Under the pieces are notes generated by a model. It was not told the DNA's origin, did no database searches, and worked only from the letters and a program-made list of their open reading frames with translations. From Candidatus Gastranaerophilales bacterium (lineage in GTDB: Bacteria > Cyanobacteriota > Vampirovibrionia > Gastranaerophilales > Gastranaerophilaceae), in the NCBI GenBank assembly GCA_944324285.1, contig CALUVR010000006.1:1-64000 (forward strand): a stretch of DNA of 64,000 nt. Direction: 5' to 3'. The translations under genes and the position numbers were made by a program. Of this stretch, positions 1 to 64,000 are shown piece after piece (the stretch's first letter is position 1; each line of letters opens with the position of its first letter).

Positions 1-77
1 CCGGAGTCGAACCGGCACGTGGGGTGAACCACACCAGATTTTGAGTCTGGCACGTCTACCAATTTCATCACTTCGGC
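1..77 (-). tRNA. tRNA-Leu (CAA), 3' end cut by window
   Basis: Read on the minus strand, the gene opens with acceptor strand GCCGAAG, has a D-arm with TTGGTAGA, and an anticodon stem CCAGA/TCTGG closing loop CTCAAAA, which gives anticodon CAA. A long variable arm (GTGG..CCAC) follows, as in class II tRNAs, then the T-arm with GGTTCGACTCC. The last T-stem base, the acceptor 3' strand and any CCA lie before position 1. The long variable arm and CAA anticodon together support leucine. Confidence 0.93.
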
Positions 78-253
78 TTACTGTAAGTTCATGAAATTTT
101 GCCTCTGTTTCTATATTATCAAAAACATTTTTATTTTCAAGAGATTATTCAAATCTTTTACTTTATAGAAATAATACTTATATATAAATATACAGGATAT
201 TTTTTTCGTGTGAATTGAGGCTTAAAATCTGAATACAATCAAGAAGAGGGTTT

Positions 254-1030
254 ATGAAAAAATTAATTCTGATATTTTTTGCGATATTTTTAACTACAGC
301 GACAGTATACGCAGAAGCTTTAACAGGAGGCGTATCCACAGTAGGTTTGGGTAACAAAGTCGTCGATGCAAATACAAATACCCCTATTGCAGGTGCTCAA
401 ATCAGCCTGCCCAAACAGAACTTCTCCACTAAATCAGATGCAAACGGAAACTTTGACTTAAATGCCAATTTTAAGGGCGATACGATTATGTCTGTAAAAA
501 AAGATGGGTATAAACCGTTTTCCCTCACCATAAACGAACAAATTGCGGCGCGTCCTATGATTTTAGGCATACAGAAAAGTACGGGGCGTGAAATAGTTAT
601 TGAATCCGCTATGCTGCATTTAGGTGATAATAACTTCTCTGCAGGTTCGGCAAACTGTAGTGAATTTAAACTGAAAGCAATAGGACCTTTTTATACAAAA
701 ACTTTTAAAATGAGCGCAAATACTCTTTCTCTTACAAATTATCTTGTAATAGGTTCTATTATTGGAATAGATACAGCTATGGCGCGTTCCATGGGTCAGA
801 ATTCCATAAAAAATTCTTTTTCAAGTCCGCCCGAGGTGTATTTTAACGGAACGAAAATTGCCGAAATTCAACTCAATGGAGATAATCAAAAAATAAAACT
901 CCCGAACAGTCTTATCCGTGCTGACAGTGTCAATGAGGTTACAATACAGACCGGGCGAAACCTTACCCAGCATGCCTATGTCGATTACGATGACATTGAA
1001 CTTTTGAACCTTTCCATCCAGAGTGAATAA
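254..1030 (+). CDS. secreted protein with CarboxypepD_reg-like domain
   Basis: 258 aa. The first ~20 residues form a classical signal peptide (MKK, hydrophobic core, VYA cleavage site). Residues about 34-95 resemble a carboxypeptidase-regulatory-like beta-sandwich: a VVDANTNTPIAGAQI opening, then a SDANGNFDL turn and a KDGYKPF strand. The rest is beta-rich, ends in a jelly-roll-like DDIEL strand, and has no catalytic motif that I recognise. It probably acts outside the membrane as a binding or scaffold protein. GAGGG precedes the ATG at a normal distance. It stands alone between the tRNA and the glycosyltransferase gene; the specific role is unknown. Confidence 0.75.
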   Translation: MKKLILIFFAIFLTTATVYAEALTGGVSTVGLGNKVVDANTNTPIAGAQISLPKQNFSTKSDANGNFDLNANFKGDTIMSVKKDGYKPFSLTINEQIAARPMILGIQKSTGREIVIESAMLHLGDNNFSAGSANCSEFKLKAIGPFYTKTFKMSANTLSLTNYLVIGSIIGIDTAMARSMGQNSIKNSFSSPPEVYFNGTKIAEIQLNGDNQKIKLPNSLIRADSVNEVTIQTGRNLTQHAYVDYDDIELLNLSIQSE

Positions 1031-1131
1031 AACTATAAAAAGCAGCTGTCTTTTCTTGAATTGGCTATACATTTATTTACATTTATGGTTATTTTTCTTT
1101 ATTTTAACTAAAATATTAGAATAAGGGAGAT

Positions 1132-2703
1132 GTGAAAAAGATGGAAATAATTTTAGATATTTTATATATTTTTGCTGCTGCATACACATTGTATTTTCTT
1201 GCACTTGCACTCAGAAACCTGAGCGATAAACGTTTTGCAAGAGAAAAAAGATATTCCCAGTATGAAGAAAAAGATAATATTGCGGTCGTAATTTATGCAC
1301 ACAATAATAAAAAGACCCTCGAAAATTTGATAAGAGAATTAAAGTCACAGGATTATCCGATAAAAAGTTTCAAAGTATACGCGCTTCTTGATAACTGTTC
1401 AGATGGTTCTCAGGAGCTTTTCATCGGTGAAAATTTTATCCGCATGATTGATATAAAAGGGGTTGGCACTATCGGTAAAGATCAGGCTGTTTCAACTTTA
1501 TTAGAAGAACTTTCTCAGGATGATTTAATAGATTCATTCTTGTTTATCGACGCGGATAGAAGCATTTCTCCGGATTTCCTTACAACAGTAAATGCAGCCC
1601 TCACCAATGCTCATGTTATAAGCGGTGAAACAATTATTGATTTGAGAAACCTCGGTCCTATTGACAAAATTAAAGCCGCTTACCAGAAATATCACATGAA
1701 TTTTATGAGAAAAGCCCGTTCTTTATTTGGGTTGGCATCTCAGGCTGATTCAGGCGTTTTTATTATCAAACGTGATATTATTAAACAAATCGGTGAAGTT
1801 GATTTTAAAGATATTAATACGGAATTAAAATACAGTCTTTTGTTATCTAAGATTAAATGCAAATGCACTTATAATCCTAATATTCAGACAATTGTCGATA
1901 CTACAAATTATATGTTCAGAAAGCCTAGACTTTCAAAAAGGTTAGCATTGTTTAAAAATTGTATTCCGCAGATATTCTCAAACAATTTTGTGTTTTCTGA
2001 ACACGTGTTATCTCTGATATATCCGAATATCTGGCTTTTATTAATCATTTATGCTGTTGTTTTAAAGCATTCGCTTTATTATCATTTTATGGTGGAATTT
2101 AAAATTGTACTTTTAAGTTTTATTCTGCTGATAGTAGCATTTGGTTTGAGTTTGATTAATGCAAAACTTACAATTAAAGAGATATTTTACCTTTGCCTGT
2201 ATCCGCTGTATTCACTCTGCCACTTGATAAACAACTTTCCGCCAGTCAGAAAAATCAGGAATAAAATCAAAGGGGTAGATGATTTGCCGAGTGATACCGA
2301 AAAAATGACGGTAGATGTTGTAGTGACAGCAGGGACAAAAGATTTGAACTGCAAACTGGAATTTATTTCAGAAAAAGGGTTGTGTAAAGTAAGGTTTATC
2401 TTTAAAAATAAAAAGTTTACTACCTCAAGCCATTTGAGAATGGTGGATGCTTTGCAGGAATTAAAGATGAAACTTGACGATTACGGGTTTATTTTAAGAA
2501 TATGCAGTTGTTGTTCTTGTTTCAAACCTTGCGTTGACGGTTCAACCAATATGCTGAAAGGCTATTGTCTAAGTGATTATCCGTCGCCATCACTCGGGGA
2601 ACCTAAGAATACAATAATCTGGAATACCTGTACAAATTTTACTCCGACAAAATTAAATAATCTTATATCCGAAATGATTAGTGAAGGAGAGTCGGAGAAA
2701 TAA
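1132..2703 (+). CDS. membrane glycosyltransferase family 2 with C-terminal Cys-cluster domain
   Basis: 523 aa. An N-terminal membrane segment (residues ~5-27) precedes a GT2 GT-A fold. It shows the early nucleotide-binding strand with HNNKKTL, the LLDNCSDGS motif, the DxD-like FIDADRS (~residue 140) and a QADSGVF acceptor loop. Two or three more membrane segments lie at ~300-370, so it should work on a lipid or polymer at the inner membrane. The last ~65 residues are unusual: a cysteine group C-x-C-C-x-C-F-x3-C, then DGSTNMLKGYC and WNTC, like a small metal-binding module. Start is GTG at 1132, with GGGAG at good spacing; ATG 1141 is the alternative. Its end overlaps the convergent folC by 26 bp. 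Confidence 0.8.
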   Translation: MKKMEIILDILYIFAAAYTLYFLALALRNLSDKRFAREKRYSQYEEKDNIAVVIYAHNNKKTLENLIRELKSQDYPIKSFKVYALLDNCSDGSQELFIGENFIRMIDIKGVGTIGKDQAVSTLLEELSQDDLIDSFLFIDADRSISPDFLTTVNAALTNAHVISGETIIDLRNLGPIDKIKAAYQKYHMNFMRKARSLFGLASQADSGVFIIKRDIIKQIGEVDFKDINTELKYSLLLSKIKCKCTYNPNIQTIVDTTNYMFRKPRLSKRLALFKNCIPQIFSNNFVFSEHVLSLIYPNIWLLLIIYAVVLKHSLYYHFMVEFKIVLLSFILLIVAFGLSLINAKLTIKEIFYLCLYPLYSLCHLINNFPPVRKIRNKIKGVDDLPSDTEKMTVDVVVTAGTKDLNCKLEFISEKGLCKVRFIFKNKKFTTSSHLRMVDALQELKMKLDDYGFILRICSCCSCFKPCVDGSTNMLKGYCLSDYPSPSLGEPKNTIIWNTCTNFTPTKLNNLISEMISEGESEK

Positions 2704-3865
2704 TATCTTCCAGCATATAAAAAGACCCGCAGACAACTGTGATTGTATCTGCTTCAAATGGCAAGTCTTCAAGGTTCGTAAATTCCTTTGATGGGAACGG
2801 GCAGGCAAGCTGCAGTTCTTCGAGTGTTGCGGAATTTTTATGAGAAAAATGACAGAAGTAAATTTCATCATTTTTCTCAAATAAAATCTCCATCATTTTT
2901 TTGTAATCTTTATTCTTAAGGCATCCGAATACGAAGCGGCGTTTTTTATCGGGATAATAAAAATCAAGGCTTTCTCTGAGCGCTAGTGCGCCGTTCGGAT
3001 TGTGAGAGCCGTCTATAATAAGGTTTTTCTCTTTAATCTCTTGAAAACGGCAAGGATGTTTTACCTTTTTTAAGCCTTCATTTATAACTTCTTGTGAAAT
3101 TTCAGGGAAAACGAGTCTTATTGCAGCGATAGCGAGTGCGAGATTTTCCTGCTGGCAAATTCCTTTCAAAGAAAGATTTTCTGTATCAGCAAAGGGTGCT
3201 GTCATTAAAAAAAGTGAATCGCACTCATCTGCCTTATCCTTAATTGCTTCATAACCTTCTGCCGTTATAACAGGACAGTTTGGTTTTATAATTCCGGCTT
3301 TTTCAAAGGCAATTTTATCTTTTGTGTTTCCGAGTCGTTCGGTGTGATCGAGGTCAATGTGCGTAATTACCGCACAGAGGTTATTTTTTATAACGTTAGT
3401 CGCATCAAACCTTCCGCCAAGACCTGTTTCGAGAACTACAACCTCTACCTGTTTTTCATCAAAATATTTAAACATAACAGCAGTAAGAATTTCAAATTCT
3501 GTTAAGTGAATATTATTTTTATCAGCGACTTCGCACACCTCAAACACAAGCCGAGAAAAATCTTCTTTTGAAATATCTTTCCCGCTGTCCGCAAACGGTG
3601 AAAAGATTTTAATACGTTCGGTGTATTCAAAGATGTGCGGCGATGTGTAAAGTCCTACCTTTTTCCCTCCTTCTTGCAAAATATATGCAAGAATAGCGCA
3701 CACAGAGCCTTTCCCGTTTGTTCCTGCGACATGGATGTATTTTAGATTATCCTGAGGATTTCCGAGAAGATTTAAAACCGCTGAAATCCTTTCCAACCCG
3801 AGATTTATATAGAATTTTCCTTGTGAAGTCAACAACTTTACTGCATCATTGTAATCATTTTTCAT
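2678..3865 (-). CDS. folC: folylpolyglutamate synthase / dihydrofolate synthase
   Basis: 395 aa, slightly short for FolC. A Mur-ligase-type ATP-binding loop GTNGKGS sits at residues 48-54. ETGLGGRFDATN and the HIDLDHTERLG segment are family signatures, and DGSHNPNGA marks the C-terminal domain. It adds glutamate to dihydropteroate and/or folates in the cytoplasm, making and retaining folate cofactors. There is no clear Shine-Dalgarno. TTGATA with a TAATTT box 17 bp on leaves only ~7 nt before the ATG, so a leaderless message is possible but weaker than other cases here. The prepilin gene upstream on the same strand ends 42 bp before it. Confidence 0.95.
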   Translation of the reverse strand: MKNDYNDAVKLLTSQGKFYINLGLERISAVLNLLGNPQDNLKYIHVAGTNGKGSVCAILAYILQEGGKKVGLYTSPHIFEYTERIKIFSPFADSGKDISKEDFSRLVFEVCEVADKNNIHLTEFEILTAVMFKYFDEKQVEVVVLETGLGGRFDATNVIKNNLCAVITHIDLDHTERLGNTKDKIAFEKAGIIKPNCPVITAEGYEAIKDKADECDSLFLMTAPFADTENLSLKGICQQENLALAIAAIRLVFPEISQEVINEGLKKVKHPCRFQEIKEKNLIIDGSHNPNGALALRESLDFYYPDKKRRFVFGCLKNKDYKKMMEILFEKNDEIYFCHFSHKNSATLEELQLACPFPSKEFTNLEDLPFEADTITVVCGSFYMLEDIISPTLLH

Positions 3866-3907
3866 ACAAATAAAATTAAATCAAAATGATAAGATTATCA
3901 AGTATAA

Positions 3908-4603
3908 TTAATAACTTACCTTATAAGGATAATCATCAGGGATTGTCCAATTATTGTCCTGTATAATTGCAGTACAAAACAAACCTGTACCGGTTTCACA
4001 GGAATGCGTCGCTCCTCGATATAAACTGGACTTATTGCCATCCCAGCCTGCTTTATATGGATCCATTCCTTTGTTATAATGATACTCCCAACCGCTGCCT
4101 GTACCTGATGGATAAAATATAAATCCCCATTTACATCTGCCAAGCCCACCGATGCCATTACCATATTTGTCTATACATTTCTGGGGGTTTCCTGGATAAA
4201 AATACCAATCTCGGGAATAGCCTTTCTCTGGAGATAGAGCACTGCCATCTTCAAAATATATTATAAAAGCTCCATTAGAAAGTGTATCAGTTTTTACAAC
4301 TTTCATATACGGTATCAAATACTTTTTACACCACTTTTCGATTTCGGAAGAGCCTTCTATCGGATTACCGTCCTCATCAAGACTTGCACCTGTCAAATCC
4401 TGATACCAGACTTTTTTATCTCCGTAATCGACTTCAGCCATCAGTATTGCCTGATTTATTGATGAATAAAATTTCTTTAGTCTTGTTTCCACAACTTTGT
4501 TGTTATTTTTCTGAATCAGGGACGGAAGTGTCATTGCTGCGACTACTCCGATTATTCCAAGAGTTATCAAAACCTCGGCTAACGTAAATCCATTTTTATT
4601 CAT
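3908..4603 (-). CDS. type IV prepilin-like protein (pair 1)
   Basis: 231 aa. The N-terminus MNKNG|FTLAEVLITLGIIGVVAAM is a class III prepilin signal: Gly before the cut, Glu at mature position 5, then a ~20-residue hydrophobic helix. The globular part is rich in Tyr, Trp and Gly and has several cysteines, so it is likely a pseudopilin or minor pilin exported by the type IV pilus / type II secretion machinery. I chose ATG 4603 rather than the upstream TTG at 4624 because GGAGGG sits 6-8 nt before it. It is divergent from the XRE gene at 4687 across a 42-bp palindrome that contains its likely -10 box. Confidence 0.85.
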   Translation of the reverse strand: MNKNGFTLAEVLITLGIIGVVAAMTLPSLIQKNNNKVVETRLKKFYSSINQAILMAEVDYGDKKVWYQDLTGASLDEDGNPIEGSSEIEKWCKKYLIPYMKVVKTDTLSNGAFIIYFEDGSALSPEKGYSRDWYFYPGNPQKCIDKYGNGIGGLGRCKWGFIFYPSGTGSGWEYHYNKGMDPYKAGWDGNKSSLYRGATHSCETGTGLFCTAIIQDNNWTIPDDYPYKVSY

Positions 4604-4606
4604 TTT

Positions 4607-4648
4607 GCCCTCCATTGTATTCAATTATAGTTGAATACAATGGAGGGC
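4607..4648. promoter_or_regulatory. 18-bp-arm palindrome, operator/promoter of prepilin pair 1
   Basis: Perfect inverted repeat: left arm GCCCTCCATTGTATTCAA (4607-4624), six-base spacer, and its exact complement at 4631-4648. The centre contains a minus-strand TATAAT (4624-4629), a likely -10 box for the prepilin. The inner arm TTGAATACAA is the probable recognition half-site of the divergent XRE protein, and the outer part overlaps the prepilin Shine-Dalgarno. If transcription began further upstream, the same repeat would fold in the mRNA and hide that Shine-Dalgarno. Confidence 0.65.
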
Positions 4649-4686
4649 AATACAAAAATATATCAATAATCAGCAATAATAAATTT

Positions 4687-4905
4687 ATGGATAAAAAACA
4701 TGTACTTAAACAAATAGGTAAAAATATCCAGAATGCCCGCAAAAAGAAAGGATATACGCAGGAAACTTTTTCTGAACTAATGAATGTTTCCTGGAGTTAT
4801 GTTGCAAAAATAGAAGCAGGCATCCTAAACCTTTCCATAGGAAAGATTACCGAATTTTCTAATTATCTTGATGTTGATATAAATGAACTTTTAAAAATTA
4901 ACTAA
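4687..4905 (+). CDS. XRE-family HTH regulator (pair 1)
   Basis: 72 aa, a single Cro/C1-type helix-turn-helix. IGKNIQNARKKKGYTQETF is helix 1-2, the recognition helix lies around VSWSYVAKIEAG, and NYLDVDINELL is the typical C-terminal helix. ATG 4687 is chosen over the upstream in-frame start because homologous HTH proteins begin just before the first helix. No Shine-Dalgarno is present; an AATAAT box ends exactly 6 nt before the ATG, which suggests a leaderless mRNA. It faces away from the prepilin gene and probably represses both through the intervening palindrome. Its stop overlaps the convergent murG by 8 bp. Confidence 0.85.
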   Translation: MDKKHVLKQIGKNIQNARKKKGYTQETFSELMNVSWSYVAKIEAGILNLSIGKITEFSNYLDVDINELLKIN

Positions 4906-6004
4906 TATCTTTCAATTGCTCTACAATTTTATCAACACCGTCGTATTTTGCAAGCTTCATTGCAGCCCCTTGCAGTTTTGCCAATTTGCTTTTATCCGTA
5001 ATAAGAAGTGTCAGATTTTCTAAAAGCGTTTTTTCATTAACATCGTGATCTTCCAGATAAAGAGAAGCCCCCTCATCCAGCATAAACTTTGCATTTTTAC
5101 GCTGATGATCAGCCGCGGCATAAGGGTATGGAATAAGTATCGACGCAATTCCGCTCGCTTCTATCTCGGATAAACTCAACGAGCCGGCTCTGGATACTGC
5201 AATATCCGACGCTTTTAAAACCGTTACCATATCATCAAAGTATGGTGCAACTAGCAGGTTTTTATCCTTTTCATATTCCGGATAAATCTTTATCAGCTGT
5301 TCGACAACCCGTTCAAAATTCTTTTTCCCTGTTTGGAAAATTACCTGAACATCATACTTATTTGTCAGAGTCTGTAATATCTCAACAGCGGCGTCGTTAA
5401 TGGTTCTTGCCCCTTGAGAGCCGCCCATTAAGCATACGGTTATTTTGTAATTTGAAAACCCGAGAGCTTTTCTCGCTTCAGATTTTAATAAGGCTTTGAA
5501 TTTTGTCCTTATCGGATTTCCGTTAACATAGCAATTTTTATTATTCACAAACTCTTTAGCGCACTCAAATGCAAGAGAAACCGCACTAGCATGGGGCGCA
5601 AGTTTTCTTGTAACAAGCCCCGGCTGAGCGTCACAATCATGCATCATATACGGTATTTTCATAATTATGCAGGCAATAAGAATAGGCGCCGAAACATAAC
5701 CGCCTGTTCCAAAAACCGCATCAGGTTTATATTTATGAAGATATTGGACGGATTTAATAACAGCAGCAGAAAGCTGAATACTCCACTGAACAAGCGGTAG
5801 CCCCATCTTTCTCGGCATTCCGTGAATGTTTACAGGAAGAAATTCATACTCTTTTTTCTTTACGATTTCAAATTCCAAATTTTGGGGGTTTCCGACATAA
5901 AAGACAGTATTTCCGTCCGCATGAAGTGCATCCGCAACCGCAACCGCCGGATAAATATGACCTCCTGTACCACCACCTGTTATAAAATACGTTTTTTCAG
6001 ACAT
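4898..6004 (-). CDS. murG: UDP-GlcNAc : lipid I N-acetylglucosaminyltransferase
   Basis: 368 aa, full length. It carries the GT-B glycine loop GGGTGGHIYP at residues 10-19, the central GGSQGARTIN motif, and the C-terminal EIEASGIASILIPYPYA..DHQ acceptor/UDP-GlcNAc signature. MurG converts lipid I to lipid II on the inner face of the membrane, the last cytoplasmic step of peptidoglycan precursor synthesis. It is the last gene of the murF-mraY-murD-ftsW-murG operon; its start overlaps the ftsW stop by 8 bp, which suggests translational coupling. AAGGA lies about 10 nt before the ATG. Confidence 0.97.
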   Translation of the reverse strand: MSEKTYFITGGGTGGHIYPAVAVADALHADGNTVFYVGNPQNLEFEIVKKKEYEFLPVNIHGMPRKMGLPLVQWSIQLSAAVIKSVQYLHKYKPDAVFGTGGYVSAPILIACIIMKIPYMMHDCDAQPGLVTRKLAPHASAVSLAFECAKEFVNNKNCYVNGNPIRTKFKALLKSEARKALGFSNYKITVCLMGGSQGARTINDAAVEILQTLTNKYDVQVIFQTGKKNFERVVEQLIKIYPEYEKDKNLLVAPYFDDMVTVLKASDIAVSRAGSLSLSEIEASGIASILIPYPYAAADHQRKNAKFMLDEGASLYLEDHDVNEKTLLENLTLLITDKSKLAKLQGAAMKLAKYDGVDKIVEQLKDIS

Positions 6005-7178
6005 TTTCTATATTCCTTATTTTCTTAATTCTCTTTTTTGAAATATTCAATAAAATTCCAACCATACATAAAGAAACTATCAAAGATGAACCGCCGTAAC
6101 TGATAAACGGAAGCGGAACACCTGTTGTCGGGAAGAACGAACTTGCAACACTGATGTTCAAAAATGCCTGAAATCCTATTGAAAAAGTTATACCGATAGC
6201 AAGAAGTTTGCCGAACATATCAGGACATCTTGCCGCAATCAGAAAACCTCTATGTATAAGTGTCCAGAATAAACCGATAATCAAAACGCATCCGACCCAG
6301 CCGAGTTCTTCCGCGATAATTGCAAAAATAAAGTCGGTATGGCATTCCGGAAGGTAAGATAATTTCTGAATAGAGCCGCCGTAGCCTACGCCCGAAAATC
6401 CGCCTGATGCGAACGCTATCAGAGATTGGATAATATTATACCCTGCGCCTTGCGGGTCAAGTTCCGGATGTTTCCAGGTTCTGAGTCGCTGCATCTGGTA
6501 TGGTTTAATAATGGTTGTTGCTGCAATAATTACGGTTGTCAGCATAGCTATAAGACAGCTGAAAAATAATTTTAAAGAGCCGCCTGCCGCGAGGAACATT
6601 ACAACAGACACTGATAGCAATAATATAACCATACTCAGGTTCGGCTGAACAAATATAAGCCCGAGCATTATTATTATTGGAATAAACGCAGTTAACCATT
6701 TTTGTTTATCAAAAAGATTTGCATCATTTTTAAATACAGAGGCAAGCAGCAATACGACCGCCGGTTTTGCAAATTCTGAAGGCTGCAATTGAAATCCGAG
6801 AATATTAATCCATCGTTTGGCTCCGTTTACAGTAACCCCGAGCGGGGTAAAGTCAACCAGAAACAGAAGAACAAGGATTGCACCGACAAAAATCAAATTC
6901 CAATCCTCAAGCTTTTTATAATCATAATTAGTAAAAAATTTAAGTCCTATGAATCCGACAACGAAACAAATAAGCTGCTTTATAAGAAATTGGGCAGGAT
7001 TACCGCCTTCTTCAATACATTTTGGTGCAGAAGCGGAAAAGATTGCCATAAACCCTATTATTACAAGAAACGCTACCGTAATCAGAAGGGTTTTATCCGG
7101 AGCGGATATAATAACACTTTTTACAGGCTGATTATGCTGATATGAATTATCTTTATCCACAAATCCTTGATAAGACAT
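5997..7178 (-). CDS. ftsW: FtsW/RodA-family lipid II polymerase
   Basis: 393 aa with about ten membrane segments. SEDS-family signatures are present: FQLQPSEFAKPAVV, the large extracytoplasmic loop with GxGYNIIQSLIA, FIFAIIAEELG, and the C-terminal PFISYGGSSL. FtsW polymerises glycan strands at the septum together with a class B PBP. The surrounding mur genes favour FtsW over RodA. The open frame extends upstream, but ATG 7178 has AAGGA close by and gives the normal cytoplasmic N-terminus. It overlaps the murD end by 26 bp. Confidence 0.93.
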   Translation of the reverse strand: MSYQGFVDKDNSYQHNQPVKSVIISAPDKTLLITVAFLVIIGFMAIFSASAPKCIEEGGNPAQFLIKQLICFVVGFIGLKFFTNYDYKKLEDWNLIFVGAILVLLFLVDFTPLGVTVNGAKRWINILGFQLQPSEFAKPAVVLLLASVFKNDANLFDKQKWLTAFIPIIIMLGLIFVQPNLSMVILLLSVSVVMFLAAGGSLKLFFSCLIAMLTTVIIAATTIIKPYQMQRLRTWKHPELDPQGAGYNIIQSLIAFASGGFSGVGYGGSIQKLSYLPECHTDFIFAIIAEELGWVGCVLIIGLFWTLIHRGFLIAARCPDMFGKLLAIGITFSIGFQAFLNISVASSFFPTTGVPLPFISYGGSSLIVSLCMVGILLNISKKRIKKIRNIENV

Positions 7179-8511
7179 ATTCCTTAAATACCTTTCCTCT
7201 TTCTTCATAGCCGCTGAACATGTCAAAACTTGCACATGCCGGCGACAAAAGCACCACATCAGGATTTAACGACATAGATTTATCAATTGCTTCCTGCAGG
7301 GTTCCTTCTTTTATTATATTATTAAATCCGTTATTTTTCAGATTTTCTTCAAAACGTTCTGTTGCTTCTCCTATCAGAACAACTGTTTGAATGTGTTTAT
7401 TAACGGCGTCGCAAAATTCTTTTAAATCAGTGTTTTTATCGCGTCCGCCGGCGATTAAACATACATTTTCACTATTAAAAGAATTGATTGCAACAAGCGA
7501 TGCCTCCGGATTAGTGGCTTTTGAATCGTTGTAATAAGTTATGCCGTCTTTTTGAGCAACAAATTCCAATCTGTGTTCCGGAACCTTAAATGACATTATG
7601 GCTTCTTTTATATGTTCATTTGAAATTCCTTCAAGTTTTGCGCAAATAACTGAACATTCAACGTTTTGATAATTGTGCTCGCCAATCAGCGGAGTATCTT
7701 TCAAATCAATAATATGTTCTTCTTTTCCTCTGCGTTTATAATAAATCGCATCATTTTTCACATAGCAGCAATTATCGCCAATTTCATCACCGAAAAGGAA
7801 AACTTCTCCTGCCGTTTCTTTTGAAAATTCAAGAAGCTTTGAATCTTTTGCATTAAGAACTGAAAACGCCGGAGCCTGAGGAATTCTAAAAATTTTCGCT
7901 TTTGCTTTGAAATAGTTTTCCAGTCCTCCGTGCCAATCAATATGATCAGGAGTAAAGTTTGTCCAGACGGAAATCTGCGGCTGAAAAGAGTGTGAATATT
8001 CTAATTGAAAAGAACTGCATTCACAGACAAAGTAATCAATTGATGTGTCATCGATTAAGTCGCACGGAGGTTTTCCGTAATTCCCGCACGGTTCAGCTTT
8101 GTATTCGCTGTTCAAAATATGCGCGGTCAAAGCTGTTGTTGTGGTTTTTCCGTTGGTACCGGTAATCGCAATAAAAGGTTTGCCTGTCTGAGACGCTGCA
8201 AGTTCAATTTCCGATATAACTTTAATTTTTTCATCCGCAAGCCGTTTCATAATGTCGCTGTGCGGAGGTATTCCTGGACTTGTGACCGCAATATAGGCAT
8301 CTTTTATAAATTCCTCGCTGTGTCCGCCGAATTCTGTTTTTATTCCGAGAGAAATTAATTCTTCTTTTTTCTCTTTATCCGCCGGTTTTTCTTCTCGAAA
8401 TTCCGTAATAAAAACGTCAGCCCCGTGGCGGTTAAGATATTTTGCGGCAGAAATCCCGCTTTTTGAAAATCCCAGTATTAAAACTTTTCTGTCAAACCAA
8501 TTTGTTAACAT
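7153..8511 (-). CDS. murD: UDP-N-acetylmuramoylalanine--D-glutamate ligase
   Basis: 452 aa. An N-terminal Rossmann-like domain (KVLILGFSKSGISAAKYL) binds the UDP substrate. The central ATPase loop is TGTNGKTTTT at about residues 117-126. YYNDSKATNPEA and IAGGRDKNTD are in the C-terminal ligase domain, as in MurD. It adds D-glutamate to UDP-MurNAc-L-Ala in the cytoplasm. ATG 8511, one base after the mraY stop and about 12 nt after AAGAGG, is preferred; an in-frame GTG at 8523 would overlap mraY. Confidence 0.95.
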   Translation of the reverse strand: MLTNWFDRKVLILGFSKSGISAAKYLNRHGADVFITEFREEKPADKEKKEELISLGIKTEFGGHSEEFIKDAYIAVTSPGIPPHSDIMKRLADEKIKVISEIELAASQTGKPFIAITGTNGKTTTTALTAHILNSEYKAEPCGNYGKPPCDLIDDTSIDYFVCECSSFQLEYSHSFQPQISVWTNFTPDHIDWHGGLENYFKAKAKIFRIPQAPAFSVLNAKDSKLLEFSKETAGEVFLFGDEIGDNCCYVKNDAIYYKRRGKEEHIIDLKDTPLIGEHNYQNVECSVICAKLEGISNEHIKEAIMSFKVPEHRLEFVAQKDGITYYNDSKATNPEASLVAINSFNSENVCLIAGGRDKNTDLKEFCDAVNKHIQTVVLIGEATERFEENLKNNGFNNIIKEGTLQEAIDKSMSLNPDVVLLSPACASFDMFSGYEERGKVFKEYVLSRICG

Positions 8512-8512
8512 A

Positions 8513-9493
8513 CTACAATACACCTCTTGCCGTCAAATAAAACAAAACTAAAGCCAAAAATGACAGTAATGCTGACATAATGGCAAATACTACAACAATT
8601 TTTTTTTCGCTCCATCCGCAAAGTTCAAAATGGTGGTGTATAGGCGACATTTTAAAAACTCTTTTCCCTGTTGTTTTAAAGCTAATGACCTGAATAATAA
8701 CGGAAAGTGTTTCTATTACAAAAAGTCCGCCCAGGAAAATTAACAGGAATTCAGACTTGCTTACGACAGCCAGAGTGCCCAAAAGTCCGCCGATAGCAAG
8801 AGATCCTGTATCCCCCATAAATACCTGTGCCTTTGGCTTATTGTATTTAAGAAATCCGAATAAAGCACCGGCAACGGATGCTGAAATGAGTGCGACTTCA
8901 GGATGTCCGCTGAAAAGTGCAATCAAAGAAAGCGCCGCAAACGGAAACATTCCGGTGGACGCCGCAAGCCCGTCCAATCCGTCAGTTAAATTATACGCAT
9001 TAGATGCTCCGGTTATCACAAAAACCGCAAACACAGGGTAGAACCATTTTAAATCAAAAACATAAGAAAGAACTGAAAAAGTGGTTCCTTGTGAATATGT
9101 CATCATAACATAAATGGTCGGAAGAAGTGCAATTGCAATCTGGCGGAGGAGTTTTCCCCGTGCAGAAAGTCCGTCGTTTGCCCGCCCTTTTATCTTAAGA
9201 TAATCATCCTGAAACCCTGCAAATGTATAAAATATCAGAGTTATAAGAATAATAATGGCTTCTTTTGAAAATCTCTGAGCAAGAAATAGAGCGATAATTG
9301 ATGCGATTATAATTGCGAGTATGATAAATACTCCGCCCGTTGTCGGGGTTCCCTGTTTTTTTGCGTGAGCTTCCGGCGCGCAGTCTTTTACATATTGCCC
9401 TATCATTTTTTTCTTCAAAAAATCTATATACGGAACGCCGAATAACAAACATAAAATCATTGACAGCAAAAATGCCACCGCTAACATTATCAT
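8513..9493 (-). CDS. mraY: phospho-N-acetylmuramoyl-pentapeptide transferase
   Basis: 326 aa, about ten membrane helices. It shows NAYNLTDGLDGLA (catalytic and Mg-binding aspartates), MGDTGSLAIGG, and the HHHFE histidine motif near the C-terminus, all diagnostic for MraY. It attaches phospho-MurNAc-pentapeptide to undecaprenyl phosphate to form lipid I. The ATG is inside the murF stop (ATGA overlap, 9490-9493), and GGGAG lies 10 nt upstream within murF, so translation is coupled. Confidence 0.96.
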   Translation of the reverse strand: MIMLAVAFLLSMILCLLFGVPYIDFLKKKMIGQYVKDCAPEAHAKKQGTPTTGGVFIILAIIIASIIALFLAQRFSKEAIIILITLIFYTFAGFQDDYLKIKGRANDGLSARGKLLRQIAIALLPTIYVMMTYSQGTTFSVLSYVFDLKWFYPVFAVFVITGASNAYNLTDGLDGLAASTGMFPFAALSLIALFSGHPEVALISASVAGALFGFLKYNKPKAQVFMGDTGSLAIGGLLGTLAVVSKSEFLLIFLGGLFVIETLSVIIQVISFKTTGKRVFKMSPIHHHFELCGWSEKKIVVVFAIMSALLSFLALVLFYLTARGVL

Positions 9494-10827
9494 ACTTTCA
9501 CTTCTCCCTTAATATGTCCGATAATCTCTTCAAACTTCATACTTCTTGAAGCCTTTAAGAATATTGTATTCCCTGCATTTATATTCGCAAGTATAAAATC
9601 GGAAACTTCTCTGTTATTTTCAAAATTCTTTACATAAAAACCTTTTGCGGAAAGCTCTTCGCCGATTTTTGCAGCAAGGTGCCCTACTGTAAGATATTTA
9701 ACTCCTTTCGGAGAAACCTCTGCTAAATATTTTCCGACCCCTCTATGGAGTTCTTCTTCCATATCACCGAGTTCACCCATATTACCGAGGACTACGACAG
9801 GGTTTTCGTAAAGTTTTACAAATGTTGAGACAGCCGCTTTCATTGAATCAGGATTTGCGTTGTAGCTGTCGTTTATGATTTTATAACCGTTTACCTCTTC
9901 AATTTCCCAGCGCTTTTCAATAGGCTTGTAAGCAGCAAGCCCGAGTCTTATCTCATCATAAGACATATTCAATTTAATCCCGAGATTAATTGCAGACAGG
10001 GAATTTTCTATATTGTAATCCCCTTCTACATTAAGTTCATATTCTCTTTCTTTATAAATGAATTTTGAATAAGAAGGGTGTCTTTTTAAAACTTCAACAT
10101 CTGCCAGTGAATAATAAATTTTTTCACCTTTGAAATCTGCGAACTTTTTAATCCTTTCGTTATCCTGCGCAATAAAAGTTCCGTTTTCTTTCAAATGGTT
10201 AACTATTTCGCATTTAGCTTTTGCAATATTATCAAGGCTTCCGAGGCGTCCGATATGGGCAGAACCTGCGTTTGTGATAATTGCGAAATCCGGCTCGGCA
10301 TATTTTGATAAAAGTTCAATTTCGCCGAATCCGCGCATTCCCATTTCTATAATCAAAACCTCGCAATCCTCAGGCATTGAAAGAACTGTCTGGCAGAAAC
10401 CGATTTCGTTATTGTGGTTTGAAAAAGTTTTATGGACTTTAAATTTTTCGTTCAATACAGAGGCAACGATTTCTTTGGTTGTGGTTTTTCCGGAACTTCC
10501 CGTAATCGCAACCACTTTAGGATTAATCTTATCCTTATAAAAATTAGCAAGCTTTAAATACGCTTCGAGTGCATCTTTCACTTTCAAGACAATTTTTGCA
10601 TTATCAGGATACTCATTTTTTGTCACAAAACATCCGGCTGCACCTGCATCTATAGCATTTCGAACAAACATTTCCCCGTCAAAACTTGCACCTTTTAAAG
10701 GAAGATAAAGTTCCCCCTCTTTTATGGTTCTCGTATCAGTCGATAGCGCAAAATCGCCACTTTCGCAATTATTTTTAATTAATTCAGCTCCTGTTGCCTT
10801 TAAAATCTCATCCAATTTAAACATCAT
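9490..10827 (-). CDS. murF: UDP-MurNAc-tripeptide--D-alanyl-D-alanine ligase
   Basis: 445 aa. ITGSSGKTTTKE is the Mur-ligase ATP loop; FKTFSNHNNE-like residues, EMGMRGFGEI and INDSYNANPDSMKAA are MurF motifs. It adds D-Ala-D-Ala to the UDP-MurNAc-tripeptide. It is the first gene of the mur operon on the minus strand. The frame runs up to a TTG at 10845, but ATG 10827 (followed by a second ATG) is preferred. No Shine-Dalgarno is visible; TATGAT at 10834-10839 ends six bases before this ATG, which implies a leaderless operon start. Confidence 0.93.
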   Translation of the reverse strand: MMFKLDEILKATGAELIKNNCESGDFALSTDTRTIKEGELYLPLKGASFDGEMFVRNAIDAGAAGCFVTKNEYPDNAKIVLKVKDALEAYLKLANFYKDKINPKVVAITGSSGKTTTKEIVASVLNEKFKVHKTFSNHNNEIGFCQTVLSMPEDCEVLIIEMGMRGFGEIELLSKYAEPDFAIITNAGSAHIGRLGSLDNIAKAKCEIVNHLKENGTFIAQDNERIKKFADFKGEKIYYSLADVEVLKRHPSYSKFIYKEREYELNVEGDYNIENSLSAINLGIKLNMSYDEIRLGLAAYKPIEKRWEIEEVNGYKIINDSYNANPDSMKAAVSTFVKLYENPVVVLGNMGELGDMEEELHRGVGKYLAEVSPKGVKYLTVGHLAAKIGEELSAKGFYVKNFENNREVSDFILANINAGNTIFLKASRSMKFEEIIGHIKGEVKV

Positions 10828-10886
10828 ATAATAATCATACTTCAAAAAATTATGATGAGTAAAAAGTTAATAAATATTAATACTAC

Positions 10887-10915
10887 TTGACATTCAGGCT
10901 TTAGCAAAAGATAAT
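10887..10915 (+). promoter_or_regulatory. sigma70-type promoter of rplU
   Basis: TTGACA at 10887-10892, 17-bp spacer, GATAAT at 10910-10915. The predicted start near 10922 gives a leader of about 105 nt containing two GC-rich hairpins before rplU. Confidence 0.75.
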
Positions 10916-10951
10916 ATTTGTACGTATTACTATGGGTAAATCGTTTATAAA

Positions 10952-10983
10952 GCCGGCGCACCGGCAGGGAGGATATGGCTCCC
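10952..10983 (+). ncRNA. structured 5' leader of rplU (L21 leader candidate)
   Basis: Two tight GC-rich hairpins in an AT-rich region: GCCGG-CGCA-CCGGC at 10952-10965, and GGGAG (10967-10971) paired with CTCCC (10979-10983) around a 7-nt loop. A further C/G-rich single strand follows until the Shine-Dalgarno AAGGA at about 11016. The position directly before rplU fits an autoregulatory ribosomal-protein leader. I cannot say whether it matches the described L21 leader family. Confidence 0.5.
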
Positions 10984-11027
10984 GACCGCGCAGCCGCTAC
11001 GAGACCCGCAATTGAAAGGAAAAAATA

Positions 11028-11384
11028 ATGTACGCAATTGTTGAAACAGGCGGTAAACAATACCCCGTTGAAGAAGGTCGTTACATCGACGTTGAATTAT
11101 TAGATGCCGAAAAAGACAGCAAAATCGTTTTCGACAAAATCGTTATGATTGTAAACGGTAAAAAATCTAAAGTAGGACTGCCTTATGTTGAAGGCGCTTC
11201 TGCTGAAGGTACTGTTTTGGCTCACGACAAAGCAAAGAAAATTATCGTTTTCAAACAAAGACCTAAAAAAGGTTACAGAAAAAAACAAGGTCACAGACAA
11301 GGCTTTACAAGAGTAATGATTAACAAAATCAGAACATCTGCTCAGAAAAAAGCCGCTGAAACTGCAGAAAACGCTGAAGCGTAA
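11028..11384 (+). CDS. rplU: 50S ribosomal protein L21
   Basis: 118 aa. [12 protein letters not shown] is the classic L21 start, and the C-terminal [18 protein letters not shown] basic segment binds 23S rRNA. A 15-residue Ala/Glu-rich tail follows the conserved core. AAGGA lies 8 nt before the ATG. It is followed, without the ysxB/prp protease gene found in many Firmicutes, by a structured 153-nt gap and rpmA. Confidence 0.98.
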
Positions 11385-11390
11385 AAATCC

Positions 11391-11501
11391 ACCCGGCGGA
11401 ACCGCGGGGTAAAAAGATTTTCAGGCAGGCTGAAGTGCAGGTCTTGAAAGTCAAAAATGAGGGAAACCTCAATTTATAAAAATTCTGAAACTAATTCAGA
11501 A
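11391..11501 (+). ncRNA. structured rplU-rpmA intergenic RNA
   Basis: Between the rplU stop and rpmA lie at least three hairpins. One is ACCC..GGGT at 11391-11410 with an inner GCG/CGC stem. The second, TGAGG-GAAA-CCTCA at 11458-11471, has a GNRA tetraloop. The third is TTCTGAA/TTCAGAA at 11483-11501. No reading frame fits. It could be a ribosomal-protein leader for L27 or an mRNA processing site; the structure is seen, the function is inferred. Confidence 0.45.
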
Positions 11502-11537
11502 TAACAGAATAAGCAAATAACAATAGGAGATAAAACA

Positions 11538-11792
11538 ATGGCACATAAGAAAGGTATGGGATCCACCCGTAACGGTCGTGACTCCGAAGCGAAGCGTTTA
11601 GGCGTTAAGAAATTCGGCGGCGAAATCGTTAAAGCCGGCAATATCTTAGTTCGTCAGCGCGGAACTAAAGTTCACCCTGGCAACAACGTCGGTATCGGTT
11701 CTGATGACACTTTATTCGCTCTTATTGACGGTAAAGTTCAGTTTGAATCACACAGACGCGACAGAAAACAGGTAAGCGTTTACGCGGTGTAA
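11538..11792 (+). CDS. rpmA: 50S ribosomal protein L27
   Basis: 84 aa, complete. It begins [16 protein letters not shown], the mature L27 N-terminus that reaches the peptidyl-transferase centre; there is no cleavable Firmicutes-type extension, consistent with the missing prp protease. [19 protein letters not shown] is the conserved core. A strong AGGAGA lies upstream, and a rho-independent terminator follows 18 bp after the stop. Confidence 0.98.
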
Positions 11793-11810
11793 GTTTCCGG
11801 AAAGATTAAT

Positions 11811-11842
11811 AAAAACTCTCTCTTTTTAAGAGGGAGTTTTTA
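11811..11842 (+). terminator. terminator after rpmA
   Basis: AAAAACTCTCTC paired with GAGGGAGTTTTT around a short T/A loop, followed by more T residues. It ends the rplU-rpmA unit. Confidence 0.88.
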
Positions 11843-11908
11843 TTTTTAATAATATAAAATTTTTATTCAGATTATAAAAATAATTTTATTTAGTGTTAAG
11901 ATTACAAT

Positions 11909-12853
11909 ATGAAAGATATTAAAAAAGTAATAGTATGCGGGCTTGGTGCAATCGGTACAATTTATGCGGATAAATTCCAAAAATTTGACTCTGAAAATTT
12001 CAGAGTGCTCGTCGATGAAAAAAGAAAAGAAAATTATTTAAAAAATCCGGTTTATTATAATGGCGCAAAACTCGATTTTAGTTATCTTTTGCCGGAGGAT
12101 ATTTACTTTAAAGCCGATTTGATTATTATAGCAACAAAATTTTCAGGTCTGGATGAGGCAATAAGAAATATTAAAAATTTTGTGAAAGAAGATACTGTTA
12201 TTCTCTCCCTCCTCAATGGGGTTACAAGTGAAGATGTTATTGCGGCAGCTTACGGCAAAGATAAAATCCTCTATTCTTATTTTATCGGTCATAGTTCCGT
12301 TAGAACTGGAAATTCCATCACTCATGATGGTGTGAATACTATTGTTTTTGGAGCAGAAAATAACCTTAATGAAAACGTGTTAAGGGTTAAGAGTTTCTTT
12401 GATAAAGCAGGTGTTCACTACTCAATACCTGATGATATAAAGCGTTCTATGTGGTTAAAATTCATGTTGAATGTTTCTGCCAATCAGCCGACCGCAATTT
12501 TAAGGATGACGTTTGGAGAAATGCTTAGAAATAAACAGTTTATGAGTTTTGCAGTGAAAATTATGGAGGAAGTCAGAGATATTGCAAAAGCGGAAGGTAT
12601 CAGAAATACTGATACAATGATAGAAGAAACCATCGCGCATCTTAAGAAAATGGTTCCGTGGGGTAAAACTTCTATGCTGCAGGATGTGGAGGCTGGACGA
12701 AAAACAGAGGTAGATATGTTTGCCGGAACAGTTATTGATTTCGGGAAAAAACACCATATACCAACACCGTATAATTCTGTTTTGAGAAACATGATTAAAA
12801 TTATAGAAGAAGATCAAACAATAAAAGAACTAGAGAAAATTCCAACTGCATGA
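11909..12853 (+). CDS. panE: 2-dehydropantoate 2-reductase family protein
   Basis: 314 aa. The N-terminal Rossmann loop GLGAIG at residues 11-16 binds NADPH; IIIATKF and LLNGVTSEDVI follow, then the helical C-terminal domain with WLKFMLNVSANQPTAI, whose Lys and Asn match the catalytic region of ketopantoate reductases. It would reduce ketopantoate to pantoate for CoA synthesis, but the ApbA/PanE family also includes other 2-oxoacid reductases, so the substrate is not certain. No Shine-Dalgarno is seen; TAAGAT ends 6 nt before the ATG, suggesting a leaderless message. Confidence 0.78.
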   Translation: MKDIKKVIVCGLGAIGTIYADKFQKFDSENFRVLVDEKRKENYLKNPVYYNGAKLDFSYLLPEDIYFKADLIIIATKFSGLDEAIRNIKNFVKEDTVILSLLNGVTSEDVIAAAYGKDKILYSYFIGHSSVRTGNSITHDGVNTIVFGAENNLNENVLRVKSFFDKAGVHYSIPDDIKRSMWLKFMLNVSANQPTAILRMTFGEMLRNKQFMSFAVKIMEEVRDIAKAEGIRNTDTMIEETIAHLKKMVPWGKTSMLQDVEAGRKTEVDMFAGTVIDFGKKHHIPTPYNSVLRNMIKIIEEDQTIKELEKIPTA

Positions 12854-12950
12854 TTTCTCAAGAATGCACCTAAGAAAAAATAAATATATAAAAATAGGCT
12901 GGTGCTATTTGTGCATGAGTCTATTTTATTATGTCAATAAAAAATTATAA

Positions 12951-13027
12951 TTCACAAATAAATCATGTTTGAGGTATAATAATAAACGAAACTAGAAGTG
13001 TATAACTTAAAACGCACTGGATGTGCG
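12951..13027 (+). promoter_or_regulatory. pnp promoter and 5'-UTR hairpin
   Basis: TTCACA (12951-12956), 18-bp spacer, TATAAT (12975-12980). The leader then contains hairpin CGCAC-TGGAT-GTGCG at 13013-13027, about 20 nt before the pnp start. pnp leaders in other bacteria are targets of autoregulation; that this hairpin serves the same purpose is inference. Confidence 0.6.
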
Positions 13028-13046
13028 AGAAAGATGAAAGGTAATT

Positions 13047-15188
13047 ATGGTACCGGAAACAAAAAAATTTGAAATTGAAATCGGCGGCAAAAATGTTACC
13101 GTTGAAACCGGGAAGTATGCCCAGTCCACTAATGGTTCAGTTACAGTAAGATGCGGAGACACAATGCTTTTTGTTCACTGTGTTGTATCAAAAGAACCAA
13201 GAGTCGGGATTGATTTCTTCCCTTTACTTATTGATTACGAAGAAAGAATGTCCTCTATCGGGCGCATCCCTGGCGGATACAACCGTTCAGAAGGGAAAGC
13301 AAGCGACAAGGCTATTCTTATTTCAAGATTAATAGATAGACCAATCAGACCTTTATTCCCTAAAGGTTACAGAAATGATATACAAATTGTTGCGCAATTG
13401 TTCAGCTATGACCAGCAGAACCAGCCTGATACACTTGCAATGCTCGGCGCTTCTTGTGCTTTGATGCTTTCAGGTGCACCTTTTGAAGGTCCTATCGGAG
13501 CTGTCAGAGTTTCCCGTGACGAAAACGGAAATATGATTGCTAACCCGACCCATCAGCAGGCTGACAAATCAGACCTTGATATCGTTGTTGCAGGTACTCA
13601 CGATTCTGTAATTATGGTTGAAGCAGGCTGCAAATTCGTAACAGAAGACGATATTATGAACGCTGTTGAATTCGCTCAGGTTGAAATCAGAAAACAGTGC
13701 GAAGCTCAGCTTGAATTCGCAAAAGCATGCGGAGTTGAAAGAGAAGAATTCGTTAATCCTTACGATACTACAGAAATTAAAAATATCATTAACGAAACTG
13801 CTCACGATATGATTTTTGACGCATACCACAACTTCGACAGAACCTATAGACAAAACAAACTTGATGAAGCTAAAACTCTTGTAAAAGAAAAAATTGAAGC
13901 TTTGCCAGAAGATCACGCAATCAGAAAAATGATTGAAGAAACAGGCGTAGATTTTGTTGCAGAAGAATTCAAAGCAGCTGAAAAGAAAATTATGCGCGCA
14001 ATGATTCTTGAAGAAGGCGTCCGTGCTGACGGAAGAAAACCGACCGAAGTTCGTCCTATCTGGTGTGAAGTCGGTGTTATCCCGCGTGCTCACGGTTCTG
14101 CAGTATTTACAAGAGGTCAAACTCAGGTTCTTTCAGTTGCAACCCTTGCAGGTCCTGGGATGAAGCAGGAACTCGACGGCGTTGACCCTCAGACTGAAAA
14201 AACTTATATGCATAAATACATCTTCCCGGGCTTCTCAGTTGGTGAAGTAAAAGCCTTAAGAGGTCCGGGCAGGCGTGAAGTAGGTCATGGTGCACTTGCA
14301 GAACGAGCTAATGTTCCGGCACTTCCTTCTCAGGAAGAATTCGGCTACACAATCCGCGTTACATCTGACGTTTTGGAATCCAACGGTTCAACATCAATGG
14401 CATCAACCTGCGGATCTTCTATGGCTCTGATGAATGCCGGCGTTCCAGTAAAATGCATGATCGGCGGCGTTGCAATGGGTATGATTAAAGAAGAAGGTCA
14501 CGAACCTGTTGTATTAACAGATATTCAAGGTATTGAGGACTTCCTCGGCGATATGGACTTCAAAGTTACAGGTAATGACACGGGAATTACAGCACTTCAA
14601 ATGGATATGAAGGCTAAAGGTATTCCTAATGAAACTTTGAGAAAAGCTTTGCAGCAGGCAAAAGAAGGCAGACTGCACATCTTAGGCGAAATGAGAAAAG
14701 CGATTTCCGCTCCAGCAGATCACCTTTCACCTTATGCACCGAGCATTACAACTATGACAATTCCTGTTGAAGATATCGGAACAGTCATCGGACCTGGCGG
14801 AAAACAGATAAGAGCGATTATCGACGCATCAGGTGCTGAAATTGATATCCAAGACAGCGGTGTTGTTACAATCACTTCTAACGATCAGGAAGGTGCTGAA
14901 ATCGCTAAAAAAATGATTAAAGACCTGACATTCAAAGCTGAACCGGGAATGGTTCTCAAAGGCAGAGTTGTAAGAATTATCCCTATCGGCGCGTTTGTAG
15001 AACTCGCACCGGGTAAAGACGGTATGGTTCACATCTCTCAGGTTTGTCAGGAAAGAATCGAAACAATCGAGCCGCACCTGCAAATCGGTCAGGAAGTTAT
15101 TGTTAAAGTTATCAAAATTGATGACAAAGGCAGAGTTAACCTTACAATTAAAGGGGTTAGCGAAGAAGAAAAAGCTAACTGCCAGTAA
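13047..15188 (+). CDS. pnp: polyribonucleotide nucleotidyltransferase (PNPase)
   Basis: 713 aa, normal length. Two RNase PH-like domains (first with RIPGGYNRSEGKASDKA and RLIDRPIRPLFP; second with GRREVGHGALAERA and SNGSTSMAS) flank an alpha-helical linker. A KH domain (VIGPGGKQIR, ~560-620) and an S1 domain (GAFVELAPGKDGMVHISQ, ~640-700) follow. It degrades RNA 3' to 5' by phosphorolysis. GAAAGG precedes the ATG. A 15-bp-stem terminator follows. Confidence 0.98.
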   Translation: MVPETKKFEIEIGGKNVTVETGKYAQSTNGSVTVRCGDTMLFVHCVVSKEPRVGIDFFPLLIDYEERMSSIGRIPGGYNRSEGKASDKAILISRLIDRPIRPLFPKGYRNDIQIVAQLFSYDQQNQPDTLAMLGASCALMLSGAPFEGPIGAVRVSRDENGNMIANPTHQQADKSDLDIVVAGTHDSVIMVEAGCKFVTEDDIMNAVEFAQVEIRKQCEAQLEFAKACGVEREEFVNPYDTTEIKNIINETAHDMIFDAYHNFDRTYRQNKLDEAKTLVKEKIEALPEDHAIRKMIEETGVDFVAEEFKAAEKKIMRAMILEEGVRADGRKPTEVRPIWCEVGVIPRAHGSAVFTRGQTQVLSVATLAGPGMKQELDGVDPQTEKTYMHKYIFPGFSVGEVKALRGPGRREVGHGALAERANVPALPSQEEFGYTIRVTSDVLESNGSTSMASTCGSSMALMNAGVPVKCMIGGVAMGMIKEEGHEPVVLTDIQGIEDFLGDMDFKVTGNDTGITALQMDMKAKGIPNETLRKALQQAKEGRLHILGEMRKAISAPADHLSPYAPSITTMTIPVEDIGTVIGPGGKQIRAIIDASGAEIDIQDSGVVTITSNDQEGAEIAKKMIKDLTFKAEPGMVLKGRVVRIIPIGAFVELAPGKDGMVHISQVCQERIETIEPHLQIGQEVIVKVIKIDDKGRVNLTIKGVSEEEKANCQ

Positions 15189-15206
15189 AGGAATAACCTA
15201 ATATTT

Positions 15207-15277
15207 AAAGTCGGATTTTTCAAAATTACCAGCTCTAATTCAGCGAGGAACAAAACAGAAAAATCCGACTTTTTTTA
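15207..15277. terminator. long-loop terminator shared by pnp and convergent gene
   Basis: A perfect 15-bp stem: AAAGTCGGATTTTTC at 15207-15221 pairs with its complement at 15258-15272, and a run of T follows on the plus strand. The loop is about 36 nt. The A-run at the left also gives a T-run on the minus strand, so it can serve the convergent gene ending at 15275. Confidence 0.8.
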
Positions 15278-17608
15278 TTTTCTATTAATGAACTCTTTTG
15301 GAGGAAGCGCCGTTTTCATATTATTTAGCGAAAGTTCATGCCTAAAATAGTTATACAAATCTGTATCGTGAACTCTCACATACTCGAGAGTTTCGTCTGT
15401 AGCTGCGGCATAGACAAGAAGTTCCCCCGGTCTGTCGTAAGCATAATTACACAGTAATTGTTCCATCTTGGCTGTTTTTAAGGCTTCCGGCATTGATTTA
15501 TCAAGCAAAAATCTTGCAGAGCCGCCGTATTCTCGTAAATAGTTACTGATATTATTTTTAATATCATTCTTTGCTTTTGCCATATCTTTATCTTTTATTA
15601 AAAGACTAACAGCTCCGAACACTGTATCAAAACCTTTAAAGGTTTCTTCCTTGCGTTTTATAATGGATTTATCCTGATTATAATTTCTGAGTAAATCCAT
15701 AATAGTAATTGTTGCTTTTCTCACTTCCGATTCTGATAACGGGCGTTTATAATAATTATATTTATCTGTTGTAGTTTTAATCTGTTTTTTTAAATATTCC
15801 TGAGATTGAGGGGATAGAGCTTTCGCTAGAACAGGGAATTCAAATATGCCGAGTCTGAAAAGTTCAGGTGTTATTTCATCTTCATTAATATCAATAAAGA
15901 TATCCGTAATTGCCTGCTGAGCAGCTCTTGTTTCAACCGGATATTTATCCGTGAATTTTTGATAAATTTCCAGCATAAGCTCTTCGGCTTCATCTTGAGG
16001 CATTAGTCTTTCATCATCTAAAAGCTCAATACCTTTTTCTTTTAAAAGTGTTGTTAGAATGTAGGCATCTGTTACGTCAGGGGATTTTTGTACAAAATTT
16101 TCGAAATTTTTGACAAATGCGCCCGGGATAAATGCCATATCAGCTTCAATTTGCTCATTTAATGCTTCCTGCAGATTAGAAACAATTGAAACATTATTCC
16201 CGTCTTTGTCAATAAAATTATAACTTTCGACATCGTATTCTTTTTTCAAATCTTCAAAAAGTTTCTGATATTTTGCAATATCGCCGTCCTCTTCGTCAAT
16301 ATCTTCTGTCATAGCAGTTAAGACCGGTGTTGCGTCGGATTTTTCAGGCTCGAATATTCCGAGGGCTTCTTCATATTCTTTCTGCAATTCATCATGCAGA
16401 CGTTGTTTTTCAAGTCTTGCCGGCTTAATTGAGGCTGCGTAAGTCAATAAATCCTGAAATTCTTCGTTATTGCCATCTGCGCCATAAGCTTCAAAGAATA
16501 ATTTTATTGTATCTTTTATCGCCATAGACTGAAGTGCTCTGAAATGAGGATGCTCACGCCAGTATTTTTGCATACGCTCTCTATTGCTTTGAGACATATT
16601 TTCAGGGTTCTGGAAGAAATCTCTCATTTCGTCAGACGCATTAATTTTTTCAAGCGCAACACTCATAATAGGACTGAAATATTTTTCAACAAAGGTTGCA
16701 TTTTCTGAATTTCTGCCGCCTCTTTTCCTGATTTTGGCAAGCGCTGTTTCAGGCTTTTTATCAAGAACCGCATCCGACAACTGTTTTATTTCAAAATCAG
16801 TCGGCTTAAATTTTCTTTTCCGTTCCGCATCAAGTGCATCCCGTCTTATATCTTCAAGCGACCGTTCTTTCCTTGCACGCGGCGGCTGGACACTATTATC
16901 ATCAGACAATTTACGTGGTTTATATTCATAAGGAAAGTCGTCACGCGTTACGACAAAAGAATTCCAGAACGCAAGGTTCGGGAATTTTATCCCGTAGGCT
17001 GCTGTTGTTGAGTAATCTATATTTTTGTCTATTAACCCTTTGTATTCTTCGCTTAAATCGTTTTGGAAATCTTTATTAATTTCAGAAATCTGCTTTCCTT
17101 CAAGATAAATCTTTTTCAAAAGATAAAGTCCAAGGTCAGATTTCCCGTCTTTAAAGAGTGGAGTTTCTTTAAAATCTTCCTCTAAAGTCTGGATTTGGGA
17201 GATTATGGATGTTCTTGCCTTATTTGGATTATTTTTCAAATTTGCAAAAAGAGGTTCTTCCGGAAACAGAATTTTCACATCTTCAAGATTATCTGCCATA
17301 TTAATATCTTTGAAAACCGTTTTCCACATCTGAATAGGCGGCATATTCTGCCTGTCCTCGTAATCAGCGTTCAAATATGCCTTCATTGTATCAGGCATTC
17401 CTTTTCTGTTAAATGGCGTCGAATAAAAATTAGCAGGAGTCCTGAAAAGGCGACCGCTGCCGTCAGAACCTGTAAAATTTATATTAAAATCCTTGTACGC
17501 AAACGTCTGAAGGGCTTCTGATTTATGCTCTTCAGGGACAGCATTGTTCTTTTTATTTTGGTATAATTTGTAATCAGGGGTAAATAGAGTTACTTTTTGA
17601 ATTTGCAT
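15275..17608 (-). CDS. large protein of unknown function with N-terminal NFTG motif
   Basis: 777 aa, not recognised. There is no signal peptide or membrane segment. The first ~50 residues are low-complexity and polar, ending in INFTGSDGSG (FTG at 45-47); the 474-aa papain-like protein at 37179 has SFTAN in the same place. The body is mostly alpha-helical and strongly charged, with a KPRK/RARKERS basic stretch at ~230-250 and an acidic EDIDEEDGD segment near 420. It is probably cytoplasmic or exported by an unknown route. AAGGA is present before the ATG. It is transcribed alone and convergent with pnp. Confidence 0.6.
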   Translation of the reverse strand: MQIQKVTLFTPDYKLYQNKKNNAVPEEHKSEALQTFAYKDFNINFTGSDGSGRLFRTPANFYSTPFNRKGMPDTMKAYLNADYEDRQNMPPIQMWKTVFKDINMADNLEDVKILFPEEPLFANLKNNPNKARTSIISQIQTLEEDFKETPLFKDGKSDLGLYLLKKIYLEGKQISEINKDFQNDLSEEYKGLIDKNIDYSTTAAYGIKFPNLAFWNSFVVTRDDFPYEYKPRKLSDDNSVQPPRARKERSLEDIRRDALDAERKRKFKPTDFEIKQLSDAVLDKKPETALAKIRKRGGRNSENATFVEKYFSPIMSVALEKINASDEMRDFFQNPENMSQSNRERMQKYWREHPHFRALQSMAIKDTIKLFFEAYGADGNNEEFQDLLTYAASIKPARLEKQRLHDELQKEYEEALGIFEPEKSDATPVLTAMTEDIDEEDGDIAKYQKLFEDLKKEYDVESYNFIDKDGNNVSIVSNLQEALNEQIEADMAFIPGAFVKNFENFVQKSPDVTDAYILTTLLKEKGIELLDDERLMPQDEAEELMLEIYQKFTDKYPVETRAAQQAITDIFIDINEDEITPELFRLGIFEFPVLAKALSPQSQEYLKKQIKTTTDKYNYYKRPLSESEVRKATITIMDLLRNYNQDKSIIKRKEETFKGFDTVFGAVSLLIKDKDMAKAKNDIKNNISNYLREYGGSARFLLDKSMPEALKTAKMEQLLCNYAYDRPGELLVYAAATDETLEYVRVHDTDLYNYFRHELSLNNMKTALPPKEFINRK

Positions 17609-17742
17609 TGTATATTCCTTATGTAGTGTTCATTTATTCTAAATCAAACAAGAAAAATTTTTGCCTTAAATTTAAGATAATTTAACATTGAAATATTTTA
17701 TGTTAAAATTTAGTCAGAGAATAGTTTTAAGGAGAGAAAACC

Positions 17743-18789
17743 ATGTGCGATGTTATAACAATCGGAAGTGCTACGATGGATGTTTTCGTAGAAAGCGACG
17801 ACGCTAATATAGTTTCAGTTTACACAAAAAATAAAAAATCCGAATTTATGAGCTACCCGTACGGCGCAAAAGTTGAGATTACGGATTTTACATCAAAAGT
17901 CGGCGGCGGCGGGGTTAATACGGCGATGAATTTTGCAAACCTCGGATATAACACAAGCGCAATATTCAAAATCGGCGACGATATTTATTCTGCAGGTGTT
18001 CTTGAGGCATTTAAAGACAAAAATGTTGATTTATCAAATATTATACAGGATAAAACTATCAGTACAGGTTTTTCTATTATATTAGTAAGCTTTCAGGGCG
18101 ACAGAACCGTTCTTGCACACCGCGGCGCTAATGCAATGATAACAAGAGAAGATATTAATTTTGATGCTATAAAAAATGCAAAACTTCTCTATATAGCCCC
18201 GATGAACGGCGACAGCACAAAAGTTCTTGACGACATTGCAACTTTTGCACACGAAAATAATGTTTATGTTTGCTTTAACGCCGGTTCTTCAAGCATTAAA
18301 CGCGGGTTTAACTACCTTAAAAAAATTCTTGCAAATGCAAATATCGTTGTTATGAATAAAGAAGAAGCCTCACTTGCAACTCAAATTCAGGTAAGACCTG
18401 ATACAAGCAAGGAAAAATTCTCGGAAGAACTTATCCATCCGGATGTAAAAGAAATGTTTAAAAAATTGAAAATCCGCGACTATCAGGTAATTGTTATAAC
18501 AGACGGCGGACATGGCGCCTATGCATACGACGGGAAACATTATTACCAGTGTCCGATTTTTGAAGGTCCCGTAGTTTCAACGCTTGGCGCAGGAGATGCT
18601 TTCGCTTCAACTTTCTGTGCGGCACTCGGCAGAACCAACGCTGACATAGGGAAAGCTCTTATGTATGCCTCTGTTAACTCTGCAGGCGTTGTATCAGAAT
18701 TCGGCGCAACCCAGGGGTTAAAAACCTTTGATGAAATTGAAAAAGCTCTCGCTGAACACCCTGAATATAAATACAATATAGTTGAATAA
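17743..18789 (+). CDS. PfkB-family carbohydrate kinase
   Basis: 348 aa. A ribokinase fold with the first PfkB signature near KVGGGGVNTAMNFANLG (residues ~50-66) and the second at TLGAGDAFASTF, whose Asp is the catalytic base in the family. NKEEA and the VITDGGHGAYAYDG segment are also typical. It phosphorylates a sugar or nucleoside with ATP; the substrate cannot be read from sequence. Its GGAGAG ribosome site is strong. The product ends 5 bp before the convergent XRE gene. Confidence 0.88.
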   Translation: MCDVITIGSATMDVFVESDDANIVSVYTKNKKSEFMSYPYGAKVEITDFTSKVGGGGVNTAMNFANLGYNTSAIFKIGDDIYSAGVLEAFKDKNVDLSNIIQDKTISTGFSIILVSFQGDRTVLAHRGANAMITREDINFDAIKNAKLLYIAPMNGDSTKVLDDIATFAHENNVYVCFNAGSSSIKRGFNYLKKILANANIVVMNKEEASLATQIQVRPDTSKEKFSEELIHPDVKEMFKKLKIRDYQVIVITDGGHGAYAYDGKHYYQCPIFEGPVVSTLGAGDAFASTFCAALGRTNADIGKALMYASVNSAGVVSEFGATQGLKTFDEIEKALAEHPEYKYNIVE

Positions 18790-18794
18790 ATAAT

Positions 18795-19010
18795 CTAATC
18801 TTTAAATGTAGAAAAGAATTCGGCAATAGTTATATTCAAACCTTTACAGATTGCTTCTATTGTCGAAATTCTTATATCACGCTGTGCTTTTTCTGCGTAA
18901 GTCACACAACTTTTTGAAAGTTCTGAATACCAGGCTAATTTTTCTGCAGTCAGATGTCTTTCGGCTCTTAACTCTTTTATTCTTGCAGAAATTTTTTCAT
19001 TTATATTCAT
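18795..19010 (-). CDS. XRE-family HTH regulator (pair 2)
   Basis: 71 aa, a single helix-turn-helix: ISARIKELRAERHLTAEKLAWYS is helix 1-2, the recognition helix is around SKSCVTYAEKA, and GLNITIAEFF ends the fold. It is divergent from the prepilin gene at 19111, with 100 bp between them holding three direct repeats and a consensus promoter. There is no clear Shine-Dalgarno (a weak AAAGG lies 14 nt away). It probably represses the prepilin and itself. Confidence 0.85.
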   Translation of the reverse strand: MNINEKISARIKELRAERHLTAEKLAWYSELSKSCVTYAEKAQRDIRISTIEAICKGLNITIAEFFSTFKD

Positions 19011-19013
19011 AAT

Positions 19014-19065
19014 ATTAGTACCTTTATATTAATACCTTGACATTAGTACCAACATAAAATATAAT
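19014..19065 (+). promoter_or_regulatory. three-repeat operator with consensus promoter, pair 2
   Basis: Direct repeats ATTAGTACC (19014), ATTAATACC (19028) and ATTAGTACC (19042) occur at an exact 14-bp period. A related inverted copy, AGTATTAAT, lies at 19079-19087. The promoter TTGACA (19037-19042), 17 bp, TATAAT (19060-19065) is perfect sigma70 consensus, and the third repeat lies inside its spacer, so a bound XRE protein would block RNA polymerase. Confidence 0.75.
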
Positions 19066-19110
19066 AATTAACAAAGTTAGTATTAATATTGTGAACTAAG
19101 GGGATATACG

Positions 19111-19803
19111 ATGGAGCATAAAGCATTTACACTTGCGGAAGTATTAATTACTCTTGGCATAATCGGAGTCGTTGCATCAATGACTCTGCCGACATTAATA
19201 AATTCAACTAGGCATAAAGAGCTATATGTCGGTTTACAAAAGGCTTATTCTGTTATCCAGCAAGCAATTCAGAGAATAAGCTATGAAGAAGGACTGGACA
19301 TTACGTGGGATAATTATCCTGATAATACATTTGCACCCGTATTTAAAAAATATATTAATCAATTTGGAGCCTGCGGACAGAAAGGATGCATAAGTGCAGA
19401 TATTAGTCCTGAAGATGGTGAACTTTTTTCGAGAGTGTCAAAATACAAAACCTATAATAAAAAACAAAATGTTACTCTTGAATGGTTTGATGAAGGACAG
19501 GCAATTTTGACGGATGGTATGTTTGTAATGATAAATAATTCATCCAATAAATCCCTCGGAATAGTTATCTCTGTAGACGTAAACGGATATGGAAAAGGGC
19601 CTAATGCCTGGGGACATGATTTATTTTCATTTTATATCGACAAACAGAAAGTTATCCCTATCGGGTCTCCGGATACTCCACTGAAACCGGGAAGCAGTTG
19701 GAATGGCTTTGATTGTGATTATAACAGCTCAGAACGAAATAATGGTATGGGCTGCACATATAAAGCATTAACTGAAAAAAATTATTTTAAGAACCTGCCC
19801 TAA
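19111..19803 (+). CDS. type IV prepilin-like protein (pair 2)
   Basis: 230 aa. The N-terminus MEHKA|FTLAEVLITLGIIGVVASM matches the other prepilins of the window, but the residue before the expected cut is Ala instead of Gly, so processing by PilD may be altered. The hydrophobic helix is followed by a globular domain with paired cysteines (CGQKGC, CDYNS..GC). GGGGAT lies before the ATG. Expression should be strong when not repressed, given the perfect promoter. The stop overlaps the convergent recO by 4 bp. Confidence 0.83.
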   Translation: MEHKAFTLAEVLITLGIIGVVASMTLPTLINSTRHKELYVGLQKAYSVIQQAIQRISYEEGLDITWDNYPDNTFAPVFKKYINQFGACGQKGCISADISPEDGELFSRVSKYKTYNKKQNVTLEWFDEGQAILTDGMFVMINNSSNKSLGIVISVDVNGYGKGPNAWGHDLFSFYIDKQKVIPIGSPDTPLKPGSSWNGFDCDYNSSERNNGMGCTYKALTEKNYFKNLP

Positions 19804-20561
19804 ACCACTTCCTGCAGAATGTCAGTCGAATGGAATTTCTTTACAGAATGTGCATTTATATAGGATTTCAACAGTTCAAAACTTACAAGACAAATCTTTT
19901 CGTTTGCTTTTTCTTCATATTCAGAAATCTGGTCAAATTCAGAATTTGCAAGAACAGATAAGTAATCTCTCAATTTGTAGTGCATAATATCTTTTAAGCC
20001 GTAATGTGAATTACATTCAAGACATACAACCCCGCCTAAGCGTCCAGAAAAATACATATTTTCATTCTCAATAGGTTTACTGCAACAGAGGCATTTATCA
20101 AGTTCCAGCGAAAATCCTGAAACTCGCATCATCTTTAACTGAAACTTTAAAACAGCATTCAAAATTTGTATTTTATCCTCTGCATGAGATATTGTGTTTA
20201 AAGCCTCATACAGTAAATCAAATATAACAGCAGAACAAGGATCGTCCTCTACACCGAAGTTATTTACGACTTCCGAGATATACATTGAATAAAATATTTT
20301 ATCCATGTTACGTCTTGTAGCATTAAAGGTATTCAACGCCTCAGCCTGAGAAATTGTATCAAGATTACGGCCTTTATGAAGCATAAGCTTATTAGCAACA
20401 AGCAGATCCATACGGGCACCAAGTTTGCTTTTAGGCTTTTTAACGCCCTTGGCAACCCCTCTTATCAGTCCTCTATCCCTTGAATACATTACCATTATTT
20501 TGTCTGATTCACTGAGATTGTAGGATTTTAAATTTATAGCGTCTGTTACAAAACTCTCCAT
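19800..20561 (-). CDS. recO: DNA repair protein RecO
   Basis: 253 aa. The N-terminal OB fold (TDAINLKSYNLSESDKI..YSRDRGL, then KGVKKPKSKLGARMD) is followed by a helical domain. A zinc-binding CLCCSKP..CLECN segment at ~150-180 completes the RecO plan. It loads RecA on SSB-coated single strands with RecR. It follows pilT on the minus strand, with a hairpin between them. Confidence 0.92.
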   Translation of the reverse strand: MESFVTDAINLKSYNLSESDKIMVMYSRDRGLIRGVAKGVKKPKSKLGARMDLLVANKLMLHKGRNLDTISQAEALNTFNATRRNMDKIFYSMYISEVVNNFGVEDDPCSAVIFDLLYEALNTISHAEDKIQILNAVLKFQLKMMRVSGFSLELDKCLCCSKPIENENMYFSGRLGGVVCLECNSHYGLKDIMHYKLRDYLSVLANSEFDQISEYEEKANEKICLVSFELLKSYINAHSVKKFHSTDILQEVV

Positions 20562-20591
20562 TTTCCCAAGATTTCTTATTTAAATAACATA

Positions 20592-20615
20592 CCCCAGCCA
20601 ATCAACCGGCTGAGG
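20592..20615 (-). terminator. hairpin between pilT and recO
   Basis: On the minus strand CCTCAGCC pairs with GGCTGGGG (one G-U pair) around 8 nt. No clean T-run follows, so it may be an attenuator or an mRNA stabiliser rather than a full terminator. Confidence 0.4.
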
Positions 20616-20668
20616 TACTGCTTAAGTATTTCTATAAGGCATGCCAAATCGATAAAAAACTGCAAAAA

Positions 20669-21757
20669 TTAAGTTCCTGCATTAGTACCGTGGAATACCC
20701 CTTTTAACATCTGTGCCAGTTCTGTTCTGTCATCAGAGAAGCTCATTGCAACTTCTTCCGTAATATATTCATTTACACAAAGGTTGTACAACGACATATT
20801 CATCGTAATCATACTGTTGAACGACCCATTTTTAACAAGGTCATAAACTTTTTCAAGTTCATCTTTTTCAATAAAGTCTTTAACAGTTGAAGTTACAACC
20901 AGAACTTCACAAGCCGGACGACGACCTGAACCGTCTTTTAACGGAACCAGTTTTTGAGAAACTGTACCTCTTATAATCTGAGCAAGCTGGTGACGAACAA
21001 ATTCTCTGTCTGAAGGTTCAAACATATTGATAATTCTATCAATTGTTTGAATAGCATCATTAGTATGAATAGTTGCAAAAACGAGGTGACCTGTTTCTGC
21101 AGCTTTCAAAGCAGAGGTAATAGTTTCCCTATCACGAATTTCACCGATAAAGATTACATCAGGGTCCTGTCTTAGTGCATATTTAACCCCATCAGGGAAT
21201 GATGCCGTATCTACAAGAATCTGACGCTGAGATACAATACCTTTTTTATTGTTAAAAATAAACTCAATCGGATCCTCAATTGTAATAATATGTTTCGGAT
21301 AATTTGAGTTAATAAAATCAATAATAGAAGCAATCGTCGTAGATTTACCGCTTCCGGTAGGTCCTGTAACCAGAACAAGCCCGTGGTTTAACTTTGCAAA
21401 CTGTTCAATAGATGAAGGCAAATTTAATTCGTGAATTTTTCTTACATAATAAGGAATAAGCCTGATAACCAATTTATTCTTACCTAACTGGCGGCTTAAA
21501 TTAACACGAAAACGTGAAAAACCCGGAATTTCATAAGCAAAGTCTAAATCATAAACATTTTCAAGATTATCTTTTGCATTACGCGGCAATAAAACCTCAT
21601 AAGCGTGATCAATATCATCATCAGTTAAAATCGGCATATTAATTTTCATAATTCTGCCGTCTTTACGTACAGTCGGATGTTCCCCTACTGCAAGGTGTAC
21701 ATCTGATGCTGCTATAGAAACTGCTTTTCTTAAAAAATCTTCAATATCGAAATCCAT
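20669..21757 (-). CDS. pilT: type IV pilus retraction ATPase
   Basis: 362 aa. An N-terminal PAS-like domain with ASDVHL is followed by Walker A GPTGSGKST (132-140), the Asp box QDPDVIFIGEIRDRET, Walker B and the His box HLVFATIHTND, as in PilT. The hexameric motor depolymerises pili and drives twitching and DNA uptake. The C-terminus lacks the usual AIRNLIRE motif, so it could be a PilT paralogue. A good TTGTCA/TATAAT promoter lies 40-65 bp upstream. With four prepilins in the window, it indicates an active type IV pilus. Confidence 0.9.
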   Translation of the reverse strand: MDFDIEDFLRKAVSIAASDVHLAVGEHPTVRKDGRIMKINMPILTDDDIDHAYEVLLPRNAKDNLENVYDLDFAYEIPGFSRFRVNLSRQLGKNKLVIRLIPYYVRKIHELNLPSSIEQFAKLNHGLVLVTGPTGSGKSTTIASIIDFINSNYPKHIITIEDPIEFIFNNKKGIVSQRQILVDTASFPDGVKYALRQDPDVIFIGEIRDRETITSALKAAETGHLVFATIHTNDAIQTIDRIINMFEPSDREFVRHQLAQIIRGTVSQKLVPLKDGSGRRPACEVLVVTSTVKDFIEKDELEKVYDLVKNGSFNSMITMNMSLYNLCVNEYITEEVAMSFSDDRTELAQMLKGVFHGTNAGT

Positions 21758-21794
21758 AACTATCCTATCTTTATATCTCTCTGTTCATAAATTT

Positions 21795-21823
21795 ATTATA
21801 ACATTATTTTCATATCATGACAA
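21795..21823 (-). promoter_or_regulatory. pilT promoter
   Basis: On the minus strand TTGTCA (21818-21823), 17-bp spacer, TATAAT (21795-21800), close to sigma70 consensus and correctly placed for pilT. Confidence 0.75.
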
Positions 21824-22019
21824 GAGTTTTTTTTAAATCCTGAATTTATAGTATTTTTTTATGGCTTTTATTAATTTTTCTTAACAATTTAAATATCTAT
21901 GTCAATTATCTTTAAAAAAAATACTTTATATAAATGTAAGGGAAATTTAAAGATTACAAATTGGAAAAACAAATTAATATTCAATCGAAAAAACTTTAAT
22001 CATCGACTTTATTCATAAT
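21824..22019. other. AT-rich intergenic region with one shared box
   Basis: No gene is visible. AAAAATACTTTAT at 21917-21929, followed by ATGTAAG, matches the boxes in the twin units at 51147 and 51376. TGTAA and TTACA at about 21934 and 21952 form a loose inverted repeat. Otherwise I see only AT-rich sequence. Confidence 0.4.
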
Positions 22020-22093
22020 AAAAATACTTTATACTCTCTCTCTTAATATCCTCGTGTTTATTTAATGTTGCCAAAATTTGGCAACTTTTTTTT
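22020..22093 (+). ncRNA. small RNA candidate ending in terminator
   Basis: AAAAATACTTTAT (22020-22032) may mark the promoter. The sequence CTCGTGTTTATTTAAT at 22051-22066 is the exact reverse complement of a 16-mer in both twin RNAs upstream of glnA. It runs straight into a rho-independent terminator: GTTGCCA (22067-22073), loop, TGGCAAC, and eight T. The transcript start is unknown. It could act as an antisense sponge or decoy for the twin RNAs. Confidence 0.45.
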
Positions 22094-22106
22094 GCAATTC
22101 TCAAAT

Positions 22107-22134
22107 TTGACATAGCAGGAATAAATTATATAAT
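22107..22134 (+). promoter_or_regulatory. strong promoter for small membrane gene pair
   Basis: TTGACA (22107-22112), 16 bp, TATAAT (22129-22134). The expected transcription start falls on the ATG at 22141. Confidence 0.7.
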
Positions 22135-22140
22135 TATTTT

Positions 22141-22381
22141 ATGAAATTATATAAAAGAAGCCAATAAAAATCTTATACACTTAAGAACAAGCTTAATTAC
22201 CACTGTCGTTATTTTAACAGGCGGTATTGTTGGTATTTATTTGGCAGATATAAATTTTATAAATAAAATACTTTTTCTGATATTTGGAATTTATTTTGAA
22301 ATTTTGTTTATATGCAATATACTGGATATAAACAAAAAGATAGATAAAAATATAGGAGCTTTGAAAAATGACAGCAAATGA
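22141..22381 (+). pseudogene. small membrane protein, apparently frameshifted near its start
   Basis: From the leaderless ATG at 22141 the frame stops after eight codons. One base out of frame, after an AAAA run at 22153-22156, a clean frame gives a ~74-residue protein: a charged KEANKNLIHLRTS start, two hydrophobic segments (LITTVVILTGGIVGIYLA and ILFLIFGIYFEILFI) and a KKIDKNIGALKN tail. Deleting one A would make a 79-aa two-helix protein. It is either a frameshift mutation, programmed slippage, or a start I cannot see. Its stop overlaps the next gene. Confidence 0.5.
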
Positions 22382-22490
22382 AATTTTAGGAATCGTTTTA
22401 GCCTTAACGTTTATGGTCATGGGCATATATTTTAATCAAAAATTCAAGCAAATCGGCAAGGATGACGATTTATCCCATAAAAAAATTTAA
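22368..22490 (+). CDS. 40-aa single-pass membrane protein
   Basis: MTANEILGIVLALTFMVMG is a short N-terminal region with one membrane helix; a charged NQKFKQIGKDDD tail follows. TAGGAG lies 9 nt before the ATG, and the start overlaps the end of the upstream two-helix frame by 14 bp, so the two look translationally coupled. A terminator follows immediately. The function is not recognised; the pairing with a second small membrane protein is the only clue. Confidence 0.6.
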   Translation: MTANEILGIVLALTFMVMGIYFNQKFKQIGKDDDLSHKKI

Positions 22491-22495
22491 ATATG

Positions 22496-22521
22496 AAAAA
22501 GAGCCGTTTGGCTCTTTTTTT
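22496..22521 (+). terminator. terminator of small membrane gene pair
   Basis: AAAAAGAGCC-GTTT-GGCTC followed by a run of T. On the other strand it overlaps the stop of the AbrB-like gene. Confidence 0.85.
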
Positions 22522-22693
22522 ACTTTGTTTGTATATCCGGTCTTTTATTTGGACTTTTAGTTATAACAAGTTTATCTTTTTCTACCGTAAATTTTATCAT
22601 ATCGGTTTCAGGATTAATTTCAAGTAATTTCAGTATTGTTGCATTAATTGCAATTGCCCAGCCTGTCCCGTTTCTCATTAACTTTTTATCCAT
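22520..22693 (-). CDS. AbrB/MazE-like small DNA-binding protein
   Basis: 57 aa. MDKKLMRNGTGWAIAINATILKLLEIN is the swapped-hairpin SpoVT-AbrB pattern (basic start, RNG-W-I-I, then LLxINPETD), followed by KFTVEKDKLVITKS. Such proteins are antitoxins or transition-state regulators that bind as dimers. No toxin gene is beside it; downstream is only the terminator of the small membrane genes. Three tandem 12-13 bp repeats lie directly upstream, a likely autoregulatory operator. The Shine-Dalgarno is weak. Confidence 0.7.
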   Translation of the reverse strand: MDKKLMRNGTGWAIAINATILKLLEINPETDMIKFTVEKDKLVITKSPNKRPDIQTK

Positions 22694-22694
22694 A

Positions 22695-22731
22695 CTTATA
22701 TTTCAACCTTATATTTAACCATATATTCAAC
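22695..22731 (-). promoter_or_regulatory. tandem repeats upstream of AbrB-like gene
   Basis: Plus-strand copies CTTATATTTCAAC (22695), CTTATATTTAAC (22708) and CATATATTCAAC (22720) repeat every 12-13 bp; a partial fourth, GATATTTAACC, lies near 22773. They sit between the start codon and a minus-strand TTGTCA, fitting an autoregulatory site. Confidence 0.5.
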
Positions 22732-22767
22732 TTGACAATATCATAGCGGATGTGATATCTTATTTCC

Positions 22768-22890
22768 AGAATGATATTTAACCATCATAAATATGTATAT
22801 CATTTCGATTTTCCTTTTTGCTTTCAGCACAAGTGAATAAGGAAGAAAATATTTAACAAGCTGTCGAAAAAGCATCGACAGCTTTTCTTT
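22768..22890 (+). ncRNA. small RNA or short leaderless peptide candidate
   Basis: TTGACA at 22732-22737 with TATCTT 18 bp downstream points to a transcript starting near 22768-22771. It ends at terminator AAGCTGTCGA/TCGACAGCTT (22858-22884) plus T-rich sequence. An ATG at 22771 opens a 21-codon frame (MIFNHHKYVYHF...), which would be leaderless. It is divergent from the AbrB-like gene, so it could be its partner or a regulatory RNA. Confidence 0.4.
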
Positions 22891-22892
22891 AT

Positions 22893-22931
22893 AAAAAAGT
22901 ACACTCTTACGACTTTCAGAGTGTACTTTTT
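22893..22931. terminator. bidirectional terminator downstream of trxB
   Basis: AAAAAGTACACTCT and its exact complement AGAGTGTACTTTTT around a 10-nt loop, with A- and T-runs on each side. It closes the pgi-trxB unit on the minus strand. Confidence 0.85.
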
Positions 22932-22955
22932 AAATTTAATAAGCCGGCTATATCC

Positions 22956-23900
22956 TTATACTTTTTGCGGGACATCCTTCAAGGTTTCCAGATATTTAAC
23001 TGCATACACAGCCCCGATAGCACCGTCCGCTGCCGCTGTTATTACCTGCCGCAGAGGAGTTTTTCTGATATCACCGACTGCATAAACACCTTCAACAGAT
23101 GTTTTCATTGTTTCATCCGTCAGGATAAACCCGCCTGCATCCTGTTCAATTTGCCCTGTTATATCAGAAACATTCGGAACCATTCCGATATATGGGAACA
23201 CTCCGTTTACGGATAAATTTGTCCTCTCGCCGGTTTTTACGTTTTCAAGAACTGCGGTATGAACCAGGTCATCCCCTTGAATTTCTTTTACCACGCTATC
23301 CCAGATAAATTCGACTTTTTCATTTTTGAAAGCGCGTTCCTGAACTATTTTATCAGCACGGAGTTCATTTCTGCGATGGATTACATAAACCTTATCAGCA
23401 AATTTTGTAAGATACATTGCTTCTTCAACAGCAGCATTACCGCCGCCGACAACGGCAACTACTTTATTTTTATAAAATGCACCATCACATACCGCGCAAT
23501 AACTAACGCCGCGTCCGACGAATTCTTTTTCACCAGGAACACCGAGTTTCATAGGGCTTGCGCCGCATGCAATAATCACACTTTTTGCCCTGAATTTACC
23601 TTCTTTTGTTAATATAATTTTCGGCTCAGAGGTCAAATCTATTTTTTCAATTTCCTGCATAGGGAATTTTTGAACCCCGAACTTATCAGCGTGCTCTTCA
23701 AATTTTTCCATCAAATCATACCCGCCTATAATAGGGAATCCCGGATAATTTTCTAATTCTAAATAATTTGAAGGCTGACCGCCCATCATACTTATATCAA
23801 TAAGCGCAGTGGAAACAGCACCGCGGCTTGCATATATTGCAGCAGAAAGTCCTGCCGGTCCACCTCCTAAAATCACTACATCAAAATCATATATCTGCAT
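22956..23900 (-). CDS. trxB: thioredoxin reductase
   Basis: 314 aa. FAD loop GGGPAG at 12-17, redox pair CAVC at 135-138, NADPH loop VVGGGNAAVEEA just after it, and the C-terminal GVYAVGDIR FAD-binding motif. This order and length are typical of low-molecular-weight TrxB. It reduces thioredoxin with NADPH in the cytoplasm. GAGGA precedes the ATG. It is the last gene after pgi and a small secreted-protein gene (9-bp gap). Confidence 0.94.
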   Translation of the reverse strand: MQIYDFDVVILGGGPAGLSAAIYASRGAVSTALIDISMMGGQPSNYLELENYPGFPIIGGYDLMEKFEEHADKFGVQKFPMQEIEKIDLTSEPKIILTKEGKFRAKSVIIACGASPMKLGVPGEKEFVGRGVSYCAVCDGAFYKNKVVAVVGGGNAAVEEAMYLTKFADKVYVIHRRNELRADKIVQERAFKNEKVEFIWDSVVKEIQGDDLVHTAVLENVKTGERTNLSVNGVFPYIGMVPNVSDITGQIEQDAGGFILTDETMKTSVEGVYAVGDIRKTPLRQVITAAADGAIGAVYAVKYLETLKDVPQKV

Positions 23901-23909
23901 ATTTAATCC

Positions 23910-24416
23910 TCATTTTCCTAATACGTCAGAACCTGAAATTTTTTCGCCTTTTAATACATATAAGGCAGTTTTTTCGCTTTGTACGGAATTATCAGCACCA
24001 GAATAGGTTACCAGTTTCAGGTAATTTTTACCTGTAAAACTGTTTCCGTTAATTGTTATCTCAACTGAATCTGTGAGCCTTTGATTGTCATAATCCCCTA
24101 CTTTTGTAAATTTAATAGTATTTTTATTTACATAACTCACGTTAATTGAGGCACTTGCCCCGGTAAACGGATTACTTAATGTGATGACGTTATTTGTTCT
24201 GGATAAGTTCCAGATATCGACACTCATATTTTTAAAATTTTGCGGGCTGTCTGTATCTTTTAATACAGCGGCAACCCTCCAGGTTCCCATCAAGGATGAC
24301 GGAACCTGACGTTCAAGCGAAACACCTGCTTTTAACACCGGAGTATTTTCGGCAAATGCAAAAGGTGATGCCAGAGAGCAAAATACTAAAATCAGTGTTA
24401 AAAGAAGTTTTTTCAT
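23910..24416 (-). CDS. secreted protein of unknown function
   Basis: 168 aa. MKKLLLTLILVFCSLASPFAFA is a clear signal peptide. The mature part is beta-rich with alternating strands (LMGTWRVAAVL, NVITLSNPF, INVSYVNKNTIKF, VEITINGNSFTGK), resembling a lipocalin-like or single-domain beta-barrel, but I cannot name it. The frame is open further upstream into pgi; ATG 24416, 4 bp after the pgi stop, is chosen because the signal peptide starts there. It is co-transcribed between pgi and trxB. Confidence 0.7.
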   Translation of the reverse strand: MKKLLLTLILVFCSLASPFAFAENTPVLKAGVSLERQVPSSLMGTWRVAAVLKDTDSPQNFKNMSVDIWNLSRTNNVITLSNPFTGASASINVSYVNKNTIKFTKVGDYDNQRLTDSVEITINGNSFTGKNYLKLVTYSGADNSVQSEKTALYVLKGEKISGSDVLGK

Positions 24417-24420
24417 AGAA

Positions 24421-25809
24421 TTATAAAGCACCCATTTTTTCCTGAAGGGTATGAGCGGAATCTTCATAACCCGCACGCCCCATCAGCGCGTAAGTGTAAT
24501 TTTTAGCCTGTTCAACGCCCGGCTGATTAAAGGTATTAATCCCGTATAATTCCCCGGCAATAGCTGTCTGAACTTCCAACATATAAAGAAGCTGCGCGAC
24601 ATTATAAGGATCAACTTTCTGTAATGTAATTGTCACAGTCGGTCTTTGATAATCAGCCAACGCAACTCTTGTTGAATCAGCTTCTGCGTTTAACAGTTGA
24701 TTAATGGTTTTTCCGCCAAGGTAGTTAAGTCCTGTATATTCAAAGATATTTGGAATTTCCATTGTGGTATCAAATTCTTTGACTCTGATAAAATTGATAA
24801 TCTTGTTATTAGGCCCTTCATTATAAAGCTGAATTTGGGAGTGCTGATCAGTAACTCCAAGGGCTTTAACCGGAGTTGGGCCGATATTTACGTCGTTTCC
24901 GTCGATATCTTTATTTTTGCCGAGCGATTCCGCCCAGAGCTGTGCGTACCAGTCAGCAACATACTTTAATCTGCTTGAATAAGGCATCATAACAGAAATG
25001 TTTTTACCTTTTTTAGTATCCATAAGGTAATGTATTAAGGCATTTTGGGCTGCGATATTTTCATTGATATCGGTATTTTTCAGGGCTAAATCCATATCTT
25101 TAATCCCGTTTACAACAGCTTCAATATCAATACCGACAAGCGCAAGCGGCAAAAGTCCCACCGCAGAAAATACCGAAAATCTTCCGCCGACATCATCAGG
25201 CACAACAAAGGTTTTATACCCTTCCTGTTCTGCTATTTGTCTTAAAATACCGGTTCTTTTATCAGTTGTGGCAACAACATTATATCTGTAATTATCGCCG
25301 AGTTCTTTTTCTAATCTATCCTTTACAATCATAAACTGAGACATAGTTTCCGCAGTTGAGCCGGATTTTGTAATAACGTTAACGAGAGTTTTTTTCAAAT
25401 CCAGAATATTAAAAAGAGCATCCATTGTATCAGGATCAATATTATCAAGGAAGAAAATTCTTGGAAGTCCTTCTCTCTGATCGTCCGATAAAAGGTTCCA
25501 GTAAGGTTTCAATAATGCTTCCGTAAGCGCGATACCTCCAAGAGCTGAACCTCCTATACCGAGCACCAGAATATTTTCAAACCTATCCTTAACCATAGAC
25601 GCATACTCTTTAACATACCAGATGGTTTCCTCATTATATCCGAGATTCATCCACTGAAGCCATTGACCCGGTTTATCTTTTCTTTGATTGAGGCTGGCAA
25701 TAATTTTTGTAATAGTTTCTTTATATGCATCAAATTCACTTCTTAAATCCAACCCGTTTTCTTGACCTATTATACTGGTATCAACATTTCGGCAGCATAA
25801 TTCTATCAT
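24421..25809 (-). CDS. pgi: glucose-6-phosphate isomerase
   Basis: 462 aa, the shorter bacterial form. The phosphate loop GIGGSALGG and the SIS-domain string TKSGSTAETMSQF bind the sugar phosphate. GGRFSVFSAVGLLPLAL matches the first PGI signature and the C-terminal NTFNQPGVEQAKN is conserved. It interconverts glucose-6-phosphate and fructose-6-phosphate. GAGAGGGG lies 9 nt before the ATG. It leads a unit with the 168-aa secreted protein and trxB. Confidence 0.94.
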   Translation of the reverse strand: MIELCCRNVDTSIIGQENGLDLRSEFDAYKETITKIIASLNQRKDKPGQWLQWMNLGYNEETIWYVKEYASMVKDRFENILVLGIGGSALGGIALTEALLKPYWNLLSDDQREGLPRIFFLDNIDPDTMDALFNILDLKKTLVNVITKSGSTAETMSQFMIVKDRLEKELGDNYRYNVVATTDKRTGILRQIAEQEGYKTFVVPDDVGGRFSVFSAVGLLPLALVGIDIEAVVNGIKDMDLALKNTDINENIAAQNALIHYLMDTKKGKNISVMMPYSSRLKYVADWYAQLWAESLGKNKDIDGNDVNIGPTPVKALGVTDQHSQIQLYNEGPNNKIINFIRVKEFDTTMEIPNIFEYTGLNYLGGKTINQLLNAEADSTRVALADYQRPTVTITLQKVDPYNVAQLLYMLEVQTAIAGELYGINTFNQPGVEQAKNYTYALMGRAGYEDSAHTLQEKMGAL

Positions 25810-25994
25810 GTCGTTTTACCCCTCTCAAATAACCTTTCTTCTTATTTAATTTTTGATTACACGCATAATATTTATATATCTATAATAATTGATAAACATT
25901 AAAAAACAATATTACACAGGATAATTTAATAATTATTTACCTATATACAATTATAAGAAAAAGACAAGTCCGAACGAGGGGGATATGCATTTAA

Positions 25995-27554
25995 TTAAAG
26001 CGTTGTAATCTTTTCAGCTTTTTTTTGCATTTCCAATCTTTTTTGTTCTTCAATCCTTTTTTGACCGTAGCCGTATGAGGCGTAAATCAGAACACCTATT
26101 AACAGCCAAAGCGGGAAATATAGGGATGAAGTTTTTAAAAACTTCATAGAATAAATCATAAGTCCGCCGCAGGTGATTATACCGAGTATAGGAAACAGCG
26201 GACAAAACGGAACCTTAAAAGGTCTTTCCCTTAGAGGATCTGTTTTTCTTAATATAAGTACTGCAATACAAATGATTATAAATGAAGTAAATGTTCCAAA
26301 GTTGCAGAGTTCGGCTGAAATATTCAAATCCATAAACAGAGCACAGACGATTACCACAATTCCTGAAATCCATGTTAGTACATGAGGCGTTCTGTATTTT
26401 TTATGGATTAATCTTAAAGATTTCGGCAAAAATCTGTCGCGGCTCATCGCGTATAAAATTCTGGTTGTCCCAAGTTGATAAATTAAAAGTACAGACGTCA
26501 GGGCACAAAGGGCGCCGATTGAGATTAATCCCGCGAACCAGTCTTTTCCGATAGCACGCATAGCATGTGCAATAGGCGCCTGGGTATCAATATGTCCGAG
26601 AGGTACATTTCCTGTCAGGACAAGTGCAACACATACATATAAAATTGTACAAATTATCAAAGTTCCGAGAATTGCAATAGGCAAATCTCTTTGAGGATTT
26701 TCCGTTTCTTCAGCGGTTGTTGAGATTGCGTCAAATCCGATATAGGCAAAAAATATCAAAAACGCTCCCATAAAAATTCCCTCAAACCCGTGAGGTGCAA
26801 AAGGCGTCCAGTTCTCAGGTTTTACATAAAATGCGCCAACTACAATAAATGACAAAATCATAAACATATTCACGCCGACCATAATACTTGCGACTCTGGT
26901 AGATTCTTTCACTCCCCTTATCAACAGAACAGTAAGTGCAAGAACTATTAACATAGCCGGTAGATTTATCGCAACAGGAATTTTGTCAAATAAATACGGC
27001 ATTTGAGTATGCGGATCAAGCCCAAATTTATCGCAATAGGCAAACATAAATCGGTAATCATTTCTGAGCCACATTGGGAAATTAACAACAAAAGCCGGCA
27101 GAATATGTTTAAAACCTTTTAAAAACTGCACAAAATATCCTGTCCACGCACACGCGACCGTAATATTTCCGATAGCGTATTCAAGCATCAAAATCCAGCC
27201 GACCATCCACGCCATAAATTCGCCCATAGTTGCATACGTATAAGTATAAGCGCTTCCCGCAACAGGTATCATAGCGGCAATTTCACTGTAGCATAAAGCC
27301 GAAAAAACACACGCAATAGCAGCCATTACCATTGAAATTATAATTGCAGGACCAGCCCCGACACCTTCCGGACCACCCTGGATTGCGGTTCCGATAATTG
27401 TAAAAATGCCGGTTCCTACAACCGCACCTATTCCTATTACTATAAGATCAAAAACATTTAATGTTTTTTTTAATTCTGACTTTTTACTGGTCGCGATAAG
27501 TTCGTCTGCGCTTCTTTTTGCAAGACAATTTGCTATTATATTTCTAATATCCAT
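25995..27554 (-). CDS. APC-family amino acid permease, copy 2
   Basis: 519 aa, about 12-14 membrane helices. GIGAVVGTGIFTIIG in helix 1 is the substrate-binding unwound loop of APC transporters. The LEYAIGNITVACAW and FFAYIGFDAISTTAEE segments match the cationic amino acid transporter (CAT/YfnA) branch. It is a close paralogue of the next gene upstream, and its ATG immediately follows that gene's stop. The substrate is not predictable beyond amino acids. The cytoplasmic tail is Lys/Glu-rich. Confidence 0.88.
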   Translation of the reverse strand: MDIRNIIANCLAKRSADELIATSKKSELKKTLNVFDLIVIGIGAVVGTGIFTIIGTAIQGGPEGVGAGPAIIISMVMAAIACVFSALCYSEIAAMIPVAGSAYTYTYATMGEFMAWMVGWILMLEYAIGNITVACAWTGYFVQFLKGFKHILPAFVVNFPMWLRNDYRFMFAYCDKFGLDPHTQMPYLFDKIPVAINLPAMLIVLALTVLLIRGVKESTRVASIMVGVNMFMILSFIVVGAFYVKPENWTPFAPHGFEGIFMGAFLIFFAYIGFDAISTTAEETENPQRDLPIAILGTLIICTILYVCVALVLTGNVPLGHIDTQAPIAHAMRAIGKDWFAGLISIGALCALTSVLLIYQLGTTRILYAMSRDRFLPKSLRLIHKKYRTPHVLTWISGIVVIVCALFMDLNISAELCNFGTFTSFIIICIAVLILRKTDPLRERPFKVPFCPLFPILGIITCGGLMIYSMKFLKTSSLYFPLWLLIGVLIYASYGYGQKRIEEQKRLEMQKKAEKITTL

Positions 27555-29147
27555 CTATTTTGCTAATTCCTGTTTTCTTTGTTCTACTTTTTCATTATGA
27601 AGTTTATTTTCATTCATACGGTTTCTAACAAATCCGTACAAGAGGTAAATCATAGCACCGACTCCTAACCATACAGGAAAGAGTAAGGCTGAACTTGAAG
27701 GCTGCATTGATTTATAAACCATCAACCCTCCGCAGGTAATTATACCGAGTGACGGCACAACAGGTGAAAACGGAACCTTAAAAGGTCTTGGTCTGTCAGG
27801 ATCCGTCTTTCTTAAGATCAAAACAGCAACACAAACTATTATAAAGGATGTAAATGTACCGTAATTACATAATTCTGCCGCAACATCCAGATTTAACGTC
27901 AAAATTCCGACAACGGCAAGAAGTCCGACAGTCCAGGTAAGAAGAGCCGGAGTGTGGAATTTCGGGTGAATTTTCTGGAACCTTTTTGAAATAAAATGGT
28001 CACGGCTCATTGCAAATAAAATTCTTGTAGCCGCCATTTCTAATACCAGAAGAACTGATGTTAACCCTGCAAGCGAACCAATTGAAATCAACCCTGCCGC
28101 CCAATTCTGATGTGCAAGCGACATACAATATGCCATAGGAGCTTTCAAAAATGCTGCAGGAACAGAACCTGACGTATCCTGCATCCCTGTCATTACGAGC
28201 GCAACTAAAACATACACTATCGTAGTTATTATAAGCGATCCGATAATCCCTATCGGCAAATCCTTCTGAGGATTTTTACATTCCTCAGCGGCTGTCGCAA
28301 GCGCGTCAAACCCGATATATGCAAAAAATATTATAAATGCGCCTGCAAAAATTCCGGCAGCACCGTTAGGCGCAAAAGGAACCCAGTTATCAGGCTTTAC
28401 AAAAAATGCACCTGCAACAACAAACAACGCAATTACCGCAAGTTTTATAAAAACCATCAATCCTGCCATTTTTGTTGAATCTTTAGTCCCTTTAACAAGA
28501 ATTGCTGTGATTAAAAGCACTATCAAAATTGCAGGAAGATTTATACAAATTGGCACACCGAAAAGTCTCGGCACAAAAATATCAGGATTTTCAGCAACAA
28601 TCTTACTTGCCGAAAAAACGTCATTCACAAGCCAAACAGGCGGATGTGCAAGACAAGCAGGCAGGAATTTTTCAAACCCGCTCAAAAATTGCACAAAATG
28701 GTTAGACCACGCGCACGCAACAGCAATAAAACCGATTGCATATTCAAGCATTAAAACCCATCCGACCATCCACGCCGCGAATTCACCCAGAGTCGCAAAT
28801 GTATATGTATAAGCACCGCCCGCAACAGGAATCATTGTAGCAAATTCACTATAGCAGAGTGCTGAAAAAATACACGCAATTGCTGCAATTATCATAGAAA
28901 CGGTAAGCGCAGGACCTGCACCGAGGGATGACCCGTCAGCACTTCCTGCCGCGGCAATCCCGACTATCGCAAAAATTCCGGAGCCAATAATCGCTCCGAC
29001 CCCGAGTATTATCAAATCCCAGACCCCGAGAGTCTTTTCTAAACCCTGTCCTTTAGCTTCTTCAAGCATTTCATCCGGATTTTTAATACGGGTAATAGTT
29101 TTCAAAAAGTTGCGAGTCAATGTCGCGCGCTGGTATTTTTCTGCCAT
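27555..29147 (-). CDS. APC-family amino acid permease, copy 1
   Basis: 530 aa. It has the same architecture as its neighbour: VGAIIGSGIFAIVG in helix 1, LEYAIGFIAVACAW, FFAYIGFDALATAAEE, and a shared FKVPFSP..LGIITCGGLM tail. The tandem arrangement indicates gene duplication. Differences in loops and in helix 1 (SGIFAI against TGIFTI) suggest different substrate ranges. It is probably co-transcribed with glyQ, whose stop lies 9 bp upstream; AAGGA precedes the ATG. Confidence 0.88.
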   Translation of the reverse strand: MAEKYQRATLTRNFLKTITRIKNPDEMLEEAKGQGLEKTLGVWDLIILGVGAIIGSGIFAIVGIAAAGSADGSSLGAGPALTVSMIIAAIACIFSALCYSEFATMIPVAGGAYTYTFATLGEFAAWMVGWVLMLEYAIGFIAVACAWSNHFVQFLSGFEKFLPACLAHPPVWLVNDVFSASKIVAENPDIFVPRLFGVPICINLPAILIVLLITAILVKGTKDSTKMAGLMVFIKLAVIALFVVAGAFFVKPDNWVPFAPNGAAGIFAGAFIIFFAYIGFDALATAAEECKNPQKDLPIGIIGSLIITTIVYVLVALVMTGMQDTSGSVPAAFLKAPMAYCMSLAHQNWAAGLISIGSLAGLTSVLLVLEMAATRILFAMSRDHFISKRFQKIHPKFHTPALLTWTVGLLAVVGILTLNLDVAAELCNYGTFTSFIIVCVAVLILRKTDPDRPRPFKVPFSPVVPSLGIITCGGLMVYKSMQPSSSALLFPVWLGVGAMIYLLYGFVRNRMNENKLHNEKVEQRKQELAK

Positions 29148-29156
29148 TTAATATCC

Positions 29157-30038
29157 TTATTTACTTTCTTTACAAAGAGGAAATCCCATTTCTTCCCTCT
29201 GGGCTACATACAATTTTGCAACGGCTGAAGCCATTGTTCTGACACGATTTATAAAATTAATACGTTCGTCTTTGCTTATAACCCCTCTTGCATCAAGAAG
29301 GTTAAATGTATGCGAACATTTCAAAACATAATCGTATGCAGGAAGCACTAATTTTGCCTCAACACAATTATCAACCTCTTTCTGATAGAGGTCAAACATA
29401 GTAAACAAAGCCTTTGCATCACTAACTTCGAAATTATATTTTGATTGTTCTATTTCATTTTGAAGGTAAATGTCGCCGTATTTTAAAGTATCATTCCACA
29501 TAATATCAAAAACAGATTCTTTATTTTGAAGATACATAGCAATACGTTCAAGCCCGTAGGTAAGTTCAAGTGCAACCGGCTTAACTTCCAATCCGCCAAC
29601 CTGCTGAAAATACGTAAATTGGGTAATTTCCATTCCGTCAAGCCAAACTTCCCAGCCTACACCTGCAGCACCAAGAGTCGGTGATTCCCAGTTATCCTCA
29701 ACAAATCTTACGTCATGCTCTTTTAAATCAATCCCCATAGCCTCAAGACTTTTTAAATAAAGTTCCTGAGCATTGTCAGGAGATGGTTTTAATATAACCT
29801 GAAACTGAAAATAATGTCCTAATCTATTAGGGTTTTCACCGTATCTTGCATCTGTCGGACGTCTGCAAGGTTCAATCATTGCAGTATTCCACGGTTCTGG
29901 ACCCAGTGAACGCAAAAATGTTGCAGGGTTCATCGTGGATGCGCCTTTTTCTATATCGTAAGGCTGCTGGATTATACATCCGTAATCAGACCAGAACTTT
30001 TGTAAATTAAAAACTAATTCTTGAAAATTTAAAGCCAT
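29157..30038 (-). CDS. glyQ: glycyl-tRNA synthetase alpha subunit
   Basis: 293 aa. The class II catalytic subunit of the bacterial alpha2beta2 enzyme: [17 protein letters not shown] near the start, [17 protein letters not shown] (motif 2), and the glycine pocket with [15 protein letters not shown]. It activates glycine together with GlyS, which is not in this window, so the usual glyQ-glyS pair is split. ATG 30038 (MALNFQE) is chosen over 30050 because GGGA lies 7 nt before it. Upstream is the palindrome island. Confidence 0.96.
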
Positions 30039-30179
30039 AACATGTCCCAATATTGTACTATTTACACTTATTTACGCGCAAACGGAAACCACATCCTAAC
30101 GCGTGCTTTTTTCATCCTACGACCAACATAGCAAAATTGCAAACCTATGTTTAAAAATATTAAGAAAAGAACAAGTATA

Positions 30180-30760
30180 GAAAATTTATTTTTCTTATTA
30201 AGTCTATTTCTTTTCTTTTGTGGCGATGCAAAAGAAAAGAAATAGACGAAAGAAAAGAAAACTCGCGACCAAAAGAAACGAGTCAGCAGAAACCAAGGTT
30301 TCCGCACCTTCCTTTGACCAGGTTGCGGAAGGTTTATATATAATCCCCCCTTCAAAACTTTACAAGTGGGGTAAAGTCAAAGCCTCACTTGTAAAGTGAC
30401 CGTAGGTTGGGCATACCTGCCCAACAATCATTTCGGAATCGCATTGTCATTACACAGCCATACGGGGATGCCGCACTGCCCCCCTCACCCGCCCAGTGGG
30501 CACCCTCTCCCTCAAGGGGAGAGGGGATATGATTTACCCCCCCCCCTTGTAAGGTAGGTGGCGCAGCATAAGTGCCGGAGGGGTTTCTGGCGAGCGTGCG
30601 GCGTAGCCGCGATAGCGAGCATATAAGGTTGAAGGCTTTGCCTTCAACTTCTGCCCTTTGGTTCCGCGGCGCGCAGCGCCGCTGTTTCTTTGGCGTGTTT
30701 TTCTTTTTCGGTTCACTTTTTCTTTTTTTATCGCAATAAAAAAGAAAAAGTGAACGTATC
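30180..30760. repeat. palindrome-packed non-coding island
   Basis: The 857-bp gap between glyQ and the next gene is richer in GC than its surroundings and contains at least seven perfect inverted repeats. They are 19-bp arms at 30202-30220/30229-30247; 12-bp at 30357-30368/30386-30397; TTGGGCA at 30407/30418; 9-bp CCCTCTCCC at 30503/30517; GTTGAAGG at 30628/30641; GCGGCGC at 30666/30676; and 18-bp at 30711-30728/30738-30755. A C10 tract lies at 30537-30546. Two open frames here are not believable genes. It resembles an accumulation of small palindromic (REP/MITE-like) elements. Confidence 0.7.
30481..30526. repeat. bipartite palindromic element, copy E1 (intergenic)
   Basis: Begins CCCCTCACCC, then a small hairpin GCCCAGTGGGC, then the core CCCTCTCCC-TCAA-GGGGAGAGGG. 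The same plan, with a different first hairpin, recurs in copies E2-E5 within the radical-SAM gene (60316, 60438, 61592, 61784). Confidence 0.75.
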
Positions 30761-30895
30761 AGATACCCTCAAAAAGGTCTAAACAAAACCGGCGGCAGCA
30801 CACGCGATATATTATAATAAAAGAAAAAAATAATTATCTTTTGCATACTTGTTCTGTTTCTTATGTTATAATTAATAATAAAAAGGAGTATAAGA

Positions 30896-31411
30896 ATGGC
30901 GTTAAAAATATTACTATTTTCAGGAAAACAGTTTTCAGGCAAGGACACTGTCGCAAAAATGATGCTGAAAAAAATGCCTGATTATCACAGGTGCGCTATC
31001 GGTGATTCGATAAAACTGGAATACGGCAGACAAAAAGGATTAACCTACGAAGAAATAGAAAAAAATAAAGCCATGTACAGAAAAGACCTGATTACCCTGG
31101 GAAATTGGGGACGCGCGCAGGATCCTGATTACTGGCTTAAAAAAGTTATAGAAGAACCGGGTAATATTATGGTAACAGATGTCCGCGTACCGCACGAATA
31201 CGAAATATTAAAAGAAGCGGGCGCAAAATCCATAAGAGTAGAAGCCTCCCGTGAAACAAGAGCGCAAAGAGGGACTCTTGTGGGCGAAGATGACATAACC
31301 GAAACCGGCTTAGATCACATTAAAGACTGGGATTTTGTAATTGATAATAACAAAGATTACGAACATCTTGAACGCCAGGTTGATAAAGTGATTGGAGATT
31401 TAAATAAATAA
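30896..31411 (+). CDS. P-loop kinase of the animal-type phosphomevalonate kinase family
   Basis: 171 aa. FSGKQFSGKDTVA (residues 8-20) is the ATP-binding loop. The CAIGDSIKLEYGRQKGL, RKDLITLGNWGRAQDPDYW, VTDVRVPHEYE and RAQRG..DDITETGLD blocks line up in order with metazoan phosphomevalonate kinase (Pfam P-mevalo_kinase). In bacteria, related small kinases may act on nucleotides or isoprenoid phosphates, so the substrate is open. AAGGAG precedes the ATG. It is a single-gene unit with its own terminator. Confidence 0.7.
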   Translation: MALKILLFSGKQFSGKDTVAKMMLKKMPDYHRCAIGDSIKLEYGRQKGLTYEEIEKNKAMYRKDLITLGNWGRAQDPDYWLKKVIEEPGNIMVTDVRVPHEYEILKEAGAKSIRVEASRETRAQRGTLVGEDDITETGLDHIKDWDFVIDNNKDYEHLERQVDKVIGDLNK

Positions 31412-31415
31412 TAAT

Positions 31416-31442
31416 AAAAACTCCCTAAAAAGGGAGTTTTTT
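31416..31442. terminator. terminator between kinase and response regulator genes
   Basis: AAAAACTCCCT-AAAA-AGGGAGTTTTT; symmetric, so it can serve both convergent genes. Confidence 0.88.
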
Positions 31443-31444
31443 CT

Positions 31445-32137
31445 CTACACCATACCCTCTTTAACAGCCTTAACAGCAGCCTGAACTCTGTCGTTCACGC
31501 ACATTTTCTGCAGGATAGAACAAACGTGGGCTTTTGCCGTGTGTACACTGACTATTAATTCTTTTGCGATTTCAGTATTGCTTTTGCCGGATACAAGATG
31601 TTTTAATACCTCATATTCTCTTTCCGTCAGAGGAACCCTGCCTTCACTCTGGGATTTTCCAGGTAAAAATCCGATATTTTCTACTTTAGGGAAAGAACTC
31701 AGCGCCATCTGGGATACAAGAGGATCTATCCAGCAGGCGCCTTCCGCTACATCCCGAACTACGTCAGCAAGTTTTGTCGGATCAATATCTTTAAGACAAT
31801 AAGCTGATGCTCCTGAACTTAATGCCGCAATAACCTCTTCCTGCCTGTCATGTGAGGTTAACGCAATAATTTTCATCTCCGGATAAAGCTCTCTGACTTT
31901 GATTGTCGCCTCAATACCATTCATGCCGGGCAATCCTAAATCCATAAGAATTACGTCAGGTTTTTCTCTTTCGATAAGTTTCAATCCTTCGATAGCATCT
32001 TCCGCCTCGGCTACTACTTTTAAATCTTTGTTTTCGTTGAGCGCACACCTCAACCCCACACGGGTAAGTTTAAAATCCTCAATAATCGCAACCTTAATAA
32101 CCTTCTTTTCAACTACTGTACTAACTTTTTCTGACAT
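31445..32137 (-). CDS. NarL/LuxR-type response regulator
   Basis: 230 aa. Receiver domain at ~14-135 with acidic pocket IIEDF, phospho-acceptor VILMDLGLPG (Asp66), IALTSHD and YCLKDI lysine. A LuxR HTH follows at ~165-230 (LTEREYEVLKHLVSGKSNTEIAKEL and VHTAKAHVCSIL). No histidine kinase lies nearby, so it is an orphan regulator. AAGGA is 9 nt before the ATG. An 8-bp-arm palindrome 44 bp upstream may be its own operator. Its target genes cannot be named. Confidence 0.9.
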   Translation of the reverse strand: MSEKVSTVVEKKVIKVAIIEDFKLTRVGLRCALNENKDLKVVAEAEDAIEGLKLIEREKPDVILMDLGLPGMNGIEATIKVRELYPEMKIIALTSHDRQEEVIAALSSGASAYCLKDIDPTKLADVVRDVAEGACWIDPLVSQMALSSFPKVENIGFLPGKSQSEGRVPLTEREYEVLKHLVSGKSNTEIAKELIVSVHTAKAHVCSILQKMCVNDRVQAAVKAVKEGMV

Positions 32138-32180
32138 CTCTTTAAATCCTTTTTGTTTTAAATTGAACTAACAAGATTAT

Positions 32181-32203
32181 TTAATCCTAACAATAAGGAT
32201 TAA
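32181..32203. promoter_or_regulatory. inverted repeat upstream of response regulator
   Basis: TTAATCCT (32181-32188) and AGGATTAA (32196-32203) around 7 nt. It lies between the divergent response regulator and GH13 promoters, a plausible regulator site for either. Confidence 0.45.
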
Positions 32204-32250
32204 TCCATTACCCGGGTGGCTATAATTATTAAGTATTATTAAGAAATAAT

Positions 32251-32279
32251 TTCCGAAAGATATCCGCTCGTGCTATAAT
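32251..32279 (+). promoter_or_regulatory. promoter of GH13-like gene
   Basis: TTCCGA (32251-32256), 17 bp, TATAAT (32274-32279), followed by GGGAGG ahead of the ATG. Confidence 0.6.
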
Positions 32280-32305
32280 CTTAGAACAGAAGAAAGGGAG
32301 GAACC

Positions 32306-34594
32306 ATGCTGGATTTTCTTTTTAAGAAGAAAAATAAGGAAGCGAATAAGGAAGATTTTTTAAACGAGTTTTATGCAAAACTGAAAAAGAAATACAGTTT
32401 TGACAATATTTCGGTTAAGAGAAAAACCGAACTTAAAAATATAATTAATAAATACGGATACCTTAATTATCCGCATATAAAAGCGCTTGAAGAGCTTTCT
32501 AATGAAGAAGTTCTGTATGGATTAGAGATAAAATGGAAGAAAAATAACATATTTAAAGACGGGAAGTTTCAGTTCAGAAACAGCGAGATAAGTCCGCTTG
32601 CAAGGAATAATGTCACAAATTCCGACTGGATAAAACGAGAAGGACATAATATTAAACTCATCAACCTTGCAGGTCTTGGGAACGGAAATGAAACAACAGA
32701 AACAGGAAAATTTTTTGACTGGCTCAGACAGCTTCTCATACTTCCGACAGGAGATTTAAATAATAATATATTTAATACAACAATATATTTAATTCCGTTT
32801 CATCCGAGGGAATTCGGCTGTGCATATCTGCCAAAGAGTTCCGAAGTCAGTAGAGCACTTCTGGACGAACATATAGAAAAACTAACCGGCTGCAATGTAA
32901 AACAGCAGGTGCAGATGTTCATTGAAATGGCTCAGCTTGCCGGACATCCTGTTATTTATGATATATTGCCTCAGACAGGAAGATTTTCAAAGGCAGTCCT
33001 TGCAAATCCTTTTATTGCCCGCTGGTTTGATATTACGGAAATTCAAAATCAGGAAAAAAAGCAGATTGATGTTGCTGCTGACATATTAAAAGGAAGTTAC
33101 GACAGTGAAGATGTGGATGTTGTTAAAGATATCTATATTCAGTCCCTAAACGGCAGCACCGGTAATTTGACGGAACACTATCAAAATATTTTCAACCATT
33201 TTGAAAAAGAAATGGATGAACTTAAGCTAAAAATTTCAAACAAAATGCTTTTAAAAGAGCCGCAGGTCAAGATTGTAAAGAGGGTTGAAGAGATTATAGC
33301 CCGTGTTCACGGGGTTAAAAGAGGTAAAAAACTGACTGAAAATGATATCACAAAACAGATTGACGCAATACAGGAACTTATAAAAGAAGGGTTATGGCCT
33401 GCACCGGGCGGAGCCTGGTGTTCTGCGGGCGTGCCTGTTTATGACAGAATGAGCGAATGCGGCGGATATCCTGTGTTTAAACATTATGATTACAAAGGGG
33501 AAAACGTCACAAATTTTGCAAATCTGGACTGTCAGACACCATACTATTTTGCGTACCTTGAGGACGGAACTTTTAACAGACCCGTTATTAATTATTTTAT
33601 AGATTACATGCAGAAACTGCGTGATGAATATAATTTTGACGGTTTCAGGGTAGATCATATCGACCACATAGTAGATAATGTGTCTGAAAAAGACGGCAAA
33701 CCTATAAGCTACAGAGCGCCAAGAGCAGTTTTAAATGAACTCAATACTGCTATGAAAAAACAGCTCCCTTATTTCGGAACACTTGCAGAATATATGCTTT
33801 GGGATAATTATTTGAAAGAATATCATGAGGATATGAATTTCGATCTTCTGTGGGGAAACGATATCGTAAGCCAGGACAGCAAGCATCCTGAACAAATAAT
33901 ACAAGATAATCAAAACCTTACAAATTACAATATTAATTTTAAAGAGGGCGAACAGTTATCAATACTAAAGACTTATAATAATCAAGACGGTGAATTCAGG
34001 GCAATTGACCAATATCCGGGACAACTAACCGCAGAAGGAGCACTTTTTAAATGGGCAAAATACAAACTTCTCCCTGGCGGAAAATTTGCGCAAAGACCCG
34101 TTCTTTATATTGACGGTGATGAATCCTTTACAAAAAGAGGGATAGAAAGTGTTATCGGTGAAGAAAAATCCATGCCGAGAGAAAAGAATTATGATTTTTA
34201 CAATAAATTTGATGCTCTCGACAGGTTTGTAAAATCGCAGCCGATAATAACAGACGGAGAAGCACAGATTATACTGCAGGAAGAGGACGGGTTTGTAGTA
34301 TGGATGATATCAAAAGAACCTTTGAAAAAAGCATTTCTGGTTGCAGCGAACTATCACTATCCGACAGAGTTTGCAACAATAGAGGATGAAGAAGGTTCTC
34401 ATAAAAGCTGGAAAAAGGGCGTTTCCGTCTTTAATAAAGAGATAAAGCTGCCCGGTGACTTTGCTGTACAGGCGGAATATACACTTGCCGGCTCGAAATA
34501 CAGCGCTAAATATCTAGATACTCCTGTATCCGAATTGACTTTTGAAGAACTAAAACCCGGCGAATTCCGCATATTTACGCTGAATAAACTATAA
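32306..34594 (+). CDS. divergent GH13-like glycosidase / glycosyltransferase
   Basis: 762 aa, no signal peptide, so cytoplasmic. The TIM-barrel region carries NFDGFRVDHIDHIVD (~residues 443-457), which fits GH13 region II with the nucleophile Asp, and TLAEYML (~490), which fits the acid/base region III. A region-IV-like string is NNQDG (~557), where the family usually has a His-Asp pair. The C-terminal ~110 residues look like a beta-sandwich domain. It probably acts on intracellular alpha-glucan or a sugar phosphate. The first ~300 residues are unlike usual amylases. A strong GGGAGG site is present. Reaction not determined. Confidence 0.65.
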   Translation: MLDFLFKKKNKEANKEDFLNEFYAKLKKKYSFDNISVKRKTELKNIINKYGYLNYPHIKALEELSNEEVLYGLEIKWKKNNIFKDGKFQFRNSEISPLARNNVTNSDWIKREGHNIKLINLAGLGNGNETTETGKFFDWLRQLLILPTGDLNNNIFNTTIYLIPFHPREFGCAYLPKSSEVSRALLDEHIEKLTGCNVKQQVQMFIEMAQLAGHPVIYDILPQTGRFSKAVLANPFIARWFDITEIQNQEKKQIDVAADILKGSYDSEDVDVVKDIYIQSLNGSTGNLTEHYQNIFNHFEKEMDELKLKISNKMLLKEPQVKIVKRVEEIIARVHGVKRGKKLTENDITKQIDAIQELIKEGLWPAPGGAWCSAGVPVYDRMSECGGYPVFKHYDYKGENVTNFANLDCQTPYYFAYLEDGTFNRPVINYFIDYMQKLRDEYNFDGFRVDHIDHIVDNVSEKDGKPISYRAPRAVLNELNTAMKKQLPYFGTLAEYMLWDNYLKEYHEDMNFDLLWGNDIVSQDSKHPEQIIQDNQNLTNYNINFKEGEQLSILKTYNNQDGEFRAIDQYPGQLTAEGALFKWAKYKLLPGGKFAQRPVLYIDGDESFTKRGIESVIGEEKSMPREKNYDFYNKFDALDRFVKSQPIITDGEAQIILQEEDGFVVWMISKEPLKKAFLVAANYHYPTEFATIEDEEGSHKSWKKGVSVFNKEIKLPGDFAVQAEYTLAGSKYSAKYLDTPVSELTFEELKPGEFRIFTLNKL

Positions 34595-34618
34595 ATGATA
34601 AATAAATACTACATATAC

Positions 34619-34647
34619 TTGACACATGCTTCAAAGATTGGTATTAT
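34619..34647 (+). promoter_or_regulatory. promoter of prepilin 3
   Basis: TTGACA (34619-34624), 17 bp, TATTAT (34642-34647; an overlapping TATAAT is at 34645). The 5' leader is about 60 nt. Confidence 0.65.
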
Positions 34648-34714
34648 AATGACAAATATATAACAAAAAGATATTTAGATCATAGCTTTATTTAAGAAGA
34701 AAGGTGAAAAGATT

Positions 34715-35392
34715 ATGACAAAAAGATTCGGTTTTACTTTGGCAGAAGTATTGATTACTCTGGGTATCATCGGCGTTGTAGCTGCTATGACAATGCCTAC
34801 ATTGATGAACTCAACTAACGGCGCTCAATATAAAACAGCTTACAAAAAAGCTTTGTCTGTTTTATCTCAGGCTGTAGTTTTGAACGTTGCTCTTGATGAC
34901 TATGACTTGTCACAAACTGTTTCAGCAACAGGAGATGACGAAGCTTCTTTGTACAACCTGTTCAAAAACCGTATGAACGTTGTAAAAACTGAAGGTAACA
35001 CTTATACTGCAAAAGCAACAACTTCACAAACAGGAACAAATACTTCTGTAGTATTTGGTGATTCGACTAACAACTACACATTGTACTTCAATGACGGTAT
35101 CACATTTACATTCCCTAAAAATTCAGCTCAATGTTCTGCAGGTAACAGCACAAATGCTGTTGCAAACAGAGATCAGCTGGGTACAGATACATCAGTTGGA
35201 TACTGCTACGGTGTAATCGACGTAAACGGAGAAAAGAACCCTAACAGAATTGTTTCTTGCGACAGCGGTACATCAGGTGATAACTGTAAAGTTTCAAACC
35301 CTACAGATATCTACCCTGTAGTTATGTATGACCAAACAGTACTTCCTGCTACAAAAGCTGCTGAATACGTACTTTACGGTGACGGTAAGTAA
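34715..35392 (+). CDS. type IV prepilin, major-pilin candidate
   Basis: 225 aa. MTKRFG|FTLAEVLITLGIIGVVAAM is the prepilin signal with Gly at the cut and Glu5. The mature part is rich in Thr, Ser and Asn, with four cysteines near the C-terminus (QCSAG, GYCYG, SCDSG, DNCKV). Unlike the other three prepilins it has no divergent regulator. Codons look more uniform, as for an abundant protein, and it has a good promoter, AAAGG site and terminator. It may be the main pilus subunit. Confidence 0.85.
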   Translation: MTKRFGFTLAEVLITLGIIGVVAAMTMPTLMNSTNGAQYKTAYKKALSVLSQAVVLNVALDDYDLSQTVSATGDDEASLYNLFKNRMNVVKTEGNTYTAKATTSQTGTNTSVVFGDSTNNYTLYFNDGITFTFPKNSAQCSAGNSTNAVANRDQLGTDTSVGYCYGVIDVNGEKNPNRIVSCDSGTSGDNCKVSNPTDIYPVVMYDQTVLPATKAAEYVLYGDGK

Positions 35393-35412
35393 TCAGAAAT
35401 TAACACTATACG

Positions 35413-35448
35413 AAAAAGGCGGAGCTTTTCACAAGTTCCGTCTTTTTT
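35413..35448 (+). terminator. terminator of prepilin 3
   Basis: AAAAAGGCGGA paired with TCCGTCTTTTT (one G-U pair) around a 13-nt loop, plus extra T. Confidence 0.82.
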
Positions 35449-35551
35449 ATGCTTGTTTCATCCACTCTATCGCAGAGTGTGGTATAAGGAAATTTTTCCA
35501 TTTGTATAGGTACAGAGGAATTTTATTCTTGCCAGCCTGCGGGAGGTTGTC

Positions 35552-35584
35552 GTATATAAAAATAAACTTTTACCTTTTATATAC
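35552..35584 (-). terminator. weak inverted repeat downstream of nucleotidase gene
   Basis: GTATATAAAA and TTTTATATAC around 13 nt, just after the stop of the minus-strand metallophosphatase gene. AT-only stem; it may end that transcript. Confidence 0.35.
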
Positions 35585-35596
35585 TGGTATATTGTC

Positions 35597-37177
35597 TTAA
35601 GATTTTATGATTTTAATCCTGTCATCTTCTTTTATTTCGATAGGCTGTGTCTGCTTTTTCATATAATTTGCAGTGTAGACATTTTTATCAACGTCAAATT
35701 TTTCTTTAACATAAGTCGGGTTCGGGTTTACAGGCAGATAATCGTCGCCGCCGTAAGCAAAGAAATCGTCACAGGCAACAGTTAATTTATGTGTTGTACT
35801 TGGATTGTTTACGTCAATCGGAGTTTTATTCCCGTTTCTGTCTACGAAATAGAGTTCTTTTAATTCCCCCTTATCGGTCATAGTGTATTCTAATCCGGAA
35901 ACAAGTAGAATTCCCGGTTTATGAGCCGGATGAAGGAACGATTTTCCGCCGTTTTTGATTGCATCTACAATTTGTTTTTCAGTAAGTTCACAAATCATCA
36001 TTTTATCTTCAAACGGTGTTACGTCGTTAATCCTTCGAGCGTCAACTTCGCCAGTGTTGAAATAACCTCTGATATTTCCGGCGTTGAGAATTGCCACATC
36101 TGTATTTAATTCACTTCTCATCGCATCAACTATAAAGTTTCCGTGCGGGTTGTTTGTGATAAGTCTGTCTGCAGGTGATGGCGGTGCGGATTTAATTGTC
36201 CCGAGGATTTCAGGTTTTCCTATGATGGATTCCACCGCAACTTTATAAGGTAGTGTTCTATTGAATATGCCTGTTCTTCCGACGTTATTTTGAATTTTTG
36301 TAATAATACCGTTTTCATCGAATGAAGCAGAGAGCATTCCGACATATTCGCCGTCTTTGCCTATTTGTGTCAGAATAACAGGTTTGCCTGATTTTGAATA
36401 TACTAGGTTTTCGTTTTCTTTGACCCCTTTATATAAATCGTGCGTATGCGCGCCGAGAATTATATCAATCCCGTCGGTTTGCTGCGCAAGCTGTTTATCA
36501 AGGTCTTTCCCGAGGTGGGACACAATGATAATTTTGTTTATACCCTGAGATGTAAGATTATCTACTTCAGCCTGAACTTTTTTGACGGTTGTATCAAAGT
36601 CATCAATTTTGATATCATCAAGAGATTCTCTTGTGCCGACTCTTTCAAAGGCATCAGGAGGAGCCGTTCCGATAATCCCGAATTTTTCTCCGTTATGTTC
36701 TTCTATTACGGAATTCTGTATTTTACCAAACATAGGGCTTGACGGATTAACTGTTGTATTAACAGCCAGAAGTTTATATTTTGCATCGGAAAGTGTTGTT
36801 GAAAGGGCAGCAGGTGTTGCGTCAAGTTCGTGGTTACCGACCGCGTTTGCGGTTACTCCTATCCAATTTAAGAAACTGCTTGCGACTTTATTTGTCATTG
36901 GATTTGACCCTAAGAGAATATCGCCCGAGGCAAGTTTTAATTTTGCGTGATTGTTTTGATTATGGTCAAAAAGTCTTGACATTGTGCCAATCCGTTCCAT
37001 ATTTGTCATTTTCCCGTGGATGTCTGCGATATAAAAAATATCAGCATCTATTGGTTTTGTAATTGCGGGCTTGGTTTGTGATACAGGAGAGTTGGCAGCC
37101 TGTTGTGGTCTTGGCTGTCTGTTAGGCTTTCCGTATTGATATGATGTATTAGGATAGTTTCCGATGTTTTGTATCAT
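35597..37177 (-). CDS. 5'-nucleotidase / metallophosphatase family protein
   Basis: 526 aa. A calcineurin-like domain has the full metal-ligand set: FYIADIHG, LASGDILLG, AVGNHELD, IIVSHLG and GAHTHD. The 5'-nucleotidase C-terminal domain follows, with NAGNIRG, VTPFEDKM and YGGDDYLP. This is the UshA/NT5E plan, which hydrolyses nucleotides or UDP-sugars. No signal peptide is present; instead there is a ~45-residue Pro/Gln-rich start, so location is unclear. It is coupled to the papain-like gene upstream (1-bp gap). Confidence 0.87.
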   Translation of the reverse strand: MIQNIGNYPNTSYQYGKPNRQPRPQQAANSPVSQTKPAITKPIDADIFYIADIHGKMTNMERIGTMSRLFDHNQNNHAKLKLASGDILLGSNPMTNKVASSFLNWIGVTANAVGNHELDATPAALSTTLSDAKYKLLAVNTTVNPSSPMFGKIQNSVIEEHNGEKFGIIGTAPPDAFERVGTRESLDDIKIDDFDTTVKKVQAEVDNLTSQGINKIIIVSHLGKDLDKQLAQQTDGIDIILGAHTHDLYKGVKENENLVYSKSGKPVILTQIGKDGEYVGMLSASFDENGIITKIQNNVGRTGIFNRTLPYKVAVESIIGKPEILGTIKSAPPSPADRLITNNPHGNFIVDAMRSELNTDVAILNAGNIRGYFNTGEVDARRINDVTPFEDKMMICELTEKQIVDAIKNGGKSFLHPAHKPGILLVSGLEYTMTDKGELKELYFVDRNGNKTPIDVNNPSTTHKLTVACDDFFAYGGDDYLPVNPNPTYVKEKFDVDKNVYTANYMKKQTQPIEIKEDDRIKIIKS

Positions 37178-37178
37178 A

Positions 37179-38603
37179 TTATGCTGCTTTCTTTTTCATG
37201 TCTTTGTACATATTTAAGCCTTCTACCCAGTTTTCAGTCATTTTGACGTCGTTTTCCACAACGTCGTGCGGTAGCGCCGCGTGGTGAATTTTCGGTAAAA
37301 GGTAATCTTCTGTGTATTCAATCGGCTGGAACTGATTGTCGTCAGTATCGTTGCAGATGAATATTAATTTATCGGGTTCTGTAGGCGAAGTTTTTGGAGC
37401 CTTCTTGTAACCTATTATTGTGATTTCGTGACCGTTTATTATGTAATTGTTGTCATCTACCTGAGTGTAGCCTATAATTACATTCTCGCCTCTGTCGAGC
37501 GCTGTTGTAATCTGACGTTTCATTGTTGCAAGGTCTGTTTCATAACCGATAAGTTTTGCGTCCTCATCAACTGTCTGGTAGGTGACAGAAATCTTATTTT
37601 TATCTTCAACAACGGATTCCGTGAAGGTTTTTTCAAATTCAATTAATCCTTTATCGTTCTGGTTGAATTTTCCTGCGCGTTTGTCGCTCAGGGAATCGTA
37701 AGACTGCTGGGAGCCAACCTGCATAAATGTAGACTGCATTAGAACATCAATCGGCGAGCGTTCATAAGGGTCTTTGTATACAGTCTGTAAATTTGCCCTT
37801 ATGTATGCGTTTTTATCAGGAGCAAATGTCAGGGTTGCTTTTTCAAAATCTTTCATTTCATAAGGGACTTCAAAAGCGTTTAAAAGCCAGATTGCATCAA
37901 GTGCGTTGTCTGCAAGGTTTGCAAGTTTAATTTCTTTTTTAACTGACATTTCCGGTGAACTTATCCCTGCTGCAAATCTTGCAAATTCAGCAGGCATTTG
38001 TTTTGCAAGGTTAAATTCAATGCTTGCAGCAACACATGTTCCCGAGTGGTCAACATCAACTGCTATTTCTGCAAGTTTTCTGTCTATAAGGTTTGTCATC
38101 CTCATTGAATGATCCTGTAGATATTTGTCCCTGAAATATGCGGAAATTTCTTTGTTTGGCAAATCCCCGAATTGCTGTGTAATGTTAAATGGTGAGTAGA
38201 GTGTATTAATGGTGTCTTTTAATATTCCGGTACTGGAAAGCCCCTGCGCTCTCGGAGTTGTCGCAATTTTATAAAGGTTATCAAGCACAGTCGAACGGTC
38301 ATTGGAATTTGAATTAAGCAAAATTCCCTGTTTCAGCATAAGTTTTACTGTTTTTTTTGTGTCTTTGTCGAGGCTTTTTAAAACAGTATTGTATTTATTT
38401 TTTTCGTCTTTTCCTTCAAGTCTTGTTCTCAAAGGTGATGCTGTTAAAGTTTGATTATACGGAACATAGTTTACAGGATTTGCAGTAAATGATAGAGCCT
38501 TTGCCGGTGCTGTATTTTTTTTCTCCGACACGGCATCAGCCTTAACACAATTTATTGTGTTATAATTGTATTGTCGAAAATCGGGATTAATTGAATACAC
38601 CAT
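37179..38603 (-). CDS. papain-like cysteine peptidase candidate with N-terminal SFTA motif
   Basis: 474 aa, not a recognised named family. A Cys-His-Asn/Asp set in the right order and surroundings suggests a papain fold: HSGTCVAASIEF (Cys190, cf. the C-W-A-F helix), NGHEITIIGYK (His392), and ICNDTDD (Asn418). A polar N-terminus with ALSFTANP (FTA at 39-41) resembles the NFTG region of the 777-aa protein. No membrane segment is seen. ATG 38603 has GGAG 6 nt before it. It is followed directly by the metallophosphatase gene. The peptidase role is inferred from the triad only. Confidence 0.5.
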   Translation of the reverse strand: MVYSINPDFRQYNYNTINCVKADAVSEKKNTAPAKALSFTANPVNYVPYNQTLTASPLRTRLEGKDEKNKYNTVLKSLDKDTKKTVKLMLKQGILLNSNSNDRSTVLDNLYKIATTPRAQGLSSTGILKDTINTLYSPFNITQQFGDLPNKEISAYFRDKYLQDHSMRMTNLIDRKLAEIAVDVDHSGTCVAASIEFNLAKQMPAEFARFAAGISSPEMSVKKEIKLANLADNALDAIWLLNAFEVPYEMKDFEKATLTFAPDKNAYIRANLQTVYKDPYERSPIDVLMQSTFMQVGSQQSYDSLSDKRAGKFNQNDKGLIEFEKTFTESVVEDKNKISVTYQTVDEDAKLIGYETDLATMKRQITTALDRGENVIIGYTQVDDNNYIINGHEITIIGYKKAPKTSPTEPDKLIFICNDTDDNQFQPIEYTEDYLLPKIHHAALPHDVVENDVKMTENWVEGLNMYKDMKKKAA

Positions 38604-38705
38604 TTTCACTCCACTACTAACTATTATAATAAAAAACAACAGCCTTTAAAAGTTGCTATTGTTTTTGGATTTATGTTAAAAATGTAACGAAAACCAGAGG
38701 AAGTA

Positions 38706-39683
38706 TTGAAAGATTACAAAGTCAAACCGTTAACAAAAGACCAGATTTTAATATCCTTAGATAGACTCACAAGATTTAAATATACGGAAGAAAAGTACCT
38801 GAGGGTATTCAAGGATATTATTTTATCAAACATGATTAATCCGAGGTTTAAGCGTCATCAGCTTGATGTGATGGATTACTCGGAGCTTACGAAACTCGCA
38901 GAATACGTGATTAATTCCTCGCTAGGAGTTGATTGCAATAGCGGGGACGATTTTTTTATAAATAATGAATTAAAAGAGTATGAAAATTATCTGTTTAACC
39001 TTGATAATGATGTGCAAAAGCTTCTTGATAATAAGATAAATTACGTGGCGGCAATGGAGTTTATTGGTGAAGATGCTCCTCTTAATTTAAAGTGGCTGAA
39101 GTCTCTTGCTGCCTGTTGTGATGCGCGTCAAATGCGGAATTTACATGCTCTCCGTTTCCCTCTGGAAAAGGTTATTATTTGTGAGGGGATTACGGAAGAA
39201 ATACTCTTGCCTGAATTTGCGCGTATTTTAGGGTACGATTTTGATAAAAACGGAGTCTATGTAATATCGGCAGGCGGAAAAAATCAGGTTGTGAAGGCGT
39301 TCTACCGTTTTTCGGAAATTTTGAAACTCCCAATATTTGTACTTCTGGATAAAGATGCAGTGTCAAATTCTATGGAAATTCAGCCTAAATTACGTTCCAC
39401 TGACAGAATTTATCTTTTAAAAAGCGGTGAATTTGAAGATATACTTCCGGTACCTCTCGTAGAAAAAACGCTGAACTTTGCAACAAAGAATATATCACTG
39501 CCTTTGCCTGAGCATATAGAATCCGGTCATACCGTTGAATTTTTGGAAGATTTCTTTAAAAAAAGAGGAATGCACGAATTTAAGAAGGCAGAATTTGCGG
39601 AAATGGTGAAGGAAAATCTCTCAGATTCTCTTGAGGTTTCCGATGAAATAAAAAATGTAATAGAAGCCGTCAAAAATCTTTAG
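38706..39683 (+). CDS. TOPRIM-domain protein related to OLD nucleases
   Basis: 325 aa. The second half has a TOPRIM fold: VIICEGITEEILLPEF (Glu160 of the ExxT motif), YVISAGGKNQVVKAF, and FVLLDKDA with the DxD pair (Asp215, Asp217). This matches the C-terminal domain of OLD-family nucleases, but the ABC ATPase that normally precedes it is missing; instead there is a ~150-residue helical domain. It may cleave or bind nucleic acids. TTG start at 38706, with AGAGGAAG just upstream; no better start exists. Not in an operon. Confidence 0.72.
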   Translation: MKDYKVKPLTKDQILISLDRLTRFKYTEEKYLRVFKDIILSNMINPRFKRHQLDVMDYSELTKLAEYVINSSLGVDCNSGDDFFINNELKEYENYLFNLDNDVQKLLDNKINYVAAMEFIGEDAPLNLKWLKSLAACCDARQMRNLHALRFPLEKVIICEGITEEILLPEFARILGYDFDKNGVYVISAGGKNQVVKAFYRFSEILKLPIFVLLDKDAVSNSMEIQPKLRSTDRIYLLKSGEFEDILPVPLVEKTLNFATKNISLPLPEHIESGHTVEFLEDFFKKRGMHEFKKAEFAEMVKENLSDSLEVSDEIKNVIEAVKNL

Positions 39684-39727
39684 CTTTTTATTTTTGGGAC
39701 AAACTTACATTATTGACGTATGTTTTA

Positions 39728-40462
39728 TTACGCGATATAAAATACAAGATTAATAATAAAATCCGCAATCAGCATATAAATAGTGGAAAGGATTGCCGCC
39801 TGAGTGGTAGAAGTTCCGACTTCTTTTGCGCCGCCTTTTGTTTCGTACCCCTGTGTTGCACAGACCAGAGAAATAACTACTCCGAATACAGAAGCTTTTA
39901 AAAGACTTATATAAATATCTTTAGTAGCAAGCCATGACCATACAGAATACATATATCTTTCAGGGTGAAGGTCAATTGTAATATTAGAAACCAGTAAACC
40001 GCCAGCAACCCCGATAACTTCAGCAAGAAGCACCACCATAGGAACCGTTATTGCCGCAGCTATAATTCTAGGAGTGAAATAATACCCTACAGGATCAACC
40101 TTTAAAGTTTTCATTGCATCAACCTGAGAGGTTACCTGCATATTGGCAATTTCCGCAGAAATAGCAGTACCGGCGCGCGCTCCAATTGCAAGTGCGACAA
40201 AACCCGGGGCAATTTCTCTTATCATAACGATTGCAATTGTTCCCCCGATATAAGCTTCCGCGCCTGTCATAAGGAATTGTTTTGCAACCTGTATTGCGAT
40301 AACTGCCGCTGCAATAAATGCTATAATCAAAGAAATCGGCAGAGAATCATAACTTATTGACGCAGCCTGTGCAATCACTGCATCAAACCGTAATTGCCCC
40401 GTAAACAGGTACTTTAGACTCCTTATTAAATTTTGAACACAAAGCCCGAGAAATTTTATCAT
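39728..40462 (-). CDS. mlaE: MlaE-family lipid ABC transporter permease
   Basis: 244 aa, five or six membrane helices. The conserved block MIREIAPGFVALAIGARAG and the following EIANMQVTSQVDAMKTLKVDP loop are the MlaE/YrbE hallmark, which contacts the MlaF ATPase. It belongs to a phospholipid-trafficking system of the double-membrane envelope (TGD1 in plastids), and supports a Gram-negative cell plan. Partner genes mlaF and mlaD are not next to it. A terminator separates it from ilvE. Confidence 0.9.
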   Translation of the reverse strand: MIKFLGLCVQNLIRSLKYLFTGQLRFDAVIAQAASISYDSLPISLIIAFIAAAVIAIQVAKQFLMTGAEAYIGGTIAIVMIREIAPGFVALAIGARAGTAISAEIANMQVTSQVDAMKTLKVDPVGYYFTPRIIAAAITVPMVVLLAEVIGVAGGLLVSNITIDLHPERYMYSVWSWLATKDIYISLLKASVFGVVISLVCATQGYETKGGAKEVGTSTTQAAILSTIYMLIADFIINLVFYIA

Positions 40463-40471
40463 AATATCCTG

Positions 40472-40501
40472 AAAAATCGGCGGGAACGGTTAATTCCCGC
40501 C
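40472..40501 (-). terminator. terminator between ilvE and mlaE
   Basis: On the minus strand GGCGGGAA-TTAACCG-TTCCCGCC followed by GATTTTTC. It ends ilvE transcription, 10 bp before the mlaE start. Confidence 0.8.
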
Positions 40502-40510
40502 TTAAAAAGT

Positions 40511-41422
40511 TTAATATACCGGCATGCACCAGTGTTTATATTTTGCAACCTTACCTCTGACTACATCAAAGTAAAGTTTTTGAAGTTCTTTTGAAATCGG
40601 ACCGACCTTACCGTCGCCTAAATCTCTGTTATCAATACTTACGATAGGGCTGATTTGAGCGCCTGTACCGCAGTAGAAAGCTTCATCAGAGATATAAAGC
40701 TCTGTTCTGTCGATTGCTCTTTCTTCGGTTTCAATTCCGAGGTCTTTTGCAAGTTCAATAACAGTATTTCTTGTAACTCCGACAAGAATGTTATCTGTTT
40801 TCATTGTTGTAACGAGTTTTCCGTTTTGAACAAGGAAAAGATTCATAGCGGAACCTTCCGTAACCTGACCGGCTTCATCAAGAACAACAGCATCATCAAA
40901 GCCCGCATTATGCGCATCTGTCTTAATCAATGCAGCATTAGCGTAAGACCCTGCAACTTTTGCTCTCGGCGGAATTGCATTATCACTGTTTCTTCTCCAG
41001 CTTGATACACAAACTTTTAACCCTTTTGATGTGTCAATATAATCGCCCATCTTATTTGAAATAATCATATAGGAATCTTCATTATCATACAAGCCAGGTC
41101 CAACTTTTTGTGCTGATTTGTATAATGTCGGACGCATATAAGCATCCTGTTTATACCCGTTCTTTTTCAATAACTCTACAGTATATTTACAATGTTCTTC
41201 TACTGTATAAGGACTTTTCATGTACATAATTTTTGCACTTCTGAGAAGTCTTTCGTAGTGCTCAGGGGCTCTAAAAACATACAACTGTTTTTCTTCATCG
41301 TTCCAGTAAGCGCGGATACCTTCGAAAACAGCAGTACCGTACAAAAATCCGTGAGTTCTGACAGGAATCATTGCCTTATCGGCTTCTACCATCTTCCCGT
41401 TCATAAAATAATACTCTGTCAT
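40511..41422 (-). CDS. ilvE: branched-chain amino acid aminotransferase
   Basis: 303 aa, fold-type IV PLP enzyme. GFLYGTAVFEGIRAYW is the start signature; the PLP lysine lies in RAKVAGSYANAALIKTDA, and EGSAMNLFLVQNGKL with VGVTRNTVIELAKDLG follow. It catalyses the last step of Val, Leu and Ile synthesis. AGGAGG lies at ideal distance before the ATG. Transcribed alone on the minus strand. Confidence 0.95.
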   Translation of the reverse strand: MTEYYFMNGKMVEADKAMIPVRTHGFLYGTAVFEGIRAYWNDEEKQLYVFRAPEHYERLLRSAKIMYMKSPYTVEEHCKYTVELLKKNGYKQDAYMRPTLYKSAQKVGPGLYDNEDSYMIISNKMGDYIDTSKGLKVCVSSWRRNSDNAIPPRAKVAGSYANAALIKTDAHNAGFDDAVVLDEAGQVTEGSAMNLFLVQNGKLVTTMKTDNILVGVTRNTVIELAKDLGIETEERAIDRTELYISDEAFYCGTGAQISPIVSIDNRDLGDGKVGPISKELQKLYFDVVRGKVAKYKHWCMPVY

Positions 41423-41506
41423 AATTCCTCCTTAATAAAAATATTATTTTTACTATACCATAAAATAACAATTAAGGAGAGAATATTTACATAATATTAA
41501 AATCTG

Positions 41507-42184
41507 CTACTTTTTAGTTAACTTTGCGACCTGAATAAACTTTTTGGCATCGTTAATAGGGATTGCAAAACCGATACCGATATTGGAAATATTATTATCA
41601 GGGTTGTAAATAGATTGATTAATCCCGATAACTTCACCCGACGTGTTTAATAATGGTCCGCCCGAACACCCCGGGTTAATTGCGGCATCCGTCTGGATTT
41701 TATTTTTTGCATAATCAATTCGAGAAATTATTCCCTGTGTGAGAGTTCCTGCAAATCCAAACGGATTTCCTATTGCAAGTACCTTCTGTCCGACTTTAAT
41801 ATTCTCTGAATCTCCAAATTTTATAGTCTTTAAAGGTTGTTTTGGCTGAATTTTTAAAAGCGCAAGGTCGTTATTTTTCCCCATTTTTGATACTACTTTT
41901 GCTTTATAAAGCTGTCCGCCAGAGGTCTTAACCTCAATATCGACACCCCCTTCCACAACATGCGAACCCGTCAGGATTAGTCCGTCTGGTGTCACAATAC
42001 AGCCGGTACCTGCTGAAACGCCGTCATCAAGCTGGGCTTCTATCGCAACAATTGCAGGATTTATAGCCTCGTAAACAGATATACTGATTTGTTCGTCAGC
42101 TGTATAATTAGCACTAAATACAGGCGTTATTAACGTGAAACTTAACACTGCCATAGCTGTTACTAATATTATTCTGATAAACAT
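41507..42184 (-). CDS. secreted trypsin-like serine protease without PDZ domain
   Basis: 225 aa. A signal peptide (cleavage near VFSA, ~25) is followed by a chymotrypsin-type fold with the HtrA/Deg pattern: His75 in LTGSHVVEG, Asp106 in NNDLALL, Ser174 in NPGCSGGPLL. The usual HtrA strings have Asn-x-His-Val and GNSGGPL, so two flanking residues differ. The protein stops at the end of the protease domain; PDZ domains are absent, so no regulated oligomer is expected. It probably degrades damaged envelope proteins. AGGGG ribosome site. Confidence 0.87.
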   Translation of the reverse strand: MFIRIILVTAMAVLSFTLITPVFSANYTADEQISISVYEAINPAIVAIEAQLDDGVSAGTGCIVTPDGLILTGSHVVEGGVDIEVKTSGGQLYKAKVVSKMGKNNDLALLKIQPKQPLKTIKFGDSENIKVGQKVLAIGNPFGFAGTLTQGIISRIDYAKNKIQTDAAINPGCSGGPLLNTSGEVIGINQSIYNPDNNISNIGIGFAIPINDAKKFIQVAKLTKK

Positions 42185-42265
42185 AACTTTTTCCCCTTTA
42201 TAAATACATTATTTCAGTTTTAAGCCGTTTCGCACCCTCCGCATAAAAATTTTTGTGGTCTGTTA

Positions 42266-42294
42266 TTGAAATTATTAAAATTTTAATGTATAAT
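42266..42294 (+). promoter_or_regulatory. promoter of ycf23
   Basis: TTGAAA (42266-42271), 17 bp, TATAAT (42289-42294), about 45 bp before the AGGAG site of the gene. Confidence 0.75.
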
Positions 42295-42346
42295 AACTCT
42301 CAAAAGTTAATGTTTAATTAACCTCAGATTATAGAAGGAGAAAAAA

Positions 42347-43099
42347 ATGAGCAGAATTGATTCTTTCAAAAAAGACTTAGAAGCTAAAAAAGCTGTAAAA
42401 ATTATCGCAGGTATTGATAACTTCGATATTGAAAATATTAAAAAAGTTGTAAAATCCGCAGAACAAGCAGGCGCAAGCGCTGTTGATATCTGTGCAGATG
42501 CTGATATCGTTAAAGAAATCAGAAGTATGACTGATATGCCTTTGTTTGTATCTTCAATTGTTCCGGAAGAACTTGCAAGAGCAGTTGAACTCGGCGCTGA
42601 CGCTATTGAACTCGGAAACTTTGATGTTTTATACAAAAAAGGTGCATCTTTCTCAAGAGAAGATGTTCTTGCACTTGTTAAAAGAACTCTTGAAATCATT
42701 GACGAAAAAGTATTCTTCAGCGTAACAATCCCTGGTGAAATTTCTGTCGCTGACCAGATTGAACTCGCAAGAGAATTGGAAGCTATGGGCATTGATTTAA
42801 TCCAAACAGAAGGTCACTTCTCAAAAGAACAGGCTGAAGGCGTCAGAGGATTAATGGAAAGAGCTGAACTTACACTTTCTAACACAATTGAACTTTCAAG
42901 AAATATTGAAATGCCTATTATGACAGCTACAGGCATCAACCCGACTACTGCACCTTTTGCTTTCGCTGCAGGCGCAAGCGCAATCGGATGTGGTTCTTGC
43001 ATTAATAAAATGAATTCAGAATTATCAATGATTGCAACTGCAAAACAACTTGTTGAAATTGCATCTAAAAATGCTGAAAAAGTTGCAGCTTTGGTTTAA
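42347..43099 (+). CDS. ycf23: Ycf23 / DUF561 family TIM-barrel protein
   Basis: 250 aa. It is organised as a (beta/alpha)8 barrel: KIIAGIDNFD, AGASAVDICAD, MPLFVSSIVPEE, GADAIELGNFD, KVFFSVTIPGE, GIDLIQTEG, PIMTATGIN and the phosphate-loop-like AGASAIGCGSC. This matches the Ycf23 family found in cyanobacteria and plastids, whose function is unknown. It is the best lineage marker here, since DUF561 is otherwise almost limited to Cyanobacteria. Own promoter and terminator; codon use suggests good expression. Confidence 0.85.
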   Translation: MSRIDSFKKDLEAKKAVKIIAGIDNFDIENIKKVVKSAEQAGASAVDICADADIVKEIRSMTDMPLFVSSIVPEELARAVELGADAIELGNFDVLYKKGASFSREDVLALVKRTLEIIDEKVFFSVTIPGEISVADQIELARELEAMGIDLIQTEGHFSKEQAEGVRGLMERAELTLSNTIELSRNIEMPIMTATGINPTTAPFAFAAGASAIGCGSCINKMNSELSMIATAKQLVEIASKNAEKVAALV

Positions 43100-43114
43100 T
43101 TTTTAACTAATATA

Positions 43115-43153
43115 AAAGCAGCCCCTTATGCACATAGTGCTGGGGCTGTTTTT
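43115..43153 (+). terminator. terminator of ycf23
   Basis: CAGCCCC (43119-43125) and GGGGCTG (43142-43148), loop 16 nt, followed by TTTTTT. Confidence 0.82.
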
Positions 43154-43171
43154 ATGTAGATATGAAAGTTT

Positions 43172-44173
43172 TTATTTCTTACTGACAAAAAGCGCGTCAA
43201 ATTCACTCCGGCTGCAAGATTTTATCATTTCAAACAGCTTGTAATTTGTTAACTGTGTATATATTTTTTTATCAAGATCTTTTTTCTCAGCTTCTATTAA
43301 ACGAACTTTCATCTCTTTATAAAATTCATCTTTTAAAGCTGCAGGACATAAGGTATATGCTTCTACCGATAAATTATATTTGTACTGGAACAGGGCGTAT
43401 TTATAACGTTCATACTGTCCGGCTTTTTCAATTTCATTCTCTATCATATCAAGTATTTTAAAAGCATCGAAAACATGTTGTTTCATAATTAAAGAAGAAA
43501 CAGAACCCTTGTCATCCAGTCTGTATCTGTAATATACATTATCTGTCATAACGATACTCTTTGCTTTTAGAGCAGAAGTTACCCAGAAATAATTATCTTC
43601 ATACTTTTTGACATCAGGAAACTTAATATTATTTTCTTCTATTAGTCCGCGGCGGAATATCTTATTACAGACACTGAGATTACGTGAAAATGGTCTTATA
43701 CAGTCGTCAAATGTGTGTATTGCATAATCAAACGAATGGTTCCGCCAGTCCTCATATTCAAAAAATCTACCCTCTATTAAATCGCTCAATCTTGGATTAT
43801 AAAAACAAGCATTAAACATAAAAATGTCTATATCACGGTTCGCTTTATCCAATACATTGAGAAAAACATCATACAAGTCAAGCAAGACCCAATCGTCAGC
43901 ATCTATAAACGATATATAATCCCCGGCGGCTTCCTCCAGACCTCTGTTTCTCGCCGAACTAACCCCGCTGTTTTGCTGTTTAAAAACTTTGAAGCGGGAA
44001 TCCTTCTCTCCGAACCATTTTAAAACACCTGAACTTCCGTCACTTGAGCCGTCGTCCACACAAATTACCTCAAGATTATCATAGGTCTGGTATCTTAATG
44101 TGTTCAAACATTTTTCCAAATATTTTATACTGTTATATACAGGAACTATCACTGATATTAATGGTTTATCCAT
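43172..44173 (-). CDS. glycosyltransferase family 2 (a)
   Basis: 333 aa. The N-terminal GT-A domain has ISVIVPVYNSIKYLEKCL, VDDGSSDGSSG, NSGVSSARNRGLEEA and the DxD motif FIDADDW. It transfers a sugar from a nucleotide donor; the C-terminal ~120 residues are helical and probably set the acceptor. It is the last gene of the fkbM-GT2b-GT2a unit and overlaps its upstream neighbour by 8 bp. The acceptor could be surface polysaccharide or the adjacent flagellar system. Confidence 0.9.
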   Translation of the reverse strand: MDKPLISVIVPVYNSIKYLEKCLNTLRYQTYDNLEVICVDDGSSDGSSGVLKWFGEKDSRFKVFKQQNSGVSSARNRGLEEAAGDYISFIDADDWVLLDLYDVFLNVLDKANRDIDIFMFNACFYNPRLSDLIEGRFFEYEDWRNHSFDYAIHTFDDCIRPFSRNLSVCNKIFRRGLIEENNIKFPDVKKYEDNYFWVTSALKAKSIVMTDNVYYRYRLDDKGSVSSLIMKQHVFDAFKILDMIENEIEKAGQYERYKYALFQYKYNLSVEAYTLCPAALKDEFYKEMKVRLIEAEKKDLDKKIYTQLTNYKLFEMIKSCSRSEFDALFVSKK

Positions 44174-45149
44174 ATTTCACCACCGTATAAGTTTTTCTGA
44201 ATTCGTCGTAATTCATATCAAGAATTGCTTTATATACGTTCAGATTATTCCTATCAACATCAGACATTGCATAGCCGCTGTAGAATTCATAATCCAATTC
44301 CTTCGGAAATTCTTTTATTTTATTATAAAAACTTTCCTTTAAGTCATCTCTTATAATCCCTAAAGTTCTAACCAAATCCCTGATTGTAAGCAAATCAATT
44401 AATTGTTGATATTGTTCCCTGCAGCTTGAATTTTTGAAAAACATTTTCCGTAATTCACAAACCTTAAACATATCAAAATACTTTTTATCCTTCTGTTCCA
44501 TTTCGGAGCCTTTTCTGTTTAAGTAATTGTAGTACAAAGCTTCCGGATAATAACTCATTCGTTTTGCTTTTGTATAAACTTCCGCCCAAAACGGAACATC
44601 TTCCATTATTAAATTTTTGAACGGAATATTCTTTATTAAATCTGTTCTGTATAACTTGGACCATGCAGTTTCGCTTATTGCCGGATATACAACAGGCGGA
44701 AGCGTTTCGATGGAAAAGGTTTCATCTTTATAATTTTGTTTTAAATAATCACATGATAGATACTGCTTCGTATTATTTTTTAAATCTTCACCGAAATACT
44801 CAAATATAACAAGATCCGACTCAAGTTTTTCCGCATAATTATAAAGTCTTTCGCAGGCAATTGTCGAAATTTTATCATCACTGTCTACAAACAAGGTATA
44901 TTTACCACATGCAGCTTTAATACCTGCATTACGGGCTGAAGAAAGCCCTCCGTTTTCTTTATCTATAATCTTCACTCTTCTATCAAATTTGCGGTATTGC
45001 TGAATTATTTTAAGCGAATTATCGGTTGAGCCGTCATTCACGCATATCAATTCCACGTCATTTAATGACTGCGAAAGGATACTATCCAGACATCTTGAAA
45101 TATATTGTTCTACATTATATACAGGAACTATAACCGAAATTTTTACCAT
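44166..45149 (-). CDS. glycosyltransferase family 2 (b)
   Basis: 327 aa. KISVIVPVYNVEQYISRCL, CVNDGSTDNS, NGGLSSARNAG and LFVDSDDK are all GT2 motifs, in order. It differs from its neighbour mainly in the helical C-terminal half, suggesting a different acceptor. The frame is open to a TTG at 45185 within fkbM; ATG 45149 is preferred because the family starts there. It has no Shine-Dalgarno; a TATTAT lies 7 nt before the ATG, so it may have its own leaderless start inside the unit. Confidence 0.88.
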   Translation of the reverse strand: MVKISVIVPVYNVEQYISRCLDSILSQSLNDVELICVNDGSTDNSLKIIQQYRKFDRRVKIIDKENGGLSSARNAGIKAACGKYTLFVDSDDKISTIACERLYNYAEKLESDLVIFEYFGEDLKNNTKQYLSCDYLKQNYKDETFSIETLPPVVYPAISETAWSKLYRTDLIKNIPFKNLIMEDVPFWAEVYTKAKRMSYYPEALYYNYLNRKGSEMEQKDKKYFDMFKVCELRKMFFKNSSCREQYQQLIDLLTIRDLVRTLGIIRDDLKESFYNKIKEFPKELDYEFYSGYAMSDVDRNNLNVYKAILDMNYDEFRKTYTVVKYG

Positions 45150-45162
45150 AACGTATATAATA

Positions 45163-46173
45163 CTATAATTTTGGAACTTCCGCAACTAGTAAAGTTTCAA
45201 AAAGTTTATTTTCAGGCGGACATATTATTCTGAAGGTGTAGCCCAAATTCCAGGACTCTATTATAGGTTTTATAAAAAGATAATCCTCAGGTTTGTGGTA
45301 AATACTTATTAAAAGTGCAGGTTTTTGCGATTTAATAGTTTTTTCCGCACCTTTCAAAAAAGATTGTTCAAAGCCTTCAATATCTACCTTTATAAGCCCG
45401 ATATCCAGATCTTTTTCTTCTGCAAAAGAATCCAGCGTGCGTGAAAGTACAAAATCTTCCGAATTATCTACAATTTCCACCATTGAACTCTGACCGGAAA
45501 GACAGAGTTTTTCATTATCTTTTTCGCCTAGTGCACAATAAACAGGCTCTATATTTTCAATATGATTAAGCGTAATATTTTTTTTCATTTTTTTTAAATT
45601 ATCTGCCGACGCTTCAAACGAATAGATTTTTTTATCCGTGTATTTTGAAAAAACAAGTGCTGAGTCACCGATAAATCCGCCGACATCTATAATATCCTTA
45701 TCGCGGATTTTATCGAGAGTTTTTAATTCATCAATACTGTGCCTGTGATAAAAAACACTCGGCTCAAAATGATTTGAACTTAATACATAATTCTTATAAA
45801 CATAGAACCCGTCAAAAGTCTGCTTAATTTGTCCAAAAAAATCACGCCGCACCGTATCTGCAAAAACGGGATCCACCATAAATTTTTTCTGAAACGAATA
45901 TATTTCATCTAACGTCACATCGTGTTTTTTTACAAGCGAATTATATGACTTATAAATATCAACTATTTTGTCAACTTCTTTAACACTTTCGCTATCCAGA
46001 CCGTTAATCAATCTTTCATAATCTGATTTAAAATAATCTGCATCAAAATCATAGCCGCGGCTTCTTGTGTATTTTGATACAAAATTAAAGCTTTTCACAA
46101 GCGGAAGAGTTTTTTCGGTAATTTCCTCTGAGATATCAACTTCCAAATTCGGGAACATTTCTTTGTTTATCAT
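45163..46173 (-). CDS. FkbM-family methyltransferase
   Basis: 336 aa. An SAM-binding Rossmann core begins at DIIDVGGFIGDSALVF and YSFEASADNLKKM, and continues to LIKVDIEGFEQSFLKGA, the FkbM signature. A ~130-residue helical part precedes it. Such enzymes O-methylate sugars in glycan clusters, which fits the two GT2 genes downstream. TTGACG/TAAAAT lies so close that the mRNA should begin at or within 1-2 nt of ATG 46173. It is the first gene of the unit. Confidence 0.85.
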   Translation of the reverse strand: MINKEMFPNLEVDISEEITEKTLPLVKSFNFVSKYTRSRGYDFDADYFKSDYERLINGLDSESVKEVDKIVDIYKSYNSLVKKHDVTLDEIYSFQKKFMVDPVFADTVRRDFFGQIKQTFDGFYVYKNYVLSSNHFEPSVFYHRHSIDELKTLDKIRDKDIIDVGGFIGDSALVFSKYTDKKIYSFEASADNLKKMKKNITLNHIENIEPVYCALGEKDNEKLCLSGQSSMVEIVDNSEDFVLSRTLDSFAEEKDLDIGLIKVDIEGFEQSFLKGAEKTIKSQKPALLISIYHKPEDYLFIKPIIESWNLGYTFRIICPPENKLFETLLVAEVPKL

Positions 46174-46180
46174 AAGTAAA

Positions 46181-46209
46181 ATTTTACAACTTTTAATACT
46201 ATTCGTCAA
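46181..46209 (-). promoter_or_regulatory. promoter of fkbM unit (leaderless)
   Basis: Minus strand TTGACG (46204-46209), exactly 17 bp, TAAAAT (46181-46186), then 7 nt to the ATG. Confidence 0.65.
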
Positions 46210-46210
46210 A

Positions 46211-46239
46211 TGAAAAGAGGGACCAAAAATCCCTCTTTG
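46211..46239 (-). terminator. terminator of flagellar unit
   Basis: AAAGAGGGA (46214-46222) and TCCCTCTTT (46230-46238), loop 7 nt. Located after the flagellar hook/rod gene and overlapping the start of the fkbM promoter region. Confidence 0.75.
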
Positions 46240-46268
46240 TAAATGGAGTTTGAATTAAGATATGAAAA

Positions 46269-47105
46269 TTAATTACCTACAAGCCTCAAGGCTTCTTCAA
46301 GTAATTCTTTGTTGGAAGATATGAGTTTATTTGAGATTTCAAGCTGTAATTTTGCCATCTGGAAATAAGAAATATTCCCTTTAAAATCGGCGTTTGACAT
46401 CTCTAATAAGCCTGAACGGATTGAACCGTAACCCAATAGAGGTTTTCCGGATTCTTCTGTTTCTACATATTGTCCGTCTTTGAATTCATACAAGCCTGCT
46501 GCATTGTGGAAGTTTCTTGTTGTAATTCTATACAGCGGAACCGTACGTTTGCCGTTGTCGGCTTTTCCGTAGATTGTGCCATCCTCTTTTATTTCAAAGT
46601 CGTCGTATTTACCAAGATATTTACCGTTATTCGGGTCAATCCACATTTTTATGTTTGTTGTCGGAATATCAAGGGCACCGCCTTTCAGGGCTGTTTCCTG
46701 ATAAAGGTCTGCGGAGATTGTTTTTGTCCCCTGCATAATTTCACCCTTATCATTCAAAATGTAGCCCTGAACGGTATTTCCATTTCTGTCACGGTAAACA
46801 CCTTCCCCGTCAAATGTAAATTCTCCCAGACGAGTATAAACACTCTTGCCTTCAGGAGTTTTCATCAGGAAAAAGCCTTTGCCTTCAAGAAATAAGTTAT
46901 CGTTTGAAGTACCCGGAGTAGATTTTCCCTGACTGATTTTTTTGTCGTAGTCATCGGATATTGCTCCGCCCAAAAAGGTTTTAAAATTAACCTGTTTTTC
47001 CCTGAAACCCGGTGTATAGATGTTAGTCATGTTATCCGCAATAACATCCATCCAGTTGGTTGTAGATTTCTGGGTATTCAGCGCAGTAATAAATGAATCA
47101 TTCAT
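46269..47105 (-). CDS. flagellar hook/rod family protein (FlgE/FlgF/FlgG type)
   Basis: 278 aa. The N-terminus ITALNTQKSTTNWMDVIADNMTNIYTPGFR is the conserved flagellar rod helix with the typical ANNxANxNTxGF plan. LEGKGFFLMKTPEGKSVYTRLGEFTFD is the FlgE/F/G core, and the C-terminal IRSGLLEMSNADF..QLEISNKLISSNKELLEEAL helix packs with the first. Length fits FlgF or FlgG; hook FlgE would be longer. Overlaps the fliK-like gene by 8 bp. Confidence 0.88.
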   Translation of the reverse strand: MNDSFITALNTQKSTTNWMDVIADNMTNIYTPGFREKQVNFKTFLGGAISDDYDKKISQGKSTPGTSNDNLFLEGKGFFLMKTPEGKSVYTRLGEFTFDGEGVYRDRNGNTVQGYILNDKGEIMQGTKTISADLYQETALKGGALDIPTTNIKMWIDPNNGKYLGKYDDFEIKEDGTIYGKADNGKRTVPLYRITTRNFHNAAGLYEFKDGQYVETEESGKPLLGYGSIRSGLLEMSNADFKGNISYFQMAKLQLEISNKLISSNKELLEEALRLVGN

Positions 47106-48012
47106 TATTTTGCTCCTTATTATTTTTGTTTTGTTTTTCTCTTTCCTGACGGGATTTTGAGTAATTTAAATCACCGTAAGCGATATTTTCTTCATTAAAT
47201 CTTTGTTTAAGAAAATCTATATTATTTCTGAGATATGCTTCAACAGCTTTATCACCGGGGATAAAGTTTGCGTTGATTTTCCCTTCTTTATCCACCTGCA
47301 AAATTACTGAAACATCTTTGTCAAAATCAATTCTGAATGGTTGGTGGGTTTTGGCGGACTCCTGAAGATTAGCAATCAAAGCTGCGGTAGCTTTTGCTGT
47401 AGACTGAGCCTGCTGGACGTTTCCGCCATTCAATACCTTTTGGAATTCAGCCGCAACGCTTTTGGCAGACATATCTGTTTTATTCACCAAATCCGAGAAA
47501 AATTTTGCATCACTATCCGACATTTTTATAGAAGAATAATCTACGGACGGCGAAATACTTGCGATTTCAGCGCGGGTTGTCGCAGTCATAAGATTTACGG
47601 CATTGAGATTAAACTGACCGCCGTTTTTGAGCATAAAAGATTTAACCTGATCAGAAAGGGCGGCGTAGTCATCTCCCTGAGCTTCCGCCATAGAAACCTC
47701 TCCTTTTAACGGTTGTTTAGACTCATCAGAGGCAGCGTCTGCTTTTGCATCAGTCTTTTCTTCCTGCTTATCAGCAGAAGGCTTTTCTTCTTTTTTCTCA
47801 GATTTAGTATTATCTTCTTTTTTAGATACCTCTTCTGTTTCCGACTCCTGTTCTGTTTGTTGAATATCTTTTGTATCCTCAGCTTCAGACGCCTTTAATT
47901 CATCCTGAAAAGAGGATTTTTTCTCTGACGTACGAGAAGTTGACGTGGATTTTGAGGCTGTAATCCCGTTACTTCCGAAAATTGCTGTTGCTGCTGTTTC
48001 TACATTTATCAT
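47098..48012 (-). CDS. fliK: flagellar hook-length control protein FliK-like
   Basis: 304 aa. Residues ~25-105 are a Glu/Lys/Ser-rich disordered spacer, as in the FliK ruler. The C-terminal part HQPFRIDFDKDVSVILQVDKEGKINANFIP resembles the FliK core that switches export specificity, followed by a Lys/Asn/Gln tail. Identification rests on this composition plus its position between fliJ and the rod/hook gene. It starts 9 bp after the fliJ stop. Confidence 0.72.
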   Translation of the reverse strand: MINVETAATAIFGSNGITASKSTSTSRTSEKKSSFQDELKASEAEDTKDIQQTEQESETEEVSKKEDNTKSEKKEEKPSADKQEEKTDAKADAASDESKQPLKGEVSMAEAQGDDYAALSDQVKSFMLKNGGQFNLNAVNLMTATTRAEIASISPSVDYSSIKMSDSDAKFFSDLVNKTDMSAKSVAAEFQKVLNGGNVQQAQSTAKATAALIANLQESAKTHQPFRIDFDKDVSVILQVDKEGKINANFIPGDKAVEAYLRNNIDFLKQRFNEENIAYGDLNYSKSRQEREKQNKNNKEQNNE

Positions 48013-48021
48013 TTTTATTAA

Positions 48022-48510
48022 TTACCCTCCATCCAGTTCGTGAAGCTGCCGCATAATTTCTTTTTCTTCTTCTTCGATTTTTTCAAGGTTTTGCCTGTAA
48101 AACCTTGTTACACCGAGTTCCGAAAAAGTTTTCAGTTCAGCCGCTTTTTCTTCTGCAATATAGGCTTCCCTGTTTTTTTCTTTATGCTTTTCAAGAACCT
48201 TTACACCCTGCTCAAGCTTGACGAGTTTTTCTTTTTCTATATCAAGTTTTCGCTGAGCTTCTACACGGATTTCTTCTAATTTTTCCGCCTTGTCCCATAG
48301 GTGAACGAGGTAATTATCATACGCTTCGTACATCATAGGGTCAGCGTGACGCATGTTCTGCTTTGTAGCCTCTATCTCTTCGTTATTTTTTCTTATATTC
48401 TCTTCCGCTATAAAGACTGCCTGCTGTGCTTTTTGAACAACTAATAATTGTTCTTCTTTTTTGCGAATTCTGAATTCTAAGACTTTTTGTAATCTGTAAC
48501 GAAAAGGCAT
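48022..48510 (-). CDS. fliJ: flagellar export chaperone FliJ
   Basis: 162 aa. The start FRYRLQKVLEFRIRKKEEQ is the FliJ signature. The whole protein is a two-stranded coiled coil rich in Glu, Lys and Gln. FliJ binds the FliI/FliH export ATPase and escorts substrates. It is first in the fliJ-fliK-hook unit on the minus strand. There is no strong Shine-Dalgarno; TATAGT lies 5 nt before the ATG, so a leaderless start is possible. Confidence 0.87.
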   Translation of the reverse strand: MPFRYRLQKVLEFRIRKKEEQLLVVQKAQQAVFIAEENIRKNNEEIEATKQNMRHADPMMYEAYDNYLVHLWDKAEKLEEIRVEAQRKLDIEKEKLVKLEQGVKVLEKHKEKNREAYIAEEKAAELKTFSELGVTRFYRQNLEKIEEEEKEIMRQLHELDGG

Positions 48511-48600
48511 TTTAGACTATACTTTCTTGTGATTATTATGTTATATAACCGCAAGTTCAGAAACATCTAAACGTATGATATATTTAATGATAAAAATCAA

Positions 48601-49044
48601 TTAGTCAATAATATGAACGCCTGTACCGGAACTGATTTGTTCATCATGATGATACCAGCCGTTTATACTTTCATAGTCAGTTTGTTTCCCGTTAAGAGAA
48701 TTAGTATCATCATCCCAGTAAGGATTAACCTGCGGGGTAACTCCTGTCGGCGTACCTGTGAAAAATGTACTTATTCTATTGAATAACCCGCCTGTACCGC
48801 CGATATTTACGCTATTATAACCATATCTGTTTCTATACCTCGGATTATCGTAGGGTCTGTCGTAAATAGGTCGCGGGTGTCTGTGATAATTTCCACGGTG
48901 CGGTCTGTGACTACGAAAATGGCTGTTGTATATGCTAGGATTATAAGCAGGACGTCCAGGCGAATATGTTGTGACATATCTTGTTGCGAATGCTCCGTTT
49001 ATGGAAAATATAACTCCTATTAATAATACTAAAGATTTTTTCAT
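48601..49044 (-). CDS. small secreted His/Arg/Tyr-rich protein
   Basis: 147 aa. MKKSLVLLIGVIFSINGAFA is a signal peptide. The mature N-terminal half is full of His, Arg, Pro and Tyr (SHFRSHRPHRGNYHRHP), which could bind metals or polyanions. The remainder is Gly/Thr/Asn-rich and ends YHHDEQ..GVHIID. No family recognised. GAGGAG lies 7 nt before the ATG. Single-gene unit. Confidence 0.68.
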   Translation of the reverse strand: MKKSLVLLIGVIFSINGAFATRYVTTYSPGRPAYNPSIYNSHFRSHRPHRGNYHRHPRPIYDRPYDNPRYRNRYGYNSVNIGGTGGLFNRISTFFTGTPTGVTPQVNPYWDDDTNSLNGKQTDYESINGWYHHDEQISSGTGVHIID

Positions 49045-49137
49045 AATATACTCCTCTGATTTTTGAAAAGTTTACAACAGGGTGAGAGAATTTTCATTAG
49101 ACCCTAAGGCGATATTTTATTTAAAAATATTAAATAG

Positions 49138-49166
49138 TTAACTGTTATAAAAAAATAGATTATAAT
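49138..49166 (+). promoter_or_regulatory. promoter of GH38 gene (leaderless)
   Basis: TTAACT (49138-49143), 17 bp, TATAAT (49161-49166), then six bases to the ATG at 49173; no Shine-Dalgarno. Confidence 0.6.
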
Positions 49167-49172
49167 AAGAAT

Positions 49173-51098
49173 ATGAAAAAGAAAGTTATTGCATATCTGC
49201 ACACACACTGGGATAGAGAATGGTACAGAGAGTTTGAAGTTTTCAGACTAAGACTTTTAAGAGTTTTTGATAACGTTCTTGAAATGCTTGAAAACGCTTC
49301 AATTCCTTGTTTTTATTTTGACGGACAGGTTGCGGCGCTTCTTGATTATCTTGAATTAAGACCTGAAAAAGAACATCAGGTCAGAAAATTTATCAAAGAG
49401 AAAAAACTATTTATCGGACCTTTTTATACACTTGTGGATGAACTTTTAACCGATAGAACAGCTTTTAAAAAAAATCTTGAAATCGGGCTTAAAATCTCAC
49501 GGGATTTCGGATGTGAAGATTTTATCGGATACCTTGCTGATACCTTCGGGCACAGCAAAAATATCCCGCCAATCTTAAAAGAATTTGGTATTGATAAATG
49601 TATGGTCTGGCGCGGATGCGGGGATATTCCGTCTGAATTCAAATTTAATGGAGTTGATACTGTTAATCTTATCCGCGGGTATTTTATGGACATTTTTTCA
49701 GCCCCGATGACAATTGAACAAAAAGCAGAATGGATGAAAGGAAACCTTGATAAAATCGCCGCAAAATCATCAAATGTTCTTTTGCTTCCTATAGGCGCCG
49801 ACCATCTTGGTGTTGAACCCGACATCGCAGATCAGATAGAAAAAGTTAACGGGCTTTTAGACGATTACAAAATAACTCTCGGCTCCCCGTTTGATTATTT
49901 CGAACTTGTAAAAGATAATTTTAAAAATTTCGAGTGGAACGACGAACTCCGTGACAATTCAAAAACCTTCATCCTGCCCGGAAGCTATTCTGCCAGAACG
50001 AAAATCAAACAGCTTAATACTGAGGCTATATACAGGCTTGATTTTGCAAACCGGATACAAAAACACTACGGCTCAAGGTACGACAGCGTAATTGAATATG
50101 CCTATAAACTACTATTACAAAATCAGGCACACGACGGAATTTGCGGCTGTTCAACCGATGCAGTCCATAGAGAAAACATCACCCGCTACGAAAAAATTCT
50201 TCAAATAGCGAATACTATTGTTGAAGAATTAAGATTAAAGCATAATTTTAAAACTCCTGTAATAGAAAGCCCGACACCATTAGAAGGCTACGAAATCATA
50301 GAAACGCATAAAGGCTTTGATAATAAAATTCTGTATGATACACAAAAAATTCCTGTAACAGAGGATTTGACAGACATTTATACATTACGCAAAAAGCCTG
50401 AAAGCCTTACAAATATTAATTTACAAATAAAAGACGTTAAACTCTTCGCCGGTAATATTCAAATAGAATTTGTCCGCCGCGACGATCTTGGCGACACTTA
50501 TAACTTTGCGCCGCGTGAGGATGATTACGGCGAAGTTGCGAAAGTATTTGAAATTAGCGATAACACAATCAAAACAAGCTTTTTCAACGTCGAATTCTAC
50601 AAAACCGAAACCCTTATTAATTTTAAAATTAAATGGAATAATAATTTAACGGATAAACTCTGGCAGGTTAGGTTTAGCCTTAAAAAACCTGTTACTGAAA
50701 CATTTTCGGAAGATATGAATTCAATAATCAAGCGAAAATTTGACCCTGATTACGACATGCGTAAAAACCTTCCGAAAACCCGCGGTATTGAAACAAAATC
50801 CAACTTTGCTCCGATGCAGAGATATGTGGGTGCGCATGGGTTCGGAATTATCACAAAAGGACTCACAGAATATGAAGTATTCCAAAATTCGCTTGCAATA
50901 ACAATTTTACGCAGCACCGGAATTATTTCAAACCCGAAAAATCCTGCCCGTTCAACCCCTGCAGGTCCGCCGCTTCCGGTGCCTGAAGCACAGCAGATAG
51001 GACCAAACACTGCAGAATTTTCTATAGGATTTTTCTCTCCGGAAGAAGCTGAAAACAGAATTTTAGAAGTCTTTCCTCAGGCTGTTTTTGAGGATTAG
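49173..51098 (+). CDS. glycoside hydrolase family 38 (alpha-mannosidase type)
   Basis: 641 aa. HTHWDREW at 10-17 contains zinc ligands (His10/His12, Asp14) and LADTFGHS holds the nucleophile Asp123, as in GH38. The HDGICGCSTDAVH string later supplies another zinc histidine. It lacks most of the usual C-terminal beta-sandwich (family members are often 850-1000 aa), ending in a short FSIGFFSPEEAENRI segment. Without a signal peptide it works in the cytoplasm, on imported or self-made mannosides. Confidence 0.88.
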   Translation: MKKKVIAYLHTHWDREWYREFEVFRLRLLRVFDNVLEMLENASIPCFYFDGQVAALLDYLELRPEKEHQVRKFIKEKKLFIGPFYTLVDELLTDRTAFKKNLEIGLKISRDFGCEDFIGYLADTFGHSKNIPPILKEFGIDKCMVWRGCGDIPSEFKFNGVDTVNLIRGYFMDIFSAPMTIEQKAEWMKGNLDKIAAKSSNVLLLPIGADHLGVEPDIADQIEKVNGLLDDYKITLGSPFDYFELVKDNFKNFEWNDELRDNSKTFILPGSYSARTKIKQLNTEAIYRLDFANRIQKHYGSRYDSVIEYAYKLLLQNQAHDGICGCSTDAVHRENITRYEKILQIANTIVEELRLKHNFKTPVIESPTPLEGYEIIETHKGFDNKILYDTQKIPVTEDLTDIYTLRKKPESLTNINLQIKDVKLFAGNIQIEFVRRDDLGDTYNFAPREDDYGEVAKVFEISDNTIKTSFFNVEFYKTETLINFKIKWNNNLTDKLWQVRFSLKKPVTETFSEDMNSIIKRKFDPDYDMRKNLPKTRGIETKSNFAPMQRYVGAHGFGIITKGLTEYEVFQNSLAITILRSTGIISNPKNPARSTPAGPPLPVPEAQQIGPNTAEFSIGFFSPEEAENRILEVFPQAVFED

Positions 51099-51125
51099 TG
51101 TTAAGAAGTGTAAAGAAATAATGTT

Positions 51126-51302
51126 GATATAGCAATTATATATTCCAAAAATACTTTATTAATATGTAAACAATATCGATTAAATAAACACGAGACATAA
51201 AACACACACTTACTAACTACACTACCTACTACACACTAACCTTCTACACACACGAGGAATTACAAAAAGAATTCCAAACTCTATCGAAAGATAGGGTTTT
51301 TT
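51126..51302 (+). ncRNA. twin small RNA unit A
   Basis: First copy of a ~177-bp unit duplicated 229 bp downstream. Order: box AAAAATACTTTAT (51147), 16-mer ATTAAATAAACACGAG (51179-51194), a ~55-nt stretch of almost only A, C and T, hairpin GGAATT/AATTCC (51256-51275), and terminator ACTCTATC-GAAA-GATAGGGT plus T-run (51276-51302). No open frame has a ribosome site. Transcript start unknown. Confidence 0.6.
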
Positions 51303-51354
51303 ATTATGTTTATTTTTGAAATCATTCTATTACGAAATGTAACAAAATAAATCA

Positions 51355-51531
51355 GATATAGCAATTATATACTTCAAAAATACTTTACTTATATGTAAGC
51401 AATATCGATTAAATAAACACGAGACATAAAACACACACTTACTACTACACTACCTACTACACACTAACCTTCTACACACACGAGGAATTACAAAAAAGAA
51501 TTCCAAAACTCTATTGAAAAATAGAGTTTTT
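51355..51531 (+). ncRNA. twin small RNA unit B
   Basis: Second copy, highly similar to unit A including box (51376), 16-mer (51408-51423), A/C/T-rich stretch and hairpin. The terminator reads ACTCTATT-GAAA-AATAGAGT. Relative to A, the loop-closing pair changed from C-G to T-A and a T-G wobble became T-A, so both versions keep the stem. This supports function as RNA. glnA starts 180 bp downstream. Confidence 0.6.
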
Positions 51532-51640
51532 CTTTTTTATGCCAAAATTTTACAATATTTTTGCTATTATTAATAAAAAAATCAGCCATTAAGCAATACG
51601 TCAAAACCCGCGTCTTTATACATTCTTAATATGTAAGTGC

Positions 51641-51669
51641 TTGACCTTTTTTGAAAAAAGTATTCTAAT
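51641..51669 (+). promoter_or_regulatory. glnA promoter
   Basis: TTGACC (51641-51646), 17 bp, TCTAAT (51664-51669). TTAATATGTAAG directly upstream (51626-51637) resembles the sequence after the AAAAATACTTTAT boxes in both twin units, suggesting common control. No canonical NtcA site (GTA-N8-TAC) is visible. Confidence 0.55.
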
Positions 51670-51710
51670 AAGATACGTGGAATATTTTTACAAAGAAGAA
51701 AGAGGACTAC

Positions 51711-53075
51711 ATGAAAGAATTTATGCACACAAGACTCGACAACAAAGAGTTTACCAATGACGAAATCAAAAGCTTGATAAAAGAATACAATATCAAGTTT
51801 ATTAAATTACAATTTGTCGACATAAACGGTCAGGTTAAAAATATGACCATTCCGTCGCAGCACATCGAAAAAGCATTGAATAATGAAATCATGTTAGACG
51901 GTTCTTCTATTAAAGGTTTCAGAAGTATTGAAACTTCCGATATGTTTTTCCACCCTGACAAAAACTCTTTCCAGATTTTACCGTGGAGAGAACACGACGG
52001 AATACATTCCGCAAGATTAATCTGCGATATTTATAATGCGGATGGCACTCCGTTTGAAGGCTGCCCTAGATGTAACTTAAAAAGAGTTATGAAAGAAGCG
52101 GAAAAAATGGGATTTTCCATGAACGTAGGACCTGAAGCGGAATTTTTCCTGTTTGCAAAAGATAAAGACGGAAATGTGACAACTACGACCCAAGATAGAG
52201 CAGGATACTATGATGTAGGTCCTGAAGATTTGGGTGAAGATGTGAGAGCGGATATTGTTCTTACGCTCCAGGAAATGGGATTTGATATTGAAGCATCCCA
52301 CCATGAAGTTGCAGACGGACAGCATGAAGTTGATTTCAGATACGCGGATATTCTAACTGCGGCTGATAACGTTGCTACTTTCAAGATTGCAGTGAGGGCA
52401 ATTGCGGCAAAACATAATCTCCACGCAACATTTATGCCGAAACCTATATATGGAATTAACGGTTCCGGCATGCACTGTAACGTTTCGCTATTTAAAGACG
52501 GCAAAAACGCGTTTTATGATGAAAAAGCAGAATACCAGCTTTCAGATGTTGCGAAATATTCTATCGGCGGTATGTTAAAACACGTCAAAAGTATTACGGC
52601 AATCCTCAACCCGACTGTCAACAGCTATAAAAGACTTGTTCCGGGGTATGAAGCACCGGTCTATCTTGCGTGGTCTTTAGCAAACAGAAGTGCTCTTTTA
52701 AGGGTCCCGGCAAAACGCGGAAACGCAACAAGAGTGGAACTTCGCTCCCCTGATCCTGCCTGCAACCCGTATTTAGCATTTGCGGCAATCCTAGAAGCCT
52801 GCCTTGACGGAGTCAGAAACAAAATTGATCCGCCGGCTCCTGTTGAAAGCAACATTTATAAGTTAACAACAAAAGAACGCAAAAAACAGAGAATTGATTC
52901 CCTTCCGGGAAGTCTTGCAGAAGCACTCGATTTGATGGATAAATCATTAGTCGGACGCGCAGCACTCGGAGAACACGCGTTTAATGAATTTATGTCCGCC
53001 AAGAAAAAAGAATGGGATTCCTTTAGAACCTACGTTTCGCAGTGGGAAATCGACAGATATCTTGAAAGATATTAA
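51711..53075 (+). CDS. glnA: glutamine synthetase, type I
   Basis: 454 aa. DINGQVKNMTIP and MLDGSSIKGF start the beta-grasp domain. NVGPEAEFFLF and HHEVADGQHEVDFRY carry metal ligands, NGSGMHCNVSLF is the active-site loop, and KRGNATRVELRSPDPACNPYLA follows. The short length and NIYKLTTKERKK in place of an adenylylation tyrosine loop fit the GSI-alpha branch controlled by feedback rather than adenylylation. GAGGA before the ATG. Strong terminator after. Confidence 0.95.
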   Translation: MKEFMHTRLDNKEFTNDEIKSLIKEYNIKFIKLQFVDINGQVKNMTIPSQHIEKALNNEIMLDGSSIKGFRSIETSDMFFHPDKNSFQILPWREHDGIHSARLICDIYNADGTPFEGCPRCNLKRVMKEAEKMGFSMNVGPEAEFFLFAKDKDGNVTTTTQDRAGYYDVGPEDLGEDVRADIVLTLQEMGFDIEASHHEVADGQHEVDFRYADILTAADNVATFKIAVRAIAAKHNLHATFMPKPIYGINGSGMHCNVSLFKDGKNAFYDEKAEYQLSDVAKYSIGGMLKHVKSITAILNPTVNSYKRLVPGYEAPVYLAWSLANRSALLRVPAKRGNATRVELRSPDPACNPYLAFAAILEACLDGVRNKIDPPAPVESNIYKLTTKERKKQRIDSLPGSLAEALDLMDKSLVGRAALGEHAFNEFMSAKKKEWDSFRTYVSQWEIDRYLERY

Positions 53076-53082
53076 ACAGATT

Positions 53083-53117
53083 AAAAAGCCTCTCATAAAA
53101 ATGAGAGGCTTTTTTTA
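53083..53117. terminator. bidirectional terminator glnA / prepilin 4
   Basis: AAAAAGCCTCTCAT-AAAA-ATGAGAGGCTTTTT with T-run on both strands; its right edge overlaps the prepilin stop. Confidence 0.88.
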
Positions 53118-53768
53118 AAGCCACGGATAATCCTCAGGAATTTTCCAGCCGTTTTGTTCAATCAACGCAGCACATCCCCAACGTTCCCCTTTATTCGCAG
53201 AGTAACACTGATTTTTTAAGCCTTTTTCGGAGCCACCTGAATAACATGGAACAACCATTTCCTTATCACTCAGATATAAAAATAAAAACTGATTAATTCC
53301 GTCATACTGCCCATAGTCACATTTGGAATAATCTAAACAGAAGAAAATATACATATTTGCCCTATCAGGAAATTCCTCTGACGGAGATGAAAAATAGCTG
53401 TTAAATCCGCTGCCGTCTAAAAAGGCTACTCTATAGTATGCACTATCTTTTTCTGGACCTTCTTCTTTTAGCAGTTTAATATATTTTGTTATATAGGTTT
53501 TATACCACTCCGTGATATAAGCACTGTTGTTTGCCTCTGTTCCGAATTGATTTTCCAGCGGGATTTCGCCATATTCAGCAATGGAGGATTTTATTGCCTG
53601 ATTCATAATCGAATAAAATTTTTCAAGCTTTGTTGCGACAACCTGCCTTCTATACTTTTTGATAACTGTCGGCAGGGTCATCGCAGCAACAACGCCAATT
53701 ATCCCAAGCGTTATAAGAACCTCTGCCAGCGTAAAACCAGATTTAAATGAATTTTCTACAGGTGCCAT
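53115..53768 (-). CDS. type IV prepilin-like protein (pair 3)
   Basis: 217 aa. KSG|FTLAEVLITLGIIGVVAAM is a full prepilin signal (Gly at the cut, Glu5), preceded by an 11-residue leader. The globular part is Tyr/Ser-rich with cysteines CLDYSKC, PCYSGG, NQCY and WGCA. It is related to prepilin 1 (YRRQVVATKLEKFYSIMNQAI against NNKVVETRLKKFYSSINQAI-like region). GGAG 5 nt before the ATG. Divergent from an XRE gene across a 63-bp gap with two palindromes. Confidence 0.85.
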   Translation of the reverse strand: MAPVENSFKSGFTLAEVLITLGIIGVVAAMTLPTVIKKYRRQVVATKLEKFYSIMNQAIKSSIAEYGEIPLENQFGTEANNSAYITEWYKTYITKYIKLLKEEGPEKDSAYYRVAFLDGSGFNSYFSSPSEEFPDRANMYIFFCLDYSKCDYGQYDGINQFLFLYLSDKEMVVPCYSGGSEKGLKNQCYSANKGERWGCAALIEQNGWKIPEDYPWL

Positions 53769-53781
53769 ATTTTCTCCTATA

Positions 53782-53813
53782 TGTCACTAATAGTGACAGT
53801 CACTACCAGTAAC
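53782..53813. promoter_or_regulatory. double palindromic operator, pair 3
   Basis: TGTCACTAATAGTGACA (53782-53798) is a perfect 17-bp palindrome with 7-bp arms. GTCACTACCAGTAAC (53799-53813) is a second, slightly imperfect one, 16 bp centre to centre. They fill the gap between the prepilin and XRE genes, as phage-type operators do. Confidence 0.78.
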
Positions 53814-53831
53814 ATATCATAGAATAAAATT

Positions 53832-54089
53832 ATGTGCAAGGATTTTAAAAAAGCATTAGGACAAAATTTGCGAAAAATCCGGACGGGCAAAGCGTTAACA
53901 CAGGAATACCTGTCGCTGGAATCGGGAATTTCCCGTTCACATATCGCAATGATTGAGGCAGGAAAACGTGATGTTACCATAAGCGCATTGTTTAAAATTT
54001 CGCGGGCAATGAATGTTACGCTTGGTGAAATTTTGGACTTTGATAATTTAGATGATTATAAATTTGACGTTGAAGAACTGTATAAATAA
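53832..54089 (+). CDS. XRE-family HTH regulator (pair 3)
   Basis: 85 aa. LGQNLRKIRTGKALTQEYLSLES is helix 1-2, with recognition helix GISRSHIAMIEAGKRD, then RAMNVTLGEILDF and a short acidic tail. No Shine-Dalgarno; TAGAAT (53820-53825) ends exactly 6 nt before the ATG, so the mRNA is likely leaderless, like many repressors. It probably binds the adjacent double palindrome and controls itself and the prepilin. Confidence 0.86.
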   Translation: MCKDFKKALGQNLRKIRTGKALTQEYLSLESGISRSHIAMIEAGKRDVTISALFKISRAMNVTLGEILDFDNLDDYKFDVEELYK

Positions 54090-54092
54090 TTT

Positions 54093-55358
54093 CTAGAGTC
54101 CGTTAAGGTAGTCTGTTAATTCCCTCATTGAATAAATATTTTGAATTACAAAGAATTCTTTGCCGGTTTTATCTTTTACGTAAGAAAGCGTCTTGCCGTC
54201 AAGAAAATCTTCGCTATAAGGTCTGAGCATTACAGAAGGGATTACGACAAAATCACCGGATTTATCTTTCAGAGCGGCAATCAAATCGTCAGTTGTAATT
54301 AAGCCCGCAACAGTAATATTCTGCCCCCAGTAATTTGATTTGACTGGAACGACTTCCGTTGTAAGATTTTTGATTTTAGAAAGTTTTTTACAAATTTCAT
54401 CAAGGGCGGTTTTGGCAGCATAAGAGGTTGCAAAAATAATTTTCAACGGCTTTTTGACCGCGCTTGGAAGTTTTAGGGCTTTAAAATCCTCCAGCAGGCA
54501 TCTTATTGAACCTACACCGTCTTCTAACTGCGAAAAGTTTCCATAGTATTTCGCCGGCGGAATTTCTCGCTCTGCCAGAAGAAAAAATTCATCCGAGCAG
54601 CAAACTCTTTTGTATTTTGAAGCGATTTCAAGGGTTTCTACAGCGCATGTCTTATCTACCTGTTTTAAATTCTCAGTACGAAACTGTGTAACCCCGACAG
54701 GGACTATCGCAACGGATAAAACAGTATTTTTCAATTCCGCAAGGTCTGATAATGTCCGCTCAAGTTCCGCGCCGTCATTATACCCAGGACACAGCACAAT
54801 CTGCGCGTGAAACGGGATTTTATTCTTCCTGAACCATTTTAAATTTTCTAAAGCCTTGCCGGCATTCGGGTTTCTAAGCATTTTTGAGCGCAGTTCAGGA
54901 TTTGTCGTGTGAACTGAAACATAAAAAGGTCCGAGGTGCATTCTCTTGATACGCTCCTTATCTTTTTCCGTAAGGTTGGTGAGCGTAATATAGGTTCCCT
55001 GCAAATAAGAAAGCCTGTAATCATCGTCTTTTACGTAAAGAGTTTCCCGCAAGCCTTTCGGCTGCTGGTCTACAAAGCAGAAAATACATTTATTCAAACA
55101 AGGTTTTACCCTGTCGAACACAGCACTTTCAAATACGATACCCAGATCCTCATCGTAATCCTTTTCAAGTTCAATAACTTCAATATCCCCGCTTTTCTTT
55201 TTAACCTCAAGCGTCAGAAAATCACTTTTGCAAAAGAAATTGTAATCAATCATATCCTGCATTTTGTTTTCGTCGATAGATACAATTTCGTCGCCTGATT
55301 CAATTCCGAGTTCTTCCGCAATAGAACCTTCCAGAACTTTATTAACTATTGCGCTCAT
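54093..55358 (-). CDS. DUF512 PDZ/radical-SAM-like iron-sulfur protein
   Basis: 421 aa. An N-terminal PDZ-like domain (VLEGSIAEELGIESGDEIVSID) leads into PCLNKCIFCFVDQQPKG, with cysteines 87, 91 and 94 as a CxxxCxxC cluster motif. YITLTNLTEKDKERI and HAQIVLCPGYNDG belong to the radical-SAM-like barrel, and the C-terminal half is DUF512. This is the family described as a cyanobacterial iron-sulfur oxidoreductase; the reaction is unknown. The ATG lies inside the PadR-like gene (17-bp overlap). TTG 55370 is an alternative start. Confidence 0.87.
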   Translation of the reverse strand: MSAIVNKVLEGSIAEELGIESGDEIVSIDENKMQDMIDYNFFCKSDFLTLEVKKKSGDIEVIELEKDYDEDLGIVFESAVFDRVKPCLNKCIFCFVDQQPKGLRETLYVKDDDYRLSYLQGTYITLTNLTEKDKERIKRMHLGPFYVSVHTTNPELRSKMLRNPNAGKALENLKWFRKNKIPFHAQIVLCPGYNDGAELERTLSDLAELKNTVLSVAIVPVGVTQFRTENLKQVDKTCAVETLEIASKYKRVCCSDEFFLLAEREIPPAKYYGNFSQLEDGVGSIRCLLEDFKALKLPSAVKKPLKIIFATSYAAKTALDEICKKLSKIKNLTTEVVPVKSNYWGQNITVAGLITTDDLIAALKDKSGDFVVIPSVMLRPYSEDFLDGKTLSYVKDKTGKEFFVIQNIYSMRELTDYLNGL

Positions 55359-55866
55359 TATCTTTTTCAAACCCTTCTATAATTGTGATTAAATTTGAAT
55401 ACTCGCAAATCGTGTTATCTAAAAGAATTTTTTCGTAAAAATTCTTTTCCGTGTATTCATCATTCAAAATCTTTTCGGCACAGATTTTAAAACTCATTGC
55501 AAGAGATTTCAAATCAAAGAAAAGCTGTTTTTTTTCTTCATAATCTAAAAATTCTGCACATGAAAGCTTTATTTTGGCATTAGTAATAAATTGGACAGGA
55601 TTATCGCTCAATTTTTCCAGCGTGAGCCTTTTCAATTCCTGAAGCCCTTTTTTGGTTGCGAGATAATACACAGAAAGCTTGCCGCCGTCAGACATCATCT
55701 TGCGGGTTGAGAGAAAGTCATTGAATTCTAACCGCCGCAAAGCAGGCTTCAACGCGCCGAAACTCGGACGGGTATAAACCCCGAATTCACTTTCTATACC
55801 CTTTTGAATGGCATACATTGTGAATTCCCGTTTTGATACCATATATAAAATCAGCAAATCAATCAT
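55342..55866 (-). CDS. PadR-family transcriptional regulator
   Basis: 174 aa. LLILYMVSKREFTMYAIQKGIE and TRPSFGALKPALRRLEFNDFLS form the PadR winged helix (residues ~2-75), with a YYLATKKGLQEL wing. The C-terminal ~90 residues are helical, as in two-domain PadR proteins that dimerise. It lies in the blaI-like / unknown / padR / DUF512 unit. The Shine-Dalgarno is poor. The inducer and target are unknown; control of its own operon is the usual pattern. Confidence 0.78.
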   Translation of the reverse strand: MIDLLILYMVSKREFTMYAIQKGIESEFGVYTRPSFGALKPALRRLEFNDFLSTRKMMSDGGKLSVYYLATKKGLQELKRLTLEKLSDNPVQFITNAKIKLSCAEFLDYEEKKQLFFDLKSLAMSFKICAEKILNDEYTEKNFYEKILLDNTICEYSNLITIIEGFEKDNERNS

Positions 55867-55886
55867 AAATTTAAAATAGCATAAAT

Positions 55887-56255
55887 TTATTTAATATTCA
55901 AAAATCTCAAAAAACTTTTGACAGCACCTGCTTTATCATGCCTGTGCGGAACATTTGCCTCCGGATAATATTTTTCGTAATTTCTAATGATATTATCCGG
56001 AAGATTTTCGCCGCGCTCAAGCGTTTGGGAAATCATTTCGATATATTCATCCTGCTCTTCACGATACATAATATCACGGCGCCTCAAATCCTCATCCGCT
56101 TCATAATGCACAAGCGCATGGTATGCCGCCTCAATACTTTTATCGCCGGTATCAAACGGAAAATTTTTAACAGCCTCGCCAACGGTTAACGCTCCGATTA
56201 AAACTTTTCTGAGCAAAAGCGCAACGTACTCTCTGTTATTAAATTCGTCAGTCAT
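55887..56255 (-). CDS. conserved small protein of unknown function
   Basis: 122 aa, not recognised. Helical and charged, with YVALLLRKVLIGALTVGEAVKNFP near the start and an EAYHALVHYEADEDLRRRD-like acidic/basic middle; it ends in VKSFLRFLNIK. No signal or membrane segment. It has no ribosome site; the ATG follows the BlaI-like stop by 2 bp, so it is translated by coupling. Confidence 0.65.
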   Translation of the reverse strand: MTDEFNNREYVALLLRKVLIGALTVGEAVKNFPFDTGDKSIEAAYHALVHYEADEDLRRRDIMYREEQDEYIEMISQTLERGENLPDNIIRNYEKYYPEANVPHRHDKAGAVKSFLRFLNIK

Positions 56256-56257
56256 AA

Positions 56258-56596
56258 TTATATTACTAAATCAAATTCTTTTTCCACAAATCTGATAAGG
56301 CTTGCATAATCCGAATCAAAGAACTGCTCTGCAAGTTCTTTAACAGAATCCTTTGCCATTTCATGTCTATTCATTGTGGCTTTATAGAAGAATTTTTTAC
56401 CAACCTTATAACGCACAAGAATACTTTTCACGGTCAATCTGTCCATAACCGTTTTGATAGTAGTGTAAGCTCTTTCTATACCATTTTCTGATAAGTCGTC
56501 CACAACATCCTGAATAGAAATATCTCTATCCTCATACTCGGATGTCATTCGCCAAATTGAGTTTAAAATGTCAATTTCTAACTTACCGCACACCAT
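56258..56596 (-). CDS. BlaI/MecI/CopY-family repressor
   Basis: 112 aa. LEIDILNSIWRM starts the winged helix; ERAYTTIKTVMDRLTVKSILVRYKVGKKFFYKA is the recognition helix and wing with the T-T-I/V-x-T-V-x-x-R-L signature. The C-terminal part (AEQFFDSDYASLIRFVEKEF) forms the dimer. No BlaR1/MecR1 sensor protease is nearby, so the signal is unknown. AGAGGA before the ATG. First gene of the DUF512 unit. Confidence 0.85.
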   Translation of the reverse strand: MVCGKLEIDILNSIWRMTSEYEDRDISIQDVVDDLSENGIERAYTTIKTVMDRLTVKSILVRYKVGKKFFYKATMNRHEMAKDSVKELAEQFFDSDYASLIRFVEKEFDLVI

Positions 56597-56679
56597 ATAA
56601 TTCCTCTACTTTCTTTTCTGACTAACTACTAATATTGTAACATAACCTTTTGGAATTGCAAGCTGTTACTAATGTTTAT

Positions 56680-57837
56680 TTACAATTCCGCATCCAGAAT
56701 ATCCGGAACTTTTTTAAAACTGCTCCGTTTCGTTCTGACTTTATCATTTTTTTTCTTTGTTTTGGCTGAAACTTTTCTGTAAGCATTATCAATTGAGATT
56801 TTTGAAAGAGGCTTTCTCGTTCTTCTGTCATAAAAAGTCAGCCAGAACTTACGGTTAATATTATCCACTGCGAAGGATATATGCCCGACAACCTTATCCC
56901 CGGGTTTTATCTGCTTAAACATAAGCTTTGTATCACCGAAAATTGACGGTCGAAATATCGCGTTATAATCGTTTACAAGAGCCAAATCCAGACCTGAGAA
57001 TGTTTTATCCGACATGTTTGTAATCATAATTGTAAGAGTAATAGTATTAGCTTCACCGAAAGGATCTTCTTCATGCTTAATATCGCTTATCATAATATCA
57101 AGCCCGGGATAAAAAAGCTCATGCTGCATAAGGGCGGTTTCGCGATATACAGGGAGAGTGACAGAGGTATTAATCTTAACCTTTATCTCATCCCCCGGCG
57201 CGATTAAAACATCATGACCTTTTCTCATAAGGGCTGCACCAAGTCCTATTGCACCGCCTAAAGCGGCACCGCCTGCGAGAGTATAACCTTGAGATGCAAT
57301 AGCGGCTTCAAGTCCCAGCCAATTTAAAGCCAGAAAACCGCCTACCGCGCCGCCAGCAAGAGTATATCCCAAATCCTGCGCAACAATTTTTGACGTCTGA
57401 ACAACAGGATTAAGCTTTGTAGACATCCTGCCCTCTATCGGGATTTCCCTTCCGTCAGGCGTAATCAGATAATCAAAATCCAGCGAAATCTGAGCCGGTC
57501 GCCCTAGCCGTTTTGCTTCTTCTGTTTTTGAAATCCTTCCGTGCGCAATAGTTCCCTTAGGGATAAGTACGCCTGAATCTCCGGAAACATCATTTACTAC
57601 TTCTGCAAAAAACTCATCACCCTCTTCGTTTATGTTTGAATCCAATACTTGTGATACAGTCATGTGAATAACGTCAGACCGTTCAAGCTTTTCAACTTCG
57701 CCTGTGAAAAGTTCACTCTGGAGCTTCTGCAGTTGATCTGTTTTCTCGGCATGACCTTCAAAGACCGGATCTGCAAGTACAGGGGCATTAAGAAATAAAA
57801 AAGATATCAATATAAACGAAGATATAACTTTTTTCAT
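56680..57837 (-). CDS. secreted or envelope protein of unknown function
   Basis: 385 aa. Signal peptide MKKVISSFILISFLFLNAPVLA. A beta-rich part with VLIPKGTIAHGRISKTEEAKRLGRPAQISLDF recalls the beta-barrel of VirB10/TrbI-like proteins. In the middle, two Gly/Ala-rich hydrophobic stretches each begin YTLAGGA (about residues 140-205), able to insert in or span a membrane. The C-terminus is strongly basic (KTKKKNDKVRTKRSSFKK). TATAAT ends 6 nt before the ATG; no Shine-Dalgarno. Confidence 0.62.
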   Translation of the reverse strand: MKKVISSFILISFLFLNAPVLADPVFEGHAEKTDQLQKLQSELFTGEVEKLERSDVIHMTVSQVLDSNINEEGDEFFAEVVNDVSGDSGVLIPKGTIAHGRISKTEEAKRLGRPAQISLDFDYLITPDGREIPIEGRMSTKLNPVVQTSKIVAQDLGYTLAGGAVGGFLALNWLGLEAAIASQGYTLAGGAALGGAIGLGAALMRKGHDVLIAPGDEIKVKINTSVTLPVYRETALMQHELFYPGLDIMISDIKHEEDPFGEANTITLTIMITNMSDKTFSGLDLALVNDYNAIFRPSIFGDTKLMFKQIKPGDKVVGHISFAVDNINRKFWLTFYDRRTRKPLSKISIDNAYRKVSAKTKKKNDKVRTKRSSFKKVPDILDAEL

Positions 57838-57843
57838 AACAGC

Positions 57844-57873
57844 ATTATACAACACATAAAAACAATGCTACAA
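57844..57873 (-). promoter_or_regulatory. leaderless promoter of 385-aa secreted protein
   Basis: Minus strand TTGTAG (57868-57873), 18 bp, TATAAT (57844-57849), then six bases to ATG 57837. Confidence 0.6.
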
Positions 57874-57938
57874 ATTTACAAAATTACATGGTATAATAAA
57901 GCTTGATAATACAGCGGTCAAAGAAAAAGGAGAGAAAA

Positions 57939-58238
57939 ATGGAACAACAAAAACGCTGGTATGATATTGACCCTACAGTCAGCAGAGCAGTTGCGGTATT
58001 GGAAACAGCGCCGGAAGAATTACAGGTAGTTTGCGCTGAATACGTGATAGACAGACTTAAAGATCTTGATTTTCCGATGAGTCTTGAGGAACAGTACCAT
58101 TACATTCTCCGCCGCTGGTATGATAAAAACATAAAAGTTTCGCACGCAATGGAATACCTGAAACATGCACCGGACGAACTACGCCACGAACTCGCACTGG
58201 ATATTATTGAACATATTGAAAAGAATTTAGATAAATAA
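57939..58238 (+). CDS. small protein built from two repeats
   Basis: 99 aa, no known family. Residues 6-42 (RWYDIDPTVSRAVAVLETAP..L..VI..L) and 59-95 (RWYDKNIKVSHAMEYLKHAP..L..II..I) are clear copies with a 53-residue period, each probably a three-helix unit. The protein is likely soluble and may bind a partner through the W-Y-D surface. A strong AGGAGAG site supports ATG 57939. It ends 1 bp before the convergent gene, without a terminator. Confidence 0.7.
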   Translation: MEQQKRWYDIDPTVSRAVAVLETAPEELQVVCAEYVIDRLKDLDFPMSLEEQYHYILRRWYDKNIKVSHAMEYLKHAPDELRHELALDIIEHIEKNLDK

Positions 58239-58239
58239 C

Positions 58240-59187
58240 TTACCAGTAAGCCATAGTTCCTTTTTCAAAAAGTTCAGCTCCATCCGGAGTCTCTGATTTT
58301 GACGGACGAACCCAGTATTCGTTGTAAACCAGCGATTTAAAAGAGGCATCCCATCTTGAGCCCTTTATACCAAACAGAAGTTGTGTAGCACCACCCATAT
58401 GAACAGCTTTTTTACCCAGCGATTTACAATATTGAGCTAAAAATATACCATATGCACCGGCTCCAATTATAGCGATATCAAAATCAATCTCTTTAATATC
58501 TTCTTTCATCTTAGCCAGCGCCTCAAACCAGGTTTTATATTTGAGGCTATTTTTCGCCCGCCCGATACCTTGAACCGGTCTATATGTAATTAAATCAAAT
58601 TCCGGCAGAACCTCCGGATTTTTAAATAGTTTTTCACGCTTTTCATATTGCTTTTTAATAGTTTCATCAAACGGATGTATTACGAGAACCTTTTTATCTT
58701 TTAACGCTGCAGACCAAGGTTTTTCATATAAAAAAGGAGAAGATATTGCTCTGATAGTAATTAAATCTGCATGCTGAAGGTATTTCTCAATAACTTTTAT
58801 TTCAAATCGGTCACAGCGGCAGCTCATTACATCAACGTCTTTGAGTAAATCCAGATGCTCACAGGCAAAACGCGTCATATTATAATCATCCACAGGAAAG
58901 AATCCCGCAGTATTCGTAAACCAATCTTTATGCCATCTGTCATATTTCGGATTACCATTCTTAGAATTGAGCATCATACGAATAGTATCAAGTTCAAGTG
59001 TGCCAAACCGGCATATCATCTGCGGCTTACACGACAGAAGATGATTTTTAACAACGTCACACGCATCTTCAGCCTCATAAACAAACTTTTTCCCTATAAC
59101 AAGTCTTGGAATATGCTTATTAGGATCAATAATAGATCTTTTCCCTCTTATAACATCAACCATAAACTGCAAAGCTGAACTACACAT
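58240..59187 (-). CDS. glycosyltransferase-like protein (GT-D type), tentative
   Basis: 315 aa. MICRFGTLELDTIRMML is similar to the acidic I-x-R-F/Y-G-x-x-E motif of GT-D type enzymes, followed by DWFTNTAGFFP. ALKDKKVLVIHPFDETIKKQY and FDIAIIGAGAYGIFLAQYCKSLGKKAVHMGG form a second nucleotide-binding-like half; GGATQLLFGIKGSRW is typical of capsule and glycan proteins. A role in cell-surface glycan synthesis is likely but not proven. GGGAG is 7 nt before the ATG. Confidence 0.55.
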   Translation of the reverse strand: MCSSALQFMVDVIRGKRSIIDPNKHIPRLVIGKKFVYEAEDACDVVKNHLLSCKPQMICRFGTLELDTIRMMLNSKNGNPKYDRWHKDWFTNTAGFFPVDDYNMTRFACEHLDLLKDVDVMSCRCDRFEIKVIEKYLQHADLITIRAISSPFLYEKPWSAALKDKKVLVIHPFDETIKKQYEKREKLFKNPEVLPEFDLITYRPVQGIGRAKNSLKYKTWFEALAKMKEDIKEIDFDIAIIGAGAYGIFLAQYCKSLGKKAVHMGGATQLLFGIKGSRWDASFKSLVYNEYWVRPSKSETPDGAELFEKGTMAYW

Positions 59188-59349
59188 AAATATCTCCCAT
59201 TCAAATAATTAATAATATATATAAATATAAATTAGCATAAATAAGAAAAATATACATTCTACTATGTAAATATATAGCTATCTGACTATTAAAAATGTTA
59301 TGTTTCTTAACATCTAGCCAAAAGTTTTATTATATTGTTTAATAAAAGT

Positions 59350-59694
59350 ATGACAGATGAAATAAATCGTAAGGTAACGAATATATTTTCCAGACACAAC
59401 AAGTCTTTACCGCCCGCAACGGAAGAAAAAGTTAAGTTCTACGCGGGGTTCAATTATGTTCGGATTGACAGGGACACTAACGGGAATAAATTTAACCCGG
59501 AACACCTGTTAAAATATGCCAACGGCTGCCATTATATTGTCAGAGTTATGAGAGAATATAAAGGAGAAACCGTACTTTACAATTACGATGTACCAAACAA
59601 TGATTTATTCAAATTTATAAAATCTTTTGAAGAAAATACTCTCGACGGAAAAATTATTGAAATCGAAAAGTATTTTCCTGATGAATTAGCTTAG
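59350..59694 (+). CDS. small protein of unknown function upstream of radical-SAM gene
   Basis: 114 aa, unrecognised. Mixed alpha/beta: KVKFYAGFNYVRIDRD, HYIVRVMREYKGETVLYNY and LFKFIKSFEEN. No signal or membrane part. ATG 59350 is preferred to 59335; a TTTAAT lies 6 nt before it and there is no Shine-Dalgarno. The gene ends 15 bp before the radical-SAM gene, so the two are probably one transcript. Confidence 0.6.
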   Translation: MTDEINRKVTNIFSRHNKSLPPATEEKVKFYAGFNYVRIDRDTNGNKFNPEHLLKYANGCHYIVRVMREYKGETVLYNYDVPNNDLFKFIKSFEENTLDGKIIEIEKYFPDELA

Positions 59695-59709
59695 CGGAAA
59701 GTAAATTTT

Positions 59710-62592
59710 ATGGATTGTTTTTTTAGAGATTATCACGAAGCCTTATTTAAATGTAATAAGCCTTACCAGTACGTAGGCGGAGAATTTTTATCTTATAACA
59801 AGGATTTCGATAGTGCAAAAGTAAGGTTTGCATTTTGTTTTCCTGATAAATATGAAATCGGGATAAGTAATCTCGGGGTAAGGGTTTTATATGATTTAGT
59901 CAACCGGCATGAAGGGTTTATGGCGGATAGAGCATATGCGCCGGAACCTGATTTTAAGCCAAAAGAACTTTACGGACTGGAAAGTAAAAGAAGGATAAAA
60001 GATTTTGATGCGGTCGGGTTTTCGCTCCAATATGAAATGGCATATCCGACTGTATTAAAAATGCTTGAGATGGCGGGAATTCCGTATAAAAACGCTGACC
60101 GCACAGATGATGACCCGATAATTATAGCAGGCGGCCCTTGCGCATTTAACCCGCTGCCTTTAGCGGATTTTATAGACGTATTTATGATAGGGGACGGAGA
60201 GGACAGTATTATTGAGGTATGCGAAATTTTAGAAAAAACAAAGGGCATGCCGCGAGAAGAAAGAATTAAAGCATTATGCGAAAAAATCCCCCCTGCCGTG
60301 AGTTCGTCAAATAAACCCCTCCTCGAAATCAAAGATTTCGGTCCTCCCTCAAGGGGAGGACAAAAGCAGGTGCATCCTGATACAGGAAAACAAAGATCCG
60401 GAGGGTTTACTGAACAATCCGGACGCAGTGAAATTTTCCTCGCCCCTTGCGGGAGAGGGTGTCACGAAGTGACAGGTGAGGGGTTCAAAAATAGCGGACG
60501 ATGGTCAAAACTCACAGGCGGCACGGTTACCAAACGGATTGCGCAATTAACTTACGAAACAGCCCTGAAATCTTATCCTATACCGTTTTCGTCATCGGTT
60601 CAGGATAGAGCTGTAGTGGAAATCAGAAGAGGCTGCGGAAGAATGTGCCGTTTCTGCCAGCCCGGACACGTGACACTTCCTATAAGAGAGCGTTCAGCAG
60701 AAGATATTATTAAAATCGCAAAAGAACTCGTTAAAAATACCGGTTATGACGAATATTCGCTTCTTTCGCTTTCTTCAAACGATTATGCGAATATAAATGA
60801 AGTTATAAAAGAACTTGCCATTGATTTTAATAAGAAAAAAATCTCCGTATCGCTCCCGAGCCAGCGAATTGACGGGTTTAACCTAGAACTTGCAAATCTT
60901 GTGCAGAGTGTAAGAAAATCCACAATGACACTTGCGCCGGAAGCAGGTTCCCAGCGGCTTCGCGACGTTATCAAGAAAAATATCACTGAAGAGATGATTT
61001 TAAATGCAGTTACAACGCTTTACGAAAACGGCTGGTCGAGGATTAAGTTTTACTTTATATGCGGACTTCCGACAGAAACTTTGGATGATATGGATGAAAT
61101 GGCAGAACTTTTCAGAAAAATCCGTCACCGCTGCCGCATGATAAAAAAAGAAAAAGGGTTAACTCACGGCATGGAATTAACCTGTACGCTTTCGATTTTT
61201 GTACCGAAACCGTTCACCCCGTTCCAGTGGTGCCCTCAGATGAATTTAGACAAAGTCACCGAACACATAAAATATTTAAAAGAACAAGTTAAGACAATTA
61301 AGGGTGTAAAAATTAATTACCACGAAAAATACGTATCGCAGCTTGAAGCCGTCCTGACGCGCGGCGACGAAAGCCTTTGCAAGTACATAGAAGCTCTTTA
61401 TAAAAAAGGCTGCTACCTTGATGCTTGGGGAGAATATTTTAATAAAGATATCTGGTATGAAACCGCGGAAGAACTCGGGATTAATCTTGCAGAACTTGCA
61501 GAAAAAGAGTATGACTTAGAAAAACCGCTTCCGTGGGATTTTATAAACATCGGTGTTGATAAAGAATGGTTCCAAAATGAATACAAAAACGCCCTCGCCC
61601 CTTGCGGGAGAGGGTGTCGCGAAGCGACGGGTGAGGGGTCACATATCGTTCCGACATGCCAGACCGGCTGCGTAAACTGCGGTGTTTGTAAGAATTTAAA
61701 AACTCATAAAGTTATGGCAAAACCGTATAAAGCCGCCGCTGATGCCTGCAATGACGTTGAGGCTAACTTTTCAACCAAAAGCACCCCTCACCCCTACCCC
61801 TCTCCCGCAAGGGGCAAGGGGAAGAGCAAAAAGCCGGATTGCTTTGCTGATGCTCATAATGACGTTGAGGTTACCCATATACAGCAAGTGGCAAAAGAAC
61901 TTCACACGTCACCCCTCACTCTTCACCCGATAAAATTTCGCATCAAGCTTACCAAAACAGGAATTTTAAAATATTTCTCCCATCTGGATTGGCAGAATAC
62001 CTTTTTGAAAGCGCTGGCGCGTACGGATTTGAATGTCGCGTTTACTCAAGGGTTTAACCCGACAATGAAAGTATCACTGGGGATTGCTCTCCCGCTTTTT
62101 GAAGAAAGTATCACAGAACTTGTTGATATTGAACTTTTAGACAACATTACACCGGAAGAACTTAAACTAAAGTTGGAAAAAGTTCTCCCGCCGCAATCAG
62201 AAATACTAAGTATTGTTAAAATTGATAAATCTGCTCCCGCTATTGATATTACGGCACAATGGGCGGAATATGAGATAACTTCTGTAAATGAAAATCTTTA
62301 CGATTTTGACAAATTAAAGTATAATACAGACAGAGTTTTGTCTTTCGAAGAAATTTTTATCGAAAAGAAAAACAAAAAAGGTTTAATCAAAAAAACAGAC
62401 ATAAAACCGGCAATTATGTCACACAGATATGAAGGTAAAAGTCTGTTCATAGTACTAAAAACTGGTCAGAGTACCGGAGATAATGCAATATCCGCATTAA
62501 GGGCTGACGTTTTAATGAACGTTATTGCGCCGGATGTATTGTTTAATATCAAACGTACACGGTTCTTTGACAAAGATTTAAGAGAATTATAA
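59710..62592 (+). CDS. radical SAM protein fused to DUF2344, carrying palindromic inserts
   Basis: 960 aa. A B12-binding-like N-terminus (FAFCFPDKYEIGISNLGVRVL) leads to GCGRMCRFCQPGH (~residues 308-320), the CxxxCxxC cluster motif, matching the TIGR03960 radical-SAM family. The last ~240 residues (FRIKLTKTGILKYFSHLDW) are DUF2344 (TIGR03936), often a separate protein. Several in-frame stretches do not belong to either family: ~residues 203-262, 628-643 and 692-706, where the DNA holds palindromic elements E2-E5. The core motifs are intact, so it is probably functional. Precedes an RNase E/G gene, a common order in bacteria. GGAAAG site before the ATG. Confidence 0.87.
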   Translation: MDCFFRDYHEALFKCNKPYQYVGGEFLSYNKDFDSAKVRFAFCFPDKYEIGISNLGVRVLYDLVNRHEGFMADRAYAPEPDFKPKELYGLESKRRIKDFDAVGFSLQYEMAYPTVLKMLEMAGIPYKNADRTDDDPIIIAGGPCAFNPLPLADFIDVFMIGDGEDSIIEVCEILEKTKGMPREERIKALCEKIPPAVSSSNKPLLEIKDFGPPSRGGQKQVHPDTGKQRSGGFTEQSGRSEIFLAPCGRGCHEVTGEGFKNSGRWSKLTGGTVTKRIAQLTYETALKSYPIPFSSSVQDRAVVEIRRGCGRMCRFCQPGHVTLPIRERSAEDIIKIAKELVKNTGYDEYSLLSLSSNDYANINEVIKELAIDFNKKKISVSLPSQRIDGFNLELANLVQSVRKSTMTLAPEAGSQRLRDVIKKNITEEMILNAVTTLYENGWSRIKFYFICGLPTETLDDMDEMAELFRKIRHRCRMIKKEKGLTHGMELTCTLSIFVPKPFTPFQWCPQMNLDKVTEHIKYLKEQVKTIKGVKINYHEKYVSQLEAVLTRGDESLCKYIEALYKKGCYLDAWGEYFNKDIWYETAEELGINLAELAEKEYDLEKPLPWDFINIGVDKEWFQNEYKNALAPCGRGCREATGEGSHIVPTCQTGCVNCGVCKNLKTHKVMAKPYKAAADACNDVEANFSTKSTPHPYPSPARGKGKSKKPDCFADAHNDVEVTHIQQVAKELHTSPLTLHPIKFRIKLTKTGILKYFSHLDWQNTFLKALARTDLNVAFTQGFNPTMKVSLGIALPLFEESITELVDIELLDNITPEELKLKLEKVLPPQSEILSIVKIDKSAPAIDITAQWAEYEITSVNENLYDFDKLKYNTDRVLSFEEIFIEKKNKKGLIKKTDIKPAIMSHRYEGKSLFIVLKTGQSTGDNAISALRADVLMNVIAPDVLFNIKRTRFFDKDLREL
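60316..60361. repeat. palindromic element E2, inside the radical-SAM gene
   Basis: CCCCTCCT, then hairpin CGAAATC/GATTTCG, then core GTCCTCCC-TCAA-GGGGAGGAC. It is in frame and translated as part of the extra segment before the radical-SAM domain. Confidence 0.72.
60438..60483. repeat. palindromic element E3, inside the radical-SAM gene
   Basis: Opposite orientation to E1: core CCCCTTGCGGGAGAGGG, hairpin GTCACGAAGTGAC, end GGTGAGGGG. Translated as LAPCGRGCHEVTGEG. Confidence 0.78.
61592..61638. repeat. palindromic element E4, inside the radical-SAM gene
   Basis: Nearly the same as E3 with hairpin GTCGCGAAGCGAC; three bases changed against E3 and both arms still pair. Translated as LAPCGRGCREATGEG, placed just before the C-x3-C-x2-C-x2-C segment. 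Confidence 0.78.
61738..61873 (+). repeat. 108-bp-period direct repeat flanking E5
   Basis: A 28-bp sequence, GCTGATGC-N4-AATGACGTTGAGG-N-TA, occurs at 61738-61765 and 61846-61873, exactly 108 bp (36 codons) apart, with E5 between. It could be a duplicated insertion target or a slippage product. Confidence 0.7.
61784..61827. repeat. palindromic element E5, inside the radical-SAM gene
   Basis: CCCCTCACCCCT, then CCCCTCTCCCGCAAGGGG and AAGGGGAAGAG; a shortened first hairpin. Translated as TPHPYPSPARGKG, in the linker before DUF2344. Confidence 0.72.
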
Positions 62593-62604
62593 GGATTTAA
62601 AAAG

Positions 62605-64000
62605 ATGGCAAACAACAACAGAAATTTTAAAGAGCAGCAAAATCAAGGGAAAAAAATTATCATTGCTGAAAGAGATAATATCGCAGCAGTTCTGGAAAAC
62701 GGCAAAGTAACAGATTTTTTCATCCATAGAGGAGAAGTCTTACTCGGAGATGTTTACCTCGCAACAGTTGACAATATTCTACCTAGTATTGACGCGGCAT
62801 TCGTAAACGTCGGAACTGACAAAATGGGCTTTTTGCACGCTCAGGACGTTATGGGTAAAGGCACCTTAAAAGAAAAACTTAAACCGAAACAAAAACTCAT
62901 CGTTCAGGTTGTAAAAGAACCTACAGGGCACAAAGGTCCTAGGGTTACGACAGAAATCAGCCTTCCCGGAAGATTTCTCGTTCTTATGCCTTATGAACCG
63001 GGCGTCAGCGTAAGTAAAAAAATTGAAAATTCAAGAGAACGTGCGAGATTAAAAGCTATTATGAATTTAATCAAGCCTGTAGGCGTCGGCGTAATCATTA
63101 GAACAGAAGCAGAAGGTCAATCAGAAGCTGATATTCAGGAAGATTTGGAAATTCTTCTTGAAAAATGGAACAACATTATAACAGCGGCTGAAACAATGAC
63201 TCCGCCGAACTTAATCTACAGGGATCAGGATTTACTCTACAGAGTAATCCGTGAAGCCTGCACGGAAGATGTTAAAGAAATCGTTGTTGATACGGCTTTT
63301 GCAATGAGCCGTGTTCAAAACATTCTCCAGAACTGGCACATTAATAAAAATATTGAAGTAACACTTTATAAAGGCACAGAACCGCTTCTTGTGGCTTATG
63401 ATATCCATAAAGAAATTAAAGCCGCACTAAATGTAAAAGTGAATATGCCGTCCGGTGGTTACTTATACATCCAGCAAACAGAAGCATTAACCGTAATCGA
63501 CGTTAACAGCGGTAAATTTACAAGTTCCTCAACTCAGGATGAAACAATTCTGAAAACAAATATTGAAGCTGTTCATGAGATTGCTCGTCAGCTTCGACTA
63601 AGAAACATCGGCGGTATGATTATCGTTGACTTTATTGATATGATGTCCCGCGCAGATAAGCTTGCAATGCTCGAAGAACTTGAAATTGCGCTTGAACCTG
63701 ATAAAGCAAAACCTCAGGTCGGGCAGCTTTCTGATTTAGGGCTTGTTGAATTAACCCGCCATCGTCAGGGTCAGTCATTATCAGAAATCTTCACGAAAAA
63801 ATGCCCTCACTGTCAGGGCACAGGATGTTCTGTTATAGACTTTAACTTTGCAACCCCAACCGCAGAAGGCGAATATAGAGCAAAAGCCGCTAAATTGAAA
63901 CTTCCTGTAAGTAATTTCAAGAAAAACAATAACAATAAACAGAAACCTCAGACGGAGGAAACTCCTGTTGAAATAACAGAACAAATTCCGACACCTGAAA
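62605..64000 (+). CDS. rng: ribonuclease E/G family protein, 3' end beyond window
   Basis: At least 465 aa, open to the window end. It begins MANNNRNFKEQQNQGKK, a short polar tail, then IIIAERDNIAAVLENGKVTDFFI and the S1-like domain (GDVYLATVDNILPSIDAAFVNVG). LTVIDVNSGKF and IIVDFIDM hold the catalytic aspartates of RNase E/G, and KKCPHCQGTGC is the zinc-link. The C-terminus is turning into a Lys/Asn/Gln/Pro-rich region, suggesting an RNase E-like tail rather than a short RNase G. AAGGA upstream; likely co-transcribed with the radical-SAM gene. Confidence 0.93.
   Translation, partial: MANNNRNFKEQQNQGKKIIIAERDNIAAVLENGKVTDFFIHRGEVLLGDVYLATVDNILPSIDAAFVNVGTDKMGFLHAQDVMGKGTLKEKLKPKQKLIVQVVKEPTGHKGPRVTTEISLPGRFLVLMPYEPGVSVSKKIENSRERARLKAIMNLIKPVGVGVIIRTEAEGQSEADIQEDLEILLEKWNNIITAAETMTPPNLIYRDQDLLYRVIREACTEDVKEIVVDTAFAMSRVQNILQNWHINKNIEVTLYKGTEPLLVAYDIHKEIKAALNVKVNMPSGGYLYIQQTEALTVIDVNSGKFTSSSTQDETILKTNIEAVHEIARQLRLRNIGGMIIVDFIDMMSRADKLAMLEELEIALEPDKAKPQVGQLSDLGLVELTRHRQGQSLSEIFTKKCPHCQGTGCSVIDFNFATPTAEGEYRAKAAKLKLPVSNFKKNNNNKQKPQTEETPVEITEQIPTPE

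Follow-up and report, generated by a model that had tools for sequence, protein, structure and literature searches.

Palindromic repeats inside genes are known outside Rickettsia, including in DNA-repair genes and at two copies per gene (PMC3733652). CGTC-tagged REPs spread in genomes and genes without a linked RAYT, with two copies per gene in uvrA and uvrB (PMC3733652). In the literature searched, no mobiliser is known for these REPs, which lack a linked transposase, or for the in-frame inserts of Rickettsia palindromic elements (RPE). Four in-frame palindromes in one gene, taken alone, would be a strong case of a known kind, since intragenic REPs have already been described (PMC3733652). 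The DUF559 domain (PF04480) is a PD-(D/E)XK, Vsr-related family (PMC1189080; PMC12907096). The Caulobacter DUF559 protein VsrA has been proposed as a mismatch-repair nuclease (PMC12907096), and E. coli YcjD (PMC1189080) belongs to the same or a related domain family. As far as the available parts of these sources go, both proteins are treated as mismatch-repair or PD-(D/E)XK nucleases, and a link to palindromic repeats is unreported (PMC12907096, PMC1189080). Our literature search found no DUF559–palindrome link; its coverage was incomplete, so an earlier description is possible.

We analysed a 64000-nucleotide window from a Candidatus Gastranaerophilales genome, in which four palindromic elements had been predicted to lie in frame in one radical-SAM gene. 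The observation was confirmed, whereas the accompanying interpretation, a likeness to RPE in an unrelated lineage, was supported in part: the in-frame habit is shared, but the reading was incomplete, intragenic palindromes outside Rickettsia being already known. We propose, with a probability of roughly 0.7, that each of these segments is a solo, MITE-like member of a DUF559-linked palindromic mobile element family, which would work in the manner of REP/RAYT but with an unrelated nuclease.

The host gene encodes a 960-residue protein with Radical_SAM_N2, Radical_SAM and DUF2344 domains (Pfam) and a TIGR03960 match (NCBIfam), that is, a B12-binding radical SAM protein of TIGR03960 fused with DUF2344/TIGR03936. 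The core CTCCC(T/G)CAAGGGG occurs four times in this single ORF, at 60344 (+), 60443 (-), 61598 (-) and 61802 (+), and three of the four cores are identical over 16 nt, compared with 0.13 matches in shuffles. E4 is 94% identical to E3, its slot representing a compensated change, and E2 (DNA fold z=-4.3) has a slot hairpin, CGAAATCAAAGATTTCG, that differs from the slots of the other elements. AlphaFold2 gave pLDDT values <50 over most of every insert (residues 194-260, 633-635, 638-642 and 687-737) with the remaining protein folded, so that the inserts are predicted to be disordered and, as anticipated, occupy tolerated positions between folded parts.

Table 1. Positions of the host gene, the palindromic elements and the repeat remnants in the window
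Feature	Position	Strand	Description
Host gene	59710..62592	+	Single ORF, 960 codons (ORF listing, Pfam, NCBIfam)
E1	30491..30526	+	Intergenic copy, core at 30507; slot CGCCCAGTGGGC
E2	60316..60361	+	Palindromic element, sister type; CCCCTCCT-[CGAAATCAAAGATTTCG]-GTCCTCCCTCAAGGGGAGGAC; translated KPLLEIKDFGPPSRGGQ
Older-repeat remnant	60393..60418	+	..CCGGAGGGTTT.., translated GGFTEQ; intact at the same site in L001, L011 and L004
E3	60438..60484	-	A''-slot-A-loop-A' palindrome; slot TGTCAC/GTGACA; translated LAPCGRGCHEVTGEG
E4	61592..61639	-	Slot TGTCGC/GCGACA; translated LAPCGRGCREATGEG; immediately precedes the PTCQTGCVNCGVC cysteine cluster
E5	61784..61821	+	Palindrome without slot hairpin; translated TPHPYPSPARGKG; in linker to DUF2344
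Probable remnant (fourth kind of repeat)	61835..61863	+	GGATTGCTTTGCTGATGCTCATAATGACG, like the genome's GTCATTGCGAGGCGTTAGCCGAAGCAATC repeat; similarity read by eye, weak

The core CTCCCNCAAGGGG is present in 79 exact copies in the 2.03 Mb genome (127 at up to one mismatch) and its reversed-pattern control in none, showing that it marks a genome-wide repeat family rather than chance matches. Copies were read in 456 kb of genome stretches surrounding them. The collected copies follow the plan CCCCTCACC - slot - CCCTCTCCC - T/GCAA - GGGGAGAGGG, in which the arms A'', A and A' are related and the slot separates A'' from A; A' is thus able to pair with either A or A''. Slot length is 2-4 nt (empty), 11-13 nt or 32-39 nt, and most filled slots form a hairpin with co-varying arms (GGCAC/GTGCC, GGGAC/GTCCC, GTCGC/GCGAC, GTCAC/GTGAC and others). 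The slots of E3 and E4 form one such compensated pair, in agreement with the claim that hairpin arms differ between copies yet stay paired. For the sister type (slot CGAAATCAAAGATTTCG), nine of 11 copies lie within a separate unit with GTTAAC ends, which are missing from the two coding copies. Rfam gave no structured-RNA family match beyond a truncated tRNA at the edge of the window, and no GTAG or CGTC tag was seen at the hairpin end when the listed copies were read by eye.

Alignment of the window protein with 80 homologues defined three insert sites, A (residues 190-262), B (625-647) and C (672-740), at which it measures 72, 22 and 68 residues compared with homologue medians of 5, 14 and 27 respectively. 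The insert segments were missing from nearly all of the 80 homologues, as had been expected. L051, whose N-terminal part is 92% identical, has none of the inserts and represents a clean empty state. E3 and E4 are common to L001 and L011, and E5 is also found in L001, the L011 contig ending upstream of the E5 site; these copies are presumably shared by descent, and in both relatives the palindromes are mostly intact rather than replaced by non-palindromic codons. E2 is absent from L001 and L011, the nearest relatives. Segment A also contains a remnant of another repeat (PLYKGG..GGF type), and L001, L011 and L004 have that repeat without E2. Since they carry it at the place of E2, E2 is the youngest insertion, younger than E3, and on this sequence comparison a recent arrival in or over the older repeat. 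Sites A and B are filled by a different repeat-like insert in L006, L010, L012, L013, L030 and L076; the L006-type insert has 42 matches within the genome of L006 and belongs to an unrelated repeat family. The presence of unrelated repeats at sites A and B in other lineages indicates that these positions are recurrent landing places, or hot spots.

The in-frame habit extends well beyond this gene. Among 111 copies examined, 16 lie in frame, as RPE do, in 11 unrelated protein genes, some with empty orthologues: four in the radical-SAM gene, two each in PriA and a GlcF-like protein, and single copies in QueA, a polyprenyl synthase, Dxr, AlaRS, an AMP-ligase, an AddA-like helicase, a PD-(D/E)XK protein and a solute-binding protein, in the last at the C-terminus. 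Pfam supplied the names of the radical-SAM gene, PriA, QueA, the solute-binding protein and the AMP-ligase; the other names come from sequence reading. The AlaRS segment, exactly 42 bp, is absent in the same-genus orthologues G076, G048 and G010, and the QueA, IspA, Dxr and AddA segments are missing, at least partly, from same-genus orthologues. A core variant that is free of stops in every frame was found in 14 of 16 coding copies compared with 29 of 92 others (p=3e-5), a bias that fits selection for readable copies.

Exactly two DUF559 domains are present in this genome, and each is bounded by element copies in inverted orientation. One is in frame within PriA, enclosed by the two inverted palindrome copies of that gene, and the other is a C-terminal fusion to a HydE-like protein and has inverted palindromes on either side. 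We examined 72 DUF559 domains family-wide with their flanks, using 577 size-matched ORFs as controls. C/G-rich hairpins were found on both sides of 61 of the 72 domains compared with eight of the 577 control ORFs (p=6e-65), the remaining 11 domains having a hairpin on one side only. A motif-free inverted-match score of >=16 between flanks was reached by 20 of 32 DUF559 domains and by one of 400 random intervals. The palindrome pairs were inverted in 54 of 57 cases (p=4e-13), and each DUF559 boundary consisted of a complete unit, the two inverted to one another, and not of one half of a shared unit. Pair polarity varied, with A'' mostly outside in genes and mostly inside in stand-alone copies, a variation that would not be expected from a simple terminal-repeat model. 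The flanks of one locus tended to be better matched with one another than with flanks from elsewhere, and in 24 cases the own partner ranked first among 72 downstream flanks (~1 expected). Core variants agreed as well: solo copies and DUF559 flanks are mostly CTCCCACAAGGGG in G086 and mostly CTCCCTCAAGGGG in G059 and G108.

In at least 25 of the 72 cases, the domain is in frame inside a larger protein or at its end, the hosts being PriA, IspE, AddA, an M14-type peptidase, HydE and a DNA methylase (all except PriA assigned by sequence reading). In a DUF559 tree, the six copies from PriA group in a single clade (99/87), which, given the short sequences, would fit either one hit or repeated hits per site. 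Beyond the order, the same flanking is found on plasmids of Deinococcus, Alphaproteobacteria and Cyanobacteria. Of the plasmid DUF559 genes analysed (from Deinococcus, Azospirillum, Sinorhizobium, Sphingomonas, Qipengyuania and cyanobacteria), 11 of 14 were flanked likewise by eye and 10 of 14 had an inverted-match score of >=17; in all five 40-kb plasmid stretches, DUF559 had the top inverted-flank score among all CDS (152 controls).

The residues E21, D50, E61, D63 and H67, of catalytic type (E, D, E-x-D, H), are invariant in all 72 domains, in-gene copies included, a conservation pattern that argues for retained activity. Structural relatives of DUF559 are 3hrl (endonuclease-like) and 3r3p (a mobile intron protein; E 0.007), and among the matches in PADLOC, all weak, the most telling was to a homing-endonuclease model. 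By analogy with the Caulobacter proposal, the domain may also have host roles.

Solo copies co-occur with DUF559 across genomes. At least three were found in 24 of 38 genomes with DUF559 compared with five of 79 without it (p=9e-11), and the same comparison among genomes without a Y1 transposase gave 10 of 14 and two of 64 (p=5e-8); both Fisher values overstate independence, because the genomes are related and no phylogenetic correction was applied. The exact core is absent in 11 genomes with DUF559, and at least three copies occur in five without it; diverged cores may explain part of these exceptions. Within one genus, the PriA site is composite (G000, G102), solo (G076) or empty (G010, G048), and the AddA site holds a solo copy in G000 and DUF559 in G051. 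Neither a target-site duplication nor a fixed end nucleotide was found in the empty-site comparisons at AlaRS and PriA.

Could the palindromes instead belong to an ordinary REP/RAYT system, with the genome's Y1 (HUH) transposase moving them and DUF559 as a passenger or palindrome parasite? Both involve short palindromes at tens to hundreds per genome, a repeat-flanked small single-domain enzyme and solo copies elsewhere, some within genes; the genome has one Y1_Tnp gene, REPs elsewhere also occur in frame in genes (PMC3733652), and REPs can receive IS element insertions (PMC8450116). However, that Y1_Tnp gene, a separate RAYT-like gene, sits between other palindromes (TTGGGCAGGTATGCCCAACC), which form a repeat family of their own with 23 copies in the 456 kb of stretches, and the palindromes studied here show no linkage to an HUH Y1 transposase. 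No Y1 match was obtained in G027 (88 copies) or G020 (61), Y1 is uninformative once DUF559 is known (14/24 compared with 10/14, p=0.5), and DUF559 is bounded by two full inverted units instead of the two halves of one. The linked enzyme here is a PD-(D/E)XK Vsr-like nuclease, which is itself in frame in host genes, and the repeats have a three-arm plan with a variable slot hairpin and no GTAG or CGTC tag seen by eye in the listed copies. We consider this explanation unlikely; the RAYT was dropped as the main mobiliser, given that Y1 lies by other palindromes and copies are abundant without it. A little less plausible to us is convergence with Rickettsia-type elements, that is, selfish in-frame inserts of unknown mobiliser whose link with DUF559 reflects a shared habitat of loops and intergenic sites. 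The habit is indeed alike, with translated palindromes in frame in many unrelated housekeeping genes at tolerated loops (PMC10969869), and the preference of coding copies for the stop-free core can be read in the same way. A common habitat, however, does not account for matched pairs in inverted orientation that flank one gene family on both sides, tens of bases away, in three phyla. The elements also differ from RPE in lineage and length (36-75 bp compared with ~150 bp) and in having a linked candidate mobilising enzyme, none being named for RPE in the literature searched.

That the inserts are old functional protein parts, exapted linkers that are kept for function and immobile, is improbable. 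E3 and E4 in L001 and L011 (E5 in L001) have retained the frame and several lineages have some insert at the site, but most homologues have none, the inserts are predicted to be disordered (AlphaFold2), E2 is missing from the nearest relatives and unrelated repeats occupy the site in other lineages. Less probable still is an assembly or binning artefact: the genome is in 55 contigs and the relatives are metagenome assemblies, but E3 and E4 recur in L001 and L011, independently assembled genomes of related species, with E5 in L001, and the PriA, AlaRS and Dxr insertions are common to G000 and G102.

The mobile element reading also invites comparison with MITEs and inteins. As in MITEs, the non-autonomous copies outnumber the enzyme-bearing form. 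They may derive from an autonomous element with the same ends: the same palindromes bound DUF559 cassettes, and the PriA and AddA sites occur in solo and composite states. Unlike in MITEs, neither a target-site duplication nor a simple terminal inverted repeat was found at the solo copies, and the unit is itself a palindrome. Inteins and the Vsr-like homing endonucleases of mobile introns likewise place a nuclease in frame at fixed sites in essential genes, and DUF559 is related in sequence to 3r3p. In contrast with inteins, no splicing domain was found by Pfam between the PriA parts, only DUF559; the insert remains in the protein, DNA palindromes form its bounds, and the family also occurs as stand-alone genes.

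In the DUF559-linked reading, the nuclease-bearing form would be palindrome–DUF559–inverted palindrome, and the four segments would be its solo copies. DUF559 would act on the terminal hairpins, as cruciforms or single-stranded hairpins, by cutting or nicking them, and would copy the cassette in cis and solo palindromes in trans, with insertion through break repair rather than by a classical transposase with a fixed target duplication. The lack of target duplications and the two pair polarities speak against such a transposase, and the proposal does not account for either feature. Surviving insertions would be those that keep the frame and fall in a loop, yielding translated peptides such as PSPARGEG, LAPCGRG and PPSRGG; some genes (PriA, IspE, AddA, M14 peptidase) would gain a whole nuclease domain in the host protein, and residence in an essential gene would protect the nuclease reading frame against decay. 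The data establish the repeat family, its in-frame insertions, three states (empty, solo and composite) at a single site, the inverted flanks and the co-occurrence; we infer the mobilising role of DUF559, the DNA steps, and the production and activity of the fusion proteins.

With slightly less assurance than for the four segments themselves, we think it probable that this represents a new class of bacterial mobile DNA, in which Vsr-like DUF559 nucleases move hairpin-bounded cassettes and, in trans, their solo palindromes, and persist through in-frame insertion in essential-protein loops. The class would span at least Cyanobacteriota, Deinococcota and Alphaproteobacteria and be the source of many widespread CCCTC...GAGGG palindromes. 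DUF559 may be the enzyme that families such as the CGTC-tagged REPs lack; in the present repeats, no CGTC tag was seen by eye. The linked nuclease renders the question of the mobiliser testable. If the proposal is true, it hints at what a large domain of unknown function does, recurrent spurious-looking peptides (e.g. PSPARGEG, LPQGE) would be translated mobile DNA, and a selfish nuclease could hide inside PriA, IspE or AddA without splicing.

The original prediction had missed the bounding of DUF559, at least ten further host genes and the hot-spot nature of sites A and B; as corrections, E3 and E4 are on the minus strand and E2 is of a sister type. A separate MITE with GTTAAC ends houses the intergenic E2-type copies.

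The window's own genome, G000, carries two palindrome systems side by side, the enzyme of each being different. A RAYT-like Y1_Tnp transposase is encoded within stretch L149 (G000:C39:1-6281) and is flanked by its own palindromes, TTGGGCAGGTATGCCCAACC, of which 23 exact copies were found in the 456 kb of G000 analysed. The palindrome of E2 type, that of the in-frame element E2 in the radical-SAM gene, is also borne in this genome by a MITE of ~100 bp with the ends GTTAACTTTTCATTGC / GCAATAGAAAGTTAACAATG; at several locations the MITE interrupts a second palindrome in its loop and has a copy of that loop on either side. Further abundant repeats on G000 contigs (e.g. stretches L081, L082 and L088) are CCTCCCTTTGTAAGGGAGGTGGCACG..GTGCCGGAGGGTTTT and GTCATTGCGAGGCGTTAGCCGAAGCAATCC.

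Location of the transposase gene, the MITE copies and a tRNA at the window edge
Feature	Location	Strand	Source
Y1_Tnp, RAYT-like	G000 C39:5603-5968
MITE with GTTAACTTTTCATTGC / GCAATAGAAAGTTAACAATG ends	G000 C1:113062, C2:46495, C10:34793, plus others
tRNA, truncated by window edge	window 1-77	minus	Rfam RF00005

Insert sites A and B of the radical-SAM gene are occupied in the homologues L006, L010, L012, L013, L030 and L076 by an in-frame insert of a different repeat, which is purine/pyrimidine-rich and hairpin-like, is read as EDKKIGGYE..LPSCPSAILSS and has 42 matches in the L006 genome.

Internal in-frame DUF559 domains were observed in an M14-type carboxypeptidase (loci L192, L259, L258 and L181) and in IspE (L253, L250, L195, L260, L254 and L173), at positions shared across several genera through either descent or repeated insertion. 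The single IspE frame of L173 (G038:C3) contains two DUF559 domains, one at the N-terminal end and one in an internal linker, both with palindromes as boundaries.
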